Source of the DNA: Thermococcus sp. CX2
Lineage (GTDB): Archaea > Methanobacteriota_B > Thermococci > Thermococcales > Thermococcaceae
Length of the DNA: 64,000 nt
Direction of reading: 5' to 3'
NCBI RefSeq assembly: GCF_012027555.1
Contig: NZ_SNUQ01000001.1
Span: 124,001 to 188,000 of the forward strand
Shown here piece after piece: positions 1 to 64,000 of this stretch. How positions within the stretch are numbered: position 1 is the stretch's first letter; every line of letters begins with the position of its first letter. Made by a program: the position numbers and the translations under genes. The notes beneath the pieces are model-generated. The model was not told the origin of the DNA, did no database searches, and saw only the letters and a program-made list of their open reading frames with translations.

Positions 1-476
1 TCCATAACTTTGAGCAGTTCGTTGAGGAAGAATCCCAGGAGTATTAGAAAGATGCTCGCCAGAGGGTATCTGCCCTCCAGATACTGAAGGCCGAAGATGA
101 GGGGCGCCCAGATGACGAAGGGCTGGAGCTCCATGAGTATCTTCATCGTCATCGAGGTTTGGCTTAAAATGAGCTTCTTTAGTGCTCCCTCGCTTCTCAC
201 AAAGTAGGCGTTCTCTTTGATCTTCTCCCCCTTCGTGAGAGGTTTGGTGCTCCTCACGAGCAGTTTAGTCCCGTCCTTGAACTTCATGAGGTAGACGTAC
301 TTCCCAAAGCTCGACGCGAGGAAAGACTCGACCATTAGCTCCGCATCCCAGTCTTCTCTCAGCTCCATGGGGCTGATGCCATTTCGCCTCAGCCCCTCCT
401 TGAACTTTTCGCTCTCGAACTTCAGCCCCCAGACCCTGAAGTGATACGCTGGCTTGAGGAGCCTTTCGAGGAGCAT
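1..476 (-). CDS. Hypothetical membrane protein, N-terminal part (cut by window edge)
   Basis: The open frame runs from an ATG at 476 off the left edge, so about 158 residues are visible and the C-terminus is missing. A GGAGG ribosome site lies eight bases before the ATG. The first 110 residues are soluble-looking and mixed-charge; two hydrophobic segments follow near residues 120-137 and 140-156, consistent with a membrane anchor or the start of a multi-span domain. I do not recognise the family. It faces away from the next gene, and the gap between them carries a TATA-like CTTATAAAA for the plus strand. Confidence 0.7.
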   Translation of the reverse strand, partial: MLLERLLKPAYHFRVWGLKFESEKFKEGLRRNGISPMELREDWDAELMVESFLASSFGKYVYLMKFKDGTKLLVRSTKPLTKGEKIKENAYFVRSEGALKKLILSQTSMTMKILMELQPFVIWAPLIFGLQYLEGRYPLASIFLILLGFFLNELLKVM

Positions 477-606
477 GGAAAAGCCTCCAGACTGATTACT
501 GCCTCTGTTAGTATTAACCTCACTGGTCTTATAAAACTTTGTTGGTTCTCAATTCTGGCCAGCCTATTTTTTAAGCCTCCACGGGAAAACTTCTCGGGTG
601 GGAGTA

Positions 607-1128
607 ATGTATCTGGTGAAGAAGAGTAAAGCTGGCTACATATTTGATAAGCCGCGCGAGAGGATAGCGTTCCTCTTCATGGATGATGGAACCTACATCA
701 TGTACCACGACGAGAAAGTCCTCTGCTACTCGACAGGGCCAGTAGAGATAGCGAGGGAGGATATAGAGGCCTTTGAAAAGACCGGCGAGCTTCCGGAGCT
801 TGTAAATCGTATCAAGGCCGGGGATTTTCCAGGGCAGTGCGTCGTTAGGGAGCTACCTCCAATAGACGATGATCTGGCCCCGCTCAACCCGGGCAGGAAG
901 GCGGTGGTAATCTTCACGGGCTTCAGGGATACGGTGATAGACTACGTCGAGTGCAACGGTAAGACTTTGGCAGTCGCGAGGCTCGTGGACGAGCCAGAAA
1001 AAGTCTGCCGCTTCGCTGGGAGGGGCAACTACAAGATAGCGGCCGTCAAGCTCAAGCGCGGTGAGAAATGCTTGAGCAGGGAAGAGTTCCTCAAGGAAAT
1101 CGAGGAGTGCCAGCGGAAGGTTTTTTAG
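607..1128 (+). CDS. Conserved hypothetical protein
   Basis: A 173-residue soluble protein with no signal peptide or membrane segment. I chose ATG 607 because GGTGGGAG sits just upstream; an in-frame GTG at 598 would overlap that site. Residues are mixed alpha/beta in character with five cysteines, the first a few residues before a Tyr-Ser-Thr-Gly stretch, and a basic, glutamate-rich C-terminal tail. No catalytic motif is evident and I cannot name the family. It precedes the MutS-like gene by 22 bases on the same strand, so the two could be co-transcribed. Confidence 0.7.
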   Translation: MYLVKKSKAGYIFDKPRERIAFLFMDDGTYIMYHDEKVLCYSTGPVEIAREDIEAFEKTGELPELVNRIKAGDFPGQCVVRELPPIDDDLAPLNPGRKAVVIFTGFRDTVIDYVECNGKTLAVARLVDEPEKVCRFAGRGNYKIAAVKLKRGEKCLSREEFLKEIEECQRKVF

Positions 1129-1150
1129 ACCCCTTCCCATCTTTTGAACG

Positions 1151-2875
1151 ATGACGCTCAAGCTTAACCCAGAGGCCAGGGCGATATACAAAGCCATCCG
1201 CGAGGATATAAAGAGAAGGTTAGTCCTTCCTGGGAGTTCAGCTATTCTCGACCGCTTCGAGCCCGTGGGTGATAAAGACGAAATCCTCCAGAGACAGGCC
1301 TATCTGAGGGAGAACCTCCCGCGGATTAGACCCGAGCTTAAGGACTACCTCTCGAAAATCAGGCCCATAAAGTTCAGGCGGGACTTCCTCCACGACAGGA
1401 TTCTGATAGTTGACGAGAGCGAGCTTGAAAAAGCAGAGAATTTAAACCTCTGCGAGGTCTCGACGAGCCTTGAGGATGCCGAGGGCTATCCGCTCGTACT
1501 CAGCACGGTTGGCTACGGTATAGACGTTGAGCTTACCCCTTCTGATATAGCCCCCGAGCTCTACGTTATGCCCCTTTGGGAAAACCGAGAGACGTTGATA
1601 GCATTGGCGAAAATCGGGATACTGACCGGAGGGGGAAGCGTCGCGGGAGAAATATTAGATGCCCTCAAAGAGCTTGAGGAGGTCATGAACAAAAGCTCCC
1701 TTCTCGATTCTCTCGACGAGATAATAGCCGGGAAGGAGCGCGAACTGAACGAGAAGATTTCAGAAAAGCTCGAGAAGTTCAGCCTGACGCTGAGCGGGAA
1801 AGAGCTGCTTGAATTCCTGAGCGAGCTTAAAGCTGGGAACTACGAGGCGATTTTCTCACACTTCGGAGAGGTGGAGGGCGAAATTTTAGACCTCATCAAC
1901 GAGGCCGAGGAAGAGCTGAGCGAAAAGCTCGGCGTCACGATTGAGTTGTTCTCCCGTGAGGAGCTCTATCCCGTTACAGTTCCCCCAGAGAGAGTTGAAA
2001 TGCTGAGAGAGGAACTTGAGAAGGAGCTCAAGGTGGAGCTCTACCTCAAGAGCCGAGAGGTTCTCGGAAAAATCCGTCCGCTTCTGGCCAGGCTCAAGGA
2101 GGAGCTGGCGAAGGTCTACGAGCTGGACTTCCTGAGGGCAGTGAAGGAGTTTGCGGAGGGCTTTGTCTTCCCCGAGCTCTGGGACGGTGGAATCGCGTTC
2201 ATCAACGGCAGGCACCTATTCATCGAGAACCCCCAGCCGGTGAGTTACGTCGTCGGGAGAAAGCCCGAGAACTTTGCCCTTCCCGGCGCAGAGAAGGTAA
2301 AGGACGAGCCCGTAGTAATCCTCACCGGTGCGAACAGCGGTGGAAAAACTTCACTCCTGGAGCTGATCACACAGATAACGCTCCTCGCCCACATGGGGCT
2401 GCCCGTTCCGGCGGAGAAAGCATGGGTGGAGCCTCTCGACGAGCTGTTCTTCTTCAGGCGTAAGAGGAGCGTCTATGGTGCCGGAGCCTTTGAGACGGCC
2501 TTGAGGTCGTTCGTCAGGGCGCTGAAGGGCAAGGGCAGAAAGCTGATCCTTATAGATGAGTTCGAGGCCATAACCGAGCCAGGAGCGGCCGTTAAGATAA
2601 TCGGCGAACTTCTCAAGGTGGCCCACGAGAGGGGCTTTTACGTCGTCATAGTTTCACACCTCGGAGAGGACCTGAAGAGGGAGCTGCCCTTCGCGAGGGT
2701 TGACGGCATAGAGGCCAAAGGTCTGGACGAGAACCTCAACCTCATTGTGGACAGACAGCCGAAGTTTGGAACGCTCGGAAGAAGCACGCCCGAGCTCATA
2801 GTTGAGCGCCTTGCTAGGAAGAAGCGTGGAAAAGAGAGGGAGATCTTCGAGAGGGTTTGGAGGGCGTTCCGCTAA
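1151..2875 (+). CDS. MutS-like ATPase (archaeal MutS2/MutS5-type)
   Basis: A 574-residue protein with a long charged, heptad-rich middle (about residues 170-340, predicted coiled coil or clamp/lever helices) followed by an ABC-type MutS ATPase domain. The Walker A GANSGGKTS lies near residue 393 and the Walker B LILIDEFEA near 463, followed by a VSHL switch-like segment. The N-terminal mismatch-recognition domain and the C-terminal Smr nuclease of MutS2 are not visible, so this is not a classical mismatch-repair MutS. Related archaeal proteins are thought to act on branched DNA or recombination intermediates; that role is inferred. The last four bases overlap the convergent bud32 stop. Confidence 0.85.
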   Translation: MTLKLNPEARAIYKAIREDIKRRLVLPGSSAILDRFEPVGDKDEILQRQAYLRENLPRIRPELKDYLSKIRPIKFRRDFLHDRILIVDESELEKAENLNLCEVSTSLEDAEGYPLVLSTVGYGIDVELTPSDIAPELYVMPLWENRETLIALAKIGILTGGGSVAGEILDALKELEEVMNKSSLLDSLDEIIAGKERELNEKISEKLEKFSLTLSGKELLEFLSELKAGNYEAIFSHFGEVEGEILDLINEAEEELSEKLGVTIELFSREELYPVTVPPERVEMLREELEKELKVELYLKSREVLGKIRPLLARLKEELAKVYELDFLRAVKEFAEGFVFPELWDGGIAFINGRHLFIENPQPVSYVVGRKPENFALPGAEKVKDEPVVILTGANSGGKTSLLELITQITLLAHMGLPVPAEKAWVEPLDELFFFRRKRSVYGAGAFETALRSFVRALKGKGRKLILIDEFEAITEPGAAVKIIGELLKVAHERGFYVVIVSHLGEDLKRELPFARVDGIEAKGLDENLNLIVDRQPKFGTLGRSTPELIVERLARKKRGKEREIFERVWRAFR

Positions 2876-3534
2876 CTCACCCAGCTCCTCTCCCTGTACC
2901 GTCCCCTGCTCTCGATTTCTTCAACCTTAGCTTTCAGCTCTGCTGCCTTCTCTCTGCCCCTGACCTCAGCATAGCCTTCCAGCACCGCTTCAAAGCCCTC
3001 CTCGAACCAGGTGTAATGCGTGCTCTCCATGGCCCTCTTGAGCAGGTGGAGGTCAACCCCCTGGGCCTCCAGCGTAGGATCGAAGTCCGCCAAGCCGAAG
3101 TCAATCAGGTAAACTTTCCCACCACGGAGTATCATGTTCGAGGTAGTCAAGTCGCCATGCACTATTCCGGCCTCGTGGAGCTTTCCTACCTGCCTGCCGA
3201 TTTCCCGGCATAGCTCCAGCCTTTCCTCCATCGGGAGGCTCTCAAGGAGCTCCTTCAGTCTTTCCCCCTCTATGAACTCCATGGTTATCTTCATGTCCCT
3301 CAGATCAACCTCGTAAACGTAGGGACAGTTAACACCGAACTCCTTGGCCCTGTGGAGAACCCTCGCCTCGCGAACGGTGCGCTCCTTTCTCAACCTTTCA
3401 TCTATTTCCCTTATGCGGTAGCGCTTTGGAATCCTGTGCTTGATGATGATCTTCTCGTTATCCCAGGGAAAGTACAGTTCACCGAAGTCCGCGAGATAAA
3501 TCTTTGCCTCCGCGCCCTGCTTTATCAGCTCCAC
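2872..3534 (-). CDS. bud32: KEOPS complex kinase/ATPase Bud32
   Basis: A small protein kinase fold (220 residues, GTG start at 3534 with GGAGGG upstream). The nucleotide-binding lysine lies in the KIIIKHR strand; the catalytic loop reads HGDLTTSN and the metal-binding motif LIDFGLA follows, with Asp in both. The C-terminal basic tail RGRYRERSW is typical of Bud32. In KEOPS it hydrolyses ATP and supports Kae1 in making the t6A modification at position 37 of ANN-decoding tRNAs. Here it is a standalone gene, as in other Thermococcales, rather than fused to Kae1. A small hypothetical gene ends just upstream and probably shares its transcript. Confidence 0.93.
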   Translation of the reverse strand: MELIKQGAEAKIYLADFGELYFPWDNEKIIIKHRIPKRYRIREIDERLRKERTVREARVLHRAKEFGVNCPYVYEVDLRDMKITMEFIEGERLKELLESLPMEERLELCREIGRQVGKLHEAGIVHGDLTTSNMILRGGKVYLIDFGLADFDPTLEAQGVDLHLLKRAMESTHYTWFEEGFEAVLEGYAEVRGREKAAELKAKVEEIESRGRYRERSWVS

Positions 3535-3535
3535 C

Positions 3536-3850
3536 TCACTCCCTCCTCTTTAGTTCGAAGTCTTCTATTAGCCTTCCGTAATCCCCAACTGTAACGCGTA
3601 TCGTTATGATGTTCTCCATCTTCACCACGAGCGTTCCAGTACCGTCCTTTACGACCAGCAGCGCCGAGTCGATGGTCCCATCGTCGAGCTTCTCACGGGC
3701 GTATTTAAGCCTCTCCTTGTCCGACTGGAGCATATCATCAAGTAGGGAAGCTTCGTTCTCAGTGTCTATTCCGACTATCCCGTATTTTTCGATGCCTTCG
3801 AAAATCTCCCTTATTTTTCCCAAGGGCACGTTGTAGATGGTCGGCTCCAT
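3536..3850 (-). CDS. Conserved hypothetical protein
   Basis: A 104-residue acidic protein with no membrane segment. ATG 3850 is preferred: AAGGAG lies 11 bases upstream, and two in-frame GTG codons nearer to that site would leave too little spacing. It looks like a small alpha/beta domain; the C-terminal half alternates hydrophobic residues as in a beta sheet. Family not recognised. It ends one codon before the bud32 start, suggesting co-transcription and possibly a link to tRNA modification, although nothing in the protein itself shows that. Confidence 0.7.
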   Translation of the reverse strand: MEPTIYNVPLGKIREIFEGIEKYGIVGIDTENEASLLDDMLQSDKERLKYAREKLDDGTIDSALLVVKDGTGTLVVKMENIITIRVTVGDYGRLIEDFELKRRE

Positions 3851-3938
3851 TTTCCACACCACTCCTTGTTGCTATTGAAGGTTTTAGCCTTTTCCTCCAC
3901 TCTTTCCCTTAACTGTCGTCACATGTTTAAAAAAATCT

Positions 3939-3957
3939 CAAAAATTTGAAATTTTTG
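3939..3957. promoter_or_regulatory. Palindrome just upstream of the thermosome promoter
   Basis: A perfect inverted repeat, CAAAAATTT-G-AAATTTTTG, ends about seven bases before the BRE/TATA element of the thermosome gene. The position fits a regulator site for activation or stress control. It does not resemble the Phr heat-shock box as I remember it, so the binding protein is unknown. Confidence 0.4.
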
Positions 3958-3961
3958 ACCC

Positions 3962-3974
3962 AAAAGTTTTTATA
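3962..3974 (+). promoter_or_regulatory. BRE/TATA promoter of the thermosome gene
   Basis: AAAAGTTTTTATA is a strong archaeal BRE-TATA element. Transcription should begin near 3997, leaving a leader of about 30 bases that carries AAGGAGGA eight bases before the ATG at 4026. Confidence 0.7.
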
Positions 3975-4025
3975 GAGCGCTGACGAAGCGTTTTTGCCAA
4001 ATTGATTTAGAAGGAGGAATGTCGA

Positions 4026-5669
4026 ATGGCACAGCTTAGTGGACAGCCGGTTGTTATTCTGCCTGAGGGGACCCAGAGGTACGTTGGTAGGGATGCTCAG
4101 AGGATTAACATCCTCGCCGCGAGGATTATTGCTGAGACCGTGAGGACCACCCTCGGTCCGAAGGGTATGGACAAAATGCTTGTTGACAGCCTTGGAGATG
4201 TTGTTATTACCAACGATGGAGCCACCATTCTCGACAGGATTGACCTCCAGCACCCTGCTGCTAAGATGATGGTTGAGGTTGCTAAGACTCAGGATAAGGA
4301 GGCTGGTGACGGTACTACTACCGCTGTTGTGATTGCTGGTGAGCTTCTTAGGAAGGCTGAGGAGCTTCTTGACCAGAACATTCACCCGAGCATCATCGTC
4401 AAGGGTTACACCATGGCCGCCGAGAAGGCCCAGGAAATACTCGAGGACATCGCCATCAAGGTCACTCCCGACGACGAGGAGACCCTCCTGAAGATAGCCA
4501 TGACTTCAATCACCGGTAAGAACGCCGAGAGCCACAAGGAGCTCTTTGCCAGGCTCGCTGTTGATGCCGTCAAGCAGGTGGCGGAGAAGAAGAACGGAAA
4601 GTACGTCGTTGACATAGACAACATCAAGATCGAGAAGAAAGCCGGCGAGAGCGTCGAGGAGAGCGAGCTCATCCGCGGTGTGGTTATCGACAAGGAGCGC
4701 GTCCACCCGAGGATGCCGACCAAGGTCGAGAACGCTAAGATAGCCCTCATCAACGACGCCCTCGAGGTCAAGAAGACCGAGACCGACGCTAAGATTAACA
4801 TCACCAGCCCCGACCAGCTCTTCCAGTTCATCGAGCAGGAGGAGAAGATGCTCAAGGACATGGTCGAGCAGATAGCCGCAACTGGAGCTAACGTCGTCTT
4901 CGTCCAGAAGGGTATTGACGACCTTGCCCAGCACTACCTTGCCAAGTATGGCATCCTCGCCGTCAGGCGCGTCAAGAAGAGCGACATGGAGAAGCTCGCA
5001 AAAGCTACTGGTGCCAAGGTAGTTACCAACGTCAAGGACCTTACCAGTGATGACCTCGGCTATGCTGAGATAGTTGAGGAGCGCAAGATATCCGGCGACA
5101 GCATGATCTTCGTTGAGGGCTGCAAGAACCCGAAGGCCGTCACCATCCTCATCCGCGGTGGAACCGAGCACGTCATCGATGAGGTTGAGAGGGCCCTTGA
5201 GGACGCCATCAAGGTCGTCAAGGACGTCATGGAGGACGGAGCAGTTCTCCCGGCCGGAGGTGCCGGCGAGATAGAGCTCGCCATCAGGCTCGACGAGTAC
5301 GCCAAGCAGGTCGGCGGCAAGGAGGCCCTTGCCATCGAGAACTTCGCAGATGCGCTCAAGATAATCCCGAAGACCCTCGCCGAGAACGCAGGTCTCGACA
5401 CCGTCGAGATGCTCGTCAAGGTCATCAGCGAGCACAAGAACAAGGGTAAGAACATAGGCATAGACATCTTCGAGGGCGGGCCTGCTGACATGATCGAGAG
5501 GGGCATCATCGAGCCGCTCCGCGTCAAGAAGCAGGCCATCAAGAGCGCCAGCGAGGCGGCAATAATGATACTCCGCATAGATGACGTCATCGCTGCCAAG
5601 CTCAGCAAGCCGGAAGGCGGAGAGGGCGGAATGCCCGGCGGAATGGGCGGCATGGAAATGGGCATGTGA
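4026..5669 (+). CDS. Thermosome (group II chaperonin) subunit, GGM-tailed type
   Basis: A 547-residue group II chaperonin subunit. It has the equatorial ATP-binding motifs [10 protein letters not shown] near residue 45 and GDGTTT near 93, the [17 protein letters not shown] segment of the intermediate/apical region, and a Gly-Gly-Met-rich tail. In T. kodakarensis the GGM tail marks CpkA, the cold-inducible subunit, while CpkB is heat-inducible; the equivalence here is inferred. Subunits build a double ring with a built-in lid that folds proteins using ATP. Base use is odd: up to about 4380 codons are rich in GTT, GCT, CTT and ATT, then switch sharply to GTC, GCC and ATC. This suggests a conversion tract from a paralogue. 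Confidence 0.95.
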
Positions 5670-5673
5670 GCCC

Positions 5674-5695
5674 CTTTCTATTTCATTTCTCTTTT
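5674..5695 (+). terminator. T-rich terminator after the thermosome gene
   Basis: A pyrimidine run with several T stretches begins five bases after the stop codon, the usual form of an archaeal intrinsic terminator on the coding strand. Confidence 0.5.
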
Positions 5696-5830
5696 GCAGG
5701 GCTTTCAGAAAGGTCTCCTTGGTTCGTCCCAGGCTTCTGCATTATTCTAGACTATGTGATTATGCTATTCGGTAATTACAGAATCGACAGGCATTTAAGC
5801 GTTCGGGCGAACTCTTAAGCGGTGATACCT

Positions 5831-6973
5831 ATGAAGGCTGTTAAAGCCACCATTCTCTACGATGGTCTGGGCAACGTCCAGAAAGACGTATACGTAGTCT
5901 TCGACAAGGAGATTAAGGAGATAACGAAGGAGAAGCCCAAGGAGGCCGAAGTGATAGCGGAGGGCGTTGTAACCCCTGCATTCATCGATGGCCACAGCCA
6001 CATAGGAATGGGCCGTTACGGCGAGCCCTACCAGGAAGGCGAGACCAACGAGCAGATGGATGCAGTCCTTCCGCTCGTTGATGCGCTCTACTCCATCTAC
6101 ATGGACGACAAGGCCTTCAAGCACTCGATCGAGTTTGGCGTTCTGTATTCGTCCGTCCTGCCGGGCAGCGGGAACATCATTGGCGGAAGGGCCGTTCTCA
6201 TCAAGAACTACGGCAGAGACATAGAGGATGCCTTCATGAAGTACGTCGGTGTCAAAGCTGCCTTCGGCTACAACCCGCGCTCGACCACGAACTGGAAGGG
6301 AACAAGGCCAAGCACGAGGATGGGTGCCATAGGTATTCTCCTTGACTGGCTCATAAAGACGCAGAAGACGATAGCTTTGCTCGAGAAGGGCAAGAAAGAA
6401 CCGGAAGAGATAGAGCCAACGGTTGAGGCACTAATCCCGGTCCTTAAGGGAGAGGTTCCACTCAGGGTTCATGTGCATAAGGAAGATGACATCGCCGCCC
6501 TGCTGATGATAAAGCGGAAGTTTGGGCTTAAGATAACCATCGAGCACGCCTGCGACGTCCACAGCAGGGAAACCTTCGAGAAGATAAAGAAAGAAGGCGT
6601 GCCACTCGTCTACGGCCCCTTTGATTCCCTGCCCTACAAGGTCGAGCTGAAGCACGAGGACTGGAAGAACGCCAGATACCTGCTCGAGGTCAAGCCGCTC
6701 TTTGGGCTGATGAGCGACCACCCAGTTACGCTCCAGGCCAACCTCTACCTCCAGCTCAGGCACTTCATAAGGCTCGGCATGAGCAAGGAAGAGGCGATAA
6801 AGATCATAACCCACAACAACGCGAAAATCCTCGGCGTTGACGACAAGCTCGGAAGCATAGAGAAGGGCAAGTGGGCCTCGCTGGTTGTCTGGAACGGCGA
6901 TCCGTTCCACATGGAGAACTACCCGACGCACGTCTTCGCGGAGGGAGAGCTTATTCACGAGGCGGATTGGTGA
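5831..6973 (+). CDS. Amidohydrolase family metal-dependent hydrolase
   Basis: A 380-residue enzyme of the amidohydrolase superfamily (imidazolonepropionase/dihydroorotase-like fold). Metal ligands are visible in order: DGHSHIGMG near residue 52, VHVHKEDD near 212, EHACDVHS near 237, and SDHPV near 294. The C-terminal GSIEKGKWASLVVWNGDP returns to the small beta sandwich typical of the family. ATG 5831 is chosen because GGTGAT lies just before it; an in-frame GTG at 5822 is part of that site. The substrate cannot be read from the sequence. The gene is monocistronic, with a TATA-like TTTAAG upstream and a T-rich terminator downstream. Confidence 0.85.
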   Translation: MKAVKATILYDGLGNVQKDVYVVFDKEIKEITKEKPKEAEVIAEGVVTPAFIDGHSHIGMGRYGEPYQEGETNEQMDAVLPLVDALYSIYMDDKAFKHSIEFGVLYSSVLPGSGNIIGGRAVLIKNYGRDIEDAFMKYVGVKAAFGYNPRSTTNWKGTRPSTRMGAIGILLDWLIKTQKTIALLEKGKKEPEEIEPTVEALIPVLKGEVPLRVHVHKEDDIAALLMIKRKFGLKITIEHACDVHSRETFEKIKKEGVPLVYGPFDSLPYKVELKHEDWKNARYLLEVKPLFGLMSDHPVTLQANLYLQLRHFIRLGMSKEEAIKIITHNNAKILGVDDKLGSIEKGKWASLVVWNGDPFHMENYPTHVFAEGELIHEADW

Positions 6974-6974
6974 G

Positions 6975-6993
6975 TTTTCTTTTTCCTAATTTT
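6975..6993 (+). terminator. T-rich terminator after the amidohydrolase gene
   Basis: TTTTCTTTTT followed by another T run starts directly after the stop codon and separates this gene from the convergent radical SAM operon. Confidence 0.5.
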
Positions 6994-7015
6994 GAAGAAA
7001 TGAGAAGAAAGGCCT

Positions 7016-7963
7016 TCAGCTCAAACTAAAGTCAAATCCCCTCGCGAAGGTGTAGGCTTCTCTAAGCTCTGGCCTCTCCTTGAGGAAGCGGAGGATGTAC
7101 TGGCCGCAGTTCGAGCCGATGAGGTTCTCCCTCGTGTCACCTACCGATATAATGACGTCGTAGCCGAGCCTCTTTAAATCGTCCACGAACTTCCTGTGCT
7201 TTATCGGAAGGCCCGTCTCAAGGTCAACGTCGTTGGTGAGCTTATTCTTTAGCACGCTCACCGTCGGGTTGAGCGGCGTTATCTTGATGAGGAAGTATTC
7301 CTTCGGGAAGTACTCGGCTATGACCTCTGTATCGGCCTCGTTCTCCCTCGCTAAGGCGAAGTTGAGCGTAATCTTCTTGCCGCCCTCGTCGTAGAAGGCC
7401 TTTCCGTACTCGGATATCCTCTCGAAGTCCCACTTCCTTATCGGGATTATCTCGTCCCTCTGCTTCGGATTGGTGGAGTGTATCGAGAACTGGAGCTGGA
7501 AGTTGGTTGGAAACATCTTCTTCTTGAGCTCGAGGAGGGCCTCGAAGAACTTATCGGTTCCTATCGGGGCAACGGTGGAGAGCGACGGGTGGAAGTTCTC
7601 GTAGCGCTCGCCCAAAATGCGCATCGCCTCTATGACGGCCATGTTGAAGCTCGGCTCGCCCATGCGCGCGAACTGCACCTTGAACTTCCTGGTTTTCGGC
7701 TTCCCGTTCCAGCGCTTGCTTATCGGATACTCAATCTGCTCGAGGAGCTCATCAACTGTAAGTCTGCCCTTGTAGAAGAAGCCAGCGTCGCACATCTTAC
7801 AGCCCACGGGGCAGCCGTTGAGCGATGAAACTATGAGCACCCACTTTTCTTGCGGATTGTAGGTCGGAACCGACTCCACAAACTCCACTATGTTGCCCTT
7901 CGAAGTTTTTCCGATGTAAACGACCGCAACGTTCGGGTCGCCAACCTCACTCAGTATCTCCAT
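7016..7963 (-). CDS. RlmN-like radical SAM protein
   Basis: A 315-residue radical SAM enzyme. The cluster-binding motif is CPVGCKMC with Cys51, Cys55 and Cys58. Further on, FARMGEPSFN resembles the MGxGEP-type motif of RlmN/Cfr, and Asn285-Cys286-Gly-Gln-Tyr matches the site of the methylatable cysteine in RlmN (xxCGQL). RlmN makes 2-methyladenosine in rRNA and tRNA, so an RNA adenine methylation role is plausible, but this archaeal branch is uncharacterised as far as I know. It overlaps the upstream flavoprotein gene by 17 bases and is the last gene of a three-gene operon. Confidence 0.85.
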   Translation of the reverse strand: MEILSEVGDPNVAVVYIGKTSKGNIVEFVESVPTYNPQEKWVLIVSSLNGCPVGCKMCDAGFFYKGRLTVDELLEQIEYPISKRWNGKPKTRKFKVQFARMGEPSFNMAVIEAMRILGERYENFHPSLSTVAPIGTDKFFEALLELKKKMFPTNFQLQFSIHSTNPKQRDEIIPIRKWDFERISEYGKAFYDEGGKKITLNFALARENEADTEVIAEYFPKEYFLIKITPLNPTVSVLKNKLTNDVDLETGLPIKHRKFVDDLKRLGYDVIISVGDTRENLIGSNCGQYILRFLKERPELREAYTFARGFDFSLS

Positions 7964-8762
7964 ATCTTTCCCTCCTCCATATGATCATGGCGGTCTTTAT
8001 GCCGTCGGCTATGCTCAGGGCGGTCTGCCTGTAAATCCCGTTCTTCACGTCGCCGACGAGGAAAAGGTTATCATCCTCAATCTCTTCGACGAGCTCGACG
8101 TTGGGAACCCTGCCTATCGCGCCGAGCACCAAATCAACCTCAAAATCGCCAGCGCTGGTCTTGGCTAAAAGCTTTTCTCCCCGCTCGATTTCCCGGAGCT
8201 GTCCCCGGAGAGTTGTTATGTTCGGCCTCTCAGAGACGAGCTTCTGGAGATAAGGCAATGCTTTGGGCTCGCTCCTCATGAGAATTATTACCTCATCGCT
8301 CATCTCGCTCATGGTCATGGCGTAGTCAAAGGCCACATCGCCGCCGCCAATGATGAGAACCCGCCCGTAGTGCCGCCTCGGAACTTCAGCGACGTGGTAG
8401 ATTATCCCCTCGAAGGGAAGCTTTCTCGGTCTCGTCCCCGTCGCGACCACGAGGTATTTGAAGCGGTAAGTTCCTTTGTCCGTTTCGACCTCAAACAGCT
8501 CGCCGGTCTTTCTCACGGCCTTGACTTCCTCGTAGAGGATTTTCAGGTCGTATTTTTTGACATACTCCTCGAGGATTTCGACGACCTTTTCACCCTTGAT
8601 TCCGTCGGGAAAGAACATGGTGTTCTCCACGGAGTAGGCGTTCCTTATCAGCCCCCCGATTCGGTCGCGCTCGAAAATTACACTCCCAATGCCGTAGCGC
8701 TTGAGCTGGACTGCCGTCGCTATGCCGCCGATTCCAGCCCCGATTATCCCGACGAGAGCCAT
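7947..8762 (-). CDS. FAD/NAD(P)-dependent oxidoreductase, thioredoxin reductase-like
   Basis: A 271-residue two-dinucleotide-domain flavoprotein. GAGIGG at residues 8-13 binds FAD; a second glycine-rich loop, IIGGGDVAF near residue 146, binds NAD(P)H; the C-terminal LVGDVKNG is the second FAD-contact motif. The redox-active CxxC of true thioredoxin reductase is absent, so electrons must go to another acceptor. ATG 8762 has GGAGGTG upstream. It overlaps both the cysteine hydrolase before it (19 bases) and the radical SAM gene after it (17 bases), which implies translational coupling. Donation of electrons to the radical SAM partner is an attractive but unproven role. Confidence 0.85.
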   Translation of the reverse strand: MALVGIIGAGIGGIATAVQLKRYGIGSVIFERDRIGGLIRNAYSVENTMFFPDGIKGEKVVEILEEYVKKYDLKILYEEVKAVRKTGELFEVETDKGTYRFKYLVVATGTRPRKLPFEGIIYHVAEVPRRHYGRVLIIGGGDVAFDYAMTMSEMSDEVIILMRSEPKALPYLQKLVSERPNITTLRGQLREIERGEKLLAKTSAGDFEVDLVLGAIGRVPNVELVEEIEDDNLFLVGDVKNGIYRQTALSIADGIKTAMIIWRRERYGDTE

Positions 8763-9376
8763 TCCAACACCTCCGAGAGGAGCGGCGTAACCGCGAAGCC
8801 GTGGGAGAGGTTTCTGAGCGTCGCCTCGTGGAAGAACCTGTTCTGGGTCAGTGTCCCGTCAACGGGAAAGACCACCCTAAAGCCCCTCACGAAGGCCTCC
8901 CGAGCGGTCGTCTCGCAGCAGAGGTGGGTCATGACGCCGGTGACGATTACGGTCTCCACGTGGAGTTTCCTTAGAATGCCTTCAAGTTCGGTTCCATAGA
9001 AGGCATTGTAGGTGCTCTTCTCGATTACGGTTTCGGCAAAGGGCCTGAACTCCCCGAGGAGCTCGTTCATCGGATCGTCCCTTTTCATCTCGTCGCCCCA
9101 CCAGTGGGCCATGTTGCCCCCTTCGTGGTAGTGGCGCGTGAAGATTATTGGGACTCCGAGCTTCGAAGCTTCTCCATAGAACTCCACCAGCCTCGGAACG
9201 AACCTTCTGGCTGAGGGCAGGTACGCCTTGCTCTCCTCGCTCAGGAAGTAGCGCTGAAGGTCTATCGCCAGAACGGCGGCCCTCTTGAAGGGCCGTATCT
9301 TCTCCCACTTTCTCTGCCTGAAGTACCGCTCCCTCATCTCCAAGATAAAGTCCTCGGTGAAGTAGTCTTCCTTCAT
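8744..9376 (-). CDS. Isochorismatase-family cysteine hydrolase
   Basis: A 210-residue member of the isochorismatase/nicotinamidase family. The likely triad is Asp39 in AIDLQRYFL, a lysine in the IEKSTYNAF segment, and the nucleophile at Cys153 or Cys154 in VMTHLCCETTA. The family hydrolyses amides or vinyl ethers of small metabolites; the substrate here is unknown, and true isochorismate chemistry is unlikely in this organism. It is the first gene of the operon with the flavoprotein and the radical SAM enzyme. Confidence 0.88.
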   Translation of the reverse strand: MKEDYFTEDFILEMRERYFRQRKWEKIRPFKRAAVLAIDLQRYFLSEESKAYLPSARRFVPRLVEFYGEASKLGVPIIFTRHYHEGGNMAHWWGDEMKRDDPMNELLGEFRPFAETVIEKSTYNAFYGTELEGILRKLHVETVIVTGVMTHLCCETTAREAFVRGFRVVFPVDGTLTQNRFFHEATLRNLSHGFAVTPLLSEVLEWLSSG

Positions 9377-9399
9377 GGGCGTAGGAAGGGAGAAAAGGC

Positions 9400-10206
9400 T
9401 TAAAGATTTATCCCCCTCGTCATTACCCCGTCTATGACCACTGTCGAGCCGAGCATGTACTCTGCCTCATCGCTCAGGAGAAAAGCTACGAGTGAGCCGA
9501 GCTCGTCCCATCTGCCGGTTCTGTGGAGGGGCGTTCTGCCAAGCACTTCCCGCTCCCAGGTCTCCTCAAAGGTCTCGCCCCTCGACTCGGCAACGGCCTT
9601 GAGGTTCTCCCGTGCGCCAGGCGTATCGAAGCTGCCGAGCAGAACGCTGTAGGCCCTTATTCCGTGCTTTCCGTATGTTCTTGAAACGCTCTTCGCCAGC
9701 TGAACAAGGCCGGCCCTCGTAACGTCCGCCAGAACCAGCGGTGGCATTGGCTCCTTTATCGAGACGGAGTTGAGGTAAACGAGCACTCCCTTTCTTTTCC
9801 CTTCAAGCCACGTCTGGACGAGGAGGGTCGTCAGGTAGCCTGGGGCAACTGCGTGGAGCTTCGCGGCCTCAATCCAGTCATCATAGCCCGCCTCGTGGAG
9901 GAGGCACGGCTCGCAGCGGACGTTTCCGGCATTCCAGACGAGGGCATCAACTCCACCTAAAAGCTCCCGGGACTCCTTGACGAGGTTCTCCAGGCCCCGC
10001 TGGTCGCAGAGGTTGGTCTTAACTGCGTAGACTTCTCCGAAGGGAGAGAGCTCGTCGAGGGCTTTCTTCAGGTTCTCCTCGCTCCGTGAGCTTATAACGA
10101 CTCTCGCGTTCCTCTTCAACAGTTCCCGCGCCACGTTGAACCCTATTCCGCGTGATGAGGCCGTGACTATCACACCCAGGCCCTTGAGGTCTATCTCCAC
10201 GCTCAT
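9400..10206 (-). CDS. Short-chain dehydrogenase/reductase, atypical active site
   Basis: A 268-residue SDR-fold protein. The cofactor loop TASSRGIG is at residues 15-22, WNAGNV supplies the NAG motif, and the catalytic-type serine is in LNSVSIKEP. The usual YxxxK pair is not visible: the aligned stretch reads VLADVTRAG, with no tyrosine and arginine for lysine. Related divergent SDRs are known, so it may still reduce a sugar or keto substrate, or only bind NAD(P). ATG 10206 lies about 26 bases after a minus-strand TATA box (10225-10236), so the message is probably leaderless. It diverges from a GltD-like gene across a palindromic operator. Confidence 0.85.
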   Translation of the reverse strand: MSVEIDLKGLGVIVTASSRGIGFNVARELLKRNARVVISSRSEENLKKALDELSPFGEVYAVKTNLCDQRGLENLVKESRELLGGVDALVWNAGNVRCEPCLLHEAGYDDWIEAAKLHAVAPGYLTTLLVQTWLEGKRKGVLVYLNSVSIKEPMPPLVLADVTRAGLVQLAKSVSRTYGKHGIRAYSVLLGSFDTPGARENLKAVAESRGETFEETWEREVLGRTPLHRTGRWDELGSLVAFLLSDEAEYMLGSTVVIDGVMTRGINL

Positions 10207-10264
10207 GATCCTTTCTTCGCCCGGGGATTAATAAACGTTGGCTGTCATTCTGACGAAGATTACC

Positions 10265-10286
10265 CGAATTAGGGTAACCTAATTCG
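10265..10286. promoter_or_regulatory. Palindrome with TTAGG-N4-CCTAA core (DtxR/IdeR-like operator)
   Basis: Perfect nine-base arms CGAATTAGG and CCTAATTCG surround GTAA. The core TTAGG-N4-CCTAA is the same as that found in front of feoA in this window and resembles the half-sites of DtxR/IdeR/MDR1-type metal regulators. It lies between the divergent SDR and GltD-like promoters and could control both. Regulator identity is inferred. Confidence 0.6.
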
Positions 10287-10326
10287 TCTCATCGTCGGTG
10301 TTTCGAGAGAAAACAACTTAAGGTGC

Positions 10327-10341
10327 AAAACCTTCGGTTTT
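10327..10341 (+). promoter_or_regulatory. Small stem-loop in the leader of the GltD-like gene
   Basis: AAAACC-TTC-GGTTTT forms a six-base-pair hairpin about 36 bases before the GTG start. It could be a leader structure or chance; its A/T-rich stem would be weak at high temperature. Confidence 0.25.
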
Positions 10342-10376
10342 AGACAGATTTCTTGAAAAATTTTGGGGGTGATTGT

Positions 10377-12472
<2,096 letters not shown>

Positions 12473-12476
12473 GAGT

Positions 12477-12494
12477 CTTTTCTTATTCCTTTTT
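12477..12494 (+). terminator. T-rich terminator after dys
   Basis: Successive T runs (CTTTTCTTATTCCTTTTT) start a few bases after the dys stop and overlap the tail of the convergent membrane protein gene. Confidence 0.45.
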
Positions 12495-13481
12495 GGAAGT
12501 CTCACCCGACTCTTTAAGCACTTGTTTATACAGGGGATGAGGGAGATAGAAGTAAAGTTCCAAGATTCTTAAAGGAGTTAGCTTGAGAAAGTGAGTGTAT
12601 TTCACACAAGATGCAATTTTGTCTATAGGTATTTCTTCGCTTGATGAGAATTTATACTGGAGATTCTGAAGGCAGATAATAGCATTGGTAAGTTCTCTGT
12701 GGACTTGATTCTTGTTAATTGCACTCATTAATACCCATACAAGGATATACTGCAGAAAAAGGAATAAAGCAAGTACATGGACAGAAATCTCTTGAACTCC
12801 CTTAACCCCAAGATAAAGCAAATAACAAACTTTCCAAGTTGCCCAGATAGAGCCAGAAAACAAGATTAAGCCTGAAATGGCTCCTACAATCAACCTCACT
12901 ATACTCATGTCCGTTTCTCCTTCAAGACCGTGTTTGAGGTTGTATGCCCAAACAAATATCTTGATTGCACGATCTTCATTAACAACCAATCCCATTAAGG
13001 CCAATTCCACTAGAAAAGCTATCAAGAGAGGATGCCATAAGTTTTCTTTCACATTGTGAGTAGAATACAACAATAAATACACACCTACGGATATTATGGA
13101 TAAAATTCCAAAGGAGTGAACTCCAGAATATACAAATTTCCCAAATACTTCGCCGTAGTATTCAACTAGTTGTTTGGGGAGCTTGGATGTGTCTGTGGTT
13201 TCTCCGTCTTTCTCTGTGTGCTGACGAGGTACTATGCTGGACCAAATTACCCACAAGCCAAACATTGCACCAAAAGAGAGTCCCCAAAGATTAAGCATGT
13301 TTGCAAGTCCACCATAGTATGATGTTAGCAGGGATAGGGATGCAGACAAAAGGGCAAATAAAATTTCGTAGTTTGGGTTTATTGCATCTATCTTCATGGA
13401 GATATTATGTAACTCTCTCTCGAGAATGTCATCTAACATGTCAGTTGTTAGGGTATGAAAATTTAAAATATTACTGTCCAT
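12483..13481 (-). CDS. Hypothetical multi-span membrane protein (AT-rich, probably acquired)
   Basis: A 332-residue protein with about six hydrophobic segments (near residues 40-65, 66-85, 118-143, 150-170, 195-228 and 232-254) and soluble ends. I do not recognise the family. The gene is strikingly AT-rich with A/T-ending codons, unlike the GC-rich genes on both sides, which suggests recent transfer. Its ATG at 13481 lies inside the last codons of tiaS (11-base overlap), so it sits exactly at the tiaS 3' end and may be translated by coupling. The insertion leaves tiaS intact. Confidence 0.75.
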
Positions 13482-14757
13482 CAGTCACTATTTCTAAAAC
13501 CCTCTCCTCTCCACCTGGCAGCACTAGAGGCCTCGACAGGTGCTTTCTCGCGTCGGGCGGCACTTCGTAAATCTTCCTCTCCAGCTCGCGCGGGACTTCA
13601 ACTGGGATGAGCTTCTTCGGCATCTTATGGCCACAGCGCTTGCACTTGAGATAATCACCCTTGCTCTTCATCGTCCCGCCGCACTTCGGGCACTTCGGCT
13701 TCTGGTACTCGATCCTTGGAACGAGCTTCACCGGATAGAACTTCTCGAGGTTGAGCGTCAGAACGCCGTCGTGCTCCTTCACTCCACCGGCGGCGATTAT
13801 CTCGTCTCCAGGGAGGAGCTTCCTCACGTAGTTCCTGAATTTCTTGGTCGGCTCGAAGGCAGCAACGCGAATCCTTCCCGTTTCATCCTCAAGCTCAAAG
13901 AATACGTGCCTCCCGCGCTCCCAGTAGGGCTTAACCACCGTTCCCCTAACCACCGCGCTGTCGTAGAGCTTCAGCTCGCCGATTTTTTTGTATGTAAGGT
14001 GGTCGTCTGTGTTCTGGTTCGTCTTGTAGAGCTGGTAAAATGTCACGGGCTCCTCAAAGCGAACCATCTCAAAGGTCTGGAGAACCTTTCCCCTGTCAAT
14101 TCCCCTGATGCCAACCAGAACGGGATCCTTGCCGTGGGGTGTTATGAGGACGCTCCTCTTGTAGGGGTCAACGTTGTCGTAGGTGAAGGGATAGCTCCAG
14201 CTATCGGCCAGAAAGACACTCTCCTTGTCCACTCTCCTCGGCGTTCCCCAGTTGTCGGGCTCTCTGTAAGCTAACAGCTCGTAGGTGAACCTCTTCAGCG
14301 GATAAGCAACAGCCGCGAGCGCGCCGATTATGCCCCTCCCGACCTTGAACTTGAAATATTCTACTCCAGCGTTTCTCGCAGCTTCCTCCGCCTCTTCTAT
14401 AGTGACGTGCTCGCGGAGGGCCTTCATTGCGAACTCTACGAGCTCTTTAGGAATTTCCCCCTCGACGAATACCACTCCTGGATTTGTGTTCTCGTGCTCG
14501 AAGTCGGCAAGCCGGTCCACGTAGAAGAGGACGGTGTTTTTAACCTCGGTTATAAGCTCCTCATTGACCTCAAAGGTCATCGCCACCGCTCCATTGCCGC
14601 GGGTCTTGTAGGGAATGTTCGGGTTGAGCCTGATCAAGCGGGGAAGGTCTATGGGCTCCGCTATCCGGGACAGCTCGCGGTAGAGGATGGCACCGAGGTA
14701 GGTAGTGCACATGCCGTTCGGTGAGTCAGTGTCGTCGATGCCGATGTGGAGCCTCAT
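13471..14757 (-). CDS. tiaS: tRNA(Ile2) 2-agmatinylcytidine synthetase TiaS
   Basis: A 428-residue enzyme that, with ATP and agmatine, converts C34 of the CAU-anticodon isoleucine tRNA to agmatidine so it reads AUA. The N-terminus begins with [18 protein letters not shown], the kinase-like catalytic motif. An OB-fold region ([15 protein letters not shown] onward) and a C-terminal zinc ribbon (CPKCGG and CKRCGH) follow, as in the known enzyme. ATG 14757 lies 27-30 bases after a minus-strand TATA box, so the message is leaderless; a longer reading to 14826 would lack a promoter. The final codons overlap the start of the AT-rich membrane protein gene. Confidence 0.94.
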
Positions 14758-14788
14758 GGTTGGAAGAAAAAGAAAGGGGTTTAAAAAG

Positions 14789-15322
14789 CTAAGGCTCGCG
14801 GAAGAGCTCGTAGCAGAGAACATCAACGAAGCCTTCCCCTGGGACGTACTGATGCTTCCTCCAGCGGCCGGCCAATTTGAAGCCGTTCTTTTCGAGAATC
14901 CTTATTGAAGCCCCGTTGATTTCGTAGACATGGGCATAGACTTTCCTCAGGTTGAGCCACTCAAAGGCATAGCGAACCGCCAGAGAAACGGCCTCACTGG
15001 CGTAGCCGCGGCCCCAGTACTCTTTCCCGATGAAGTAGCCTAGCTCGGCGTGTCCGTTATGGAAGTCGATTTTGTGAAGTCCCACGAGTCCAACGAGTGA
15101 GCGCGAGGAGTTCTCGATTATCGCGAAAACCTTCTCGTGCTTCTTCTCTCTTCTCAGGGCCTCGTACCACTCCAGCTCGTCCTCATAGAAGAATATCTCC
15201 TCCGGAAAGGAGAGGTAGCGCCTTACGTCCCTGTCGTTGTACCACATCCAGACCTGGCTGAGATCCTCCCGCAGGAGGACTCCGAGGGAAACCAAGTTTC
15301 CTCTGAGGATTATCGGCCTCAT
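14789..15322 (-). CDS. GNAT-family N-acetyltransferase (RimJ/RimL type)
   Basis: A 177-residue GCN5-related acetyltransferase. The acetyl-CoA pyrophosphate loop is in the [12 protein letters not shown] segment near residue 103, and [13 protein letters not shown] is the usual C-terminal motif of RimJ/RimL-like enzymes, which acetylate protein N-termini or small amines. The substrate is not predictable. It diverges from the Cro/C1-type regulator gene with about 40 bases between starts, so the two promoters overlap or lie back to back. Confidence 0.85.
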
Positions 15323-15364
15323 GCAAACACCTTAACTTTATTAAGGCCATTTGCCTATTTAAAA

Positions 15365-16324
15365 ATGATGGACAGGGAGAGACTTATAAGAACCGTCGAG
15401 GCGATACTCAGGGGCACGGGCTACAAAACCGCCAGGATGGACTTCAAAGGCTCGTGCTTCGACATAGTGGCGAGCAGGTTACTCCTGTTGCTCTTCATTA
15501 AAGTGGCAACTAACATAGACACCGTTACGGAAGAGCAGGCTGAGGACCTAAAAAGGCTCTCCAAGTTCTTTAAGGCCTCCCCGCTCATCGTTGGGCTGAA
15601 GACCAAGAACGCCGAGCTAGAGGAGGGAGTAGTTTACGAGCGCTTTGGCATCTATGCCTTAAGGCCAGAAACCCTCTACGATGTCCTTGTCGAGAACGAG
15701 CTTCCAGCCATCTTTGCCGAGCGCGGCGGCTTCTACGTCAGGATAAACGGGAAGCTCCTGAGGCACCTTCGCGAGAAGCACGGCTACAGCGTGAACGAGC
15801 TGGCCGAGCTCATTGGAGTCTCCAGGAAGAGCCTCCTCAACTATGAGCGAGGGGAGCAGGCGGTTTCCCTTGACGTTGCAATCCGCCTTGAGGAGGTGTT
15901 TGACGAACCGTTGGCCGAGCCAATAGACATACTTAACTCGACGGTTGAGGCCAACCTCGACGTTACGCCCGAGACGCCCCTCGAGAGGGAGGTATTCGAG
16001 CGCCTCAAGGTTCTGGGCCTTGGCGTGGTCAAGGTCAGGAAGGCCCCCTTCAACGCGGTCTCGAAGGAGGAGGAGTTCAAGATACTCACGGGCATAGACG
16101 AGAAGAAGACCCGCTCAACGGTCAAGCGTGCCGAGATGGTGGCGGAGGTAAGCAGGATAATCAACAGCGACGGCATCTTTATCCTTGAGAAGGCCAAAAC
16201 TGAAGTCGTTAAGGAAGTGCCGCTGATTCCCAAGGACAGCCTCCAGGAAGTTAAGGACGCCGATGAGCTCATAGAGATGATTGAAGAGCTGAAAAAGGAG
16301 ATAAAGAAGCAGCTCTTTAGCTGA
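15365..16324 (+). CDS. Conserved euryarchaeal HTH transcriptional regulator (Cro/C1 type)
   Basis: A 319-residue protein. The N-terminal 110 residues form an alpha/beta domain of unknown role; a Cro/C1-type helix-turn-helix (KHGYSVNELAELIGVS followed by RKSLLNYERGEQ) lies near residues 130-165, and the rest is a charged helical domain. It matches a conserved euryarchaeal family annotated only as putative HTH regulators; targets are unknown. Two adjacent ATGs exist at 15365 and 15368. An upstream extension to 15137 would run antisense through the acetyltransferase gene and is rejected. Its last eight bases overlap the convergent HD hydrolase gene. Confidence 0.85.
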   Translation: MMDRERLIRTVEAILRGTGYKTARMDFKGSCFDIVASRLLLLLFIKVATNIDTVTEEQAEDLKRLSKFFKASPLIVGLKTKNAELEEGVVYERFGIYALRPETLYDVLVENELPAIFAERGGFYVRINGKLLRHLREKHGYSVNELAELIGVSRKSLLNYERGEQAVSLDVAIRLEEVFDEPLAEPIDILNSTVEANLDVTPETPLEREVFERLKVLGLGVVKVRKAPFNAVSKEEEFKILTGIDEKKTRSTVKRAEMVAEVSRIINSDGIFILEKAKTEVVKEVPLIPKDSLQEVKDADELIEMIEELKKEIKKQLFS

Positions 16325-17567
16325 AAATAACCCTCTTCCAAACTTCCCTCACTTTCTCAATGTACTCCTTCGGTGAGGCTATGAGCACGGCCCACCTGGG
16401 GGTCTGGCGTCTCTTGAGGGCATTCGCCAGCGGAGTGACCTTGGTCAGCGGCTGAACCTCCCCGCTTCCGAGGAGCACGTTTATCTCCGTTGACTTCAGC
16501 CTGGGTTCGCTGAGCATCAGGTCGGCTATGCTGAACTCGAGGATGACTTCCCCTTCCTTTGCCCCTACTGCATCGGCCAGTGCCCTCTCTATCTCCTGCC
16601 TCCTCTTCACGTTCCTGTAAGCGGTAAGAAGCTCCCTCTTCTCCTCGCCAGTCAGCTCATCGGCGCTCGCGAGGACAGCCGCTTTGTAGAGCTCGCGGTA
16701 CTTTATGCGCCTGACTATCTCAGCAGGGTATCCCTCCAAGTCCTCCAGCTCCACGAGGACCCTGCAGTCTATCATCTTCCAGAAGTCCCACAGGTGGCCC
16801 TCCTCGAGGGCAAACTCCAGAGCCCTTGTAAGCATTCCCTCGGCTATCTTCACCGTGTGGTGGAAGTAGACCCTCGAATACATCAGCGAACGGGCGACCA
16901 TCATGCCCTCTACGGCCTCGATTCCCTTCTCGTCCACCACGAGCTCGCCCTCGTGCACCTTTAGGACCTTCATAAGTCTCTCGAGGTCGATTATGCCGTG
17001 TGCAACCCCCGTGTAGTGGGCGTCCCTTATGAGGTAGTCAAGCTGGTCGACGTCAACATCTCCGTGCAGCATCTGGCCGAGGTAGCGCTTCTCGTGCTTT
17101 CCGAGGATGAGGTCGGCGACGTCCTTTGGGGTGAAGTCGTAGTCGTAGCTCTCTATTATCTCGGGAATACTGCCGCCGTTCTCGCTTTCAGTTATGTTTA
17201 TCCTCCCCAGGACTATATCCTGCCCGAGGCGCATGTGGTCGTGCTCCTTGACGTAGTGCTTGTAGATGCTCTCAAAAGTGTGGCTGAAGGGGCCGTGGCC
17301 GATATCGTGGAGAAGTGCACCAACCTGGAGGAGCATGCTCTCATCTTCGCTCAGACCAACCTCCATTGAGAGCCTTCTCGCTATGTTCCACGCTCCGAGA
17401 GAGTGCTCAAAGCGGGAGTGGTTGGCACCTGGGTAGACGAGGTAAGCCAGACCGAGCTGCCTTATGTTCCTAAGCCTCTGAAATTCGGGAGTCTTGACGA
17501 GATCGAGGATCAAGCCGGTAAGCTTCATGCTTCCGTGAATGCCATCATGAATAATTTTTCCATCCAT
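16317..17567 (-). CDS. HD-domain phosphohydrolase (dNTPase/SAMHD1-like)
   Basis: A 416-residue metal-dependent HD phosphohydrolase. Ligands are in HSRFEHSLG near residue 54 and the HDIGHGPFSH motif near residue 88, with a third aspartate in GDVDVDQLDY near 170. The family includes deoxynucleotide triphosphohydrolases that control dNTP pools. GGTGAT precedes ATG 17567; the GTG three codons earlier is part of that ribosome site. No regulatory domain is obvious beyond a C-terminal helical and alpha/beta extension of about 130 residues. Confidence 0.87.
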   Translation of the reverse strand: MDGKIIHDGIHGSMKLTGLILDLVKTPEFQRLRNIRQLGLAYLVYPGANHSRFEHSLGAWNIARRLSMEVGLSEDESMLLQVGALLHDIGHGPFSHTFESIYKHYVKEHDHMRLGQDIVLGRINITESENGGSIPEIIESYDYDFTPKDVADLILGKHEKRYLGQMLHGDVDVDQLDYLIRDAHYTGVAHGIIDLERLMKVLKVHEGELVVDEKGIEAVEGMMVARSLMYSRVYFHHTVKIAEGMLTRALEFALEEGHLWDFWKMIDCRVLVELEDLEGYPAEIVRRIKYRELYKAAVLASADELTGEEKRELLTAYRNVKRRQEIERALADAVGAKEGEVILEFSIADLMLSEPRLKSTEINVLLGSGEVQPLTKVTPLANALKRRQTPRWAVLIASPKEYIEKVREVWKRVIFS

Positions 17568-17650
17568 TAATATCACCGCTGGAAGTTTGAGAATCTCCTT
17601 AAATAACTTTTGGGCATTATGACAAAATTGAAAGGAAAAGGGCGGCAGAA

Positions 17651-18934
17651 TCAGAGATCTTTTCCGGCTATGTAAATTCTCTTCGTCTTTCCTGGTTTCC
17701 TTGGGAGGCCTTCTCTGAGTTTCACCAGTGGCACTGCCTCGATGATCAACCCAGCCTGCTTTGATTCCTCAACTTCATACCTTACCGGGTTGTTCGCCTC
17801 GTAGATGAGCTCTCTGACCTCGTCCTCTATTCCCGCCGGCTTATTTCCGCTGTAGGCGATCCGAATGATGGCCTTTGGCTTTGGATTCTCGGGAGAGAGC
17901 GGGTGGTAAATTATCACGAAGTCGAGGAGGTCGGGATGGTCGTAAACTATCTCCATAATCTGGTCGATGTGGAGCTTAGCCCCGGCAAGGCTCACAACGT
18001 CCTTGATGCGGATTATGTTTTTGACCTTACCGTCGACGACCCTTGCAAGGTCTCCTATGTCGTAGTTGAAGAGCGGAAGGCCAGTCAGCTCGCCGTCCCT
18101 CATCACCTTAGTGATGTACATGCGCTTGTATTCACTGTAGTTATCACCGTTATCCTTCAACACGACGATAGACTCGGTAAAATGGAACTCACTCATCTTC
18201 TTCTTTGTTATTACACGGTAGCTGGTTATAGCGTCCTCGGTCGAGCCGAAGTTGTCAATTATCACGGCATTCTCAAACAGCTCAAGCGTCGCCATGGCAA
18301 GTTCCTTTGTCAGTGTCTCTCCTCCGACCACTATCGTCTGAATGTCCTTCTTTATGTCCTCCGGGAGGATCAGTCCGAGGTTGTATGCTGTGGCTGTGAG
18401 ACAGAAGAGGGCGGTTGGTCTTATATCCCTGAGCTCCTTTAAAAGGAGGTTCCTGTCCATGAGGTACTGGATGGGAACTTGATAATAGGCCACCTTGGCG
18501 TCGAGGGCCTCAAAGCCGCCGAAGGCAAACATTCCGGAGGATGAGGGCAGCGGCGGGAAGAATGATGCAATCCTGTCGCCTTTGTCCATGTATTCTCTTA
18601 CCCATGGTTCTATCTGCCTGCCCGTCCTAAAGCGGTCGTCCTTGGTATAGGGTATCCTCTTTGGCCTGCCGGTCGTTCCGCTCGTCCTCATGACGGTGTA
18701 GAAAACCCTGCCTTCTTTAATGTAGCGGGGCCACACTTCGTCTATTTTATAGAGATCATGGGGGGTTATGTTTATCCTCTCGGTCAGAGAGGCTATGTCC
18801 TCTGGTTTAATTTCCTCTGGTTTAAGCCCCGAGAACTTCTCCCTCCAGAGCTCGGTGGTCTCTATGGCTTTCTCAACTGTGTACCTGAAATCTTCAACCC
18901 CATTTTTATCAAGCCTTCCCAAAATCAGGCTCAC
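17651..18934 (-). CDS. AMP-dependent ligase, phenylacetate-CoA ligase (PaaK)-like
   Basis: A 427-residue adenylate-forming enzyme. RTSGTTGRPKRIP near residue 83 is the AMP/phosphate-binding loop, DNFGSTEDA near 227 the adenine-binding region, and FNYDIGDLARV near 290 the conserved aspartate motif; a C-terminal cap domain ends with KPGKTKRIYIAG, carrying a likely catalytic lysine. It should activate a carboxylic acid as an acyl-adenylate and possibly pass it to CoA. The start is GTG 18934 with GGTGA about ten bases upstream. It diverges from a second, shorter homologue, an unusual arrangement. Confidence 0.82.
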   Translation of the reverse strand: MSLILGRLDKNGVEDFRYTVEKAIETTELWREKFSGLKPEEIKPEDIASLTERINITPHDLYKIDEVWPRYIKEGRVFYTVMRTSGTTGRPKRIPYTKDDRFRTGRQIEPWVREYMDKGDRIASFFPPLPSSSGMFAFGGFEALDAKVAYYQVPIQYLMDRNLLLKELRDIRPTALFCLTATAYNLGLILPEDIKKDIQTIVVGGETLTKELAMATLELFENAVIIDNFGSTEDAITSYRVITKKKMSEFHFTESIVVLKDNGDNYSEYKRMYITKVMRDGELTGLPLFNYDIGDLARVVDGKVKNIIRIKDVVSLAGAKLHIDQIMEIVYDHPDLLDFVIIYHPLSPENPKPKAIIRIAYSGNKPAGIEDEVRELIYEANNPVRYEVEESKQAGLIIEAVPLVKLREGLPRKPGKTKRIYIAGKDL

Positions 18935-19023
18935 AGGAGTTCACCGAGTCAGTAGTTTGAGTTAACAATATTTAATTGTTAGGGTTTATCCAATCAAATT
19001 CGCAGAAGAATCCATTGGGAAAG

Positions 19024-19032
19024 GTTTTTATA
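19024..19032 (+). promoter_or_regulatory. TATA box of the second adenylate-forming enzyme gene
   Basis: TTTTTATAC is centred about 27 bases before ATG 19056, which predicts a leaderless transcript. Confidence 0.6.
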
Positions 19033-19055
19033 CTCTCCCAGTTAGAACACCTACC

Positions 19056-20111
19056 ATGGATTATCAGAGGGTGTTGGATAAACTCCATATAAATCCTTTG
19101 CATGTTGGGAAAACTGAAACGAAGGAGTACCTTAGAGAAGTTTTTGAGTTTCACATGACCAATACTCCCCACTGGAAGAGGGTTATTTCTGCCGCGCGTC
19201 TGGATTTAGATGAGCTTTTCCAGGGCACTTTGGAGGAGGTCTTCGAAAAAATCTTTAACTCAGGTCTGGCCGTCGACGAGGAATATCTGCGCCATAACTG
19301 GCTGGAGTTCATCCCTAACAACTATTCGGGCAGAATCCGCTTTTACCAGTCTTCTGGAACCACGAGAGAAAGGGCAATTGGTCACTGGGATAGGGATTAT
19401 CTGAAAGCACTCCACATGTACCTTAGGGAATCTCTCGATGAAATCTACGGCCTGGAGGAGATTTATGATGAAGAACACCAGATGAAGGCACTGGCCCATG
19501 GCCCCTACGGTTGGTATCAAGACGAAATAAGCGAGCTTGTATGGAGTTACGGGGGCGTTTTGTACTTTATAGGGATGGAGACGAATGGACTGAAGAAGGT
19601 CTACGCGAAGCATGGCCTTGAGGCCATCCTTAAAATCCTCGATCCCCTCGTGAGGTACACAAAGCGCGTGATGGAGAAGGATACGATAAACACTGTAAGA
19701 TCAGCACCCCCCTTGATGGCCCTCTTTGAACCATACCGTGAGAACATTGAGACTGCCATAATAAGCGGTGTTGGGATCAACTACGAGTTCTTCCAACACC
19801 TTTCCGAAAAGTTTGAGAACGCCACTCTGATACCCCTTTACGGCTACTATGCCTTTGGGGATCTAGTTGGTATCCAGAAAGGAAGGAGCTTCTGGTATTA
19901 TCCGAACTATCCATTCACGATAATCTTTCCTCTGAAGCAGGAAGACGGATACAAGATAGTGAAACACGGTGAAAGGGGACAGGTGGGAATGATAATCGCC
20001 AGGCCGGAGGTTTTAATAGTTAAGCTTGAGGATGAAACTGCCCTCAGAACTCCTGCTGAGGGACCGTTTAGATGGGACGGGTTTGGGGACCCTAAAAGAA
20101 GGGTGGGGTGA
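19056..20111 (+). CDS. PaaK-like adenylate-forming protein, short form
   Basis: A 351-residue relative of the divergent gene at 17651. The phosphate-binding loop is present as QSSGTTRERAIGHW near residue 90, with the last glycine replaced by arginine, and LYGYYAFGD near 265 occupies the adenine/aspartate region. The C-terminal cap domain seen in the neighbour is essentially missing: the protein ends soon after a beta-rich GQVGMIIARPE segment. It may be a specialised adenylating enzyme or an accessory subunit. The following DUF835 gene starts within eight bases of its stop, so the two are co-transcribed. Confidence 0.78.
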   Translation: MDYQRVLDKLHINPLHVGKTETKEYLREVFEFHMTNTPHWKRVISAARLDLDELFQGTLEEVFEKIFNSGLAVDEEYLRHNWLEFIPNNYSGRIRFYQSSGTTRERAIGHWDRDYLKALHMYLRESLDEIYGLEEIYDEEHQMKALAHGPYGWYQDEISELVWSYGGVLYFIGMETNGLKKVYAKHGLEAILKILDPLVRYTKRVMEKDTINTVRSAPPLMALFEPYRENIETAIISGVGINYEFFQHLSEKFENATLIPLYGYYAFGDLVGIQKGRSFWYYPNYPFTIIFPLKQEDGYKIVKHGERGQVGMIIARPEVLIVKLEDETALRTPAEGPFRWDGFGDPKRRVG

Positions 20112-20117
20112 AATGAA

Positions 20118-21212
20118 TTGGATAGTATCCAAGCGCTTGTCTTTGTTGAGGCAATCATCGTAATGGCAGCAGATTTAATTGCTGCAGGATTGATCTTCCG
20201 TATATACCTCCATAATAAGAGACGGTCTGCTCTCGCGTTCTCAGTGGCGTGGATCTTTGATTTCATTGCCATATTTCTCACGTCTCTCAGCGATCCGGTT
20301 CTTCAGTTGCTCGGTTCGATATCCCTCCCGGTGTTTTCATCGCTTATATTCTACGGGGCCATAGAATTCCTTGAAGAGGAATCAATATGCGTGCAGCACA
20401 GAACCCTCGTGATGCTTGTTCCGATGCCGGTACTCTTCATGTTGTATATGCTTGGTGCTAACATATATACTCAAGACCCCATGTGGACCGCAACAAGCGC
20501 TGCTACCTTGGGCATAAGCGGGATATTTGTCATCGCCGGTGGGCTCTTGCTCAGAGAGACCGAGGAGATATACAAGAGTGCTATTAAGTATCTTTACTTG
20601 AGCATTATACTCTTCGGGCTGCACTTGGTACCTGCTGCGCTCTTTGGACTCAACGACTGGTACCGGCCTATAGGATTCACCATTTCAACCGTACTGATAG
20701 TTAGCATGGTAATCGCGATGTTGAAGCTCGTATCGTCGGAATCCTTCAGACCCCCCACGAAAGAAAATGGGAATCCCGTGGACATCAAGCCCGGAGTTCT
20801 TGTTCTAGATTGGCAGGAATACCGGAAGATCAAGAAACTACTAAACGATGCACCAGTGCTCGCTTTTATCAGAGACGTACTGGACGTTTCGGACAAATGG
20901 ACGTACTACTTTGTCACCACTATCCCCTTCAAGGGTAAGTTCAAGAATACCATATACCCCACAGACCTAGCGAGGATAACCGAGATTTCCTACAGGTATC
21001 TGGAAGAGTTTTCACGGTCAGGAAAGCATGGAATAATTGTAATTGACTGTTTGGAATACCTCATGGTCTACAACTCCTGGGAAAGCCTCATGAAGTTTCT
21101 GTCCAAACTCAGGGACTTCGTCATCGTCAACAACGGCACTCTCATCATCGTTTTGGAGAAGGAGAGCCTAGACTCCCGGTTCTATGCCCAGCTCAGAAAG
21201 CTCGTTGAGTAA
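20118..21212 (+). CDS. Membrane protein with C-terminal DUF835 domain
   Basis: A 364-residue protein. The N-terminal 210 residues hold about seven transmembrane helices like a sensor module; the C-terminal 140 residues (from about PGVLVLDWQEYRKI) form a DUF835 domain, a common Thermococcales domain thought to derive from a RecA/KaiC-like fold, with hydrophobic strands such as HGIIVIDCLEYL. The start is TTG 20118: GGGGTGA sits seven bases upstream, and the nearby ATG at 20113 is in another frame. Likely it senses or recruits something at the membrane together with the adenylate-forming enzyme upstream; this is inference from order alone. Confidence 0.8.
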   Translation: MDSIQALVFVEAIIVMAADLIAAGLIFRIYLHNKRRSALAFSVAWIFDFIAIFLTSLSDPVLQLLGSISLPVFSSLIFYGAIEFLEEESICVQHRTLVMLVPMPVLFMLYMLGANIYTQDPMWTATSAATLGISGIFVIAGGLLLRETEEIYKSAIKYLYLSIILFGLHLVPAALFGLNDWYRPIGFTISTVLIVSMVIAMLKLVSSESFRPPTKENGNPVDIKPGVLVLDWQEYRKIKKLLNDAPVLAFIRDVLDVSDKWTYYFVTTIPFKGKFKNTIYPTDLARITEISYRYLEEFSRSGKHGIIVIDCLEYLMVYNSWESLMKFLSKLRDFVIVNNGTLIIVLEKESLDSRFYAQLRKLVE

Positions 21213-21220
21213 AAGGTAAC

Positions 21221-21229
21221 CTTATATAC
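21221..21229 (+). promoter_or_regulatory. TATA box of the H/ACA guide RNA
   Basis: CTTATATAC is centred at 21225. The expected start site, about 27 bases on, is 21252, exactly the first base of hairpin 1. Confidence 0.65.
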
Positions 21230-21249
21230 CTCTTTTTTCAATCCCAATA

Positions 21250-21467
21250 ATGCCCCTGCGCGAGGACCCCGGGGAGAATGAACCGGGGGGCGATGCGGGG
21301 GCTACAGCTCGGCCTCAGCGAGGTCCCCACGGGAGGGCCTTCCGCGTTACGGAGCGCAATGACCGTGGGAAACCCAGGCCGAGCACAGCGAAGGCCCGCC
21401 TGGGTTAGCCCGCCCGAGTCCGCCGTCAGGCATCGATGGGGGCGGGAGTTACGGGCGGGCCATAGCA
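21250..21467 (+). ncRNA. Triple-hairpin H/ACA guide RNA
   Basis: A GC-rich island without a credible gene folds as three successive H/ACA hairpins. Hairpin 1: lower stem 21252-21259 with 21295-21302, upper stem 21267-21272 with 21283-21288, then ACA at 21304. Hairpin 2: stem 21307-21315 with 21376-21384, upper stem 21326-21332 with 21363-21369, ACA at 21385. Hairpin 3: stem 21393-21400 with 21454-21461, upper stem 21409-21415 with 21440-21446, ATA at 21462. In each, the distance from the upper stem to the ANA box is 15 bases, the known spacing. Hairpin 2 has a GA...AATGA kink-turn above its pocket for L7Ae. With Cbf5, Nop10, Gar1 and L7Ae it should guide rRNA pseudouridylation. Confidence 0.85.
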
Positions 21468-21536
21468 TGAACATTTGTGTTCTCTGCAAATTTTGCATTA
21501 TGGGCCCAGATAATTGCAAAATCTGTATAGAAAAGG

Positions 21537-21544
21537 TTTATTTA
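21537..21544 (+). promoter_or_regulatory. TATA box of the small acidic protein gene
   Basis: TTTATTTA, preceded by AAAAGG as a BRE, places transcription start near 21567, almost at the start codon. Confidence 0.5.
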
Positions 21545-21575
21545 TTCTTGCACGATATTAACAAATGTGAGAAAC

Positions 21576-21797
21576 ATGCAAGGTTTGAATACCCAGCCGG
21601 AAGACTTTGACAGCAAGATACAGGAGATAATCCCGTGGGCAAGACCAAATCCGCTGACCGAGGTTATGGACGAGAAAGAACGGGAGAAACTCGAAGTCAT
21701 CGAGATCGTGGAGAACCTTGCCGACCATGGAGAGCTCCCCAGTGAAGTCGAGCTCCTCATTAAGAAGCCGAAAAAAGAAGAGCTGATGGAGGAGTGA
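21576..21797 (+). CDS. Small conserved hypothetical protein
   Basis: A 73-residue, highly charged protein (Glu/Lys-rich) with no membrane segment or cysteines; the second half is predicted helical and ends in KKPKKEELMEE. I do not recognise it. There is no ribosome site, and the TATA box predicts a leaderless or nearly leaderless message, so the start is either GTG 21567 or ATG 21576; I give the ATG. It stands alone between the H/ACA RNA and the convergent moeA gene. Confidence 0.6.
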   Translation: MQGLNTQPEDFDSKIQEIIPWARPNPLTEVMDEKEREKLEVIEIVENLADHGELPSEVELLIKKPKKEELMEE

Positions 21798-21863
21798 GTG
21801 TTCTTTCCTACGATCTTATGTGGGTTATCAGTTCATGGGCTTTCCTGATGTCTGGAGGAGTTC

Positions 21864-23054
21864 TTAATAAAGCACGACCTCCACGGTCTCCCCCTCTAAG
21901 TAACCCTCGCTGTCCTCTGGAATCACGATGTAGCCGTTGCTCTTGACGAGCGAGCTGATTATCCCGCTACCCTTCTTCTTAATCGGCCTTGCCGTTCCGT
22001 TTTCGTACCAGACCTTCACGAACTCGTAGCGGCCGAGTTGCGAGGGAACCCTCTCGGTCAGCTCCGCGCGAACCTTAACTGGCCTGAAGTCGGCCCCTGC
22101 AAGCTTTGCTAAGGCGTACTTGGCGAAGAGGTGGAACTGAGCAAAGACTGCCACGGGGTAGCCGCTCATTATGAAGACCTTTTCTCCATAACCCACAGGT
22201 CTGCCGGGCTTTATCGTCGTGCCGTGGAAGAGCAGCCTAACGAAGCGGTGCGCGAAGTCCTTGTCACCGAAGGCACTTCCACCAGTGACGAGGACGAGGT
22301 CGTTCTCGGCCTTGGCCTTTTCTATTGCTGCTTTAATTTTCTCCTCGTCGTCCGGGATGACGCCGTAGAAGACTGGCTCCCCGAAGTACTGCCGCACTAA
22401 TCCCTTGAGCAGGGCGGAGTTGCTCTCGAGTATCTTGCCGGCTTTAAGGGCTTCCTCGTCGAACTCCTCGACAAGCTCATCTCCAGTTACGATTATCCCA
22501 ACGCGGGGCTTTCTTTTGACCTTGACACTCTTAAACCCGATGCTCTTGAGCAGACTGACATCTTGTGGCCTGAGAATCTGTCCCTTTCTCAGGACGACCT
22601 CGCCCTTCTTCACGTCCTCACCGGCGAAGGCCACGTTCTGGCCCGGGGCTACCGGTCTCAGGACGTAAATCCTGTCTCCCTCGCGCTTCACCATCTCCTG
22701 CATTATTACTGCATTCGCGCCCTTGGGCATTTTGTTGCCCGTCATCAGCTTCACGGCCTTTCCGCTGGTGACCTCTTTCCCGCTCTCCATGCCGGCGGTT
22801 ATCTCGTCTATGACCTCAAGCTCTACCGGGTGGTACTCCCTCGCCTGGAAGGTGTCCTCTGCTCTAACTGCGTAGCCATCGACGGCCGAACGGTCAAAGG
22901 GAGGGCTGTCTATGGGAGAAACAACGTCCTCAGCTAAGACCCTGCCATAGGCCTCGTCGAGTGGTACTTTTTCAACCCCGTCTATTTCCCTCAGGTCATT
23001 GAGCATCAGCTCAAAGGCTTCCTTGTATGGAGTCAAGCGTTTGAACTCCCTCAT
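21864..23054 (-). CDS. moeA: Molybdopterin molybdotransferase MoeA
   Basis: A 396-residue MoeA. DSPPFDRSAVDGYA near residue 55 is the conserved active-site loop, GANAVIMQE the second, and TGDELVE with TGGSAFGDKD the molybdopterin-binding MoaB-like domain. The enzyme inserts molybdate, or tungstate in these organisms, into adenylylated pterin for tungsten enzymes such as aldehyde:ferredoxin oxidoreductases. ATG 23054 is preferred (GGGAG seven bases upstream); a GTG at 23060 would overlap the moaB stop. It lies directly after moaB in one operon. Confidence 0.93.
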   Translation of the reverse strand: MREFKRLTPYKEAFELMLNDLREIDGVEKVPLDEAYGRVLAEDVVSPIDSPPFDRSAVDGYAVRAEDTFQAREYHPVELEVIDEITAGMESGKEVTSGKAVKLMTGNKMPKGANAVIMQEMVKREGDRIYVLRPVAPGQNVAFAGEDVKKGEVVLRKGQILRPQDVSLLKSIGFKSVKVKRKPRVGIIVTGDELVEEFDEEALKAGKILESNSALLKGLVRQYFGEPVFYGVIPDDEEKIKAAIEKAKAENDLVLVTGGSAFGDKDFAHRFVRLLFHGTTIKPGRPVGYGEKVFIMSGYPVAVFAQFHLFAKYALAKLAGADFRPVKVRAELTERVPSQLGRYEFVKVWYENGTARPIKKKGSGIISSLVKSNGYIVIPEDSEGYLEGETVEVVLY

Positions 23055-23056
23055 AG

Positions 23057-23572
23057 TCACTCCCTCGCGTGCTTTAGAACGTGGTAGGCTTCGCGCTTGA
23101 TTATCTCCACCCCGGTCTTAACCGCGTTGATGCTTCCGGGCAGACAGAAGACGACCGTGGCCTTTTCACCGCTCCTGATGATTCCGGCGGTTGCCCTGGT
23201 GAGAACCGCAGCTGTTCCAACCTCTTCAAAGCTTTTGAGCCTGAAGATCTCGCCGAAGCCGGCCAGCTCTTTATCGAAGAGGGGCCGTAAGCTCTCTATC
23301 GTGACGTCCCTGCTCGTTATCCCCGTTCCGCCGGTGGTGACGACCACGTCAGCGCCTTTCTCAACCGACTCAATGACGGCCTTTATGATGGCCAGCTTTT
23401 CGTCGGGGACTATCGTGTAATGAACATTTTCGTTTCCAGCCTCAGTGAGGGTCTCAACCAGGAACTTTCCGCTCGCGTCTTCCTTTTCTCCCCTGCTCGC
23501 GGTGTCGCTGACGGTTATGACTGCAAACTTAAACCTTTTGGGCGCTTTCTTCCTGTGCTCTTCGGTTCCCAT
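23057..23572 (-). CDS. moaB: Molybdenum cofactor biosynthesis protein MoaB
   Basis: A 171-residue MoaB/MogA-fold protein. VSDTASRGEKEDASG near residue 21 and VVTTGGTGITSRDVT near 77 form the pterin-binding pocket, and LPGSINAVK the C-terminal loop. In archaea MoaB adenylylates molybdopterin before MoeA acts; the adjacent moeA supports this. It is the first gene of the pair, with a promoter in the gap to the divergent cbiZ gene. Confidence 0.93.
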   Translation of the reverse strand: MGTEEHRKKAPKRFKFAVITVSDTASRGEKEDASGKFLVETLTEAGNENVHYTIVPDEKLAIIKAVIESVEKGADVVVTTGGTGITSRDVTIESLRPLFDKELAGFGEIFRLKSFEEVGTAAVLTRATAGIIRSGEKATVVFCLPGSINAVKTGVEIIKREAYHVLKHARE

Positions 23573-23683
23573 CCTATCACCCGAAAATCCTTTGCAGGCA
23601 GGGTTAATAACCTTTTCATTGGTAAGCGGAAGCGTTTAACAGCTCGGCGCAAGCGTTAATAAGGCCACCGCGGACGTTCTCCC

Positions 23684-24271
23684 ATGGAATTCGGGCACTT
23701 CATCAGGCCTTTCGAGCGGGAGATGCTCGCCCTCAGCAACGCGCCCCATCGGGGCGGACTTGTAAGGGCCAACGGATTCTTCTTTATGATGGTGCACAAG
23801 AACTACTCAGGGGATTATAAGGCCGATTGTAGGAGGTTCGAGCTGGAGAACGGATTGAGGGATTACGTCGGCTTCATGACGGCAGCAGACGTGAGGAAGG
23901 TTCTTTCTATATCCAGAGTCAGAAGCGTCGAGGCTTACATCACCGCGGGGGTGACGAACCCAGCCATAGCCGGCGAAGTTCCCCCGCCGTGGAAACCCGG
24001 AACCATAAACATCGCCCTCGTGATAAACGAAGGCCTAACTGTCGGTGCCATGGCAAACGCGATAATGACTGCCACTGAAGCAAAGACTTACACCCTGCTG
24101 AGACTCGGCTACAACGCCACCGGGACGACGAGCGACAGCATAGGGGTTTTTGCTTATCCTGGAGAGAAGGAATGGGCAGGAACTGCAACCGAGCTCGGAA
24201 TTTCGATAGGGAAAGCCGTCAGGAAGGCCCTTGAGGAGAGCCTGAGAAAGTGGGAGAAAACCAGAAGTTAG
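23684..24271 (+). CDS. cbiZ: Adenosylcobinamide amidohydrolase CbiZ
   Basis: A 195-residue CbiZ-family amidohydrolase. Family features include HRGGLV near residue 22, FMTAADV near 65, the GVTNPA segment near 89, [12 protein letters not shown] near 108, and the C-terminal [11 protein letters not shown]. It cuts the aminopropanol arm off adenosylcobinamide to give adenosylcobyric acid, allowing salvage of foreign corrinoids. ATG 23684 follows GCGTTAATAAGG by the usual leaderless distance. Its 3' end overlaps the convergent cobT by four bases. Confidence 0.93.
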
Positions 24272-25275
24272 GTGGCCTTCAGCTCCATCAGCCTTCTGTA
24301 GAGCTCTTCCACCTTCTTCGAGACGTCCTCTGGCGAAAAGCCGGCTTTAACTGCGAGCCATGTCGCTCCACCGGCCCCTACGCCTTCCTTAACGTAGCCG
24401 TTCTCATAGTCCCTCAGGCCTTTGAACTCGCTCTTTGAGAAGTTTAAATCCGCTGCATAGCTGATTACCCCTATCTCCTTGGCCGTCTCGATGAAGGTTG
24501 AGCTCCTGTCATTGATCACCCACCTGGTTGTCGCTATCATGAATCTGTCCAGATCCTCATCGAGGGCTTTTAGCAGAGCGGCCACTGCCAACATTTGCGT
24601 CCCGCCTGCTAGAACAACCTCCCCGGTGAAGCCCTGCGAGATTCCTATAACTGCCGCCATCATGGGGTCGCCGAACTGTTTGAGTGCTTCAAGGGGTTTC
24701 TCTTTGAAGTCTCCAGGCTTTATTCCAGCCCTTTCAAAGCCTGCTTTTATAACCTCCTCCTTTAGGCTCTGGGGATTGTTCGGTGCTGCGGAGGAAGTCC
24801 TCGCTTCGTAGCCGAGGGCCCAGAGAACGGCCTGAGCTGTTGTTGTTCCACCGGGTGTGGATTCACCTATGACGAGTTCCTCTATCGGGAGCTTGGACAA
24901 CTCCTCTCCGAAGAGCCTTGCCCTCTCAATTATCTCCTCAGCCCCCGGAAGGGCAGGCTCTTTCCTGAAGTCCCTGCCAACGTGGTCGCTGATGTGGACG
25001 TGAGGCACGAGAGGAGCTAGGTAAGTTCCACCGCGGACTATTATCAGCGGGAAGTTTGCAAGCTCCCTGGCGGCCTTGGTTATTATAGCCGGCGTCGGGT
25101 GCCCCTCGGGCGTTACTGGAATGACATCTATGATTTTTGGCTTCTCATAGAAAAGATACTCCGCGTCAGCCGGTGGGGTGAGCTTTGTTAATTCGGGCGT
25201 CGCCCCGGCGACGCTTATTCCAGGCACGGTGCTTATCTCTGTGTTCCCAAGGACAATCAGCATGAGACTCTTCAT
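24268..25275 (-). CDS. cobT: Archaeal CobT-type nicotinate-nucleotide phosphoribosyltransferase family protein
   Basis: A 335-residue protein of the archaeal CobT-like family (often labelled TIGR00303). [19 protein letters not shown] near residue 155 and [11 protein letters not shown] near 225 are the conserved glycine-rich segments. The enzyme should activate the lower-ligand base of cobamides as an alpha-ribotide, for CobS to use. ATG 25275 has GGTGAT three bases upstream; a longer frame back to 25332 is rejected for that reason. It diverges from cobQ and its tail overlaps cbiZ, so it sits within the cobamide island. Confidence 0.87.
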
Positions 25276-25343
25276 AGCATCACCGCTGGAGGTTTTATCC
25301 AACAGGTTTATATGTTCTTCGTCCACCTCCAATGGGGGTGTGA

Positions 25344-26798
25344 ATGGGAAAAGCCCTAATGATTCAGGGAACTTCCTCCGGAGCTGGAAAATCCCTCCTC
25401 GTCATGGCTCTGTGCCGGATCTTCTCGAACTTGGATTATGACGTTGTCCCGTTTAAAAGCCAGAACATGAGCCTGAACTCCGCACCGAGCATAGAAGGCG
25501 GCGAAATAAGTCGTGCCCAGTACCTCCAGGCAGTAGCCTGCAGAAAGAAGCCCTCGGTAAGGTTCAATCCGATACTCCTCAAGCCCGAGGGTAACATGAG
25601 GAGCCAAGTTGTGTTTATGGGAAAGCCCATAGGGAGCGTTTCAGCCAGGGAATACATGCTCTCCCGGAAGGAGGAGCTCTTTCGGAAGGCCATGCGGGTT
25701 CTGGATGAACTCATGGCGGAGCACGAGATTGTGATAATCGAAGGTGCAGGCTCACCCGTTGAGATTAACCTCAAGGACTACGACATAGCCAACATGCGCG
25801 TTGCGAGGCACGCCAAAGCGAAGACCATCCTCGTTACCGACATTGACCGCGGTGGGAGCTTCGCTTCTATAGTGGGCACGATGGAGCTCTTGAGCGAGGA
25901 GAAGCGAAACCTAATCCTTGGCTTTGTCTTCAACAAGTTCCGCGGCGATGCCTCCCTGCTGGAGCCAGGCTTCGAATATCTGGAGAAGCGCTACGGGAAG
26001 CCCACCCTCGGAGTCGTTCCCTACGTCGAGCACAAGTTGCCAGAAGAGGACTCTCTGACGAGCTTTCCGAAGGTTAATGGCGAGCTCCACATCCAGATAG
26101 TCAAGCTTCCCCACATAAGCAACTTTACCGACTTTGAGCCCCTTCACTGGGCCAATGGGGTGGACTACGTTACAAAAGCAGAGGAAATCGAGGGCGATTT
26201 AATAATAATCCCCGGGAGCAAGAACACCGTCGAGGACTTGCTCTGGATGCGCGAGAACGGAATAGAGGACGCGATAATCCAGGCTCACCGCGAAGGCTCT
26301 TTCGTCGTTGGAATCTGCGGCGGCTTTCAAATGCTCGGGGAGAAGATAATCGACAACGTCGAATCGAAGCGCGGTGAGGTCAGGGGCATTGGACTGCTGC
26401 CCGCTAAAACGATCTTCACGCCCGTTAAGCGGACAAACCACCTGAAGGCCGAAATCCTCTGGGAGTCGGCTAAGAGAATGAGCGTTGAGGGCTACGAGAT
26501 AAGGATGGGCCGCTCAACCTCAGAGAGGCCCTTCTCGATAATACGCGAGATAAACGGTGCTAAGGCCGTTGAGCCCGAAGGGGCCCTTGGTGAGAGAGCC
26601 TTTGGGACCTATCTACACGGCATCTTCCATAACTTCGCCTTCACGGAGCGGCTCCTCAACTTCCTGCGGGTGGAGAAAGGGCTTGAGCCGATAAGCGTTG
26701 ATGGATGGAGCATCGAAGAAGAGATAGAGCGCTTTGCTAGGATTGTTGAGAAGAACCTCGACGTGGGATACATCCTCTCGGAGCTCGGATTAGGTTAG
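25344..26798 (+). CDS. cobQ: Cobyric acid synthase CobQ/CbiP
   Basis: A 484-residue glutamine-dependent amidase. The N-terminal ATPase begins with [12 protein letters not shown] (P-loop, residues 6-17) and carries [13 protein letters not shown] near 170; the glutaminase-like domain has [11 protein letters not shown] near 322 with the nucleophilic cysteine and YLHGIFHN near 428 with the histidine. It amidates the b, d, e and g carboxylates of the adenosylated corrin ring. GGGGGTG precedes the ATG. Its last 62 bases lie antisense to the end of cobY, an unusually long convergent overlap. Confidence 0.94.
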
Positions 26799-27318
26799 CA
26801 ATCCTCTTCGCAAGCTCCAGCTCTTCAGGAGTGTTCACATTTAAGGCTAACAGGGGATTTGTGAACTCAAAAAATCTCTCTCCTTCTTCAGCGACGGCAT
26901 TCAGCCCAACGATTGCATAACCCCGGTAAACTACTGGATTCAAGTCTCCCGGTACCTTTTCAAGCGGAAGGACCCCTGTCAGGCTCGTTTTTCCGTCGAA
27001 GGCCTTCTCGATAAGCCAAAAATCCGAGGCCTTCACAAAGGGGATATCGGCGGAGACGCTTACGAATGGGCCGAACTCACTCAAAAGCCACTGGATGTCT
27101 TGGACGTAGTCTTTTCCCGGCGTCTCAATGAAGGGAATCCCTTCCCTGAGGCAGAGCTCCCTTGTTTTGGGGGTGTTCCGCGATAGAGCAACGAGGACGT
27201 CGTCAACTTTCCCCGCTTCTTCGTAGACCCAGAGGAGCATCGGCTTACCGGCCACCTTGAGGACAGGCTTTTCCTGCCCCATGCGGGTTGATTTGCCTCC
27301 GGCGAGGATGATTATCAT
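26737..27318 (-). CDS. cobY: GTP:adenosylcobinamide-phosphate guanylyltransferase CobY
   Basis: A 193-residue nucleotidyltransferase with the N-terminal [15 protein letters not shown] signature and [10 protein letters not shown] near residue 86 for metal and nucleotide binding. CobY is the archaeal replacement for bacterial CobU and transfers GMP onto adenosylcobinamide phosphate. ATG 27318 overlaps the cobS stop as ATGA, which fixes the start; an in-frame GTG at 27330 is less likely. The C-terminal tail ([14 protein letters not shown]) is encoded opposite the end of cobQ and may be poorly conserved. Confidence 0.9.
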
Positions 27319-28010
27319 GTATACCACCAAACGAAAGCCAGAACCAAAAGCGTCCCAGCCCTCGTTATCTCCGCTATTGCACCTATGCAGTCGCCGTTTA
27401 TCCCGCCGAAGTTGTCGAGGGCAACTTTGATGGTATAACCTCCGAAGGCCAGACCGAGGAGCGAGACCAGGGCATTCTGCTCATAGACAATTACAGGGAC
27501 GAGGAGAATGGCGTAGAAGATGAGCCCGCCGAGAAGCTGGCCGCTGTTCATCTTCTCCATGAAGTATGCCCCAAGCCCTTGGCCGAGCGGTTTCCTGGTT
27601 GCCAGCGCGAGGAGCATGGCGAGCTTTGAGTTTAGCTCCGCCAGGAAGAGGGCGTAGAAAGGAACGAGCTGGAGGGAATAGACTTGGAGGAACAGAACCA
27701 TGACCACCGCGAAGAGACCCGCTATCCCGGTGTTCAGATCCTTCATCGCCTTTATTTTCCTCTCGCGGTCGCCTTTAACCATCACTCCGTCGGCGAAGTC
27801 CGCCAGACCGTCAAGGTGGAGAAGACCGATGGTGAGGTAGAGCGCCAAGACCGCCAGGACGTTCGAGAGGGGAAGTTTTAAGTAGAGGACAAGCGTCGGG
27901 AGCGCCGAACTCACCAAAGCGACGAGTGGAAAGGCCCAGAGCTCCTCGCGAGCTTTCTCGAAGTTGCCCTTGATTGGCACCCGTGTCAGGAAGGGGAGGA
28001 GGTTTTTCAT
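27315..28010 (-). CDS. cobS: Adenosylcobinamide-GDP ribazoletransferase CobS
   Basis: A 231-residue membrane enzyme with about six hydrophobic segments. The conserved [19 protein letters not shown] stretch near residue 65 holds the aspartates that bind magnesium and the GDP substrate. It joins activated cobinamide to the alpha-ribotide in the last assembly step of the nucleotide loop. It starts three bases after the cobZ stop and ends overlapping the cobY start, as part of the minus-strand operon DUF71-cobZ-cobS-cobY. Confidence 0.93.
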
Positions 28011-28013
28011 GGC

Positions 28014-28424
28014 TCAGTCCTCCGAAAGGAGCTTCGTCATGCAGCCCGCTATGAAGCCGCCTACTGCATCGTCCAAAAAGGGCGGCAGCTCCTTCAGTAT
28101 TCCGGGCTTTCTCGTGTCATAGTAGAAGAAATTGAAGAGAGCCATTTTACCCCCGATGTATTCCGCTATGCTTATCCCGATGAGCTCGTCGGCGACTAAG
28201 TTCACGGGGTCACCTCCAACGTCAAAATTCTCCTCGAGGAGGAGCGCCGCCATGAGCAGAGACTGAACGTTGATGTCATTAAGATATCTCAGCATCGTCT
28301 CCTCCAGCAGTTCTCTAACGTCTCCGGCATTTTCGCCGATGTAGAGCTCCATCGCGGTGTCGAGCATCTTTTCAAGGGTTATGCCCTTTGATTCAAGTTT
28401 CCTGAGGATTTCTCCGGCTCTCAT
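28014..28424 (-). CDS. cobZ: Alpha-ribazole phosphatase CobZ (PgpA-like fold)
   Basis: A 136-residue protein of the PgpA/CobZ family. The conserved acidic helices include NLVADELIGISIAEYIGG near residue 80 and FLDDAVGGFIAGCM near 117, typical of this all-helical phosphatase. In Methanosarcina CobZ removes the 5' phosphate of alpha-ribazole phosphate or of the cobamide phosphate. The position between the DUF71 gene and cobS supports that role over lipid phosphatase. ATG 28424 overlaps the upstream stop as ATGA and has GGTGAG before it. Confidence 0.87.
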   Translation of the reverse strand: MRAGEILRKLESKGITLEKMLDTAMELYIGENAGDVRELLEETMLRYLNDINVQSLLMAALLLEENFDVGGDPVNLVADELIGISIAEYIGGKMALFNFFYYDTRKPGILKELPPFLDDAVGGFIAGCMTKLLSED

Positions 28425-29071
28425 TCTCTCACCAGCCTGAACTTCAGCCACCAGTAGGTCTCGCTCTCATCTACCTTCTGCGGCTTCAGCTCAAAACTTC
28501 CCTCAAACAGCGGGCACTTTAAGACCACCGTGTGGAACTCAGCGAACTCGCCGAGGGGGTCAATGCCGGGGTTTGCATCGAGGAAGCGCTCCAAATCCTC
28601 AACCGAGCGGAAGGTGTAGCCGAGCCATTCCTTGGAGAGATTCTCCTTGTTGACCGCGATTATCGCGTATTCAAATCCCGCTTCGATTATCTCTCTCGCG
28701 AGCTCAAGCGTGTCCCTGCCCCATAGAGGCTCCAAGACTTTAACGTCCGCTCCTTCGGCCAGCCGTTCGATCCACTCCAGGTGGTCTTCGAGCAGCACAT
28801 CCCCCGCGACGAGGTAATCAACGCCGAGCGAACCGATGAATTCAGCTAAAGCCTCGCTCCCTTTTGCCATGTCAAAGATCAGAAGCTCCTTTCCCATAGC
28901 TCCGGCGAGCTTTTCCAGCTCGCTCAGGTTCTCGTAGTGCGGCGAGAGTCCGATGGTGGTCTTCAGGACGAGGAAATACGGGACACTTATGCCGCTTTTC
29001 TGGACTAAATAAGTTGCATAAAGCCCGTCCTTGCCGCCTGAGAATAAGGCGATGCCCTTGCCTCCGTTCAT
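28421..29071 (-). CDS. DUF71/Dph6-family PP-loop ATPase in a cobamide operon
   Basis: A 216-residue ATP pyrophosphatase. FSGGKDGLYATYL near residue 10 is the PP-loop, and LEPLWGRDTLELAREII near 127 is the family motif. Some members amidate diphthine to diphthamide; comparative genomics has split off a second group predicted to act in B12 salvage. The operon here, overlapping cobZ by ATGA and followed by cobS and cobY, favours the B12 group. A plausible job is an ATP-dependent amidation or ligation on a cobamide intermediate, which is inferred. ATG 29071 is preferred for its GGGG site; ATG 29077 is possible. Confidence 0.83.
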   Translation of the reverse strand: MNGGKGIALFSGGKDGLYATYLVQKSGISVPYFLVLKTTIGLSPHYENLSELEKLAGAMGKELLIFDMAKGSEALAEFIGSLGVDYLVAGDVLLEDHLEWIERLAEGADVKVLEPLWGRDTLELAREIIEAGFEYAIIAVNKENLSKEWLGYTFRSVEDLERFLDANPGIDPLGEFAEFHTVVLKCPLFEGSFELKPQKVDESETYWWLKFRLVRE

Positions 29072-29150
29072 CGTCATCCCCTACCATTTGGGACTTGGAC
29101 GTTTTATCCTTTTGGGTGAGGTTTATAACCCAGTCCTGAAAGCTTAGGAT

Positions 29151-29897
29151 ATGCTGCTCCACTTCAGCGAGCTTGAGAGGATTGGCAATATCTACGTAAA
29201 CCCGAGGAATCTGAAGTCACGTCCCCTGCTTTTGAGGGACTGGCGAGACTTTCTCAGCCTCGAGGAGAAGGTTTACGGCCTCTACGCGAGGACGATTTAC
29301 AATCCGGAGCAGCGTTTTATGGTCCTCAACGAGAAAGACGAAAAAGTAGCAGGGGAGCTTGAGGCGCTCTACCGCGAGTTCCTGAACGAGCCGCTCCGCT
29401 TCTGCCACGAGGAGTATTACAGCTATCAGCTCGAGGTTAGGAGTTTCGATGGTCTGCCATTCGCCAACGGCTGGGTCGGTTCGGGTGTTGTTTTGGTCGG
29501 CGAAGCACCGGGAAGGAAGGGATGCGGATTAACTGGAATATGCTTCTATCGCGACGCCTCGGGAATGCTGCTCAGGAAAGCCCTCTTTGCCCTCGATGTG
29601 AACCCCGACTTTGTCTACATCACCAACGTCGTCAAGTGCAATCCGCCGGGGAATAAGCTTAAGGGCTTCGACAAACGGGAGCTCGGCCTTCTGGAGAGGG
29701 AGCTTGAAATTTTGAGACCTAAATCAATTTTTGCCATCGGCAGAACTGCAGAGAAGGCCCTAAAAAGGCTTGGCTTTGATGCAACCTATCTAAGACACCC
29801 CGCCTGGTACGTGCGCAGGGGCTTGAGGGAACCTAACGAGGAGATGCTCAGTGAATACACCCAGATAAAGGAGGTTTTCGGGGAATGGAGGCTTTAG
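29151..29897 (+). CDS. Uracil-DNA glycosylase superfamily protein (family 4/5-like)
   Basis: A 248-residue protein of the uracil-DNA glycosylase superfamily. [12 protein letters not shown] near residue 115 is the water-activating motif, [15 protein letters not shown] near 160 the middle motif, and [11 protein letters not shown] near 222 replaces the HPSP-type DNA-intercalating loop. Cysteines near residues 85, 124, 128 and 163 may bind an iron-sulfur cluster as in family 4 enzymes. It would remove deaminated or damaged bases. The TATA box GTTTATAAC about 27 bases before ATG 29151 predicts a leaderless message. Its last 13 bases overlap cbiB, though the functions seem unrelated. Confidence 0.8.
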
Positions 29898-30769
29898 CGA
29901 TTTTTGTGGTTGCGCTCCTGTGGGATCTAATCCTCGGCGAGCCGCCCGCTTTAGTCCATCCCACCGTCTGGTTCGGCAGGCTAATCGGCCTCTTTGATGG
30001 GATATACAGAAGAAGAAGCCCGATTTTGGACTTTCTCGCCGGGACCGTTGCTTCTCTCTTTGTCATCACCTTCGCCTTCGCCCTTTCCAAGCTTCCGGAG
30101 CTTCTGCCAGGGTGGCTAGGTTTCGCTCTGGGCGTTTACCTTCTAAAAAGCTCCTTCGCAATTAAAAGCCTCGCCCAGCACGTGGAGAACACGGTGAGGG
30201 ACGACATAGAAGAGCAGAGGAAGTACGTGGGCTGGATAGTCAGCAGGGACGTCTCAAAGCTCGATAGGGCCCATCTCAATTCAGCGGCCATAGAGAGCCT
30301 CGCCGAGAATATCACAGACAGCATCGTTGCTCCGCTGTTCTACTACCTCCTCTTTGGTCTGCCAGGAGCTCTTGTTTACCGTGCTGTGAATACTATGGAC
30401 GCCATGATAGGCTACCGCGATGAAAGGCACGAGTATTTTGGCAAGTTTGCGGCAAGGCTCGATGACGTTCTCAACTTCATCCCCGCTAGAATAACGGTCA
30501 TCCTCTTCCTGCCGCTCAGTCCGAAAAAGGTTCTCGAATACTGGGGGAAGGCGAAGTTTAAGATAAACGCCGACAAGCCCATAGCAGCGATGAGCGCCGT
30601 CCTCGGCGTCTGGCTTGAGAAAGAAGGGGTTTATCGCTTTGAAGGCAGGGAGCCGATGCTTGATGACATTAAGAAGGCTCTCGGGGTTTATTGGATTGTT
30701 GTGGGGGAGTGGGTTTTAATATGCCTTGCACTTTTGTTTGTGGGGGTGTGTCCATGCTTAAGCCTGTAA
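29885..30769 (+). CDS. cbiB: Adenosylcobinamide-phosphate synthase CbiB
   Basis: A 294-residue membrane protein of the CbiB/CobD(Pseudomonas) family. [20 protein letters not shown] near residue 13 and [18 protein letters not shown] near 170 are the conserved loops, with hydrophobic segments at the N-terminus, residues 55-95, 145-165 and the C-terminus. It attaches aminopropanol phosphate to adenosylcobyric acid. The gene starts inside the uracil-DNA glycosylase gene and overlaps the following PLP enzyme by 16 bases, giving a tightly packed operon. Confidence 0.93.
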
Positions 30770-31719
30770 GCTTCAAGGCCCACCACGGCGGTGCGAGGGA
30801 AGAAGGTTTGCTCGACTTCTCCGCTTCTCTGAATCCGCATCTCCCGGAATGGCTAGATGATATGTTTAACCGAGCAAAAGAGCTGAGCGGCCGTTACTTG
30901 TACTGGGAAAAGCTCGAGGAAGAGCTTTCGGAGTTAGTTGGTGAACCCCTGACGGTGACGGCCGGAATCACTGAGGCGCTCTATCTAATCGGCATCCTCG
31001 CGATGAGGGAAAAGCGCAAGGTAGTAATCCCACGCCACACCTACGAGGAGTACGAGAGAGTAGCGAGGATTTTCGGCACGGAGGTAATCAAAGGCCCAAA
31101 CGATCCAGAGAAGCTTGCCGAACTCGTGGAGAAGGAGAGTATCGTTTTCTTCTGCAACCCCAACAACCCCGACGGTAAGTTCTACTCGCCAAAGGAGCTC
31201 AAGCCTCTTCTCGATGTCGTCGAAGACAAAGGCGCACTCCTCATACTTGACGAGGCCTTCATAGACTTTGTCAAAGGGGCGAAAAGTCCCGAAGGGGAAA
31301 ACCTCGTGAAGCTCAGGACCTTCACCAAGAGCTACGGCCTACCGGGGATACGGGTCGGCTACGTCATCGGCTTCGAGGAGGCCTTTAAAAGCGTCCGCAT
31401 GCCCTGGAGCATAGGCTCGCTCGGCTACGCTTTTCTGGAGTTCCTCATCGAGGACGGCTTCGAGCACCTCAAGAAAACGATGCCGCTCATCTGGGGTGAG
31501 AAGGAGCGGATGGAAAAGGCCCTGAACATCAAAAGCGACGCCAACTTCTTCATAAAAAATGTCGGCAATGCGAGGGGAACCGTCGAACGGCTGAAGGAGA
31601 AGGGGATCCTCGTGAGGGACTGCACGAGCTTTGGTTTGCCTCAGTACGTCCGCTTCAGCGTGAGGAAAAGAGAGGAGAATGAGAGGCTTATTGAGGCATT
31701 CAGGGAGCTTGGCCTTTGA
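30754..31719 (+). CDS. PLP-dependent threonine-phosphate decarboxylase/aminotransferase, CobD-like
   Basis: A 321-residue fold-type I PLP enzyme resembling histidinol-phosphate aminotransferase and Salmonella Cob[11 protein letters not shown] near residue 21 is typical of Cob[13 protein letters not shown] and [10 protein letters not shown] bind PLP, and the cofactor lysine is in [15 protein letters not shown]. After cbiB it most likely makes (R)-1-amino-2-propanol phosphate, the substrate CbiB uses. ATG 30754 has GGGGGTG upstream; the longer frame to 30691 would lie inside cbiB. It is shorter than typical CobD (about 360 residues). Histidinol-phosphate aminotransferase activity cannot be excluded. 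Confidence 0.83.
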
Positions 31720-32461
31720 TTCCAACGAACCACAGCCTTGATGCGTTTGGCCCGAGCTCCCGTCTTTCGTCCCCGTATATCCTGACCTCGTCAAAGTACT
31801 TCTCTGCCAAGAGGCGCATCTCTCGCGCTGTGTATATGTTTAGAACCTCGTGGACGTGGAATGCTCTAACTTTCCCGTTTGACTTCACGATTTGAACGAG
31901 GTACCTGAGGTGCAGCATCTGGCTTGCGTTTTCCACCTCCTTCCAGCCAGTCGTTACCACGACCTCGTCTCCGTTCTTCTCCTCCCATATGTCCACCCCT
32001 CTGAAGCACATGAAGGCGACGTTCGACCAGTCCGCGACGAAAACTCCACCTGGCTTTAATGCATTAATTACAGAATTAAATAATTCTTTAATTCTGTGCT
32101 CGTCGAAGTAGCAGATGCTGGAGAAGAACATAGTCACCGCGTCGAACTCCTCACGGAATCCCAGCTCTGCGGCGTCTCCTTGTATGAACTCCACGTTCAA
32201 TCCTTCCCGCTCGGCCTTCCTGCGGGCGACGCTGAGCATCTCCTCCTGGAGATCCAGTCCAACAACCTCGTAGCCCCTCCTAGCAAGTTCGAGGGTTGGA
32301 ACCCCCGTTCCGCAGGCCAGGTCAAGGACTCGCTTAACCTCCACGCGCGCGTCATTCCTAAAAATCTCCTCGACAAAATCAATCTCCCCTGCTATTCCCT
32401 CGACTCTCCTGCGGTATATGACATCGTAGTATTCAGCAAGTAAGGTGTAAAGCTCCCCCAT
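31700..32461 (-). CDS. SAM-dependent methyltransferase (class I)
   Basis: A 253-residue Rossmann-fold methyltransferase. VLDLACGTGVPTLELARRG near residue 45 is motif I, GLDLQEEML motif II, FIQGDAAEL motif III, and FFSSICYFDEHRI follows. The substrate is not evident; the type is common for small-molecule methylation. ATG 32461 has GGGTG upstream and is preferred to an in-frame GTG at 32488. The 3' end overlaps the convergent CobD-like gene by 20 bases. A symmetric TATA-like CCTTTTAAGG near 32510 could serve both this gene and the opposite direction. Confidence 0.85.
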   Translation of the reverse strand: MGELYTLLAEYYDVIYRRRVEGIAGEIDFVEEIFRNDARVEVKRVLDLACGTGVPTLELARRGYEVVGLDLQEEMLSVARRKAEREGLNVEFIQGDAAELGFREEFDAVTMFFSSICYFDEHRIKELFNSVINALKPGGVFVADWSNVAFMCFRGVDIWEEKNGDEVVVTTGWKEVENASQMLHLRYLVQIVKSNGKVRAFHVHEVLNIYTAREMRLLAEKYFDEVRIYGDERRELGPNASRLWFVGIKGQAP

Positions 32462-32574
32462 ACTAAGCACCCTATCGCTGGACCCCACGGGATTAAAGGC
32501 GCGAAAACCTTTTAAGGCTATGCACCATTAGGGGCATCGGTGGTGCCTATCGTCCACCGTAAGACTGAAAGCAA

Positions 32575-32615
32575 CTGAACTTCAGCCCGCGTTTTTCGCT
32601 TCTGGGTTAGTTCAG
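32575..32615 (+). other. Hairpin in the gap before valS
   Basis: CTGAAC pairs with GTTCAG around an inner CCC/GGG stem and GCG-TTTTT-CGC tip. It could belong to a small RNA transcribed from the TATA-like element near 32510 or to a long valS leader. It lacks the GC-rich lower stem and ANA spacing of the H/ACA RNA at 21250. Function unknown. Confidence 0.3.
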
Positions 32616-32642
32616 ACTCCTCTAGCACTGCCAAAGGGATTA

Positions 32643-32656
32643 ACCTTTTTAAACGC
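32643..32656 (+). promoter_or_regulatory. TATA box of valS
   Basis: AACCTTTTTAAACG lies about 55 bases before the ATG, leaving a leader of about 30 bases that contains AGGTGG as the ribosome site. Confidence 0.5.
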
Positions 32657-32706
32657 CCTTTCTGATAGGGAAACTATCACTGAAAAAGCCTCAGGTAGGT
32701 GGTAAG

Positions 32707-35361
32707 ATGCTCCCGAAGAATTACAACCCGCAGGAAATCGAACCCAAGTGGCAGAAGTTCTGGCTGGATGAAAAAATCTACAAATACGAGCTCGACGAGA
32801 AGAGACCGAGCTACGCAATTGACACGCCCCCGCCGTTCACGAGCGGAACGCTCCACCTTGGTCATGTGCTCAGCCACACCTGGATTGACATAGTGGCCCG
32901 TTACAAGAGAATGACCGGCTACAACGTGCTCTTCCCGCAGGGCTTCGACAACCACGGCCTTCCGACTGAGCTGAAGGTGGAGAAGGAGTTCGGAATCAGC
33001 AAGGATCAGCCAGAGAAGTTCCTTCAGAAATGTGTTGAGTGGACCTGGCAGGCCATCGAGGCCATGCGCAACCAGTTCATAAGGATAGGCTATTCCGCCG
33101 ACTGGGATCTGGAGTACCACACAATGGACGATTGGTACAAGGCAACGGTCCAGAAGTCCCTCCTGGAGTTCTACAAGAAGGGAATGCTCTACCGCGACGA
33201 GCACCCCGTTTACTGGTGTCCGAGATGTAGGACGAGCCTTGCCAAGGCCGAGGTAGGTTATGTTGAGGAAGACGGCTTTCTCTACTACATAAAGCTCCCG
33301 CTTGCTGACGGCTCCGGTTACGTCCCGATAGCCACTACCAGACCGGAGCTTATGCCGGCCTGTGTTGCGGTATTTGTCCACCCTGACGATGAGAGGTATA
33401 AGGACGTTGTCGGCAAGAAGGTGAAGCTCCCGATATTCGAGAGGGAAGTGCCGGTTATAGCCGACGAGGACGTTGACCCGACCTTTGGAACCGGTGCCGT
33501 TTACAACTGTACCTACGGCGATGAGCAGGACGTTGTGTGGCAGAAGCGCTACAACCTGCCGGTTATCATAGCCATCAACGAGGACGGCACTATGAACGAG
33601 AGGGCCGGCAAGTACGCCGGCATGAAGACCGAGGAGGCAAGGAAGGCCATCGCCGAAGACCTTGAGAAGATGGGCCTTCTCTACAAGAAGGAGAAGATAA
33701 CCCACCGCGTCCTGAGGCACACCGAGAGGAGCTCCTGTATGGCCCCAATCGAGCTCCTGCCGAAGAAGCAGTGGTTCATAAAGGTGAAGGACTTCACGGA
33801 CGAGATTGTGAAAGTGGCAGAGAAAATCAACTGGTATCCGAGCGATATGTTCCTCCGCCTCAAGGACTGGGCCGAGTCAATGGACTGGGATTGGGTTATA
33901 AGCAGGCAGCGCGTCTTTGGAACCCCAATCCCGTTCTGGGTCTGTAAGAACGGCCACGTAGTTCCTGCCAGAGAGGAAGACCTGCCAGTTGACCCGCGCT
34001 TTGACAAGCCGCCCGTTGAGAAGTGCCCAGTCTGCGGTGCCGAGCTCGAGCCTGTAACTGACGTCCTTGACTGTTGGGTGGATTCGAGCATTACACCGCT
34101 CATCATCACCAAGTGGGGCAAGGACGAGAAGTGGTTCAAGCACAACTTCCCGACGGCTCTGAGGCCGCAGGGAACCGACATCATCAGGACGTGGGCATTC
34201 TACACAATATTCAGGACCTACGTGCTCACCGGGGAAAAGCCCTGGGACGACATCCTCATCAACGGAATGGTGGCTGGTCCAGACGGAAGGAAGATGAGCA
34301 AGAGCTACGGTAACGTCGTTGCACCGGACGAGGTGATTCCAAAGTACGGAGCCGACGCCCTGAGACTCTGGACTGCTCTGGCTCCTCAGGGCGAAGATCA
34401 TCCATTCAAGTGGGAGACCGTCGACTACAACTACCGCTTCCTCCAGAAGGTCTGGAACATCTACCGCTTCGCCGAGAGGCACCTCGAAGGCTTCGACTAC
34501 GAGGCAGCAAAAGGCATTGAGCTCGAACCCATAGACAGGTGGATACTCTCGAGACTTCACAGGCTCATCAAGTTCGCCACGGAGGAAATGGAGAAGTACC
34601 GCTTCAACCTGCTCACGAGGGAGCTGATAACCTTCGTCTGGCACGAGGTCGCTGACGACTACATCGAGATGATCAAGTACCGCCTCTACGGCGACGACGA
34701 GGAGAGCAAGCTTAAGGCTAAGGTGGCTTTATACGAGCTGCTCTACAACGTCATGCTCCTGCTCGCTCCGTTCGCGCCGCACATCACGGAGGAGCTCTAC
34801 CAGAACCTCTTCAAAGAACGCATCGGAGCGAAGAGCGTCCACCTCCTCGAGTGGCCGAAGTACGACGAAGGCAGGATTGACGAGAACGCCGAGAAGCTCG
34901 GCGAGCTGGCCAGGGAGATAGTAGGTGTCATGAGGCGCTACAAGAACTCCCACGGCTTGGCGTTAAACGCCAAGCTCAAGCACGTGGCGATCTACGCTAC
35001 CGACTCCTATGAGATGCTGAAGGCCATCGAAAAGGACATCGCTGGAACTATGAACATCGAGAAGCTTGAGATAATCAAGGGCGAGCCGGAGCTCGAGGAG
35101 CGCATCGTCGAGATAAAGCCGAACTTCAGGAGCGTTGGGCCGCGCTACGGAAAGCTCGTGCCCAAGATTACCGCCTACCTCAAGGAGAACGCCGATGCCA
35201 TAGCAAAGGCCCTCAAGGAGAGTGGAAGGGTCGAGTTCGAGGTTGAAGGACAGAAGGTCGAGCTCAACAAGGACGACATCGTGCTGAGGAAGGCGGTTTT
35301 CAGCGAGGGCGAAGAGGTGGAGACGGCGGTAGTTGGCGATGCAGTAATCCTGTTCTTCTGA
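32707..35361 (+). CDS. valS: Valine--tRNA ligase
   Basis: An 884-residue class I synthetase. The HIGH signature is HLGH at about residues 50-53 and KMSKS lies at 529-533. The editing domain is inserted between, including IATTRPELMPACVAVFVHP near 205. Two zinc-type motifs, CPRC near 175 and CPVC near 440, flank the core, and ALAPQGEDHPFKWE follows the catalytic domain. The anticodon-binding and C-terminal domains are complete. Valine specificity is inferred from overall similarity, the PPPFTSGTLHLGH stretch and the length. It charges tRNA-Val in the cytoplasm. AGGTGG precedes the ATG. Confidence 0.94.
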   Translation: MLPKNYNPQEIEPKWQKFWLDEKIYKYELDEKRPSYAIDTPPPFTSGTLHLGHVLSHTWIDIVARYKRMTGYNVLFPQGFDNHGLPTELKVEKEFGISKDQPEKFLQKCVEWTWQAIEAMRNQFIRIGYSADWDLEYHTMDDWYKATVQKSLLEFYKKGMLYRDEHPVYWCPRCRTSLAKAEVGYVEEDGFLYYIKLPLADGSGYVPIATTRPELMPACVAVFVHPDDERYKDVVGKKVKLPIFEREVPVIADEDVDPTFGTGAVYNCTYGDEQDVVWQKRYNLPVIIAINEDGTMNERAGKYAGMKTEEARKAIAEDLEKMGLLYKKEKITHRVLRHTERSSCMAPIELLPKKQWFIKVKDFTDEIVKVAEKINWYPSDMFLRLKDWAESMDWDWVISRQRVFGTPIPFWVCKNGHVVPAREEDLPVDPRFDKPPVEKCPVCGAELEPVTDVLDCWVDSSITPLIITKWGKDEKWFKHNFPTALRPQGTDIIRTWAFYTIFRTYVLTGEKPWDDILINGMVAGPDGRKMSKSYGNVVAPDEVIPKYGADALRLWTALAPQGEDHPFKWETVDYNYRFLQKVWNIYRFAERHLEGFDYEAAKGIELEPIDRWILSRLHRLIKFATEEMEKYRFNLLTRELITFVWHEVADDYIEMIKYRLYGDDEESKLKAKVALYELLYNVMLLLAPFAPHITEELYQNLFKERIGAKSVHLLEWPKYDEGRIDENAEKLGELAREIVGVMRRYKNSHGLALNAKLKHVAIYATDSYEMLKAIEKDIAGTMNIEKLEIIKGEPELEERIVEIKPNFRSVGPRYGKLVPKITAYLKENADAIAKALKESGRVEFEVEGQKVELNKDDIVLRKAVFSEGEEVETAVVGDAVILFF

Positions 35362-35362
35362 A

Positions 35363-35380
35363 CTTTTCTTTCTCTAATTT
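35363..35380 (+). terminator. T-rich terminator after valS
   Basis: Runs of T separated by C begin two bases after the valS stop and end before the convergent trm10 gene. Confidence 0.45.
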
Positions 35381-35405
35381 GTCGGAGAACGAGAAAGAGG
35401 AACGT

Positions 35406-36530
35406 TCAGCAGTTGTAGCACAGCATCGCGGCCTTCTTGAGGAGTATGACCCTGTAAGCCTTGCCGTTGATTATCCTCGGGTTGGAAATCTTGTTGAGGT
35501 GGTGCATCCGCTTCCTCTCGAGCGCGACGAGATTTAACTCGCGCAGAACCTTGACGAAGTCCTCCCAGCGTATCTTGAGCCACTTGGAGTACTCGTCAAA
35601 CAGCTCCTTCTCGACAACGCGGTAAACTTTCCCGTTAATCATATAGCGCGTTGCATGCTTTGGAAGCTCCTTCCTCAGGCGCCAGCGGGCGTGGAGTGGT
35701 GACTGGACGTCATAGACCGCCTCATCCATATCTTTGCCCTCAACCATCATCCTGAGCAGAATCTCGAGTATGTGGTTTATCCTGTCTGGAACGCCAACGA
35801 TGTCGCCCCTGAGGACTATCTTCCTGCGCCGAACTTTTATCCCCGCTGCCTCAAGCTCCTCTCCGATTTTTGGAGTGGTCTTCTTCTTTGTACCCCCTGT
35901 ATCAACGATTCCACCGATGATAAAGGCCCTAACGCCAAAATCTTCTTCGCTTAAGACCTCGTCAGCCCAGGGATCGAGCAGAACGACCTCATCGATGCCT
36001 TCGCTCTTCAGAAACTCTGTGGTCGGGCCCTCGTGGAGAGTGACTTTGTCGAGAGGCATGTTGGCCATTTCCCTGAACTCTTCGTTCGCCCACGTAACAG
36101 CTAAGCGGTCGCCCGTGAAGTAGTCCCTCAGCAGGCCGTAGCACTGCGCTAATTGGAGGCAGACCTTGCCCTTCTCCTTCTGGGTGTGCTTGTCCCAGTG
36201 CATCAAGTCAACGATGAAGTATGGCCACTCCGGGATGGCCTTCTTGATGTCCTCAGCCGTTATGACCGCCTCAAAGCGGTGGGCGAGGTTCTTCGGAATG
36301 AATGCGTAGATCGCATCCTTCGTCGTCCCGTTCTCCAAGTCCCAGGCTATCGCCGTCGGCTCCTCGACCTTACCGATGTAGCCGTAACCCTCGAGCACGT
36401 GGATTGCTATATCCTGCAGTCTGTCTTTAGTGTCCCTCTTTGGCACTCTCTTCGATAGCGTGCCGACCTTGTCTATGCCCCTACTAACTAATAGCTTCCT
36501 GAAGACGTCGCTGAGCTTCTCCATGGTCAT
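35406..36530 (-). CDS. tRNA (purine-9-N1)-methyltransferase, archaeal Trm10
   Basis: A 374-residue SPOUT-class methyltransferase closely resembling T. kodakarensis Trm10 (TK0422), which makes both m1G9 and m1A9 in tRNA. Typical segments are WPYFIVDLMHWDKHTQKEKG near residue 130, VTWANEEFREM, LLDPWADEVLS near 215, and the SAM-binding knot region FIIGGIVDTGGTKKKTTPK near 233. A C-terminal RNA-binding region of about 90 residues follows. A TATA box 27-28 bases before ATG 36530 implies a leaderless message; a further reading to 36635 would be in AT-rich intergenic DNA and is rejected. Confidence 0.88.
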   Translation of the reverse strand: MTMEKLSDVFRKLLVSRGIDKVGTLSKRVPKRDTKDRLQDIAIHVLEGYGYIGKVEEPTAIAWDLENGTTKDAIYAFIPKNLAHRFEAVITAEDIKKAIPEWPYFIVDLMHWDKHTQKEKGKVCLQLAQCYGLLRDYFTGDRLAVTWANEEFREMANMPLDKVTLHEGPTTEFLKSEGIDEVVLLDPWADEVLSEEDFGVRAFIIGGIVDTGGTKKKTTPKIGEELEAAGIKVRRRKIVLRGDIVGVPDRINHILEILLRMMVEGKDMDEAVYDVQSPLHARWRLRKELPKHATRYMINGKVYRVVEKELFDEYSKWLKIRWEDFVKVLRELNLVALERKRMHHLNKISNPRIINGKAYRVILLKKAAMLCYNC

Positions 36531-36631
36531 CGGGCGGGGAAACGGGTGAGGAGTTAAAAGCCTTTCCATCCGAATCTGGTTAAGGTTAAAGAATAAAGAA
36601 AAACTGTATTCAAAAAGAAAACAATAAGATA

Positions 36632-37381
36632 TCAAAAGATCTGGATTCTGTGCTCTTTTGAGAGTCTTATGGTGTAGTGCCTCGGTTTGAACTCTGGGAC
36701 AAGAGATTTGGGCACCAGTATAGTCTCTTCCAGACCCATGTTGTCAGTGCTGGAAATAAACTCTATGATTTGGTCGCTAAGACTATAGAACCACGCCGTT
36801 ACATAATCGGGAACAGCATCTCTGTTCAGGAGGGAGACTGTGACAATATTAAACTTATTTTCCCTTATTGCCGCTTTCTCAAAGCTCGCAAGTGATGCCC
36901 TTATTAGGTTGTCCATGGTCTGTTTTCCGAATTCGTGATAAAGTCCTTCCAGAGTCGATGCAAGACCAACAACTGTTGAGTTCTTAGGAATTTTTGACGC
37001 AATCGTGCCATATATCTTGAGTAATTTTGGGATTCCAGTGTCGTCACTCCAATCTTTTATCTGAACAATATATGGCCGGTTATCGGGTATTTTATACTTG
37101 GAGCCAAAGAGGTCAATTATGTAAAGCTTTCCTGCTTTTGCTTCTTTTTCAATATCCAATCCAACGCATCTGGTCCTCAACTGAAGTTTTGAAATTGGCA
37201 AGGTTGTATTTAATATGACTCCAATTGCTCCTTGATCAATCATACTCTTAAAGATCTTCAAACCCAATAACCATCCCAATGACCTCCTATCGTAGGCTAT
37301 CAAAAGATTTCCCATATCAACTATTCCTCCGCCCAAGGCGGAATCAATCTCCTCTATACCAGTCTTGACAACACCTACCAT
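36632..37381 (-). CDS. Degenerate KaiC/RecA-like protein without a P-loop
   Basis: A 249-residue protein that begins like a KaiC-family ATPase (TGIEEIDSALGGGI) but where the Walker A should be it reads LLIAYDRRSLGW, with no GxxxxGK. The spacing and the LYIIDLFGSK strand match the fold, so this is a non-ATP-binding relative, perhaps of the Thermococcales DUF257-type group; that assignment is tentative. It is AT-rich with unusual codon use, unlike its neighbours, and lies in a 1.3 kb AT-rich tract next to tRNA-Glu, which suggests acquisition. GGTGGT precedes the ATG. Partner and role are unknown. Confidence 0.75.
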   Translation of the reverse strand: MVGVVKTGIEEIDSALGGGIVDMGNLLIAYDRRSLGWLLGLKIFKSMIDQGAIGVILNTTLPISKLQLRTRCVGLDIEKEAKAGKLYIIDLFGSKYKIPDNRPYIVQIKDWSDDTGIPKLLKIYGTIASKIPKNSTVVGLASTLEGLYHEFGKQTMDNLIRASLASFEKAAIRENKFNIVTVSLLNRDAVPDYVTAWFYSLSDQIIEFISSTDNMGLEETILVPKSLVPEFKPRHYTIRLSKEHRIQIF

Positions 37382-37932
37382 AATACCACCACTGAGATTC
37401 CCTGTTGAATATTAAAAAATTTTCTGGTATTTCTGTAACAATATATTATAATCACTTGGAAAATCTCCAAAATCACAAAATCCTTCGAGATACATGATAA
37501 GAATGCAAAGGTTCTTTACTCAGAACAACTGTGGCGAGGTATTTATTTTAGTAGTTGTCTACGGAGATTAATTGGGATGTTGCAGAGGGCCATGTTTATG
37601 ACCACCTTCAGGAGGTTGAGCTCCATCGGGGTTTTGGTGTCTTCTACCGCCCTCAGGAGGAAGGATCTTATAAATAACAAAATTCAAAGAAGTGCAGTTC
37701 TTCAACGAAAAATTACTGAGAAATAAATACATCCAGAACTGCAAGAGCGGATAGCTGGGGGATGGCTGAAAGAGAGCCTAAGAGACACCGTGTTCCGATC
37801 CAAATAACTTCGGGCTCAAAAGTAGTAAAGCCCCTTGACAGGGTGACTTATAACAGGTCTTGTTTCATCGAAGAGGCTATTTAGAAAGGATTCTATTCTC
37901 TGAAACCGGCTCAGAATGGCAAAAAGCTATTT
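37382..37932. other. AT-rich stretch without a convincing gene, next to tRNA-Glu
   Basis: Across 550 bases I see only one short open frame (37577-37726), TATA-like elements near 37540 and 37670, and an inverted repeat GCAGTTCT (37694) with AGAACTGC (37734). The composition matches the degenerate KaiC gene and differs from the surrounding chromosome. It abuts the 3' end of tRNA-Glu, a typical integration site, but I found no duplicated tRNA end and no integrase. Confidence 0.45.
37577..37726 (+). CDS. Possible small basic protein or gene remnant
   Basis: A 49-residue frame, strongly basic in its second half, starting at ATG 37577 with GGAG about ten bases upstream and GTATTTATTTTA at a fitting promoter distance. 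No similarity is recognised. The frame could equally be a decayed gene or chance in AT-rich DNA. Confidence 0.25.
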   Translation: MLQRAMFMTTFRRLSSIGVLVSSTALRRKDLINNKIQRSAVLQRKITEK

Positions 37933-38010
37933 TGGTGCCCCGGCCGGGATTTGAACCCGGGGCGCGGGCTCGAAAGGCCCGCATGTTTGACCGGGCTACA
38001 CCACCGGGGC
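37933..38010 (-). tRNA. tRNA-Glu (anticodon UUC)
   Basis: The minus strand folds as a full cloverleaf. The acceptor stem GCCCCGG pairs with CCGGGGC; the anticodon stem CGGGC/GCCCG closes the loop CUUUCGA, giving anticodon UUC; the T arm is CCGGG-UUCAAAU-CCCGG. The 3' CCA is encoded at 37935-37933. The long GG-rich acceptor and T stems fit a hyperthermophile. No intron is present. A minus-strand TATA box at 38035-38047 places the start within a few bases of the tRNA 5' end. Confidence 0.96.
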
Positions 38011-38034
38011 TCGATAGTTAAGGACTTATGAACG

Positions 38035-38047
38035 CTTAAAAATCTTT
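38035..38047 (-). promoter_or_regulatory. TATA box of tRNA-Glu
   Basis: On the minus strand AAAGATTTTTAAG is centred about 27-30 bases before the tRNA 5' end. Confidence 0.6.
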
Positions 38048-38085
38048 CGCCTGAGGCTCCCTATTTTAAAAAGCACCAACGGAAA

Positions 38086-38871
38086 TTACCTTGTGTAGTA
38101 CGCTACCGCCATTCCAAAGTAGCTTGGACAGGCGTAGGCGCTTGCCTTCAGCTCCATTGGAATAACCCTTAACGCTCCGTGCATAATCAACAACTGCCAG
38201 TAGCTGTCGGGTTTAGCCCGCTCTATGAACTCTTCGCTGAGATTCAGGAGCCCTTCAAGTCTGTTCTCGTTTATTAGCTCCATCACGAGCTCGTCGTATT
38301 CTTTGGACTCTGGCGCGTAGCCATAGGGGCCGTTGGGGTCGTGAGCGTGTCCGTGATCGGCGCTGATTATGAGGCCGACCTTTTTGTAGTAACCCTCGAG
38401 GGTTTTAGCTAAAATCTCACCGAAGCGGATGAGCGTTTCCCTTGGCACTTTCCTCGCTGGTGTTACCACCACGAGGGGCCTTTTCTCGAGGAAGTGGAGC
38501 GGTATCAGCTCGCCCCAGCTCAGCGGGAAGCGGGAGTACTCTCCACTCAAAGCCCCGAAGTTGATGTCCACTACAGGGATCTTGGCGTTCTTTGCGTTGG
38601 TGTATATCCTCCCCGCGAGCTCTCTATCGGTCTCGTACTCCCCCGGAAGCTCGACGCCATCAAACCCTAGCCACGAGATGAGGTGCTCGGCAAAGACAAC
38701 CCCAATGTGATCGCTCATTCTGAGGTTGTGGGGCGTTACGAGGACGTAGGCATCCAAACCGCTGAACTCCTTCCCTATCCCTCTCAGAAGTTCAGCAAGC
38801 CTTTTCGTTTCCTCGTCCTTCGGGGCAAGGACATCGTTGCCGTGGGGCATCATAGCTATTCCAGCAAGCAT
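38086..38871 (-). CDS. LigB-like class III extradiol dioxygenase family protein
   Basis: A 261-residue protein of the LigB/extradiol ring-cleavage dioxygenase superfamily. The putative iron ligands are in AMMPHGNDVL near residue 8 and ISADHGHAHDPNGP near 160. Aromatic ring cleavage is unlikely in a strict anaerobe, and the wider superfamily includes MEMO-like proteins without that activity, so the true reaction is open. GGTGGT precedes ATG 38871, which excludes the longer frame to 38922. It diverges from the trm5 gene with about 65 bases between starts. Confidence 0.78.
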   Translation of the reverse strand: MLAGIAMMPHGNDVLAPKDEETKRLAELLRGIGKEFSGLDAYVLVTPHNLRMSDHIGVVFAEHLISWLGFDGVELPGEYETDRELAGRIYTNAKNAKIPVVDINFGALSGEYSRFPLSWGELIPLHFLEKRPLVVVTPARKVPRETLIRFGEILAKTLEGYYKKVGLIISADHGHAHDPNGPYGYAPESKEYDELVMELINENRLEGLLNLSEEFIERAKPDSYWQLLIMHGALRVIPMELKASAYACPSYFGMAVAYYTR

Positions 38872-38938
38872 CGGCACCACCGTTGATAGTTCTCGCCGCG
38901 ATGATAAACCTTTTGAAGGCAAAAAGTTACTCCCACCG

Positions 38939-39934
38939 ATGCTCGCCGTTAAGGTTCACAAACGCGAGGCCGAAAGGGTTAGGAGAAGGCTTTTGGAGCT
39001 CGGCGTTTTGGCCAAGGGCTACTCCGTGAAGCGCGAGGGAGATTACGTCCTTTTTCCCGTCACTAGGCCAGTCGAGGGTTTCGAGTTAATCGATGATGAA
39101 TTCGAGCGAACCGAAAAGAGGCCCCACAGCTACCGCGAGGTCGTAGAGGTTCCCGAGGAGGTCAGGCCCCTTCTTCCGAGTTCCTTCGACATCATCGGCG
39201 ACATCGCAATAATCGAGCTCCCCGAGGAGCTCATGCCCTATGGAAGAGCCATTGGAGAGGCCATCCTCAAGGTTCACCGCCACATAAAGGCCGTCTTCGC
39301 TAAGGGGAGCAAAGTCGAGGGAGAATACCGCGTCAGGGAGCTTATTCACCTCGCTGGTGAGAGGAGAACCGAGACTATCCATAAGGAGAACGGGATAAGG
39401 CTGAAGCTCGACGTTGCGAAGGTCTACTTCTCGCCCCGCCTGGCAACGGAGAGGATGAGGATTTTTGAGAAAACCCGGCCTGGAGAGGTCATCTTCGATA
39501 TGTTCGCGGGGGTTGGGCCCTACTCAGTCCTCCTCGCGAAGAAAGCAAAGCTCGTCTTCGCCTGCGACATCAACCCCTGGGCGGTGGGATACCTCGAAGA
39601 GAACAGGCTCCTCAACAAGACTCCCAATGTTCTTCCAATCCTCGGCGACGTGAGGAGAATCGCTGGAAAAATCGAAGCTGATAGGGTAATAATGAACCTC
39701 CCCAAGTTCGCTGACCGCTTTTTGAGGGAGGCCATGTTGAGCGTTAAAAACGGTGGGGTAGTCCACTACTACGGCTTCGGCCCTGAAGAAGACCTCTTCT
39801 CGGAGCACGAGGCAAAGATAAAGGGAGTTGCCAGAGAGCTCGGCTTCCGCGTGGAGTTCTTAGAGGGACGAAAGGTCCGCCCCTACGCGCCGAGGCAGTT
39901 CAACATAGCCATAGACTTCCGGGTGCTGAAGTGA
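38939..39934 (+). CDS. tRNA (guanine37-N1)-methyltransferase Trm5 family
   Basis: A 331-residue enzyme with an N-terminal D1-type domain, a middle RNA-binding domain and a class I methyltransferase domain. FDMFAGVGPYSVLLAKKAK near residue 181 binds SAM, FACDINPWAV is motif II, and VIMNLPKFAD near 255 is the catalytic NxPK motif. It makes m1G37, preventing frameshifts, and in archaea the wyosine precursor. Thermococcales usually carry two Trm5 paralogues (a and b); which one this is cannot be decided here. ATG 38939 lies at leaderless distance from AAACCTTTTGAA. Confidence 0.88.
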   Translation: MLAVKVHKREAERVRRRLLELGVLAKGYSVKREGDYVLFPVTRPVEGFELIDDEFERTEKRPHSYREVVEVPEEVRPLLPSSFDIIGDIAIIELPEELMPYGRAIGEAILKVHRHIKAVFAKGSKVEGEYRVRELIHLAGERRTETIHKENGIRLKLDVAKVYFSPRLATERMRIFEKTRPGEVIFDMFAGVGPYSVLLAKKAKLVFACDINPWAVGYLEENRLLNKTPNVLPILGDVRRIAGKIEADRVIMNLPKFADRFLREAMLSVKNGGVVHYYGFGPEEDLFSEHEAKIKGVARELGFRVEFLEGRKVRPYAPRQFNIAIDFRVLK

Positions 39935-40025
39935 TGTTCTGAGTGTAGAACACCTCGGCTGTGAGTGGCCGATTGCTTCATTGATCCACGTGCAAAAAGA
40001 GATGCAAAACGGGGAAAAGAAAGCC

Positions 40026-41351
40026 TCACTTCCCCGCTATCTTCACGTCCTCGAACCTTATGAAGGGCGTAGTTACGGCCGTCATGAAGGGCATTACCGT
40101 GACTTCCTTGCTGACCTCGCTGGCTTGCTTGAGCAGCTCGTAGACGTTTCCAGCGATGAGGAACACGCTCGAGCCTACTACCTCGCCATCCTCGATGAGG
40201 TACGCTGGATTCGCCGTCACCGCGAAGTTTCCGTTGTCGGGGTTGCTTGAGTGGGCACCCTGGAAGCCGTCCACGAAGTAGCCGTGCTTTATCTCGCCTA
40301 TCATGTCCTCGAAGCTCTTCTTTCCGTTCTCGATTACGACGTTGTGGAAGCCTATGTTTATTCCTCCGCTTCTCAGGTCCCTCTTTCCGTTACCCGTGCT
40401 CTCCGTCCCGTAAACCTTCGCCCAGTAGTTGTCCCAGACGAAGCCCTTAAAGGTGCCCTTCTCGATGAGGACGTTCTTCCTCGTTGGAACACCCTCGCCG
40501 TCCGCTATGACTGGCTCGATGCTCAGTTCGTGGAACGGGTCGTCGTAAATAGTCAGCACTTCGCTCGCTACAGCTTCTCCAACCTTCCCAGCGAGGGGCG
40601 TGGTTTCCTTGACGAGCTTCTCACCGCTGAAGGCAGGGAATAGGGCGTAGCTCAGGAGTCCGGCTATGGCCCATGGACCGAGGATTATGGGAACTTCCTC
40701 GTTCTTGCTGGCCTTGACGTTGTAGGCCCAGCCGACCTTCCGGACGACCCTCTCGACTACTCCTTCAACGTCGAGGTTCAAATCTCTGCGCGCGTCGAAG
40801 TCGAATATGCCCGGCGTCACCACGCCGCCTTTCCTTCCCACGAGCTCGAAGAAGATGTAGGCCATCCCTCCCTCCTGGAAGACATCTACCCCGTGGGAGT
40901 TGACGATGTGCTTTTCCTCCCAAGTTACGCCGCCTTCACCTCCAGCAACGACGGCATTTGGGTCTTTCTCGCGGGCGAGCTTTATACCCCTGACGACCAT
41001 CTCGACGAGCTGGTCGGGAGAGGCCTCCTTGAGCTCCTTGTTCGGCTTGACTGGCTCGCGGTATTTGCCCGGCTCGGGGAGGGAGTCCCACTTCTCATCC
41101 CTGCTGTTGAGCCTCGCCATCTTTGCAGCAGTCTCTATCGCTTCCTTAATCCGCTCGGGCTCCTCGCTGTCTATTATAGCTAAACCGAGGCGCTTCTCCT
41201 TTATTCCACGGATTATCGTGATCGCCCTGCTCTTAACGCTGGCCATTGAAATCTCGTTGAGCTCGATGCTGGCACTAACGCCCCTCGTTCTGTAGATGGC
41301 AATCTCGAGCTCGTCAAAAAATCTCTCGCCAAAGCGTATGAGTTCTTCCAT
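40026..41351 (-). CDS. tldE: TldE/PmbA-like subunit of the TldD/TldE protease
   Basis: A 441-residue member of the TldD/PmbA family without the HExxxH motif, hence the non-catalytic TldE partner. WAIAGLLSYALFPAFSG near residue 228 and VEDIKHGYFVDGF-type C-terminal sheet segments match the family. TldD and TldE form a heterodimeric metalloprotease that degrades unfolded peptides and, in bacteria, matures microcins and antitoxins. ATG 41351 has GGTGGTGG upstream and lies ten bases after the tldD stop, so the pair forms one operon. Confidence 0.88.
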   Translation of the reverse strand: MEELIRFGERFFDELEIAIYRTRGVSASIELNEISMASVKSRAITIIRGIKEKRLGLAIIDSEEPERIKEAIETAAKMARLNSRDEKWDSLPEPGKYREPVKPNKELKEASPDQLVEMVVRGIKLAREKDPNAVVAGGEGGVTWEEKHIVNSHGVDVFQEGGMAYIFFELVGRKGGVVTPGIFDFDARRDLNLDVEGVVERVVRKVGWAYNVKASKNEEVPIILGPWAIAGLLSYALFPAFSGEKLVKETTPLAGKVGEAVASEVLTIYDDPFHELSIEPVIADGEGVPTRKNVLIEKGTFKGFVWDNYWAKVYGTESTGNGKRDLRSGGINIGFHNVVIENGKKSFEDMIGEIKHGYFVDGFQGAHSSNPDNGNFAVTANPAYLIEDGEVVGSSVFLIAGNVYELLKQASEVSKEVTVMPFMTAVTTPFIRFEDVKIAGK

Positions 41352-41361
41352 TTCCACCACC

Positions 41362-42729
41362 TCACCCGATGAGTATTCCCCCATCGAAGCGCATGTGCGG
41401 CCCGCCAGAGCTTACGAAGGCAGTCTGTCCCTTGCCGCAGAAGCCGACCTCAAGGCCAAAGTCCTTGCCGACCGCGCTTATCTTCTTGAGGGCCTCTATG
41501 GCAACTCCAGTAATCGAGGTGTCCCTTATCGGCTCGGCTATTTCGCCATTCCTGATGACGTACCCTTCCTGGATTCCGACTTGGAATGCGCTGTTCAGCT
41601 GGGCCTGGCCGCCGCGGAAGTCTACCACGTAGTAGCCGAACTTGATGTCCTCTATTAGCTCTTCAAAGGAGTAGTCTCCAGGCTCAAAAACGGTGTTGCG
41701 CATCCTGATTATCGGCGGGTAGGTGTAATCCTGAGCCCTCGCGTGTCCGTTCGGCTCCATGTTCCACTTTGCCGCATACTCGCGGTTGAACATTATCTCT
41801 TTCAGGATTCCGTTCTCGATGATGTGGATGTCCTTAACGGGGACGCCTTCGTCGTCGTACTTGTCGTTGCCAAAACCTCCCTCAACGTAACGCTCGCTCA
41901 TTGTGACGTACTCAGGGGCAATCTGCTTTCCAATGAGATCCTTGAAGGGCGAGTTTATGGTCAGGTCAGCCTCGGCCAAGTGGCCCAAAGCCTCGTGGGC
42001 GATGATGCCGACGACTATTGGGCCAGCAACTATCGGGAACTCGCCGCGCTTTGGAGCGATGCCGTCCAGCTGGGAGTGCATCTTCCTGAGGAGCCTCTCG
42101 GTTACCTTCTCGTTGGGTTCATGTTCAGTCATGAGCTCCCAGCCGTAGTCCACCGCTCCGATGCTGTCCCTCGCCATGGCGAGCTTTCCGTCTTTCTTTC
42201 CAGTGACGTAGGTTCCCTGGAAGAGGTAGTTGTAGTCCCGGGTAATGTGCGTCCCCTCGTTCGTGAGGAGAACCTTTTCTCCACTGCCGTCCTCGTAACG
42301 AATCTGAACGGACTTAACGGCCTCGTCCTCCTTGAGAAGCCTTTCAAGCTCAAGGAGGTGCGTCACCTTCTCCTCGACGTCTATCTCGGCGGGTTTGATT
42401 TTCATCTTGCTCTTCACGAAGTCCTGGACGGGCTTTATCTCAGCCAGCTCTATCTTCTCCTTCTTGGTCTGGGAGGCGGCTTTTGCAAGTTTGTAAGCCT
42501 CCTCAATGGCCCTCTCAAGGTTCTCCAGCCTGTTCGTTGAAGAGAAACCCCAAGCACCATCGGCGAGAACCCTTATTGCGACACCCTGCTGGAGCTTCCC
42601 GGTGAAGCTCGTAAAAACACCGTCTTTGAGTCCGAGAGTCGTCTTCTTCAGGCTTTCATAGCGCAGCTCTATGTAGTCCGCCTTCAGGTTGTCCTCAGCC
42701 CATCTAAGGGCCTTCTCAAGTGCCTCCAT
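41362..42729 (-). CDS. tldD: TldD metalloprotease subunit
   Basis: A 455-residue TldD. The zinc motif HEALGH lies near residue 248, with the third ligand expected in the C-terminal GFCGKGQTAFVSSGG segment. The N-terminal domain shows the usual alpha/beta pattern. With TldE it makes a hollow heterodimer with a buried active site that admits only unfolded substrates. GGTGAT four bases before ATG 42729 fixes the start, excluding two upstream in-frame ATGs. It is the first gene of the operon. Confidence 0.92.
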   Translation of the reverse strand: MEALEKALRWAEDNLKADYIELRYESLKKTTLGLKDGVFTSFTGKLQQGVAIRVLADGAWGFSSTNRLENLERAIEEAYKLAKAASQTKKEKIELAEIKPVQDFVKSKMKIKPAEIDVEEKVTHLLELERLLKEDEAVKSVQIRYEDGSGEKVLLTNEGTHITRDYNYLFQGTYVTGKKDGKLAMARDSIGAVDYGWELMTEHEPNEKVTERLLRKMHSQLDGIAPKRGEFPIVAGPIVVGIIAHEALGHLAEADLTINSPFKDLIGKQIAPEYVTMSERYVEGGFGNDKYDDEGVPVKDIHIIENGILKEIMFNREYAAKWNMEPNGHARAQDYTYPPIIRMRNTVFEPGDYSFEELIEDIKFGYYVVDFRGGQAQLNSAFQVGIQEGYVIRNGEIAEPIRDTSITGVAIEALKKISAVGKDFGLEVGFCGKGQTAFVSSGGPHMRFDGGILIG

Positions 42730-42860
42730 GGTCATCACCGTTTACGTTTGTCCATTAATGCCTCCGCAGTCAACGTATAAAAGTCTTTTGAGCATTCAGA
42801 TGGGAATCGAAAGGGCAAAGCTTTTCAATTCCTTGGTTGAGTGTGTTCAGGGGTGAGAGC

Positions 42861-43205
42861 GTGAAGGCCGAAATCAAGAACCTCATCGACCGCGGCACCT
42901 ACAGAAAGCTCCCGCTCTTCGAGGGCGAACTTCCAGAGGGGAGCTACGTCCAGATAGTTGAGGTAAAGCCCAAGCAGACCGTTAAGAGGCACTATCACGA
43001 AAGGCAGTATGAGCTGTTCTACATAATAAGCGGCGAGGCCAGGCTCGGCATAGGCGAGACAGAATACCTTGCGAAGCCGGGCGACATCTTCCTCGTCAAA
43101 CCAAAAACCGTCCACTGGGTAATCAACGAGAGGGACGAACCCTTCAGGCTCTTCGTCGTCAAGCTGAACTACTTTGGGGACGACTCCGTCTGGCTGGAGG
43201 AGTAG
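42861..43205 (+). CDS. Cupin-domain protein
   Basis: A 114-residue single-domain cupin. [21 protein letters not shown] near residues 32-52 is cupin motif 1 with two histidines and a glutamate-type ligand, and [13 protein letters not shown] motif 2 with the last histidine. The fold commonly serves as sugar-phosphate isomerase, dioxygenase or small-molecule sensor; the role here is unknown. GTG 42861 has GGGGTGA upstream; earlier in-frame TTG and GTG codons are less likely. The racemase gene follows two bases after its stop, implying a joint transcript. Confidence 0.82.
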
Positions 43206-43207
43206 CG

Positions 43208-43912
43208 ATGGCCGAAAAGGTCATAGGAATCCTCGGCGGTATGGGACCATTAGCCACCGCGGAACTCTTCAGGCGGATAATCGAGAAGACACCGGCAAAG
43301 AGGGATCAGGATCACCCTCGGATAATCATCTACAACAACCCTAAAATCCCTGACAGGACGGCCTTTATCCTTGGGAAGGGGGAGGATCCAAGGCCAGAGC
43401 TCATAGAGGGCGCCCGCAAGCTCGAGAGCTGGGGAGCGGACTTCATAATAATGCCATGCAATACAGCCCATTTCTTTGCGGAAAGCATCCAGAGGGCCAT
43501 AAAGATCCCGCTCGTCAGCATGGTGGAGGAGACCGCAAAGAGGATAGAGGAGATGGGAATTAGAAAGGTCGGTCTGCTCGCCACGGACGGGACAATTAAG
43601 GGCCTGATATACCACCGGGCACTTCTCAACAGGGGAATAAAGATAGCCGTGCCAAACCCCGAGTATCAGAAGCTCGTAATGGAGGGCATATACGAGGGCG
43701 TCAAAGCTGGAAACCTCGAGCTCGGTAGGGAGCTGCTCCTCAAAGTTGCCGAAAGGCTGGAAAGGAGGAGCGAGGCTATAATAGCCGGCTGCACTGAGGT
43801 GAGCGTGGCGATTGGGCCAGATGATTTGGGCGTTCCCCTGATAGACCCCCTGGATGTCATAGCGGAGAAGGCAGTAAGGCTGGCCCTTGGAATGGAGGAG
43901 CTCGGTGATTAA
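43208..43912 (+). CDS. Aspartate/glutamate racemase family protein
   Basis: A 234-residue PLP-independent racemase. The two catalytic cysteines are in MPCNTAHFF near residue 83 and AGCTEVSVA near 195, with the [13 protein letters not shown] start typical of aspartate racemases; Pyrococcus horikoshii has a characterised aspartate racemase of this type. It interconverts L- and D-aspartate or a related amino acid. It follows the cupin gene closely. Its stop overlaps the convergent MBL gene by four bases. Confidence 0.9.
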
Positions 43913-44733
43913 AACTCCACCACCATCCCGGAATGGAGTTTGTGGAAGTTCTCCCCGTAGGCCTCGAGGAATGCCGCCTCCGCCCTCAGCCCCGTGCAGT
44001 GGCCAGTATAAACCTCATCCACGCCCAGGTCGAGGAACGCCTTCACTGTCCTCTTTATCCTCTCAGTGCTTTCATCTATCAGGTGAAAGCCCCCAATGAC
44101 GGCCCTCACCCTCTTCTCGCCGGTCAGCCTCATGGCGTGCTTCACTATGCTCACGATTCCAGCATGGGAACAGCCGCTAACCACGACGAGCCCTTTGGGA
44201 GTTCTTATCGCAAGGCTCATGTCGTCAAGGAGCTCGTCCTTCACAACGCGCCCGTCTTTTATGGTGTAAACATCAAGACTGGCCCGCTCAAAGTCCTCCC
44301 TCTCGCGAACCTCGCCCGTGGAGTAAACCCCTTCGACTATCTCGATTGGTTCGGCCGTGAGAAAGAGCTGGGTGAGCTCTTCGATTTCCTCCCGCCTGAA
44401 GGGGACGCCAACGTCCCTCAGGCAGGGCCTGGTGATGAAGTGCTGCCTGAAGATGGTAGGGTGAGCTATAACTGGAACCCTGCGGCCAATTGCCTTTAAC
44501 ATCTCCAAAAGCCCGCCGGTGTGGTCGTAGTGGCAGTGGGAGAGGAAGACGTAGTCGATGGTCGATGGCTCAAGCTCAAGGAGTCTCATATTGTGGAGTA
44601 TCGGCCCAGCGCTCTGGCCGACGTCGAAGAGAATCCTTTTGTTTCCGTGCTCGATGAGAAAGCTCACGCCGTGCTGTGCCAGAAAGGGGCTCTCATAGCC
44701 GGAGTAGTCCTCGACGAGGGTGTATATCTTCAT
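43909..44733 (-). CDS. MBL-fold metallohydrolase, dihydropterin-phosphate synthase (MJ0301)-like
   Basis: A 274-residue metallo-beta-lactamase-fold protein. The metal motif [10 protein letters not shown] lies near residue 64, [10 protein letters not shown] near 187 and TGHCTG near 248 supply the further ligands. The architecture matches the archaeal MJ0301-type enzymes linked to methanopterin-like pterin synthesis, but other hydrolases share it, so the substrate is uncertain. A single gene facing the racemase. Confidence 0.85.
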
Positions 44734-44837
44734 AGGATCACCGGAGGGATTAGTGCATTTCCCGAATTATATTTTTCGGCACGCTACCAAACCGCAGGCC
44801 TTTAAAACCCCTCCTCCAATTTACCTCGGTGGTGAGC

Positions 44838-46031
44838 ATGGAGATAGGAGTTGTAGGAAAGCCGAACGTCGGGAAGTCCACCTTCTTCTCGGCCGCGACC
44901 CTCGTTGACGTTCAAATTGCCAATTACCCCTTCACAACGATAGATGCCAACGTCGGCGTTACCTACGCGGTAGCGGAGCACCCCTGCAAGGAGCTCGGCT
45001 GTAAGCCAAACCCCCAGAACTACGAATACAAGGACGGCCTCGCACTCATCCCCATAAAGATGATAGACGTCGCCGGCCTCGTCCCGGGGGCCCACGAGGG
45101 GCGCGGCCTGGGCAACAAGTTCCTCGACGACCTGAGGATGGCTTCGGCGTTAATCCACGTCGTTGATGCTACTGGTAAAACAGACGCTGAGGGCCAGCCA
45201 ACTGATTATCACGACCCTGTTGAAGACATTGAGTTCCTCGAGAGGGAGATAGACTACTGGATATACAGCATACTCAGGAAAAACTGGGAGAAGTTCGCCA
45301 AGAGGATAAAGCTCCAGCACCTCAAGTTGGCGCAGGCTATAGCCGACCAGCTGACGGGGATAGGCGTCAGCGAGGAAGACGCCTTCGAGGCCATACACAG
45401 GCTCGGTCTGGACAGCGACCCGACGAAGTGGAGCGACAAAGACCTGCTCGCCTTCGTGAGGGAGCTGAGGAAAGTGAACAAGCCGATAATAATAGCCGCC
45501 AACAAGGCCGATGCAGCGAGCGATGAGCAGCTTGAAAGGCTCAAGCGGGAAGGGGAGAAGAGGGGCTACATAGTTGTCCCAACGAGTGCCGCCGCCGAGC
45601 TGACCCTTAGAAAAGCGGCCAAGGCGGGCTTCATAGACTACGTTCCTGGTTCGAGTGATTTCAAAATCCTGAAGCCGATGAGCACCAAGCAGGAAAAAGC
45701 ACTGCAGCTGATAAAGGAGAGGGTTCTAGACCGCTTCGGCTCCACGGGCGTCCAGGAGGTCATCAACAGGGCTGTTTTCGAGCTCCTCCAGCTGATCCCG
45801 GTCTATCCAGTGGAGGACGAGCACAAGCTCACGGACCAGTTCGGCAACGTCCTGCCGCACGTCCACCTACTCCCCAAGGGCTCGACGCCAAGGGATTTGG
45901 CCTACAAGGTTCACACCGACCTCGGGAAGACCTTCCTCTACGCTGTTAATGCCAAAACACACAGGCGCGTCGGAGAGGACTACGAGCTCCAGTTCAACGA
46001 CATAATCAAAATCGTCGCCACCGCGAGGTGA
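44838..46031 (+). CDS. YchF/OBG-family GTP/ATP-binding protein
   Basis: A 397-residue OBG-type P-loop GTPase. G1 GKPNVGKST at residues 7-15, the switch region [12 protein letters not shown]3 [14 protein letters not shown], and G4 NKAD near 220 are present; a C-terminal TGS domain ([15 protein letters not shown]) closes the protein. The group binds ribosomes and, in YchF, prefers ATP; role in translation or stress is inferred. GGTGGTG lies three bases before ATG 44838, so the GTG codons ahead are part of the ribosome site. Its tail overlaps the convergent GH114-like gene. Confidence 0.92.
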
Positions 46032-47022
46032 GCGCGAGGAGCAGAAGGGCCACCATTAACGCGGGTCCGCAGATAACCCTGGGTTCGCTTCCATTTTCAC
46101 CATTTTCTGTGGCTTCTTTGGGTGAACTTTCACCGCTTGGAGTCAGGGTGTCTTTGTTGTATTCCCCATATGATGTGGTCGTGGAAGTACCAGCAGGACT
46201 TTGGTTTGACGCCTCTACGCACGGGTCAACCCCAATCCGCTGAAGGTCCACGTCGGCGAGATAAACGTCTTTAATCCTCCATTCTTTGGCGTATTCACAG
46301 ATTAAAGCCGAGAACTCCTCCACCTGCGATTCATCGCTCAGGTTGACGTAGCTCAGCGCGAGTACTGAAACGTTTAAGCCTTTGAGCTTCTCTATCTGCC
46401 CGAACTCCCACTCGAGCTCGTTTTCGCCAAAGATTTCGTAGCGGCCGCTCGTGAAGTTGTAGTAGCTCACAAAGTCCTCGAAGAGAACGTAATCAACGTA
46501 GGGAGCTATCTCCCCCGCTATCGAAAAGCCCCTGTTGGCGATTATCGTTATGTTGGGATAGCGCTCCCTTATGGCCTTTACAAGCTCGACCATGGCCTCT
46601 CTCTTAGAGGGGTACAAATCCACGTAGTCAAGATTGTCGAGAAAAACCCCGTTAAAACCCCTTGAGAGAATGTACGGAACGGCCTCCTCGAGGATTATGC
46701 GCTCCCATTCCGGCGAAGCAAAGTCAACCACTCCCTCGTTCCAGTTCTCGTTCTCGCCTATGAAGAGCCACTGGGGAACGTCTTCCGCCCACGGCTCCCA
46801 GCCGCCAACGGTCGCAAGGCTGACGTAGCCGGCGACGGTGTGGTTGGCAGAAAGGCGGGAAACATAGGTCGGGTCAATGGTGGGCGGAAGAATGAGGATG
46901 TCAAACTTATCGAGCTGAGCAGTTTCGTCCGGACCAACGGGGCCATAGTAAACCGCAAAACTTGCGGATACAGGAAATGATAGGCTCAACATACCAATTA
47001 AAATCAGTAAAAGAGGGCCCAT
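46006..47022 (-). CDS. Secreted GH114/TM1410-like glycosidase with CGP-CTERM anchor
   Basis: A 338-residue exported protein. It starts with a signal peptide (hydrophobic residues 3-21), then a TIM-barrel of the TM1410/GH114 type whose GFNGVFLDNLDYVDLY near residue 136 carries the conserved acidic residues. A Ser/Thr/Glu-rich linker leads to the C-terminal [16 protein letters not shown] and a basic end, the CGP-CTERM sorting signal of Thermococcales. It probably acts on a surface polysaccharide with galactosamine-like sugars; this is inferred from the family. ATG 47022 shares its A with the stop of the pilin-like gene, so they are translationally coupled. Confidence 0.82.
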   Translation of the reverse strand: MGPLLLILIGMLSLSFPVSASFAVYYGPVGPDETAQLDKFDILILPPTIDPTYVSRLSANHTVAGYVSLATVGGWEPWAEDVPQWLFIGENENWNEGVVDFASPEWERIILEEAVPYILSRGFNGVFLDNLDYVDLYPSKREAMVELVKAIRERYPNITIIANRGFSIAGEIAPYVDYVLFEDFVSYYNFTSGRYEIFGENELEWEFGQIEKLKGLNVSVLALSYVNLSDESQVEEFSALICEYAKEWRIKDVYLADVDLQRIGVDPCVEASNQSPAGTSTTTSYGEYNKDTLTPSGESSPKEATENGENGSEPRVICGPALMVALLLLALTSRWRRF

Positions 47023-47462
47023 CACAGGCCCCGCTTCCAAACGGTGAACTGAACTTGACATGGGAAGGCCCCCTCTGGCACCGGTGTCCAGTAGTTTGCC
47101 CAGTAGTTGACGGGCTCAAGGGTGCCTTCGTGCTCTATGGGGTCAAGCCCGGCAACGTTTTCTACAGGACCGAAGCAGACCAGTTGGACTTTGGCACCGT
47201 TTATCGAGTCCTTAACAGCCCATATGCGGTAGTTAACCTTGTATGTACCGTCTCCGTTGTCCTCCAGCCAGACTTCAAATTTAAAGCTTCCCTGATCCTC
47301 CACCTGATTTGGCATACTTCCAGGGGTCACGGTGAGTGCTGTTGAGTACGGTGCCGATATTGCACCTATTGCGCGGATTACTAAGAGGATTACCACCAAC
47401 GCGGCCGCTATCATAAAGAGATATTCGAGGGAACCCTGGCCTTTGCGGGAGTCCATACGCAT
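47022..47462 (-). CDS. Class III signal peptide (type IV pilin-like) protein
   Basis: A 146-residue protein whose N-terminus, RKGQGSLEYLFMIAAALVV, is a class III signal peptide: basic residues, the QxSxEY motif, then a hydrophobic helix. Such proteins are cut before the Gln by EppA-type prepilin peptidase and assemble into pilus-like fibres or surface complexes. The rest is a beta-rich soluble domain with two cysteines. The TATA box AAATATATTTA about 26 bases upstream places the start at ATG 47462; ATG 47456 is an alternative. Coupled to the GH114-like gene. Confidence 0.85.
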   Translation of the reverse strand: MRMDSRKGQGSLEYLFMIAAALVVILLVIRAIGAISAPYSTALTVTPGSMPNQVEDQGSFKFEVWLEDNGDGTYKVNYRIWAVKDSINGAKVQLVCFGPVENVAGLDPIEHEGTLEPVNYWANYWTPVPEGAFPCQVQFTVWKRGL

Positions 47463-47492
47463 CCCCGCTAATACATTGGGGGGTAAATATAT

Positions 47493-48008
47493 TTACGTTT
47501 TATCCTCGAGTTCGTGAAGGAGCTCTTGGTAAAGCCTTGGTTCGACGTCTTCTTTTCTCAACCCGAGCCTTCTTGCGATGTCCCATATCCGTTTTTTGGC
47601 ATAGCTCACATCGTCGCTCATTACCTCGATGTCGAGAAAGGCCCCTAGCCCTTCCACTTCACTCAGTTCGAATGTCACGTCATTGAGCCGGTAAACTAAA
47701 CGCCTTTTCCTGACCCAGATGTCCTCCTCGAAGCCGAGCCTCTTCAGTATCTCCCGCATCTTTTCGAAGTCTGAGATTTCCACCTCTATCTCATCGAACT
47801 CCTCGTTCTTTCCAGGATCTTCAATCCGTTTGTAGGTCAGAAAAGCGCGCCCCAAATTGACTATCCTCCTTATTCGGAGGAGCTCCGGAAGAGAAAGGGA
47901 AAAGTATAGGTCCTCCTGAATTTCTTCCCTCACAAATACAGCGCCAAGGGACTCTATTGCCGCCTTGGTCTTATTGAATTCAACTCGGAACTTGATCTCT
48001 ATCTCCAT
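47493..48008 (-). CDS. CYTH-domain protein (class IV adenylate cyclase/thiamine-triphosphatase-like)
   Basis: A 171-residue CYTH domain. It begins with the signature MEIEIKF (Glu2-x-Glu4-x-Lys6) and has the alternating charged strands RIRRIV, FLTYKR, FDEIEVEI and FLDIEVM of the triphosphate tunnel. Archaeal members hydrolyse inorganic triphosphate or organic triphosphates; cyclase activity is unlikely to be its main role. It starts directly after the Lrp-family gene stop and shares its transcript. Confidence 0.88.
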   Translation of the reverse strand: MEIEIKFRVEFNKTKAAIESLGAVFVREEIQEDLYFSLSLPELLRIRRIVNLGRAFLTYKRIEDPGKNEEFDEIEVEISDFEKMREILKRLGFEEDIWVRKRRLVYRLNDVTFELSEVEGLGAFLDIEVMSDDVSYAKKRIWDIARRLGLRKEDVEPRLYQELLHELEDKT

Positions 48009-48491
48009 TTAGACCCCCACTAAGAAGCCAACAAGCCCCTTGCCCTTGGTGAAGCTATCTATTGGAAACACTTCAACCTTCTTGAGAGTTGGGAGTGCCC
48101 TTATGGTTTCGTCCACAAAGCGATTGAGCTTTTCGCGGTTCTCTTCACCTATTAGGGCTATAATCCCGGCCTTTCCACTCCTTGCAACGGCCAGGACATT
48201 GGGCAACATGGAAAGAGTTTTCATTATGTGCAGGATGTACTTCTCGAGGAAGTCCTCTATGATCGGGGTTTCGGCCTGTATGTAAACTATGGCAAGGCTC
48301 TTGGGCTGGAGCCTCTCGCCAAGAACTATGGTATATTTATCAATGACGTTCCGCTCTTGGAGCTTTTTAATTCTAAAATGGACTGTAGATTCGGGCCTAC
48401 CAAGCCTCTCGGCTATTTCTGATATTGTTAATCTTGCGTCCTCTTTCAGGAGGCGAAGTATTGCCCTATCGAGGTCATCAAGCTGAATCAT
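48009..48491 (-). CDS. Lrp/AsnC-family transcriptional regulator
   Basis: A 160-residue feast/famine regulator. The N-terminal winged helix (ILRLLKEDARLTISEIAERL, residues 10-29, then RPESTVHFRIKKL) binds DNA, and the C-terminal half is a RAM-like ligand domain. ATG 48491 has GGGGGAG upstream; a longer frame to 48539 lies inside ubiX. It sits between ubiX and the CYTH gene in one operon, so it may regulate its own cluster. Ligand unknown. Confidence 0.88.
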   Translation of the reverse strand: MIQLDDLDRAILRLLKEDARLTISEIAERLGRPESTVHFRIKKLQERNVIDKYTIVLGERLQPKSLAIVYIQAETPIIEDFLEKYILHIMKTLSMLPNVLAVARSGKAGIIALIGEENREKLNRFVDETIRALPTLKKVEVFPIDSFTKGKGLVGFLVGV

Positions 48492-48492
48492 A

Positions 48493-49026
48493 CTAACTCC
48501 CCCATCGCGGGTATACCTCGTTTTCGAGTCCAAGAACATCTAAGATTTTTCCAATTATAAAGTTTACCATTTCGTCCAAAGTTTTGGGTTTTGTGTAAAA
48601 TCCTGGAGAAGCTGGCATCACAATAGCGCCAGCTTGAGTCACCTTCACCATATTTTGGAGATGTATCAAGTTTAGTGGCGTCTCCCTGATAAGTAGTACA
48701 AGTTTTCTGCGTTCTTTTAAAGCAACGTCTGAGGCCCTGGTTATTAAGTTATCGGCGTAGCCGTTGGCTATAGCGGAGAGAGTCTTCATCGAGCATGGGG
48801 CAATTACCATGGCGTCGAACCTGTGGGAACCGGAGGCGATTGGGGCGAAAAGGTTGTCCTCGGTGTAGTCGGGCTTGAAGTCAATGCCAAGTTCGTGCTT
48901 TATGACCGCCAGCCCGGTTTTGGAAGCAACCGTCACAACATCGTGCCCCATGTCACGTAAAACCTCAATCAATCTCACACCGTAGATTACGCCACTCGCC
49001 CCTGTTATTGCAACCACTATCCTCAT
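48493..49026 (-). CDS. ubiX: Flavin prenyltransferase UbiX
   Basis: A 177-residue UbiX/Pad1 flavoprotein. [17 protein letters not shown] at the N-terminus, [19 protein letters not shown] near residue 97 and the [10 protein letters not shown] segment near 148 bind FMN and dimethylallyl phosphate. It makes prenylated FMN, the cofactor of UbiD decarboxylases, which in archaea serve isoprenoid and quinone-related pathways. No ubiD gene is in this window. It leads the operon with the Lrp regulator and CYTH gene. Confidence 0.93.
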
Positions 49027-49126
49027 GTTTCACACCAAATGCCCTATGGCACGCTTAGTTTTAACGTTTTCTGAGGACGGTAGGTTTTTATACACCCCGA
49101 AGTTAGTTTATTAACGGCTGGTTGAC

Positions 49127-49930
49127 ATGACCAAGAGGATCCCAGAGATAATGATAAGGAGCGCGATTACGGTTGTGAAAGAACTGGGTGGAAAGGCATT
49201 AGTTGTTTTAGAGGATGTTGATCCAAACACGATCCCGGATATAGACGTTACGGTTGTGATACTAAGCTCTTCCTTCGATGTGGAGAACGACAGGATCAAA
49301 CGAGTCTCCATTCCTCAGAACCTCGATATAAATAACGTTCTCAACCTTATCTCGGCTTTTCTCCTCGAGCACGATATAGTCAAGGAAGGGGATTCTTTCG
49401 TTTACGTCACCAGTGAGCTGATTGGAGTCAAAACGGTCAAGAAGAGCCTCTCCGCGATGCGCGGGTTCTTTGCCCAGAACCAGAACGTCCTCCAGCGGCT
49501 CCTCGAGATAGCCATCGAGCTGAGCATCGAGGGACGAGAGGGTACTCCAGTCGGGACGCTCTTCGTCATCGGCGACACGAGGAACGTGCTCAAGCACTCT
49601 CACCAGATGATACCCAACCCCTTTAAGGGCCACAAGATAAACGTCCTCGACAGAGACAGTAAGGAAATCATTAAGGAGTTTGCCCAGCTTGACGGGGCCT
49701 TCGTCATAAGCAACACGGGCAGAATCATTGCGGGTGGGAGGTATATAGAGGTTGATCCCAAGGCGATTGATCTAATGCTCCCACCTGGGCTGGGAAGCAG
49801 GCACATAGCGGCCGCAGGGATAACCAAACTCACAAAGGCAGTCTCCATAAGCCTCTCCGAGAGCGGCACGATAAGAATCTTCAAGAACGGTCTGATGCTC
49901 CTTGAGTACAACCCAAGAATTAGGTACTGA
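49127..49930 (+). CDS. dacZ: Diadenylate cyclase DacZ (c-di-AMP synthase)
   Basis: A 267-residue protein with a C-terminal DAC domain. DGAFVIS near residue 189 and GSRHIAAAG near 222 are the DGA and RHR-type catalytic motifs, the latter with Ile in place of the third residue, and TKAVSISLSESGTI follows. The N-terminal half matches the alpha/beta domain of euryarchaeal DacZ. It condenses two ATP into c-di-AMP, which in archaea affects osmotic balance and cell integrity. GGTTGA precedes the ATG; TTTTTATAC lies about 40 bases upstream. Confidence 0.9.
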   Translation: MTKRIPEIMIRSAITVVKELGGKALVVLEDVDPNTIPDIDVTVVILSSSFDVENDRIKRVSIPQNLDINNVLNLISAFLLEHDIVKEGDSFVYVTSELIGVKTVKKSLSAMRGFFAQNQNVLQRLLEIAIELSIEGREGTPVGTLFVIGDTRNVLKHSHQMIPNPFKGHKINVLDRDSKEIIKEFAQLDGAFVISNTGRIIAGGRYIEVDPKAIDLMLPPGLGSRHIAAAGITKLTKAVSISLSESGTIRIFKNGLMLLEYNPRIRY

Positions 49931-49932
49931 AG

Positions 49933-49956
49933 GAAACTTTGCGCCAGCAAAGTTTC
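49933..49956. repeat. Inverted repeat after dacZ
   Basis: GAAACTTTGC-GCCA-GCAAAGTTTC has perfect ten-base arms and starts just after the dacZ stop, followed by AAAAGTTTTTGGCTTTT. It could form a terminator hairpin; I also have a memory of similar intergenic repeats in Thermococcus genomes. Confidence 0.55.
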
Positions 49957-50220
49957 ATCAAAAGTTTTTGGCTTTTAACGAACTAAATTTTGGGGTTGCA
50001 TTATACTATGATGGGCTTGTTTACAGTGGATTTCCTCTTCAATCGGCAGTTTAACTTGAGTTCCTCTCGCTCAACGCCCGCCAAGCGTCTAAAAACGTTG
50101 AACTCGCGTTTTAAGGCGCCCAATAACATAGAATTCATATTCAATCTGTTATCTTACGGAGGTTCCATTCTTTTCGCGAGCCTTCAAAGCTTGTCCTAAA
50201 GGTTCAAAAAGAGAAGAGAC
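49957..50220. other. Intergenic stretch without a convincing gene
   Basis: A 264-base gap between dacZ and the convergent nucleotidyltransferase. An open frame at 49990-50199 exists, but its codon use and composition do not look coding and it has no ribosome site. A T-rich element follows the repeat; nothing else is clear. Confidence 0.4.
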
Positions 50221-51462
50221 TCAGAAGAGCCACTGGTTTTCGATACACTCATCACAGGGCGGCTTTTCGCCGGCTATGGCCTTGAACTTGGTGTAGATGC
50301 ACTCGACCAGTCCGAGCGGGCAGCGCTCCGGCGTAACACCCGGCCTGACCTTGGTTGGGTCAAGCTTTATTTTGATATATGCTTCGTACTCCTCGACCTT
50401 CTTCCATGGGAGTACCTTTGCGCCGTAGATGACGAGGTTGTCGTATATCTTGGCGTAGTCGCCGACGACGGCATTCTCCTTTAGGAGGACGTTCTTGCCA
50501 ACAACGACGCCTTCTCCGAGTATGGAGTCCTTTATCTCGGCCCTCTCCTTGACGATGTCGCTGCCTATCAGGATGGCCCTCTTGAGGTATGCCTTGTCTT
50601 CAATGATGCTGTTCGGGCCGATGTAGGTGTAGGCCTTTATCTTGACGCCGTGGCCTATCTTGACCCCCTCATCGATGTAGACAGGCCCCTGGATCTCAAC
50701 GTCCTCCGGAACCTCTGCGCCCTCTCTTATGGTATAGTAGCCATTCTGCTTCGTTATCTCGTCCATTGCTATCTGGTGGGCGTAGAAGATATCGTCTGAC
50801 GTTCCGAGGTCGATCCAGTAGTACTCACGGGATATCTGGTGGGCGTAAACCTCTCCCTGGGCGACAAACTTTGGAAGGATTTCTCTCTCAAAGTAGACCT
50901 CCTTGTTCTTTGGAATGGTCTCGAGAACCTTCTTGTTCACCATGTATATTCCGGCATCAACGAGGTTAGTCTTTGGCCTCTTGGGCTTCTCTTCAAAGTG
51001 AACGATCTTGCCCTCCTCGTCAACCTCGACGACACCATACTTCTCTGGGTCATAGACTTTAGTAACTGCAACGGTGATAAGGCCATCTTTTTCTTTGTGA
51101 GCCTCTATGAGCTCCTCAAAGTTGAAGTTGGTGAAGACGTCACCGTAGATGACGAGGAAATCCTCGCTCACGTAGTCCTCAACGTTCTTGAGTGCTCCGC
51201 CAGTTTCCAGTGGCATAGGGTCGTTGACGAAGCGAATGGTCTTAGGATAGTCGCTCATCTTCTCGTGGATGAACTCCCTTATCTCTCCCCTCATGTAGTG
51301 AACCGACAAGATAATCTCATCGATTTCGGGTATCTTTTCCAGACTCTCCAGAAGGTACTGAAGGTTGGGCTTGCCGAGAACTGGCACCATCGGTTTTGGT
51401 CTGGTCGATGAAAGTGGCCTGAGCCTCGTTCCAAAACCGCCAGCAAGAATAACGGCTTTCAT
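50221..51462 (-). CDS. Sugar-phosphate nucleotidyltransferase with left-handed beta-helix domain
   Basis: A 413-residue two-domain enzyme. The N-terminal Rossmann domain starts AVILAGGFGTRLRPLSSTRPKP (first part of the nucleotide-binding loop at residues 3-20) and includes VIYGDVFTNF and LVDAGIYMVN; the C-terminal half has hexapeptide repeats (e.g. IGHGVKIKAYTYIGP, VVVGKNVLL) forming a left-handed beta helix. This architecture is used for mannose-1-phosphate guanylyltransferase or glucose/GlcNAc-1-phosphate uridylyltransferase; the exact sugar is not predictable. A cysteine-containing tail (ERCPLGLVEC and CDEC) is unusual and may bind metal. GGTGATACC precedes ATG 51462. Confidence 0.87.
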   Translation of the reverse strand: MKAVILAGGFGTRLRPLSSTRPKPMVPVLGKPNLQYLLESLEKIPEIDEIILSVHYMRGEIREFIHEKMSDYPKTIRFVNDPMPLETGGALKNVEDYVSEDFLVIYGDVFTNFNFEELIEAHKEKDGLITVAVTKVYDPEKYGVVEVDEEGKIVHFEEKPKRPKTNLVDAGIYMVNKKVLETIPKNKEVYFEREILPKFVAQGEVYAHQISREYYWIDLGTSDDIFYAHQIAMDEITKQNGYYTIREGAEVPEDVEIQGPVYIDEGVKIGHGVKIKAYTYIGPNSIIEDKAYLKRAILIGSDIVKERAEIKDSILGEGVVVGKNVLLKENAVVGDYAKIYDNLVIYGAKVLPWKKVEEYEAYIKIKLDPTKVRPGVTPERCPLGLVECIYTKFKAIAGEKPPCDECIENQWLF

Positions 51463-51549
51463 GGTATCACCGTTTAACACTCGGACGGAAAACTTATATA
51501 TTTTACGGCTGTTAAATATGCCCCACGATGAACGGGAAGGATGTGATGT

Positions 51550-51804
51550 TCATTTTTGTTCTTTGAGTTTGAACTCGGCGATGGTGTAGACTTCCCCTTT
51601 GAATCGGAAGCAAGAGCCAGGGCAGATACTTTTAAGCGGACACGTTTCACAGGTAGAGCTTCCGAGTTCGACCTTCTCCACGTAGCCCAAGCTCTCCAGG
51701 ACCTTCAGCGCTCCCTCAACTTCTTCCCGTGGAAGGGAGAGCTCCTCGGCGATTTCTTCTATGCCTTTACCTTTCCTTATCAGCTCAAGGATGCGCTCCA
51801 GCAT
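51550..51804 (-). CDS. feoC: FeoC-like winged-helix protein with four cysteines
   Basis: An 84-residue protein: a winged helix (residues 1-45) followed by Cys52, Cys55, Cys61 and Cys65 in a CxxC-x5-CxxxC pattern suited to an iron-sulfur cluster or zinc. It lies nine bases after feoB in the feo operon, which identifies it as FeoC-like. FeoC in bacteria senses iron or oxygen and stabilises FeoB. GAGGTGA is four bases before ATG 51804. The gene symbol is by context. Confidence 0.78.
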   Translation of the reverse strand: MLERILELIRKGKGIEEIAEELSLPREEVEGALKVLESLGYVEKVELGSSTCETCPLKSICPGSCFRFKGEVYTIAEFKLKEQK

Positions 51805-51813
51805 GGTTTCACC

Positions 51814-53790
51814 TCAAAAACCCAGGGCAATGCCGATGTGCCAGACGACTATCCCAACAACCGAGGCAAGGGCTATCATGTAGAACACCGTAAAGGCGGC
51901 CCACTTCCAGCTGCTCTCGGCCCTTATCGCGCCGATGGTGGCTATGCACGGAACGTAGAGGGTCGTTACAAGGGCGAGCACGTAGGCCTGAAGGGGCCTC
52001 ATGATGCCGACTATCGCTTCCTCGCTTCCGTAGATTATCCCGTAGGTGGATATAACGTTCTCCTTGGCGATTATCCCGAAGAGCAGGCTGACAGCAGCTT
52101 TCCAGTCCAAGCCCATCAGCCCTATATATGGCTCGAAGAACTTGCCGAGTCTTTCTGCGTAGCTACCTCCGGTTCCGATCGGTACGGGGTAGGTGCTCAA
52201 GTACCAGATGGCTATTGAACCGAGGAGTATTATCGTCCCGGCCTTCTTGATAAACTCCTTACTCCTTTCCCAAGAGTGGAGCAGGAGGGTTTTCCAGGAG
52301 GGGACGAGGTACTCGGGCAGCTCTATTATGAAGGGGCTCTCCTCCCCTTTTATCACAAACCTGCTGATGACCCAGGCCATCAAGAGCGCGAGGAGTATGG
52401 AGGTGGCGTATATGCTTACCGCCACGAGGGCCTGACGCTCCACGAAGAAGGCCCCGGCTAGGAAACTTATAACGCTCAGCCTAGCACTGCACGGGATGAG
52501 TGGATTGACGAGCATGGTCAGCAGTCTATCCCTCTCGTCGTCGAGGGTTCTCGTGGCCATCACCGCTGGAACGTTGCAGCCAAAGGCAAGGACGAGGGGT
52601 ATGAAGCTTTTCCCGGAAAGCCCGAACTTGCGCATAATCCTCTCCATAACCACCGCAGCCCTCGCCATGTAGCCGATGTCCTCGAGCAGGGACATGGCAA
52701 GGAACAGGAGGAACACCAGCGGGAAGAAGCTAAGCACCGAGCCAACTCCTGCTATCACTCCATCGACCAGAAGGCCGCGTAGGGTTTCGTTCGCTATGTG
52801 GGGCGCGAGCCACTCGCCAAAGCTCGAGAAGGCCTCGTCGAGCAGTCCCTGGAGGGGCATTCCAAAGGCAAACACGAACTTGAACATTAGATAGAATACT
52901 CCAAAGAGGGCAATGAGGCCATAAATCGGATGAGTCAAAACCCGGTCGAGCTGGTCGCTGAAGGTCTCACCCTGCTCATGGGAGTACCTGACGAATTTAT
53001 GCATTAGACCGTCGATGAACTCGTACTTCTGACTGGCGATGATCAGATCCATTGCACGCTTGTAGCGCTCTTCGACCTCGCTTATATGGGTCATTATCTC
53101 GTCAAGCTTTTCACCGCCAAGGTGCCTCAGAACGAGCTTTATTACCTCCTCATCCCTCTGCAGGAGTTTGATGGCAAGCCAGCGGAGGTTGTACTTCTCC
53201 GCCAGGGAGGTCCCGCTGAGAACCTCGGTTATGTGCCGGATCTCCCTCTCAACCTCCGGATCGTAGGTTGGAACAACAGGCTTGGCCTTCAGCTCTCCGT
53301 TCGCCATTCGGTATATCTTTTCCTTGAGTTCCTCGATGCCGATGCCCTCCTTAGCACTGAGGAAAACCACCGGAACTCCAAGGACTTCCTCCATCTTTTT
53401 GACGTTTATCTCAATGCCCCTCTTCTCCGCGAGGTCTATCTTGTTGATGGCTACGATAACGTTGTCGAGGCCCATCTCGAGTATTTCCATTGTAAGAAAG
53501 AGGTTCCTCATGAGGGCGGTTGCATCGAGGACGTGGACTACAACGTCCGCACTCCTCTTGAGCAAAAAATCTCTCGCGACAAGTTCATCGATGGAATGGG
53601 CAGTCAGGGAGTACGTTCCGGGCAGATCTACTACTAAAAACCTCTGCCCACGGTATTCAAGGATTCCTTCCTTTTTCTCGACGGTCACGCCGGGCCAGTT
53701 GCCAACGTGCTGCCGCATTCCAGTCAGTGAATTGAAAATCGTGGTCTTTCCGACGTTTGGGTTTCCGGCCAAGGCAACGATCTTCATCAT
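51814..53790 (-). CDS. feoB: Ferrous iron transporter FeoB
   Basis: A 658-residue FeoB. The N-terminal GTPase has G1 GNPNVGKTT near residue 9, switch II DLPGTYS near 54 and G4 NKID near 115; the membrane domain holds two Gate motifs, with PLVLAFGCNVPAVMATR near 395 containing the conserved cysteine, and about ten helices. It imports Fe(II) across the cytoplasmic membrane. Start at one of two consecutive ATGs (53790, 53787) after AAGGTG. It follows feoA and precedes the FeoC-like gene. Confidence 0.95.
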   Translation of the reverse strand: MMKIVALAGNPNVGKTTIFNSLTGMRQHVGNWPGVTVEKKEGILEYRGQRFLVVDLPGTYSLTAHSIDELVARDFLLKRSADVVVHVLDATALMRNLFLTMEILEMGLDNVIVAINKIDLAEKRGIEINVKKMEEVLGVPVVFLSAKEGIGIEELKEKIYRMANGELKAKPVVPTYDPEVEREIRHITEVLSGTSLAEKYNLRWLAIKLLQRDEEVIKLVLRHLGGEKLDEIMTHISEVEERYKRAMDLIIASQKYEFIDGLMHKFVRYSHEQGETFSDQLDRVLTHPIYGLIALFGVFYLMFKFVFAFGMPLQGLLDEAFSSFGEWLAPHIANETLRGLLVDGVIAGVGSVLSFFPLVFLLFLAMSLLEDIGYMARAAVVMERIMRKFGLSGKSFIPLVLAFGCNVPAVMATRTLDDERDRLLTMLVNPLIPCSARLSVISFLAGAFFVERQALVAVSIYATSILLALLMAWVISRFVIKGEESPFIIELPEYLVPSWKTLLLHSWERSKEFIKKAGTIILLGSIAIWYLSTYPVPIGTGGSYAERLGKFFEPYIGLMGLDWKAAVSLLFGIIAKENVISTYGIIYGSEEAIVGIMRPLQAYVLALVTTLYVPCIATIGAIRAESSWKWAAFTVFYMIALASVVGIVVWHIGIALGF

Positions 53791-53800
53791 GGCGGACACC

Positions 53801-54028
53801 TTAGAGCTTTCTTACCATGACCTTGCTCGCCAGTCCCCTGCCTATTGCGAACCTTGCCCCTCCAACGGAGAAGATTATTGGCCCCATCGAGTGTGATTCG
53901 ATGACCTGAACCATCGCCCCGGGACTAAGCCCCATGGAAACTAACCTCTGCCTCGCGTAGTGCCCACCTGCTATGTTCACCACGATTCCCTTTTCTCTCG
54001 GCCCCAGGGCGCTTAAAGGTACAATCAT
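53801..54028 (-). CDS. feoA: Ferrous iron transport accessory protein FeoA
   Basis: A 75-residue SH3-like FeoA domain, with LSALGPREKGIVVNI, RLVSMGLSPGAMVQVIE and ARFAIGRGLASKVMV covering the whole fold. It supports FeoB at the membrane. GGTGAT four bases before ATG 54028 sets the start, so the longer frame to 54037 is rejected. Regulatory palindromes lie immediately upstream. Confidence 0.93.
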   Translation of the reverse strand: MIVPLSALGPREKGIVVNIAGGHYARQRLVSMGLSPGAMVQVIESHSMGPIIFSVGGARFAIGRGLASKVMVRKL

Positions 54029-54039
54029 GTGCATCACCG

Positions 54040-54053
54040 TTAGGTTATCCTAA
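54040..54053. promoter_or_regulatory. feo operator 1: TTAGG-N4-CCTAA palindrome
   Basis: TTAGG-TTAT-CCTAA lies about five to eighteen bases after the predicted feo transcription start, where a bound repressor would block initiation. It has the half-site of DtxR/IdeR-type iron regulators. Confidence 0.65.
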
Positions 54054-54077
54054 TTCTGTTCTGAATACATAGAGAGC

Positions 54078-54090
54078 CTTAAAAAGCTTT
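54078..54090 (-). promoter_or_regulatory. BRE/TATA of the feo operon
   Basis: On the minus strand AAAGCTTTTTAAGG gives a TATA element centred near 54084, with transcription start expected near 54057. Confidence 0.6.
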
Positions 54091-54095
54091 GGTGA

Positions 54096-54111
54096 GCCTA
54101 ACAAAGCCTAA
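54096..54111. promoter_or_regulatory. feo operator 2: GCCTAA direct repeat
   Basis: Two GCCTAA copies, 54096-54101 and 54106-54111, lie one helical turn apart just upstream of the feo TATA box. With operator 1 they bracket the promoter and may both bind the same metal-dependent regulator. Confidence 0.5.
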
Positions 54112-54245
54112 TGGTTCGAAATCAGAAAATCTCAGGTTCCAACGTAGGCACACTCGAAATCTGCATGTTAAAACTTTGGAACTTGGAAAGATATTTAAAG
54201 GATGGGAGAAAATATAACTAATTGAACTCCGGAGGTGTGTTATTT

Positions 54246-54644
54246 ATGGAGGAGATCTCCCCCGAAGAACCCAAGAAGAAAACTTCCCTCGGCATGGACG
54301 AGAACATCGAGGCTCTGTTGGCCTATGTGCTTATGTGGCTCACTGGCATAATCTTTCTGGTACTCGAAAAGGAAAGCGATTTCGTCCGTTTCCACGCTAT
54401 GCAGTCAACGATTACATTCCTCGGGATCAACATTATTCAGATAGTTCTGTGGATGATCGGTGTGATCCTTGGAGCAGTCTTCGGCCCACTGGTGGCTCTC
54501 ATTGGGATCTTTATCATGCTCGTGAACCTTGTGGGTCTGATTTTCTGGGTACTCGGAATGATCAAGGCCTACCAGGGCGAGTACTACAAGTTCCCAATCT
54601 TTGGCGACCTCGCCGAGAAGTGGGTCGGCAAAGTGAACGTCTGA
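54246..54644 (+). CDS. Small membrane protein, DUF4870-like
   Basis: A 132-residue protein with three to four hydrophobic segments (residues 25-42, 55-75, 78-108) and an acidic N-terminal tail. The pattern LLAYVLMWLTGIIFLVLEK followed by VRFHAMQS resembles DUF4870 membrane proteins, where a RFHA-like motif is typical. Function is unknown. ATG 54246 has GGAGGTG upstream. It diverges from feoA and has its own TATA-like GATATTTAAAGG near 54187, so iron control is possible but not shown. Confidence 0.78.
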   Translation: MEEISPEEPKKKTSLGMDENIEALLAYVLMWLTGIIFLVLEKESDFVRFHAMQSTITFLGINIIQIVLWMIGVILGAVFGPLVALIGIFIMLVNLVGLIFWVLGMIKAYQGEYYKFPIFGDLAEKWVGKVNV

Positions 54645-54681
54645 GGCTTAGGTTTTTAAGCCCCCTCTTATATTTTTCCCC

Positions 54682-55476
54682 ATGATTGGGCGCGTTGTGG
54701 AAGACATAGTGAACTTCTCCGAGAGAAACGGACTTTACGAAAAGAGGATTCTCCTCATGTTTTCCGGCGGGAAAGATAGCAGTCTGGCCCTTTACCTGCT
54801 CAAGGAAGCCGGCTTGGAAGTGTCGGCTTTAACCTTCTTCCACCGCTGGAGCTGGAGGGAAACGCTGAACTGGTCGATGAAGTTTACCAAGAAACTCGGA
54901 GTCGAGCATTATCTCGTTGATGTTACTGAGGGCCTTCTCAGGGAGGCCGCTGGGAGGAAGGGGCCGATATGCATCAACTGCAAGAAAGTCATGCTCTGGA
55001 ACGCCAAGTGGTTTGCACTCAACAACGGCTTTGACATCTTAGCCAAGGGCGACAACGCCAATGACAAAATCATCGGTGCCCTCCTCGACCAGTGTAAATC
55101 GGACATACGGCTTTGTGACATTCCGAGGGTAGGCGTTCCCTTCTTCAGGCCGCTGATTAAATACACCGCCGAGGAAGTTGAAGCCCTTGCAGAAGAGGCT
55201 GGCATAAGGCCCTACCGCATGTACGAGCACGCCAGGAGGAGGCAGTGGCGCGAGGGCTGTCCTTTGCAGTACATAGACCGTGAGGAGATTGTAACGCCCG
55301 AACTCATGGATTTGGCTTACAGGGCGAACTACGAGATAAGCAAGCTCGCGAGGAGGAAGAAAGTTCGCATGAGCGTCCGCGTTCCGAGCTTTGAGATAAT
55401 GTGTTGGGACTGCGATGAGGAAACGCTGAGGGAAGCTCAGGAGCTCGTGGAGACCTTCAGGGAGGAGAGAAGATGA
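54682..55476 (+). CDS. PP-loop superfamily ATPase (tRNA-thiolase-like)
   Basis: A 264-residue PP-loop ATPase. The pyrophosphate-binding loop FSGGKDSSLALYL lies near residue 28. CINCKKVM near residue 94, LAKGDNANDKIIG near 115, and CWDCDEETL near the end supply paired cysteines that could bind an iron-sulfur cluster or zinc as in TtuA/TtcA enzymes, which thiolate tRNA. The partner gene overlaps by four bases (ATGA) and encodes a PurM-like protein, a pairing I cannot match to a known pathway. TTTTTAAG lies about 27 bases before the ATG, so the message is leaderless. Confidence 0.8.
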   Translation: MIGRVVEDIVNFSERNGLYEKRILLMFSGGKDSSLALYLLKEAGLEVSALTFFHRWSWRETLNWSMKFTKKLGVEHYLVDVTEGLLREAAGRKGPICINCKKVMLWNAKWFALNNGFDILAKGDNANDKIIGALLDQCKSDIRLCDIPRVGVPFFRPLIKYTAEEVEALAEEAGIRPYRMYEHARRRQWREGCPLQYIDREEIVTPELMDLAYRANYEISKLARRKKVRMSVRVPSFEIMCWDCDEETLREAQELVETFREERR

Positions 55477-56471
55477 AACTCCCGCTCGGCAAGCTCCGCA
55501 ACGATATCCTGAGGGAGGTGGTCTTTCCCAATCTCGGCATCGAAGACCCCAGGATAGTTTACGGGCCGAGGGAGGGGTTTGACTCGGCCGTCCTCGAATA
55601 CGACCACGAGCACTACTTAATCGTCGCCACAGACCCGACACTTGGCGTGCCTGAAGAAACCTTCGGATTCTTCACCTACCACTTTGCAGCGAGTGACGTT
55701 GCTGTTTTTGGTGCCAGACCTAGGTGGCTGATAGTTGATCTGCTCTTTTCGCCAAGAACCGAAAGAAGTTTCCTGGAAAACGTCATGAGAAGTCTAAACA
55801 CCGAGTGCCGCAAGTATGGAAGCTCCGTAATTGGTGGCCACACCGGTGTCTATCCATCTATAACTGAGCCCACCGCTACAACGACCGCGATGGGTCTGGT
55901 AAGGAAAGACGAACTAAAGCTCCCGCTGGCGGAGCCGGGCGATAAAATAATCGTCACCGCCAAGATCGGCCTTGAGTTTGCCGTTTCTGCCGCGTATTTC
56001 TTGGAGGAGGAGCTGAGAAAGTTCCTGACCTTCAAGGAGATTGAGAGGCTTAAGAGGCTTTTCGCATTTGAGACCACCCTTCCTGATGCCCTAATTGCCA
56101 AGCCTTTCGTCAGGGGCATGCACGACGCGACGGAGGGTGGCCTAACGGCCCTCCACGAGATAGCCGAGAACTCGGGGGTTGGGTTCAGGGTCTACGCAGA
56201 TAGGCTCTACCTCGATCCACTCGTCAGAAGGGTTCTCGACTTCTATGGCCTTGAACCCTGGAACGTCTCTTCAACTGGGACTCTAATAGCGATAACGCCT
56301 CCTGATAAAGCCGATACTTTAATTGCAGAATTACATAAAAATGGAATTGTGGCATTCGAGCTCGGCGAGTTTACGGAGGAGAAGGAGAAGATTTTAGTGG
56401 AGGGGAAGGACGAGAGACCCTTCCCAACCTTCGATGGCGACCCCTACGTGGAGCTTTACGGAAAGGGATAA
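55473..56471 (+). CDS. PurM/AIR-synthase-like protein (HypE/SelD superfamily)
   Basis: A 332-residue protein of the PurM superfamily, which includes HypE, SelD and ThiL. AASDVAVFGARPRWLIVDLL near residue 71 is the N-terminal ATP-binding motif and GMHDATEGGLTALHEIAE near 212 the C-terminal glycine-rich loop. The catalytic cysteine tail of HypE (PRIC) is missing, so it is not HypE. ATG overlaps the stop of the PP-loop ATPase. The pair probably acts in one reaction in which an acyl or thio phosphate is formed; this is inference. Confidence 0.82.
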   Translation: MKLPLGKLRNDILREVVFPNLGIEDPRIVYGPREGFDSAVLEYDHEHYLIVATDPTLGVPEETFGFFTYHFAASDVAVFGARPRWLIVDLLFSPRTERSFLENVMRSLNTECRKYGSSVIGGHTGVYPSITEPTATTTAMGLVRKDELKLPLAEPGDKIIVTAKIGLEFAVSAAYFLEEELRKFLTFKEIERLKRLFAFETTLPDALIAKPFVRGMHDATEGGLTALHEIAENSGVGFRVYADRLYLDPLVRRVLDFYGLEPWNVSSTGTLIAITPPDKADTLIAELHKNGIVAFELGEFTEEKEKILVEGKDERPFPTFDGDPYVELYGKG

Positions 56472-56484
56472 ATCCGTAGAAAGC

Positions 56485-57558
56485 TCACTTAACCCTGAAC
56501 CTCAGCAGGGCCGCGAGACCGCCCAATGCCTTAAGCTTCTCACCGCCTTCGTGTTCCGAGCTGACGATAATGACTTCGCCGCGGGAGTACCTGACCGAAT
56601 CCATGAGCTCTTCTATTTTTTCTCTCATCTCGCCCTTGAGCAGCTCGTCGAGGACCAAGAGGGTCTCGACCGCCCCGTAATTCACAGCCTCTTCTACCTC
56701 CCTGAGACCGTAGGCTACTAAGCCGTTGTTCCTCGCTATGTTCTCCAGGACCTTCTCTACCAGCTGAACTTCCTTGGCAACGCGGTTCTCGTGGTAAACC
56801 CTGTCAACGGTTCCGCGCTTTATGACCTCATATATGCCCGTCCTGCCCGTTACGCTCGTGTCCTCTATGACTACCTTCTTGGCCAGCTCTGGATAGTTTT
56901 CCCTGAGGAACTTGTAGAAATCCTCCTTCACGAAGCCTGGACCCGCAACGATGGCTTTTTCCACTCTCTCCCTGCCCATTATCTCCTCCATCGTCTTCGC
57001 CACGTCATGGAAGAACCGCTTTTCTTCGGCCTCCCTGTCGGTGTTGTACCTCTTCCCGCCGAGGTTGTACCTTATGCTGCTCAGTATCTCGACGCCGTAT
57101 TCTCTCACCAGCGCCATGTCAGCCTCGCCGTCGTCAATGACCACAATCATCACGCGGGCCCTCTTAGAAGCCTCGACGGCCTCGCGAAGGCGTCCGATGT
57201 GGTGCTCCCTCCAGCGGGGCTTCTGAATTGTAACGACCGTCCCCTCTTCAATTGCTATGGTGTGGTACTTGCCGAGGGGAACGTCTTCCCTGCTCGCGTA
57301 GACTATCGGTCCAGTAACGCGCACCTGGTTGGCAAACTTGTGAAAGTTAATCTTCTCGGCTTTGACGCCGAGAAAGACGGGGATGACCTCGACTTTTTCT
57401 GCCCTGAGAGAGTCGGCACGCTGGCTCTGCTTCCTCAGGGTCTTCGCGTAGACTACATCCCCCTCATCGATGATGTGGTAGAGGTGCCAGAGGTCATCGA
57501 GGGTTTCTGCCTTGACCTTCACCTTGCCCTCCTTTGGGTCCTCGTGCAGTATTTGCAT
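56485..57558 (-). CDS. pelA: Protein pelota homolog
   Basis: A 357-residue Pelota (aPelota) with the N-terminal Sm-like domain (residues 1-130), central eRF1-like domain 2 (RVMIVVIDDGEADMALV near residue 133) and C-terminal domain 3 (EVIIVSSEHEGGEKLKALGG). It recognises ribosomes stalled without a stop codon and, with aEF1A and ABCE1, splits them. In archaea aEF1A serves all three decoding proteins. It is convergent with the PurM-like gene and is monocistronic. Confidence 0.94.
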   Translation of the reverse strand: MQILHEDPKEGKVKVKAETLDDLWHLYHIIDEGDVVYAKTLRKQSQRADSLRAEKVEVIPVFLGVKAEKINFHKFANQVRVTGPIVYASREDVPLGKYHTIAIEEGTVVTIQKPRWREHHIGRLREAVEASKRARVMIVVIDDGEADMALVREYGVEILSSIRYNLGGKRYNTDREAEEKRFFHDVAKTMEEIMGRERVEKAIVAGPGFVKEDFYKFLRENYPELAKKVVIEDTSVTGRTGIYEVIKRGTVDRVYHENRVAKEVQLVEKVLENIARNNGLVAYGLREVEEAVNYGAVETLLVLDELLKGEMREKIEELMDSVRYSRGEVIIVSSEHEGGEKLKALGGLAALLRFRVK

Positions 57559-57616
57559 CTCCTCACCTCCCTAGAAGAATTGGCCTAGAAACTTTAAAAA
57601 GTTGTGAAAGAAGGAG

Positions 57617-58663
57617 TTAGATGAGCTCCCTCTCCGTCTTGGTGAGCCTCTTTGCCCCGTTCTCGGTTATCAGCACGGTGTCCTCTATACGGACTCCCCC
57701 GAACTTGGGGATGTAAATGCCCGGCTCGATGGTTATCACCATTCCGGGCTTGAGCTCGGTGTCGTCCTGCTGGCTGACGCGTGGCCACTCGTGGATTTCG
57801 AGGCCGACGCCATGGCCCGTTGAGTGGATGAAGTAGTCGCCGTAGCCATATTCTTCTATGACACTTCTCGCAACACTATCCAGTTCTTTGGCAGTCATGC
57901 CCGGTTTTGCCGCTTCAACAGCCTTCTTCTGGGCCTCAAGGACTATCTCATAGATTTCCCTCTGCTTCGGGTTCGGGTTTCCGACGACTATTGTCCTCGT
58001 TATATCGGAGTGGTAGTGTTTGTAGAGAGCCCCTTCGTCGATAACGACTAAGTCCCCCTTTTCAATTCTCTTGTCGCTTGCGACACCGTGGGGGAGCGCC
58101 GAACGCCAGCCGCTGGCCACTATAGTGTCAAAGGCAGGCTTTTCTGCCCCGTTAACCTTCATAGCGTATTCCATCTTGGCGGCTATTTCCCTCTCGCGCT
58201 TGCCCTCGCTTATCTCTTCAACGGCCACCATCATGGCCATATCGGCTATTTTGCATGCTGCTTTGATGACATCTATTTCTTCCCTCGTCTTGATTATCCT
58301 CATCTCTCTGATAAGCTCATCGATGGATTCGAAGTTATTAACTCCCACCTTCTCCCGGAGCGAGTTGACGAAGCCGAAGCTGGCGCTCTCCTCGATTCCG
58401 AGGTTCTCAATTTTGAACGATTTGAGCTTGTCAAACAGCTCCATCGAGGTTTTGAACTTCTCCACCGGGACTTTAGAGGTCTCATTAGCTTCTTCATATT
58501 CCAGCTCCGGGACAAGAAAAACGCTCTCGTCTGGGGTGACGACTAGATAACCGCCGAGGACGGGTGAGCTTCCCGTGAAGTAGAAGAGATTCTCCCTCCT
58601 CTTTATTAGAGCAGCATCAAGGCCTTTCTCGGAGATGTACTTCTGGAGCCTTTCGATTCTCAT
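57617..58663 (-). CDS. pepQ: Xaa-Pro dipeptidase (prolidase)
   Basis: A 348-residue M24 metallopeptidase, the same length as the Pyrococcus furiosus prolidase. The metal ligands are visible in DEGALYKHYHSDITR (two aspartates), STGHGVGLEIHE (histidine), ITIEPGIY (glutamate) and VRIEDTVLIT (second glutamate). The N-terminal domain of about 125 residues covers the active site. It releases amino acids from X-Pro dipeptides during peptide fermentation, usually with cobalt. GGTGAT lies four bases before ATG 58663; ATG 58666 is possible. Confidence 0.94.
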   Translation of the reverse strand: MRIERLQKYISEKGLDAALIKRRENLFYFTGSSPVLGGYLVVTPDESVFLVPELEYEEANETSKVPVEKFKTSMELFDKLKSFKIENLGIEESASFGFVNSLREKVGVNNFESIDELIREMRIIKTREEIDVIKAACKIADMAMMVAVEEISEGKREREIAAKMEYAMKVNGAEKPAFDTIVASGWRSALPHGVASDKRIEKGDLVVIDEGALYKHYHSDITRTIVVGNPNPKQREIYEIVLEAQKKAVEAAKPGMTAKELDSVARSVIEEYGYGDYFIHSTGHGVGLEIHEWPRVSQQDDTELKPGMVITIEPGIYIPKFGGVRIEDTVLITENGAKRLTKTERELI

Positions 58664-58751
58664 CATAATCACCAAACCTGATGATGGGTTTTATGAATAA
58701 AATCCTTTCGGGAGGAAAAGGATTATAACTCAGCCCGTGATACATCCAACT

Positions 58752-59405
58752 ATGGTGGTTTACTTATTCGACTTCGATGGAACGCTTGTTGACAGCAGGC
58801 AGGCCGTCGAGAAGGCCCTGAGGATAGCCATCGAGAAGACGATTCCAGCTGTTATAGAGAGCGACCTATACGGTGACTATTATAAGGCGCTTTTCCTCTT
58901 CATCAAGGGCAAGCTCACCTACCAGTACCTCGGTGTCATCCACGAGCTCGTCGCTCAGGGAACGATACATGAGTACTATCAGCTCATGCCCAAGTACATC
59001 AAAGACTTTCCATTTGCCCGCGACATCGTGAGAACCCTTAGAGAGCGAGGAAGATACGTAATCTCATTCTCCGGCGAACACACCTACCCAGGTGGGAAGG
59101 CCATTTTCATGAAGAAGACTAACTGGTACGATGAGTTCGACGATGTCATAACCTTCAAGGGAACAAAGGACATGCTCCAAAAGTTTGAGACCCTCAGGGA
59201 GCTTTATCCAGACGAGCCCTTCGTCTGGGTTGACGACAGTCCGAGCCGGTTCACCTTCGTTACCGATGAGAACACCCTCCTCATCCAAAAGGCCTCACCC
59301 TACAAACAGGATGTTGCTCTTCTCTTCGAGAGGCAGAACTTCCTTAAGATCAAGAGCCTCAGGGAGCTTCTTGACATAGATAAAAGCCTAACGGAGTTTC
59401 TGTAG
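58752..59405 (+). CDS. HAD-superfamily hydrolase
   Basis: A 217-residue haloacid dehalogenase-fold phosphatase. DFDGT at residues 7-11 is motif I with the nucleophilic aspartate, FSGEHTYPGGK near 104 motif II-III, and FVWVDDSPSRFTF near 163 motif IV. The cap domain is of the helical type. Substrate is unknown; glycolytic-intermediate or nucleotide phosphatases are common in this branch. ATG 58752 lies at leaderless distance from GGATTATAAC; the GTG at 58737 has no ribosome site. Confidence 0.85.
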   Translation: MVVYLFDFDGTLVDSRQAVEKALRIAIEKTIPAVIESDLYGDYYKALFLFIKGKLTYQYLGVIHELVAQGTIHEYYQLMPKYIKDFPFARDIVRTLRERGRYVISFSGEHTYPGGKAIFMKKTNWYDEFDDVITFKGTKDMLQKFETLRELYPDEPFVWVDDSPSRFTFVTDENTLLIQKASPYKQDVALLFERQNFLKIKSLRELLDIDKSLTEFL

Positions 59406-59511
59406 TCTCCCTTCAAACGACGCTCCGGTCCACTCTCAGGATTCTTCCAGGGGGACAAAGTAAAACTTAAAAGACCCCGTTCTTGAATCCCTCCCGGTGG
59501 AGGTGAGGGCG

Positions 59512-59775
59512 ATGAGGAGGAAGGCCATCGTCCTTGCCTACGCCGGAACCAAGGAGCACCAGGACAACTACCACATGATTCTCAAGCCCCTTGGGGTTGA
59601 GGGCAGGGAGCAGGCGGCCCAGCTCATCGGCAGGAAGGTCGTCTGGAAGACCCCAACCGGCAGGAAGATGTTCGGAAAGATTCTCAAGCCCCACGGCAAC
59701 AAGGGAGAGGTCAAGGCCTACTTCAAGCCCGGCCTCCCTGGACAGGCCCTCGGCGACTACGTCGAAATCCTTTAA
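59512..59775 (+). CDS. rpl35ae: 50S ribosomal protein L35Ae
   Basis: An 87-residue ribosomal protein with the L35Ae pattern: [17 protein letters not shown], then [18 protein letters not shown] and the [21 protein letters not shown] end. It binds the large subunit rRNA. ATG 59512 has GGAGGTGAG upstream, so the earlier in-frame codon at 59497 is part of the leader. It is followed by trm1 with about 30 bases between. Confidence 0.95.
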
Positions 59776-59807
59776 ACTTCCCAACCTTTTCTTTCCTCGG
59801 TGAGAGA

Positions 59808-60944
59808 ATGGAGCTGGTTGAGGTTCACGAAGGTCTCGCGAGGATTCTCGTTCCAAAGGCCGAGCGCATTTACGATGCCCCCGTCTTCTACAACCCCGTT
59901 ATGGCGCTGAACAGGGACGTAAGCGTTCTTGCTCTGAAGGTTCTCGGTTCAAAGCGCGTTCTCGATGCCCTTTCGGCAACGGGGATAAGGGGCATCCGCT
60001 ACGCCCTCGAAACGTCAGCTGAGGAAGTGTGGCTCAACGACATAAACCCCGACGCTTTTAGGCTGATAGTCGAGAACCTGAAGCTGAACTTTTCGGGGGA
60101 GCCTGAGTTCCGCGAGAAGAAAGTGGTTCTTAGAGGGGACAAGACCCTCGTGGCAATGAACGCAGATGCCAACAGGCTGATGAACGAGCAGTTTAGGTAC
60201 TTCGACTTTGTTGACTTAGACCCCTTCGGCTCGCCGATGGAGTTCCTTGATTCGGCCCTTAGAGCCGTGAAGAGGCGCGGTACTTTGGCTATCACCGCGA
60301 CCGACACTGGAGTCCTCTGCGGGGCCTACAGGAACGCCTGCCTGCGCAAATACCTTGCAGAGCCCATAAGGGGTGAGCTCTGCCACGAGGCAGGCCTTAG
60401 GATCCTCATCGGGACCCTCGTCAGATACGCGGCGAAGTATGACCTCGGCGTTGAAGTTCTGTTGGCTTATTACAGGGACCACTACTTCAGGGCCTTCCTC
60501 CGGCTCAGGAGCGGTGCGAAGAAGGCCGACGAGAGTATGAAGCAGCTCGGCTATCTGTATCAGGAGCCGAGCGGGAGGTTTGACTACGAGAGGGCCTTTC
60601 TGCCGTCAAAAGTCAAAGCATACGGCCCGCTCTGGTTCGGCCCGTTGAAGAGCCAGGAGTTCGTTGAGGAGCTCTATAAGCTGAGCAGAGCCTCTCCGCT
60701 CGGCAACGCGAAGAAAACCCCCGAGTTCCTGGAGCTACTCAGAGACGAGCTGGACGTTCCGTTCCACTACGACACCCACGCTTTAGCCAGAAGGCACGGC
60801 CTCGAGGTCAGGAAGCTGGCTGGAGTCATCGAGATACTCCGCGAGAAGGGCTACAAGGCAACGAGAACGCACTTCTCGCCGACGGCTCTTAAAACGGACG
60901 CACCCTTTGAGGAGGTGCTCGAGGCTTTGAGGGAGCTTCAGTGA
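59808..60944 (+). CDS. trm1: tRNA (guanine26-N2)-dimethyltransferase Trm1
   Basis: A 378-residue Trm1. [19 protein letters not shown] near residue 48 binds [22 protein letters not shown] near 136 is the catalytic motif, [20 protein letters not shown] near 163 is typical of the family. The C-terminal domain includes [20 protein letters not shown] for tRNA binding. It forms m2G and m22G at position 26 (and in some archaea also 10), stabilising tRNA fold at high temperature. It follows rpl35ae on the same strand. Confidence 0.93.
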
Positions 60945-61029
60945 TTTCGTATTGACAAGAAGTCGGAATTCCTTACTCTTCCGATAGGCATTTTAACCTT
61001 TCTTCGGATTTCTTATGGGGGGTGGGCAG

Positions 61030-62124
61030 ATGGACGAGATGCTCAAACTCGCTAGGGAGTTCTACAAGGACGAGTACGCGGATTCGGTGCTTTATGCCCA
61101 GCTGGCCAAAATCGAGAAGGATGAAGAAATCAAGGGGGAGTTTCTGAGGCTCTCCAATATAGAGTCGAAGCACGCCAAGTTCTGGCACGACTTCATAGTG
61201 ATGCACGGTGGAGAAGTCCCGAAGCCGAGCATTAAGAGGCTCACCATCTGGAGCACCAAGCTCCTAAGGAAGCTCCTCGGTCCCGGTTCGGTTGCTTCCC
61301 TCCTTGAGATGGGCGAGAACAGCGCGATACAGGAGTACTTCAAGTACCTCACGACCTACGCCGACCGCTTTTCCGAGGAAGAAATGAGGAAGATACGGGA
61401 GGTCATCCTCGATGAGCTCGAGCATGAAAAGTTCTTCTACGAGAGCAAGCAGCGCTTCCACGTCGAGAACATCCGCGACCTCGTCTTGGGCATGAACGAC
61501 GGCTTAGTTGAGATACTCGGTGCGGTCACTGGCCTTTCAGCCGTCTATCCTCACAACCCCCAGCTTGTCGGAATAAGCGGTCTCATCGTCGGCGTTGCTG
61601 GAGCGCTCTCGATGGCGATAGGCAGCTTCATCTCTGTCCGCTCCCAGAGGCAGGTGAACGAGAGCATTAGGGATAGAATGGAGGTTCTCTTCCGCGTTTC
61701 CCCTGAGAGGGCAAAGGAGGAACTCATGGATAAGCTCATCGAAGGAGGAATGCCCGAAGAAGTCGCAAGGGAGGTGGCTGAAGAACTCGCGAACAACAGC
61801 GACGCCATAATGAAGCTCCTCATTCCAGAGGCCGATGAAAACGAAGTGAGGGCGGCACTATACACGGGCTTTGCCTACCTGCTCGGCGTCGCATTCCCAG
61901 TTACGCCTTACTTCCTGGCTTCAAGCTCCCTAACGGCGCTGCCTTTCTCGATACTGTTCGCGGGCTCTGCTTTGGCCGTCGTCGCAACGCTGATCTCGCT
62001 CCTGTCGGGAATCTCAATAAGAAAGAAGGTCGCAGAGATGGTCGCGACTGGCCTCGGAGCCGCGTTCCTGAGCTACCTCTTCGGCCGCTTGATGGAGGCC
62101 CTCTTCAACGTCTCGGCGCTTTAG
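61030..62124 (+). CDS. Ferritin-like/VIT1-CCC1 fusion iron transporter
   Basis: A 364-residue fusion. Residues 1-140 are a rubrerythrin/ferritin-like four-helix domain whose diiron ligands are likely in SNIESKHAKFWHD and VILDELEHEKFFYE; the rest is a VIT1/CCC1-type transporter with about five helices (GMNDGLVEILGAVTGLSAV near 155 is the family signature). The protein resembles the bacterial MbfA type, which moves Fe2+ or Mn2+ out of the cytosol and is regulated by iron. GGGGGTG precedes ATG 61030. No TTAGG-type operator was seen in its leader. Confidence 0.88.
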   Translation: MDEMLKLAREFYKDEYADSVLYAQLAKIEKDEEIKGEFLRLSNIESKHAKFWHDFIVMHGGEVPKPSIKRLTIWSTKLLRKLLGPGSVASLLEMGENSAIQEYFKYLTTYADRFSEEEMRKIREVILDELEHEKFFYESKQRFHVENIRDLVLGMNDGLVEILGAVTGLSAVYPHNPQLVGISGLIVGVAGALSMAIGSFISVRSQRQVNESIRDRMEVLFRVSPERAKEELMDKLIEGGMPEEVAREVAEELANNSDAIMKLLIPEADENEVRAALYTGFAYLLGVAFPVTPYFLASSSLTALPFSILFAGSALAVVATLISLLSGISIRKKVAEMVATGLGAAFLSYLFGRLMEALFNVSAL

Positions 62125-62155
62125 ACTTCCCTTCTCTTTGGATTTTCTCAGGCAA

Positions 62156-63556
62156 TCATACCTTCACATGCTTCCACTTTCCGCGCTTGAACACCCACCA
62201 GAAGAGGGCAGCTGTAGTGAATGTCTCGAGGCTCATGGCTATCCAGGCCGCTATAACGCCGAGACCCTCAAAAGTGAATCCCGGGAATGTCCATTGGCCA
62301 AGTGTAAAGCCCGGAATAGTGAAGCCAAAACCGAGCAGATATGCGGGGACTATCCTGAAGAGCAGCTTGCTCACCGCGGTTATGTACATCGGGCTCTTGG
62401 TGTCTCCCGCTCCCCTCAAAGCTCCGCCAATGACGAAGAGCCAGCCGAGGGGTATCTCACTTATGCCGACAATTATCAGGTAAATCGCCGCGAGCCTGAG
62501 AACCTCTCCGTAATTCGGGTCGCTGGGGCTGATGAAGGGCATGACGAGGTAGCGCGGGAAGGCTATAAGGATCACCGCCATGGTGGCCATGAAGAGGCTG
62601 ACCATCTTGATGGCCTCGTAGACGGTCTTTTCGGCTTTATCTGGCCTTCCCTCGCCGAGGCTCTGGCCAACTAAAGCGGCCGTTGCCACGTTGAAGCCAA
62701 AGGCCGGCATGTAGGCTATGCTCTCCACCCTAAGGCCGACCTGGTGTGCGGCCAAAGCTATGGTCCCGAAGCGCGTCACTATGCTCATGTAGAGGAAGTT
62801 GTAGAAGCTGAACAGCCCGCGCTCGACCATCGTTGGAATGCCTATGCGCAATACCCTCCTGGCCATGTCGGTGTGGAAAGACCAGCTTGGCTTGAAGTGA
62901 AGCACAAGCCTGCCGCTGCTGAGGAGGTAGAGGCCTATCAGGAAGGAAGTCGTTATACCAATTCCAGAGGCCCACGCCGCTCCAACTGGGCCGAGCTTTG
63001 GAAAGCCGAACTTTCCGAAGATTAGCAGGTAGTCGAAAACCGCGTTGACGATGTTCATGAGTATGCCGAGCTTCATCGGCGTTTTTGTGTCTCCGGCCCC
63101 CCTGAGGGCGGAAAAGGCTGTGAATCCGACGAACCTTATTGGGTAGAAGGCAAAGAGCACCTTTATGTACTCGTAGCCGAGCTCAATGACGTTATCGCTG
63201 GCACCCATAATCCTAAGGATATCATCGCCGAAGAACCAGCCGAAGAGCATCACGGGAATTCCGAGGAGAAAAGACAGGTAAAGACTCTGCTCTAAAGCCA
63301 AAGTCGCGTTTTCCTCGTCCTTGGCACCGACGAACCTCGCGACGAGGGCGAGGGTTCCCGTAGCAACCGCCGCCATTATCGGCATCATGAACCAGCTGAC
63401 CTGACCGCCGAGACCAACCGCGGCCAGGGCTAGCGCCCCGAGCTGGCCAACCATCATCATATCAACTAAGTTAAGGAGGGTCTGGGATATGTTGCCCATG
63501 ATGGCCGGCCAGGCAAGCTTCCATAGCCTTTGCTGATCCTCTTTGAGGTGCAGCAT
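62156..63556 (-). CDS. MATE-family efflux transporter
   Basis: A 466-residue membrane protein with twelve predicted helices and an internal twofold repeat (LRGAGDTKTPMKLGIL near residue 150 and LRGAGDTKSPMYITAV near 385), the hallmark of MATE exporters. These expel cationic drugs or metabolites in exchange for Na+ or H+. Substrate is unknown. ATG 63556 is used; no strong ribosome site is seen. Confidence 0.9.
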   Translation of the reverse strand: MLHLKEDQQRLWKLAWPAIMGNISQTLLNLVDMMMVGQLGALALAAVGLGGQVSWFMMPIMAAVATGTLALVARFVGAKDEENATLALEQSLYLSFLLGIPVMLFGWFFGDDILRIMGASDNVIELGYEYIKVLFAFYPIRFVGFTAFSALRGAGDTKTPMKLGILMNIVNAVFDYLLIFGKFGFPKLGPVGAAWASGIGITTSFLIGLYLLSSGRLVLHFKPSWSFHTDMARRVLRIGIPTMVERGLFSFYNFLYMSIVTRFGTIALAAHQVGLRVESIAYMPAFGFNVATAALVGQSLGEGRPDKAEKTVYEAIKMVSLFMATMAVILIAFPRYLVMPFISPSDPNYGEVLRLAAIYLIIVGISEIPLGWLFVIGGALRGAGDTKSPMYITAVSKLLFRIVPAYLLGFGFTIPGFTLGQWTFPGFTFEGLGVIAAWIAMSLETFTTAALFWWVFKRGKWKHVKV

Positions 63557-63678
63557 TAAGACGTCCCTCTAAACGGTGAGATAAGAGTGGAGCTTAAAAG
63601 GGTTGTGGTGGATACCTAATATAACGGGTCAAACACGCCACGAAAAGGGCCAAAAAGGAACAAACAAAGAGAAAAGGT

Positions 63679-63867
63679 TCAGAGGAGGTTCCTCTTCTTC
63701 TTCCACTTGTGGGACCAGCGGTACTTCCTCATGCGCCTGCTCCTGCCGAAGCCGCACGAGGCACAGTAGCCCTTCCTTATGTTGTATGACCTCTTGCCGC
63801 ACCTGCGGCACTTTATGTGAGTTGGAGTGTGGTTCCTCCTGCCCTTTGGTGCAGTCCCGCTTCCCAT
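63679..63867 (-). CDS. rpl37e: 50S ribosomal protein L37e
   Basis: A 62-residue zinc ribosomal protein. Cysteines in CRRC near residue 20 and CASC near 35 bind zinc, followed by a strongly basic tail ([18 protein letters not shown]). It sits next to an LSm gene, a standard archaeal order. The gap of 34 bases to the LSm stop suggests one transcript. Confidence 0.96.
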
Positions 63868-63901
63868 AGTATCACCCCACTAACTCTCGGCTCACTAAAG
63901 T

Positions 63902-64000
63902 TCACTCAACACCAACATCAACCGGGGAAATCGCCAGGACGTTGTCTCCCCTGATAACGATTTTACCGTACTTCTTAACGACCTCGCCGTCCTGAATCAT
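63902..64000 (-). CDS. LSm (Sm-like archaeal) protein, C-terminal part
   Basis: The last 32 codons of a gene cut by the right edge: MIQDGEVVKKYGKIVIRGDN is the C-terminal Sm2 motif (IRGDN) of archaeal Sm proteins, which form heptameric rings that bind U-rich RNA. It is immediately upstream of rpl37e on the minus strand, the usual archaeal pairing. Confidence 0.9.
   Translation of the reverse strand: MIQDGEVVKKYGKIVIRGDNVLAISPVDVGVE

Follow-up and report, generated by a model that had tools for sequence, protein, structure and literature searches.

A TTAGG-N4-CCTAA palindrome marks a predicted DtxR regulon in Thermococcaceae and recurs at a divergent SDR/GltD-like promoter

We observed a palindromic motif, its conservation and its co-location with dtxR genes, and together these point with high confidence to a DtxR-family protein as the reader of the feo operator and of a wider regulon in Thermococcaceae. 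A further copy of the motif, between divergent genes for an SDR-family protein and a GltD-like flavoprotein, probably belongs to the same predicted regulon. We analyzed a 64-kb stretch of DNA from Thermococcus sp. CX2 (the window). The exact core TTAGG-N4-CCTAA occurs there only at 10269-10282, in the SDR/GltD-like intergenic region, and at 54040-54053, ahead of feoA. The expected number was 0.05, and none of 100 shuffles reached two exact cores per window. The first-pass annotation had reported the same palindrome at these two promoters, and exact cores are indeed present at both. A two-mismatch scan of the window returned 22 matches versus 25 by chance. The signal therefore resides in the exact core, and relaxed matching is uninformative.

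The genome-wide motif search suggested in the first-pass annotation placed the motif well above chance frequency. The 1.8-Mb genome contains 12 exact sites, whereas a reversed-pattern control gave one. When the spacing was varied from 0 to 14, N4 accounted for 12 sites and all remaining 14 spacings together for nine (Poisson P ~6e-12 for the excess at spacing 4, or 9e-8 against the control background). Chance alone is expected to supply ~0.6-1.5 exact sites per genome, so about one of the 12 may be a chance match. Genus-wide we counted 432 sites versus 92 for the control, with 6-15 in each of 41 genomes, and most other genera of the family showed a comparable excess. One family genome (G086, genus g2) was not enriched (three exact motifs versus three for the control), though it has DtxR; its regulon may possibly have decayed. 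The motif was also not enriched in ten genomes from other families of the class (12 sites versus 47 for the control).

The 12 sites precede pyk (pyruvate kinase), the SDR/GltD-like pair, feoAB, and genes for a radical SAM protein, a CoA-disulfide-reductase-like flavoprotein, a ZIP transporter, Mrp/ApbC, a DHH protein, a UbiA prenyltransferase, a MinD-type ATPase with 4Fe-4S domains (beside a NifX-like protein), a DOMON lipoprotein and an AP-endonuclease-like protein. Sites from six further Thermococcus species and from two other genera mostly sit at the same orthologous promoters; those shared across species are feoAB, pyk, ZIP, Mrp, MinD-ferredoxin, radical SAM, UbiA, AP-endonuclease-like and DHH. 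Some species have extra members, namely ZnuA, a metal-type ABC ATPase, a TYW1-like radical SAM enzyme, ferredoxin, peroxiredoxins, RtcB and an M24 metallopeptidase. In some, the motif also precedes the gene for a second NifX-like protein, which is divergent from an ABC ATPase gene resembling SufC. At most targets other than the SDR/GltD-like pair, the site overlaps the start codon or lies 0-60 bp before it, often <20 bp. In three species (L101, L130 and L131), a copy of the motif stands 8-16 bp ahead of rtcB, which codes for an RNA ligase, instead of ahead of a metal gene; the L101 copy of rtcB also matches a LAGLIDADG domain. Two genomes from another family (L308 and L309) have a single exact motif preceding a gene that resembles cbiM (cobalt/nickel transport), as recognized by eye.

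At the feo locus, feoA (53807..54034, PF04023) and feoB (51814..53799) are both encoded on the minus strand. Of 61 genomes in the genus, 59 have a feoB ortholog. We gathered 38 feoA promoters by protein similarity, without using the motif as a criterion. The operator TTAGG-TTAT-CCTAA (54040..54053) was exact in 37 of them and always stood 5-6 bp ahead of the start codon. A second site with one mismatch, TTAGG-CTCA-CCAAA (54088..54101, minus strand), adjoins the feo TATA region, and its AGGCTCACCAAAG part was found again in most orthologous feo promoters. A FeoB scan of named genomes recovered eight Thermococci loci and many bacterial FeoBs; P. furiosus was not among them.

The candidate reader of the motif is the one strong DtxR-family protein in the genome (G000:C7:41282-41722). 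It contains PF01325 and PF02742, the DNA-binding and the metal-binding/dimerisation domains, and a domain search gave no SH3 match. The nearest solved structures are those of MntR (Bacillus type), likewise a two-domain DtxR-family protein without SH3. The two differ at the metal site. The ligand pattern of the genome's DtxR is D-x-C-x2-E-H, and the alignment places its Cys at the position of MntR's selectivity Glu, which we take to be the iron-type arrangement, as in DtxR/IdeR. A search for autoregulation found no exact site at the dtxR locus in this genome. All 53 good family genomes contain a single-copy DtxR ortholog, and these are 74-99% identical.

We asked whether the whole motif might instead be read by another metal regulator, such as a Fur-like or Fe-S-sensing protein. 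Because DtxR is universal in the family, its presence fails as a within-family discriminator, and several targets are Fe-S genes rather than uptake genes. The main discriminating evidence came from distant families of the class, which have few copies of the motif. Six of their 12 sites are located within or next to feo loci that have a dtxR-family gene (two in G094, three in two loci of G102 and one in G103), and a seventh precedes feoB in G101. The probability of six sites falling ≤3 kb from a dtxR gene by chance is ~8e-11. The motif also matches the published DtxR/IdeR core (PMC8464063). We therefore consider a reader other than DtxR very unlikely. A single DtxR-type regulator, as proposed in the first-pass annotation, is well supported by the conserved iron/Fe-S regulon, the universal single-copy DtxR and the outgroup co-location of motif, feo and dtxR.

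We compared the predicted operator and regulon to known systems. The 14-bp core TTAGGNNNNCCTAA is identical to that of the actinobacterial IdeR/DtxR iron box, which also occurs at iron genes (PMC8464063). Marcos-Torres et al. describe a 19-bp box and now propose the 14-bp form as the IdeR/DtxR consensus (PMC8464063). The classical box, at 19 bp, holds two dimers (PMC8464063), whereas the flanks here lack the 19-bp extension and the DtxR of our genome lacks an SH3 match. The double-dimer box TTAGGTTAGSCTAACCTAA was not found in the flanks of 73 sites, which hold little information beyond an A-rich -1/-2. Archaeal DtxR (FetR) regulons were reportedly described by Leyn and Rodionov in 2015, in which regulators of the DtxR type control feoAB along with other metal transporters, a feature in common with our predicted set. 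Zhu et al. are said to have found in 2013 that the P. furiosus DtxR, PF0851, binds the promoters of feoAB and ftr1 and represses both when iron is sufficient. A more recent prediction for PF0851 comprises 32 genes and highlights riboflavin and RNA polymerase genes, an emphasis that differs from the gene set found here (PMC6316755).

The second site in the window lies between the SDR gene (9400..10206, minus strand) and the gene for the GltD-like flavoprotein (10377..11423, plus strand). It is a 22-bp perfect palindrome, CGAATTAGG-GTAA-CCTAATTCG (10265..10286, no strand assigned to this or the other palindromes of the region), which reads CGAATTAGGGTAACCTAATTCG in the window. GTAA is flanked by two perfect 9-bp arms, the core spans 10269-10282, and we predict a DtxR-type operator. 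The start of the GltD-like gene was shifted from 10353 to a GTG at 10377 on the basis of a conserved ribosome-binding site and the alignment. The inferred TATA box of the SDR gene (10227..10237, minus strand) falls in a TAATAA block conserved in the intergenic alignment, ~26 bp ahead of an apparently leaderless ATG, and that of the GltD-like gene (10317..10323, plus strand) in a conserved TTAA block. The operator is separated from the SDR start by 62 bp and from the GltD-like start by 94 bp. It stands ~43-45 bp upstream of both inferred TATA boxes, midway between the divergent promoters, a position from which, in archaea, activation or modulation would be more likely than blocking by a repressor.

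We examined the conservation of this promoter in 30 orthologs from the genus, all of which keep the divergent pair. TTMGG-N4-CCKAA is present in 21 of the 30 orthologous intergenic regions (shuffles, 0.02); near matches occur in four further species and no match in the other five. The site occupies a right register in ten species, including the clade of our genome, and a left register in 11. In the left register the site reads TTAGG-CTTC-CCGAA and so does not follow the strict core. Both registers share a central CCGAATT half-site, and where one is intact the other is degenerate. In our genome the left copy is the degenerate one; its region holds the inverted repeat TTACCC-GAATTA-GGGTAA (10260..10277), which overlaps the operator. 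The registers lie 11 bp apart, unlike the classical IdeR/DtxR box, in which two dimers are offset by 5 bp. The pattern looks like binding-site turnover with function retained. Among the seven closest species, none of ten core columns varies, versus 30 of 136 in the region, a weak comparison at this low divergence.

The conservation data bear on whether the SDR/GltD-like site is functionless. A chance match would agree with the number of exact sites expected per genome and with genus g2, where the pair is present and the operator absent. Retention in most orthologs, with register switching, argues against it, and we regard a chance match as highly improbable. In genus g5, a GltD-like homolog occurs without an adjacent SDR and without the operator. 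The SDR/GltD-like copy looks like a younger, oddly placed and lineage-restricted member of the predicted regulon. The first-pass annotation had placed the pair under metal control. That proposal stands in part: the retained site favors it, and the absence in g2, the loss in five of the 30 orthologs and a position unlike that of other members weigh against it.

Two further conserved palindromes in the same promoter count against a simple DtxR reading. GTC-N5-GAC (10244..10254) adjoins the operator, and GTC-N5-GAY is found in 27 of the 30 orthologous intergenic regions. AAAACC-TTC-GGTTTT (10327..10341) is a perfect palindrome between the GltD-like TATA box and the predicted transcription start, and AAAACC-N3-GGTTTT is exact in 16 of the 30. 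GTC-N5-GAC elements flank the operator (10244-10254 and 10286-10296), and the intact side varies between species.

These features raise the alternative that DtxR reads the feo site and most others while a different regulator reads the SDR/GltD-like element, as a composite of GTC-N5-GAC and a DtxR-like core. The upstream position agrees with this proposal, as does the GTC-N5-GAC that adjoins GAATTAGG in 22-27 of 30 orthologs. The 11 species with a CCGAA half-site add to it: IdeR binding is lost once all CCTAA repeats are converted to CCGAA (PMC8464063), so a site with CCGAA on one side, as in these species, could be weak. However, the core, the 4-bp spacing and the GAATTAGG extension agree with the feoA operator, and CCGAA is present at other regulon promoters, namely MinD-ferredoxin and NifX-like in several species whose relatives have CCTAA. 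A search with the composite pattern recovered mainly known regulon sites, plus the MinD and NifX-like promoters that have CCGAA variants; no second promoter group with the full composite was among the matches listed. We consider a separate regulator unlikely and favor membership of the SDR/GltD-like site in the DtxR regulon.

We also examined the proteins encoded by the pair. The SDR-family protein (NF006213/PRK08340) has NSVSIKEPMPPLVLADVTRAGL at the catalytic position; Tyr-x3-Lys is missing in 30 of 30 orthologs, all of which keep LAD..RAG. The GltD-like flavoprotein (PRK12770) contains FAD and NAD(P) domains. It lacks the N-terminal 4Fe-4S domain of GltD: the protein begins just before the FAD motif and aligns to GltD/NfnL chains only from about residue 120-155 onward. 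Downstream of the SDR gene, on the same strand and separated by short gaps or overlaps (7016-9376), are genes for an isochorismatase-like hydrolase, a TrxR-like flavoprotein and an RlmN-like radical SAM protein, which likely form an operon. The first-pass annotation had suggested that the pair serves iron reduction or metallophore-type chemistry. We rejected this role because no gene or enzyme feature supports it: the SDR lacks Tyr-x3-Lys, the flavoprotein resembles GltD-type oxidoreductases with no assigned iron substrate, and the genes seen beside the pair include none for a metallophore.

Our model is that TTAGG-N4-CCTAA (relaxed, TTMGG-N4-CCKAA) would be the operator of the single DtxR-family iron sensor of Thermococcaceae, and that a dimer of this protein would occupy it at sufficient Fe(II). 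At feoAB, ZIP, the Fe-S assembly ATPases, NifX-like and radical SAM genes, the site is at or just before the gene start, which would fit repression. At the SDR/GltD-like promoter, the overlapping half-sites may let the dimer take either of the two registers, and the upstream site would more likely tune, perhaps activate, both genes than block them. A stronger version holds that iron-loaded DtxR activates both divergent redox genes through a register-switching operator with a shared half-site and represses uptake and Fe-S genes at their starts, so that position sets two modes of action. We offer this version tentatively and think it doubtful as a whole.

These results provide a testable predicted iron/Fe-S regulon for Thermococcaceae that would extend beyond uptake to Fe-S assembly ATPases, radical SAM proteins, pyruvate kinase and lipid synthesis. 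The different operator registers that species keep at the one SDR/GltD-like promoter form a natural series, which would suit the study of an archaeal DtxR acting from an upstream position.
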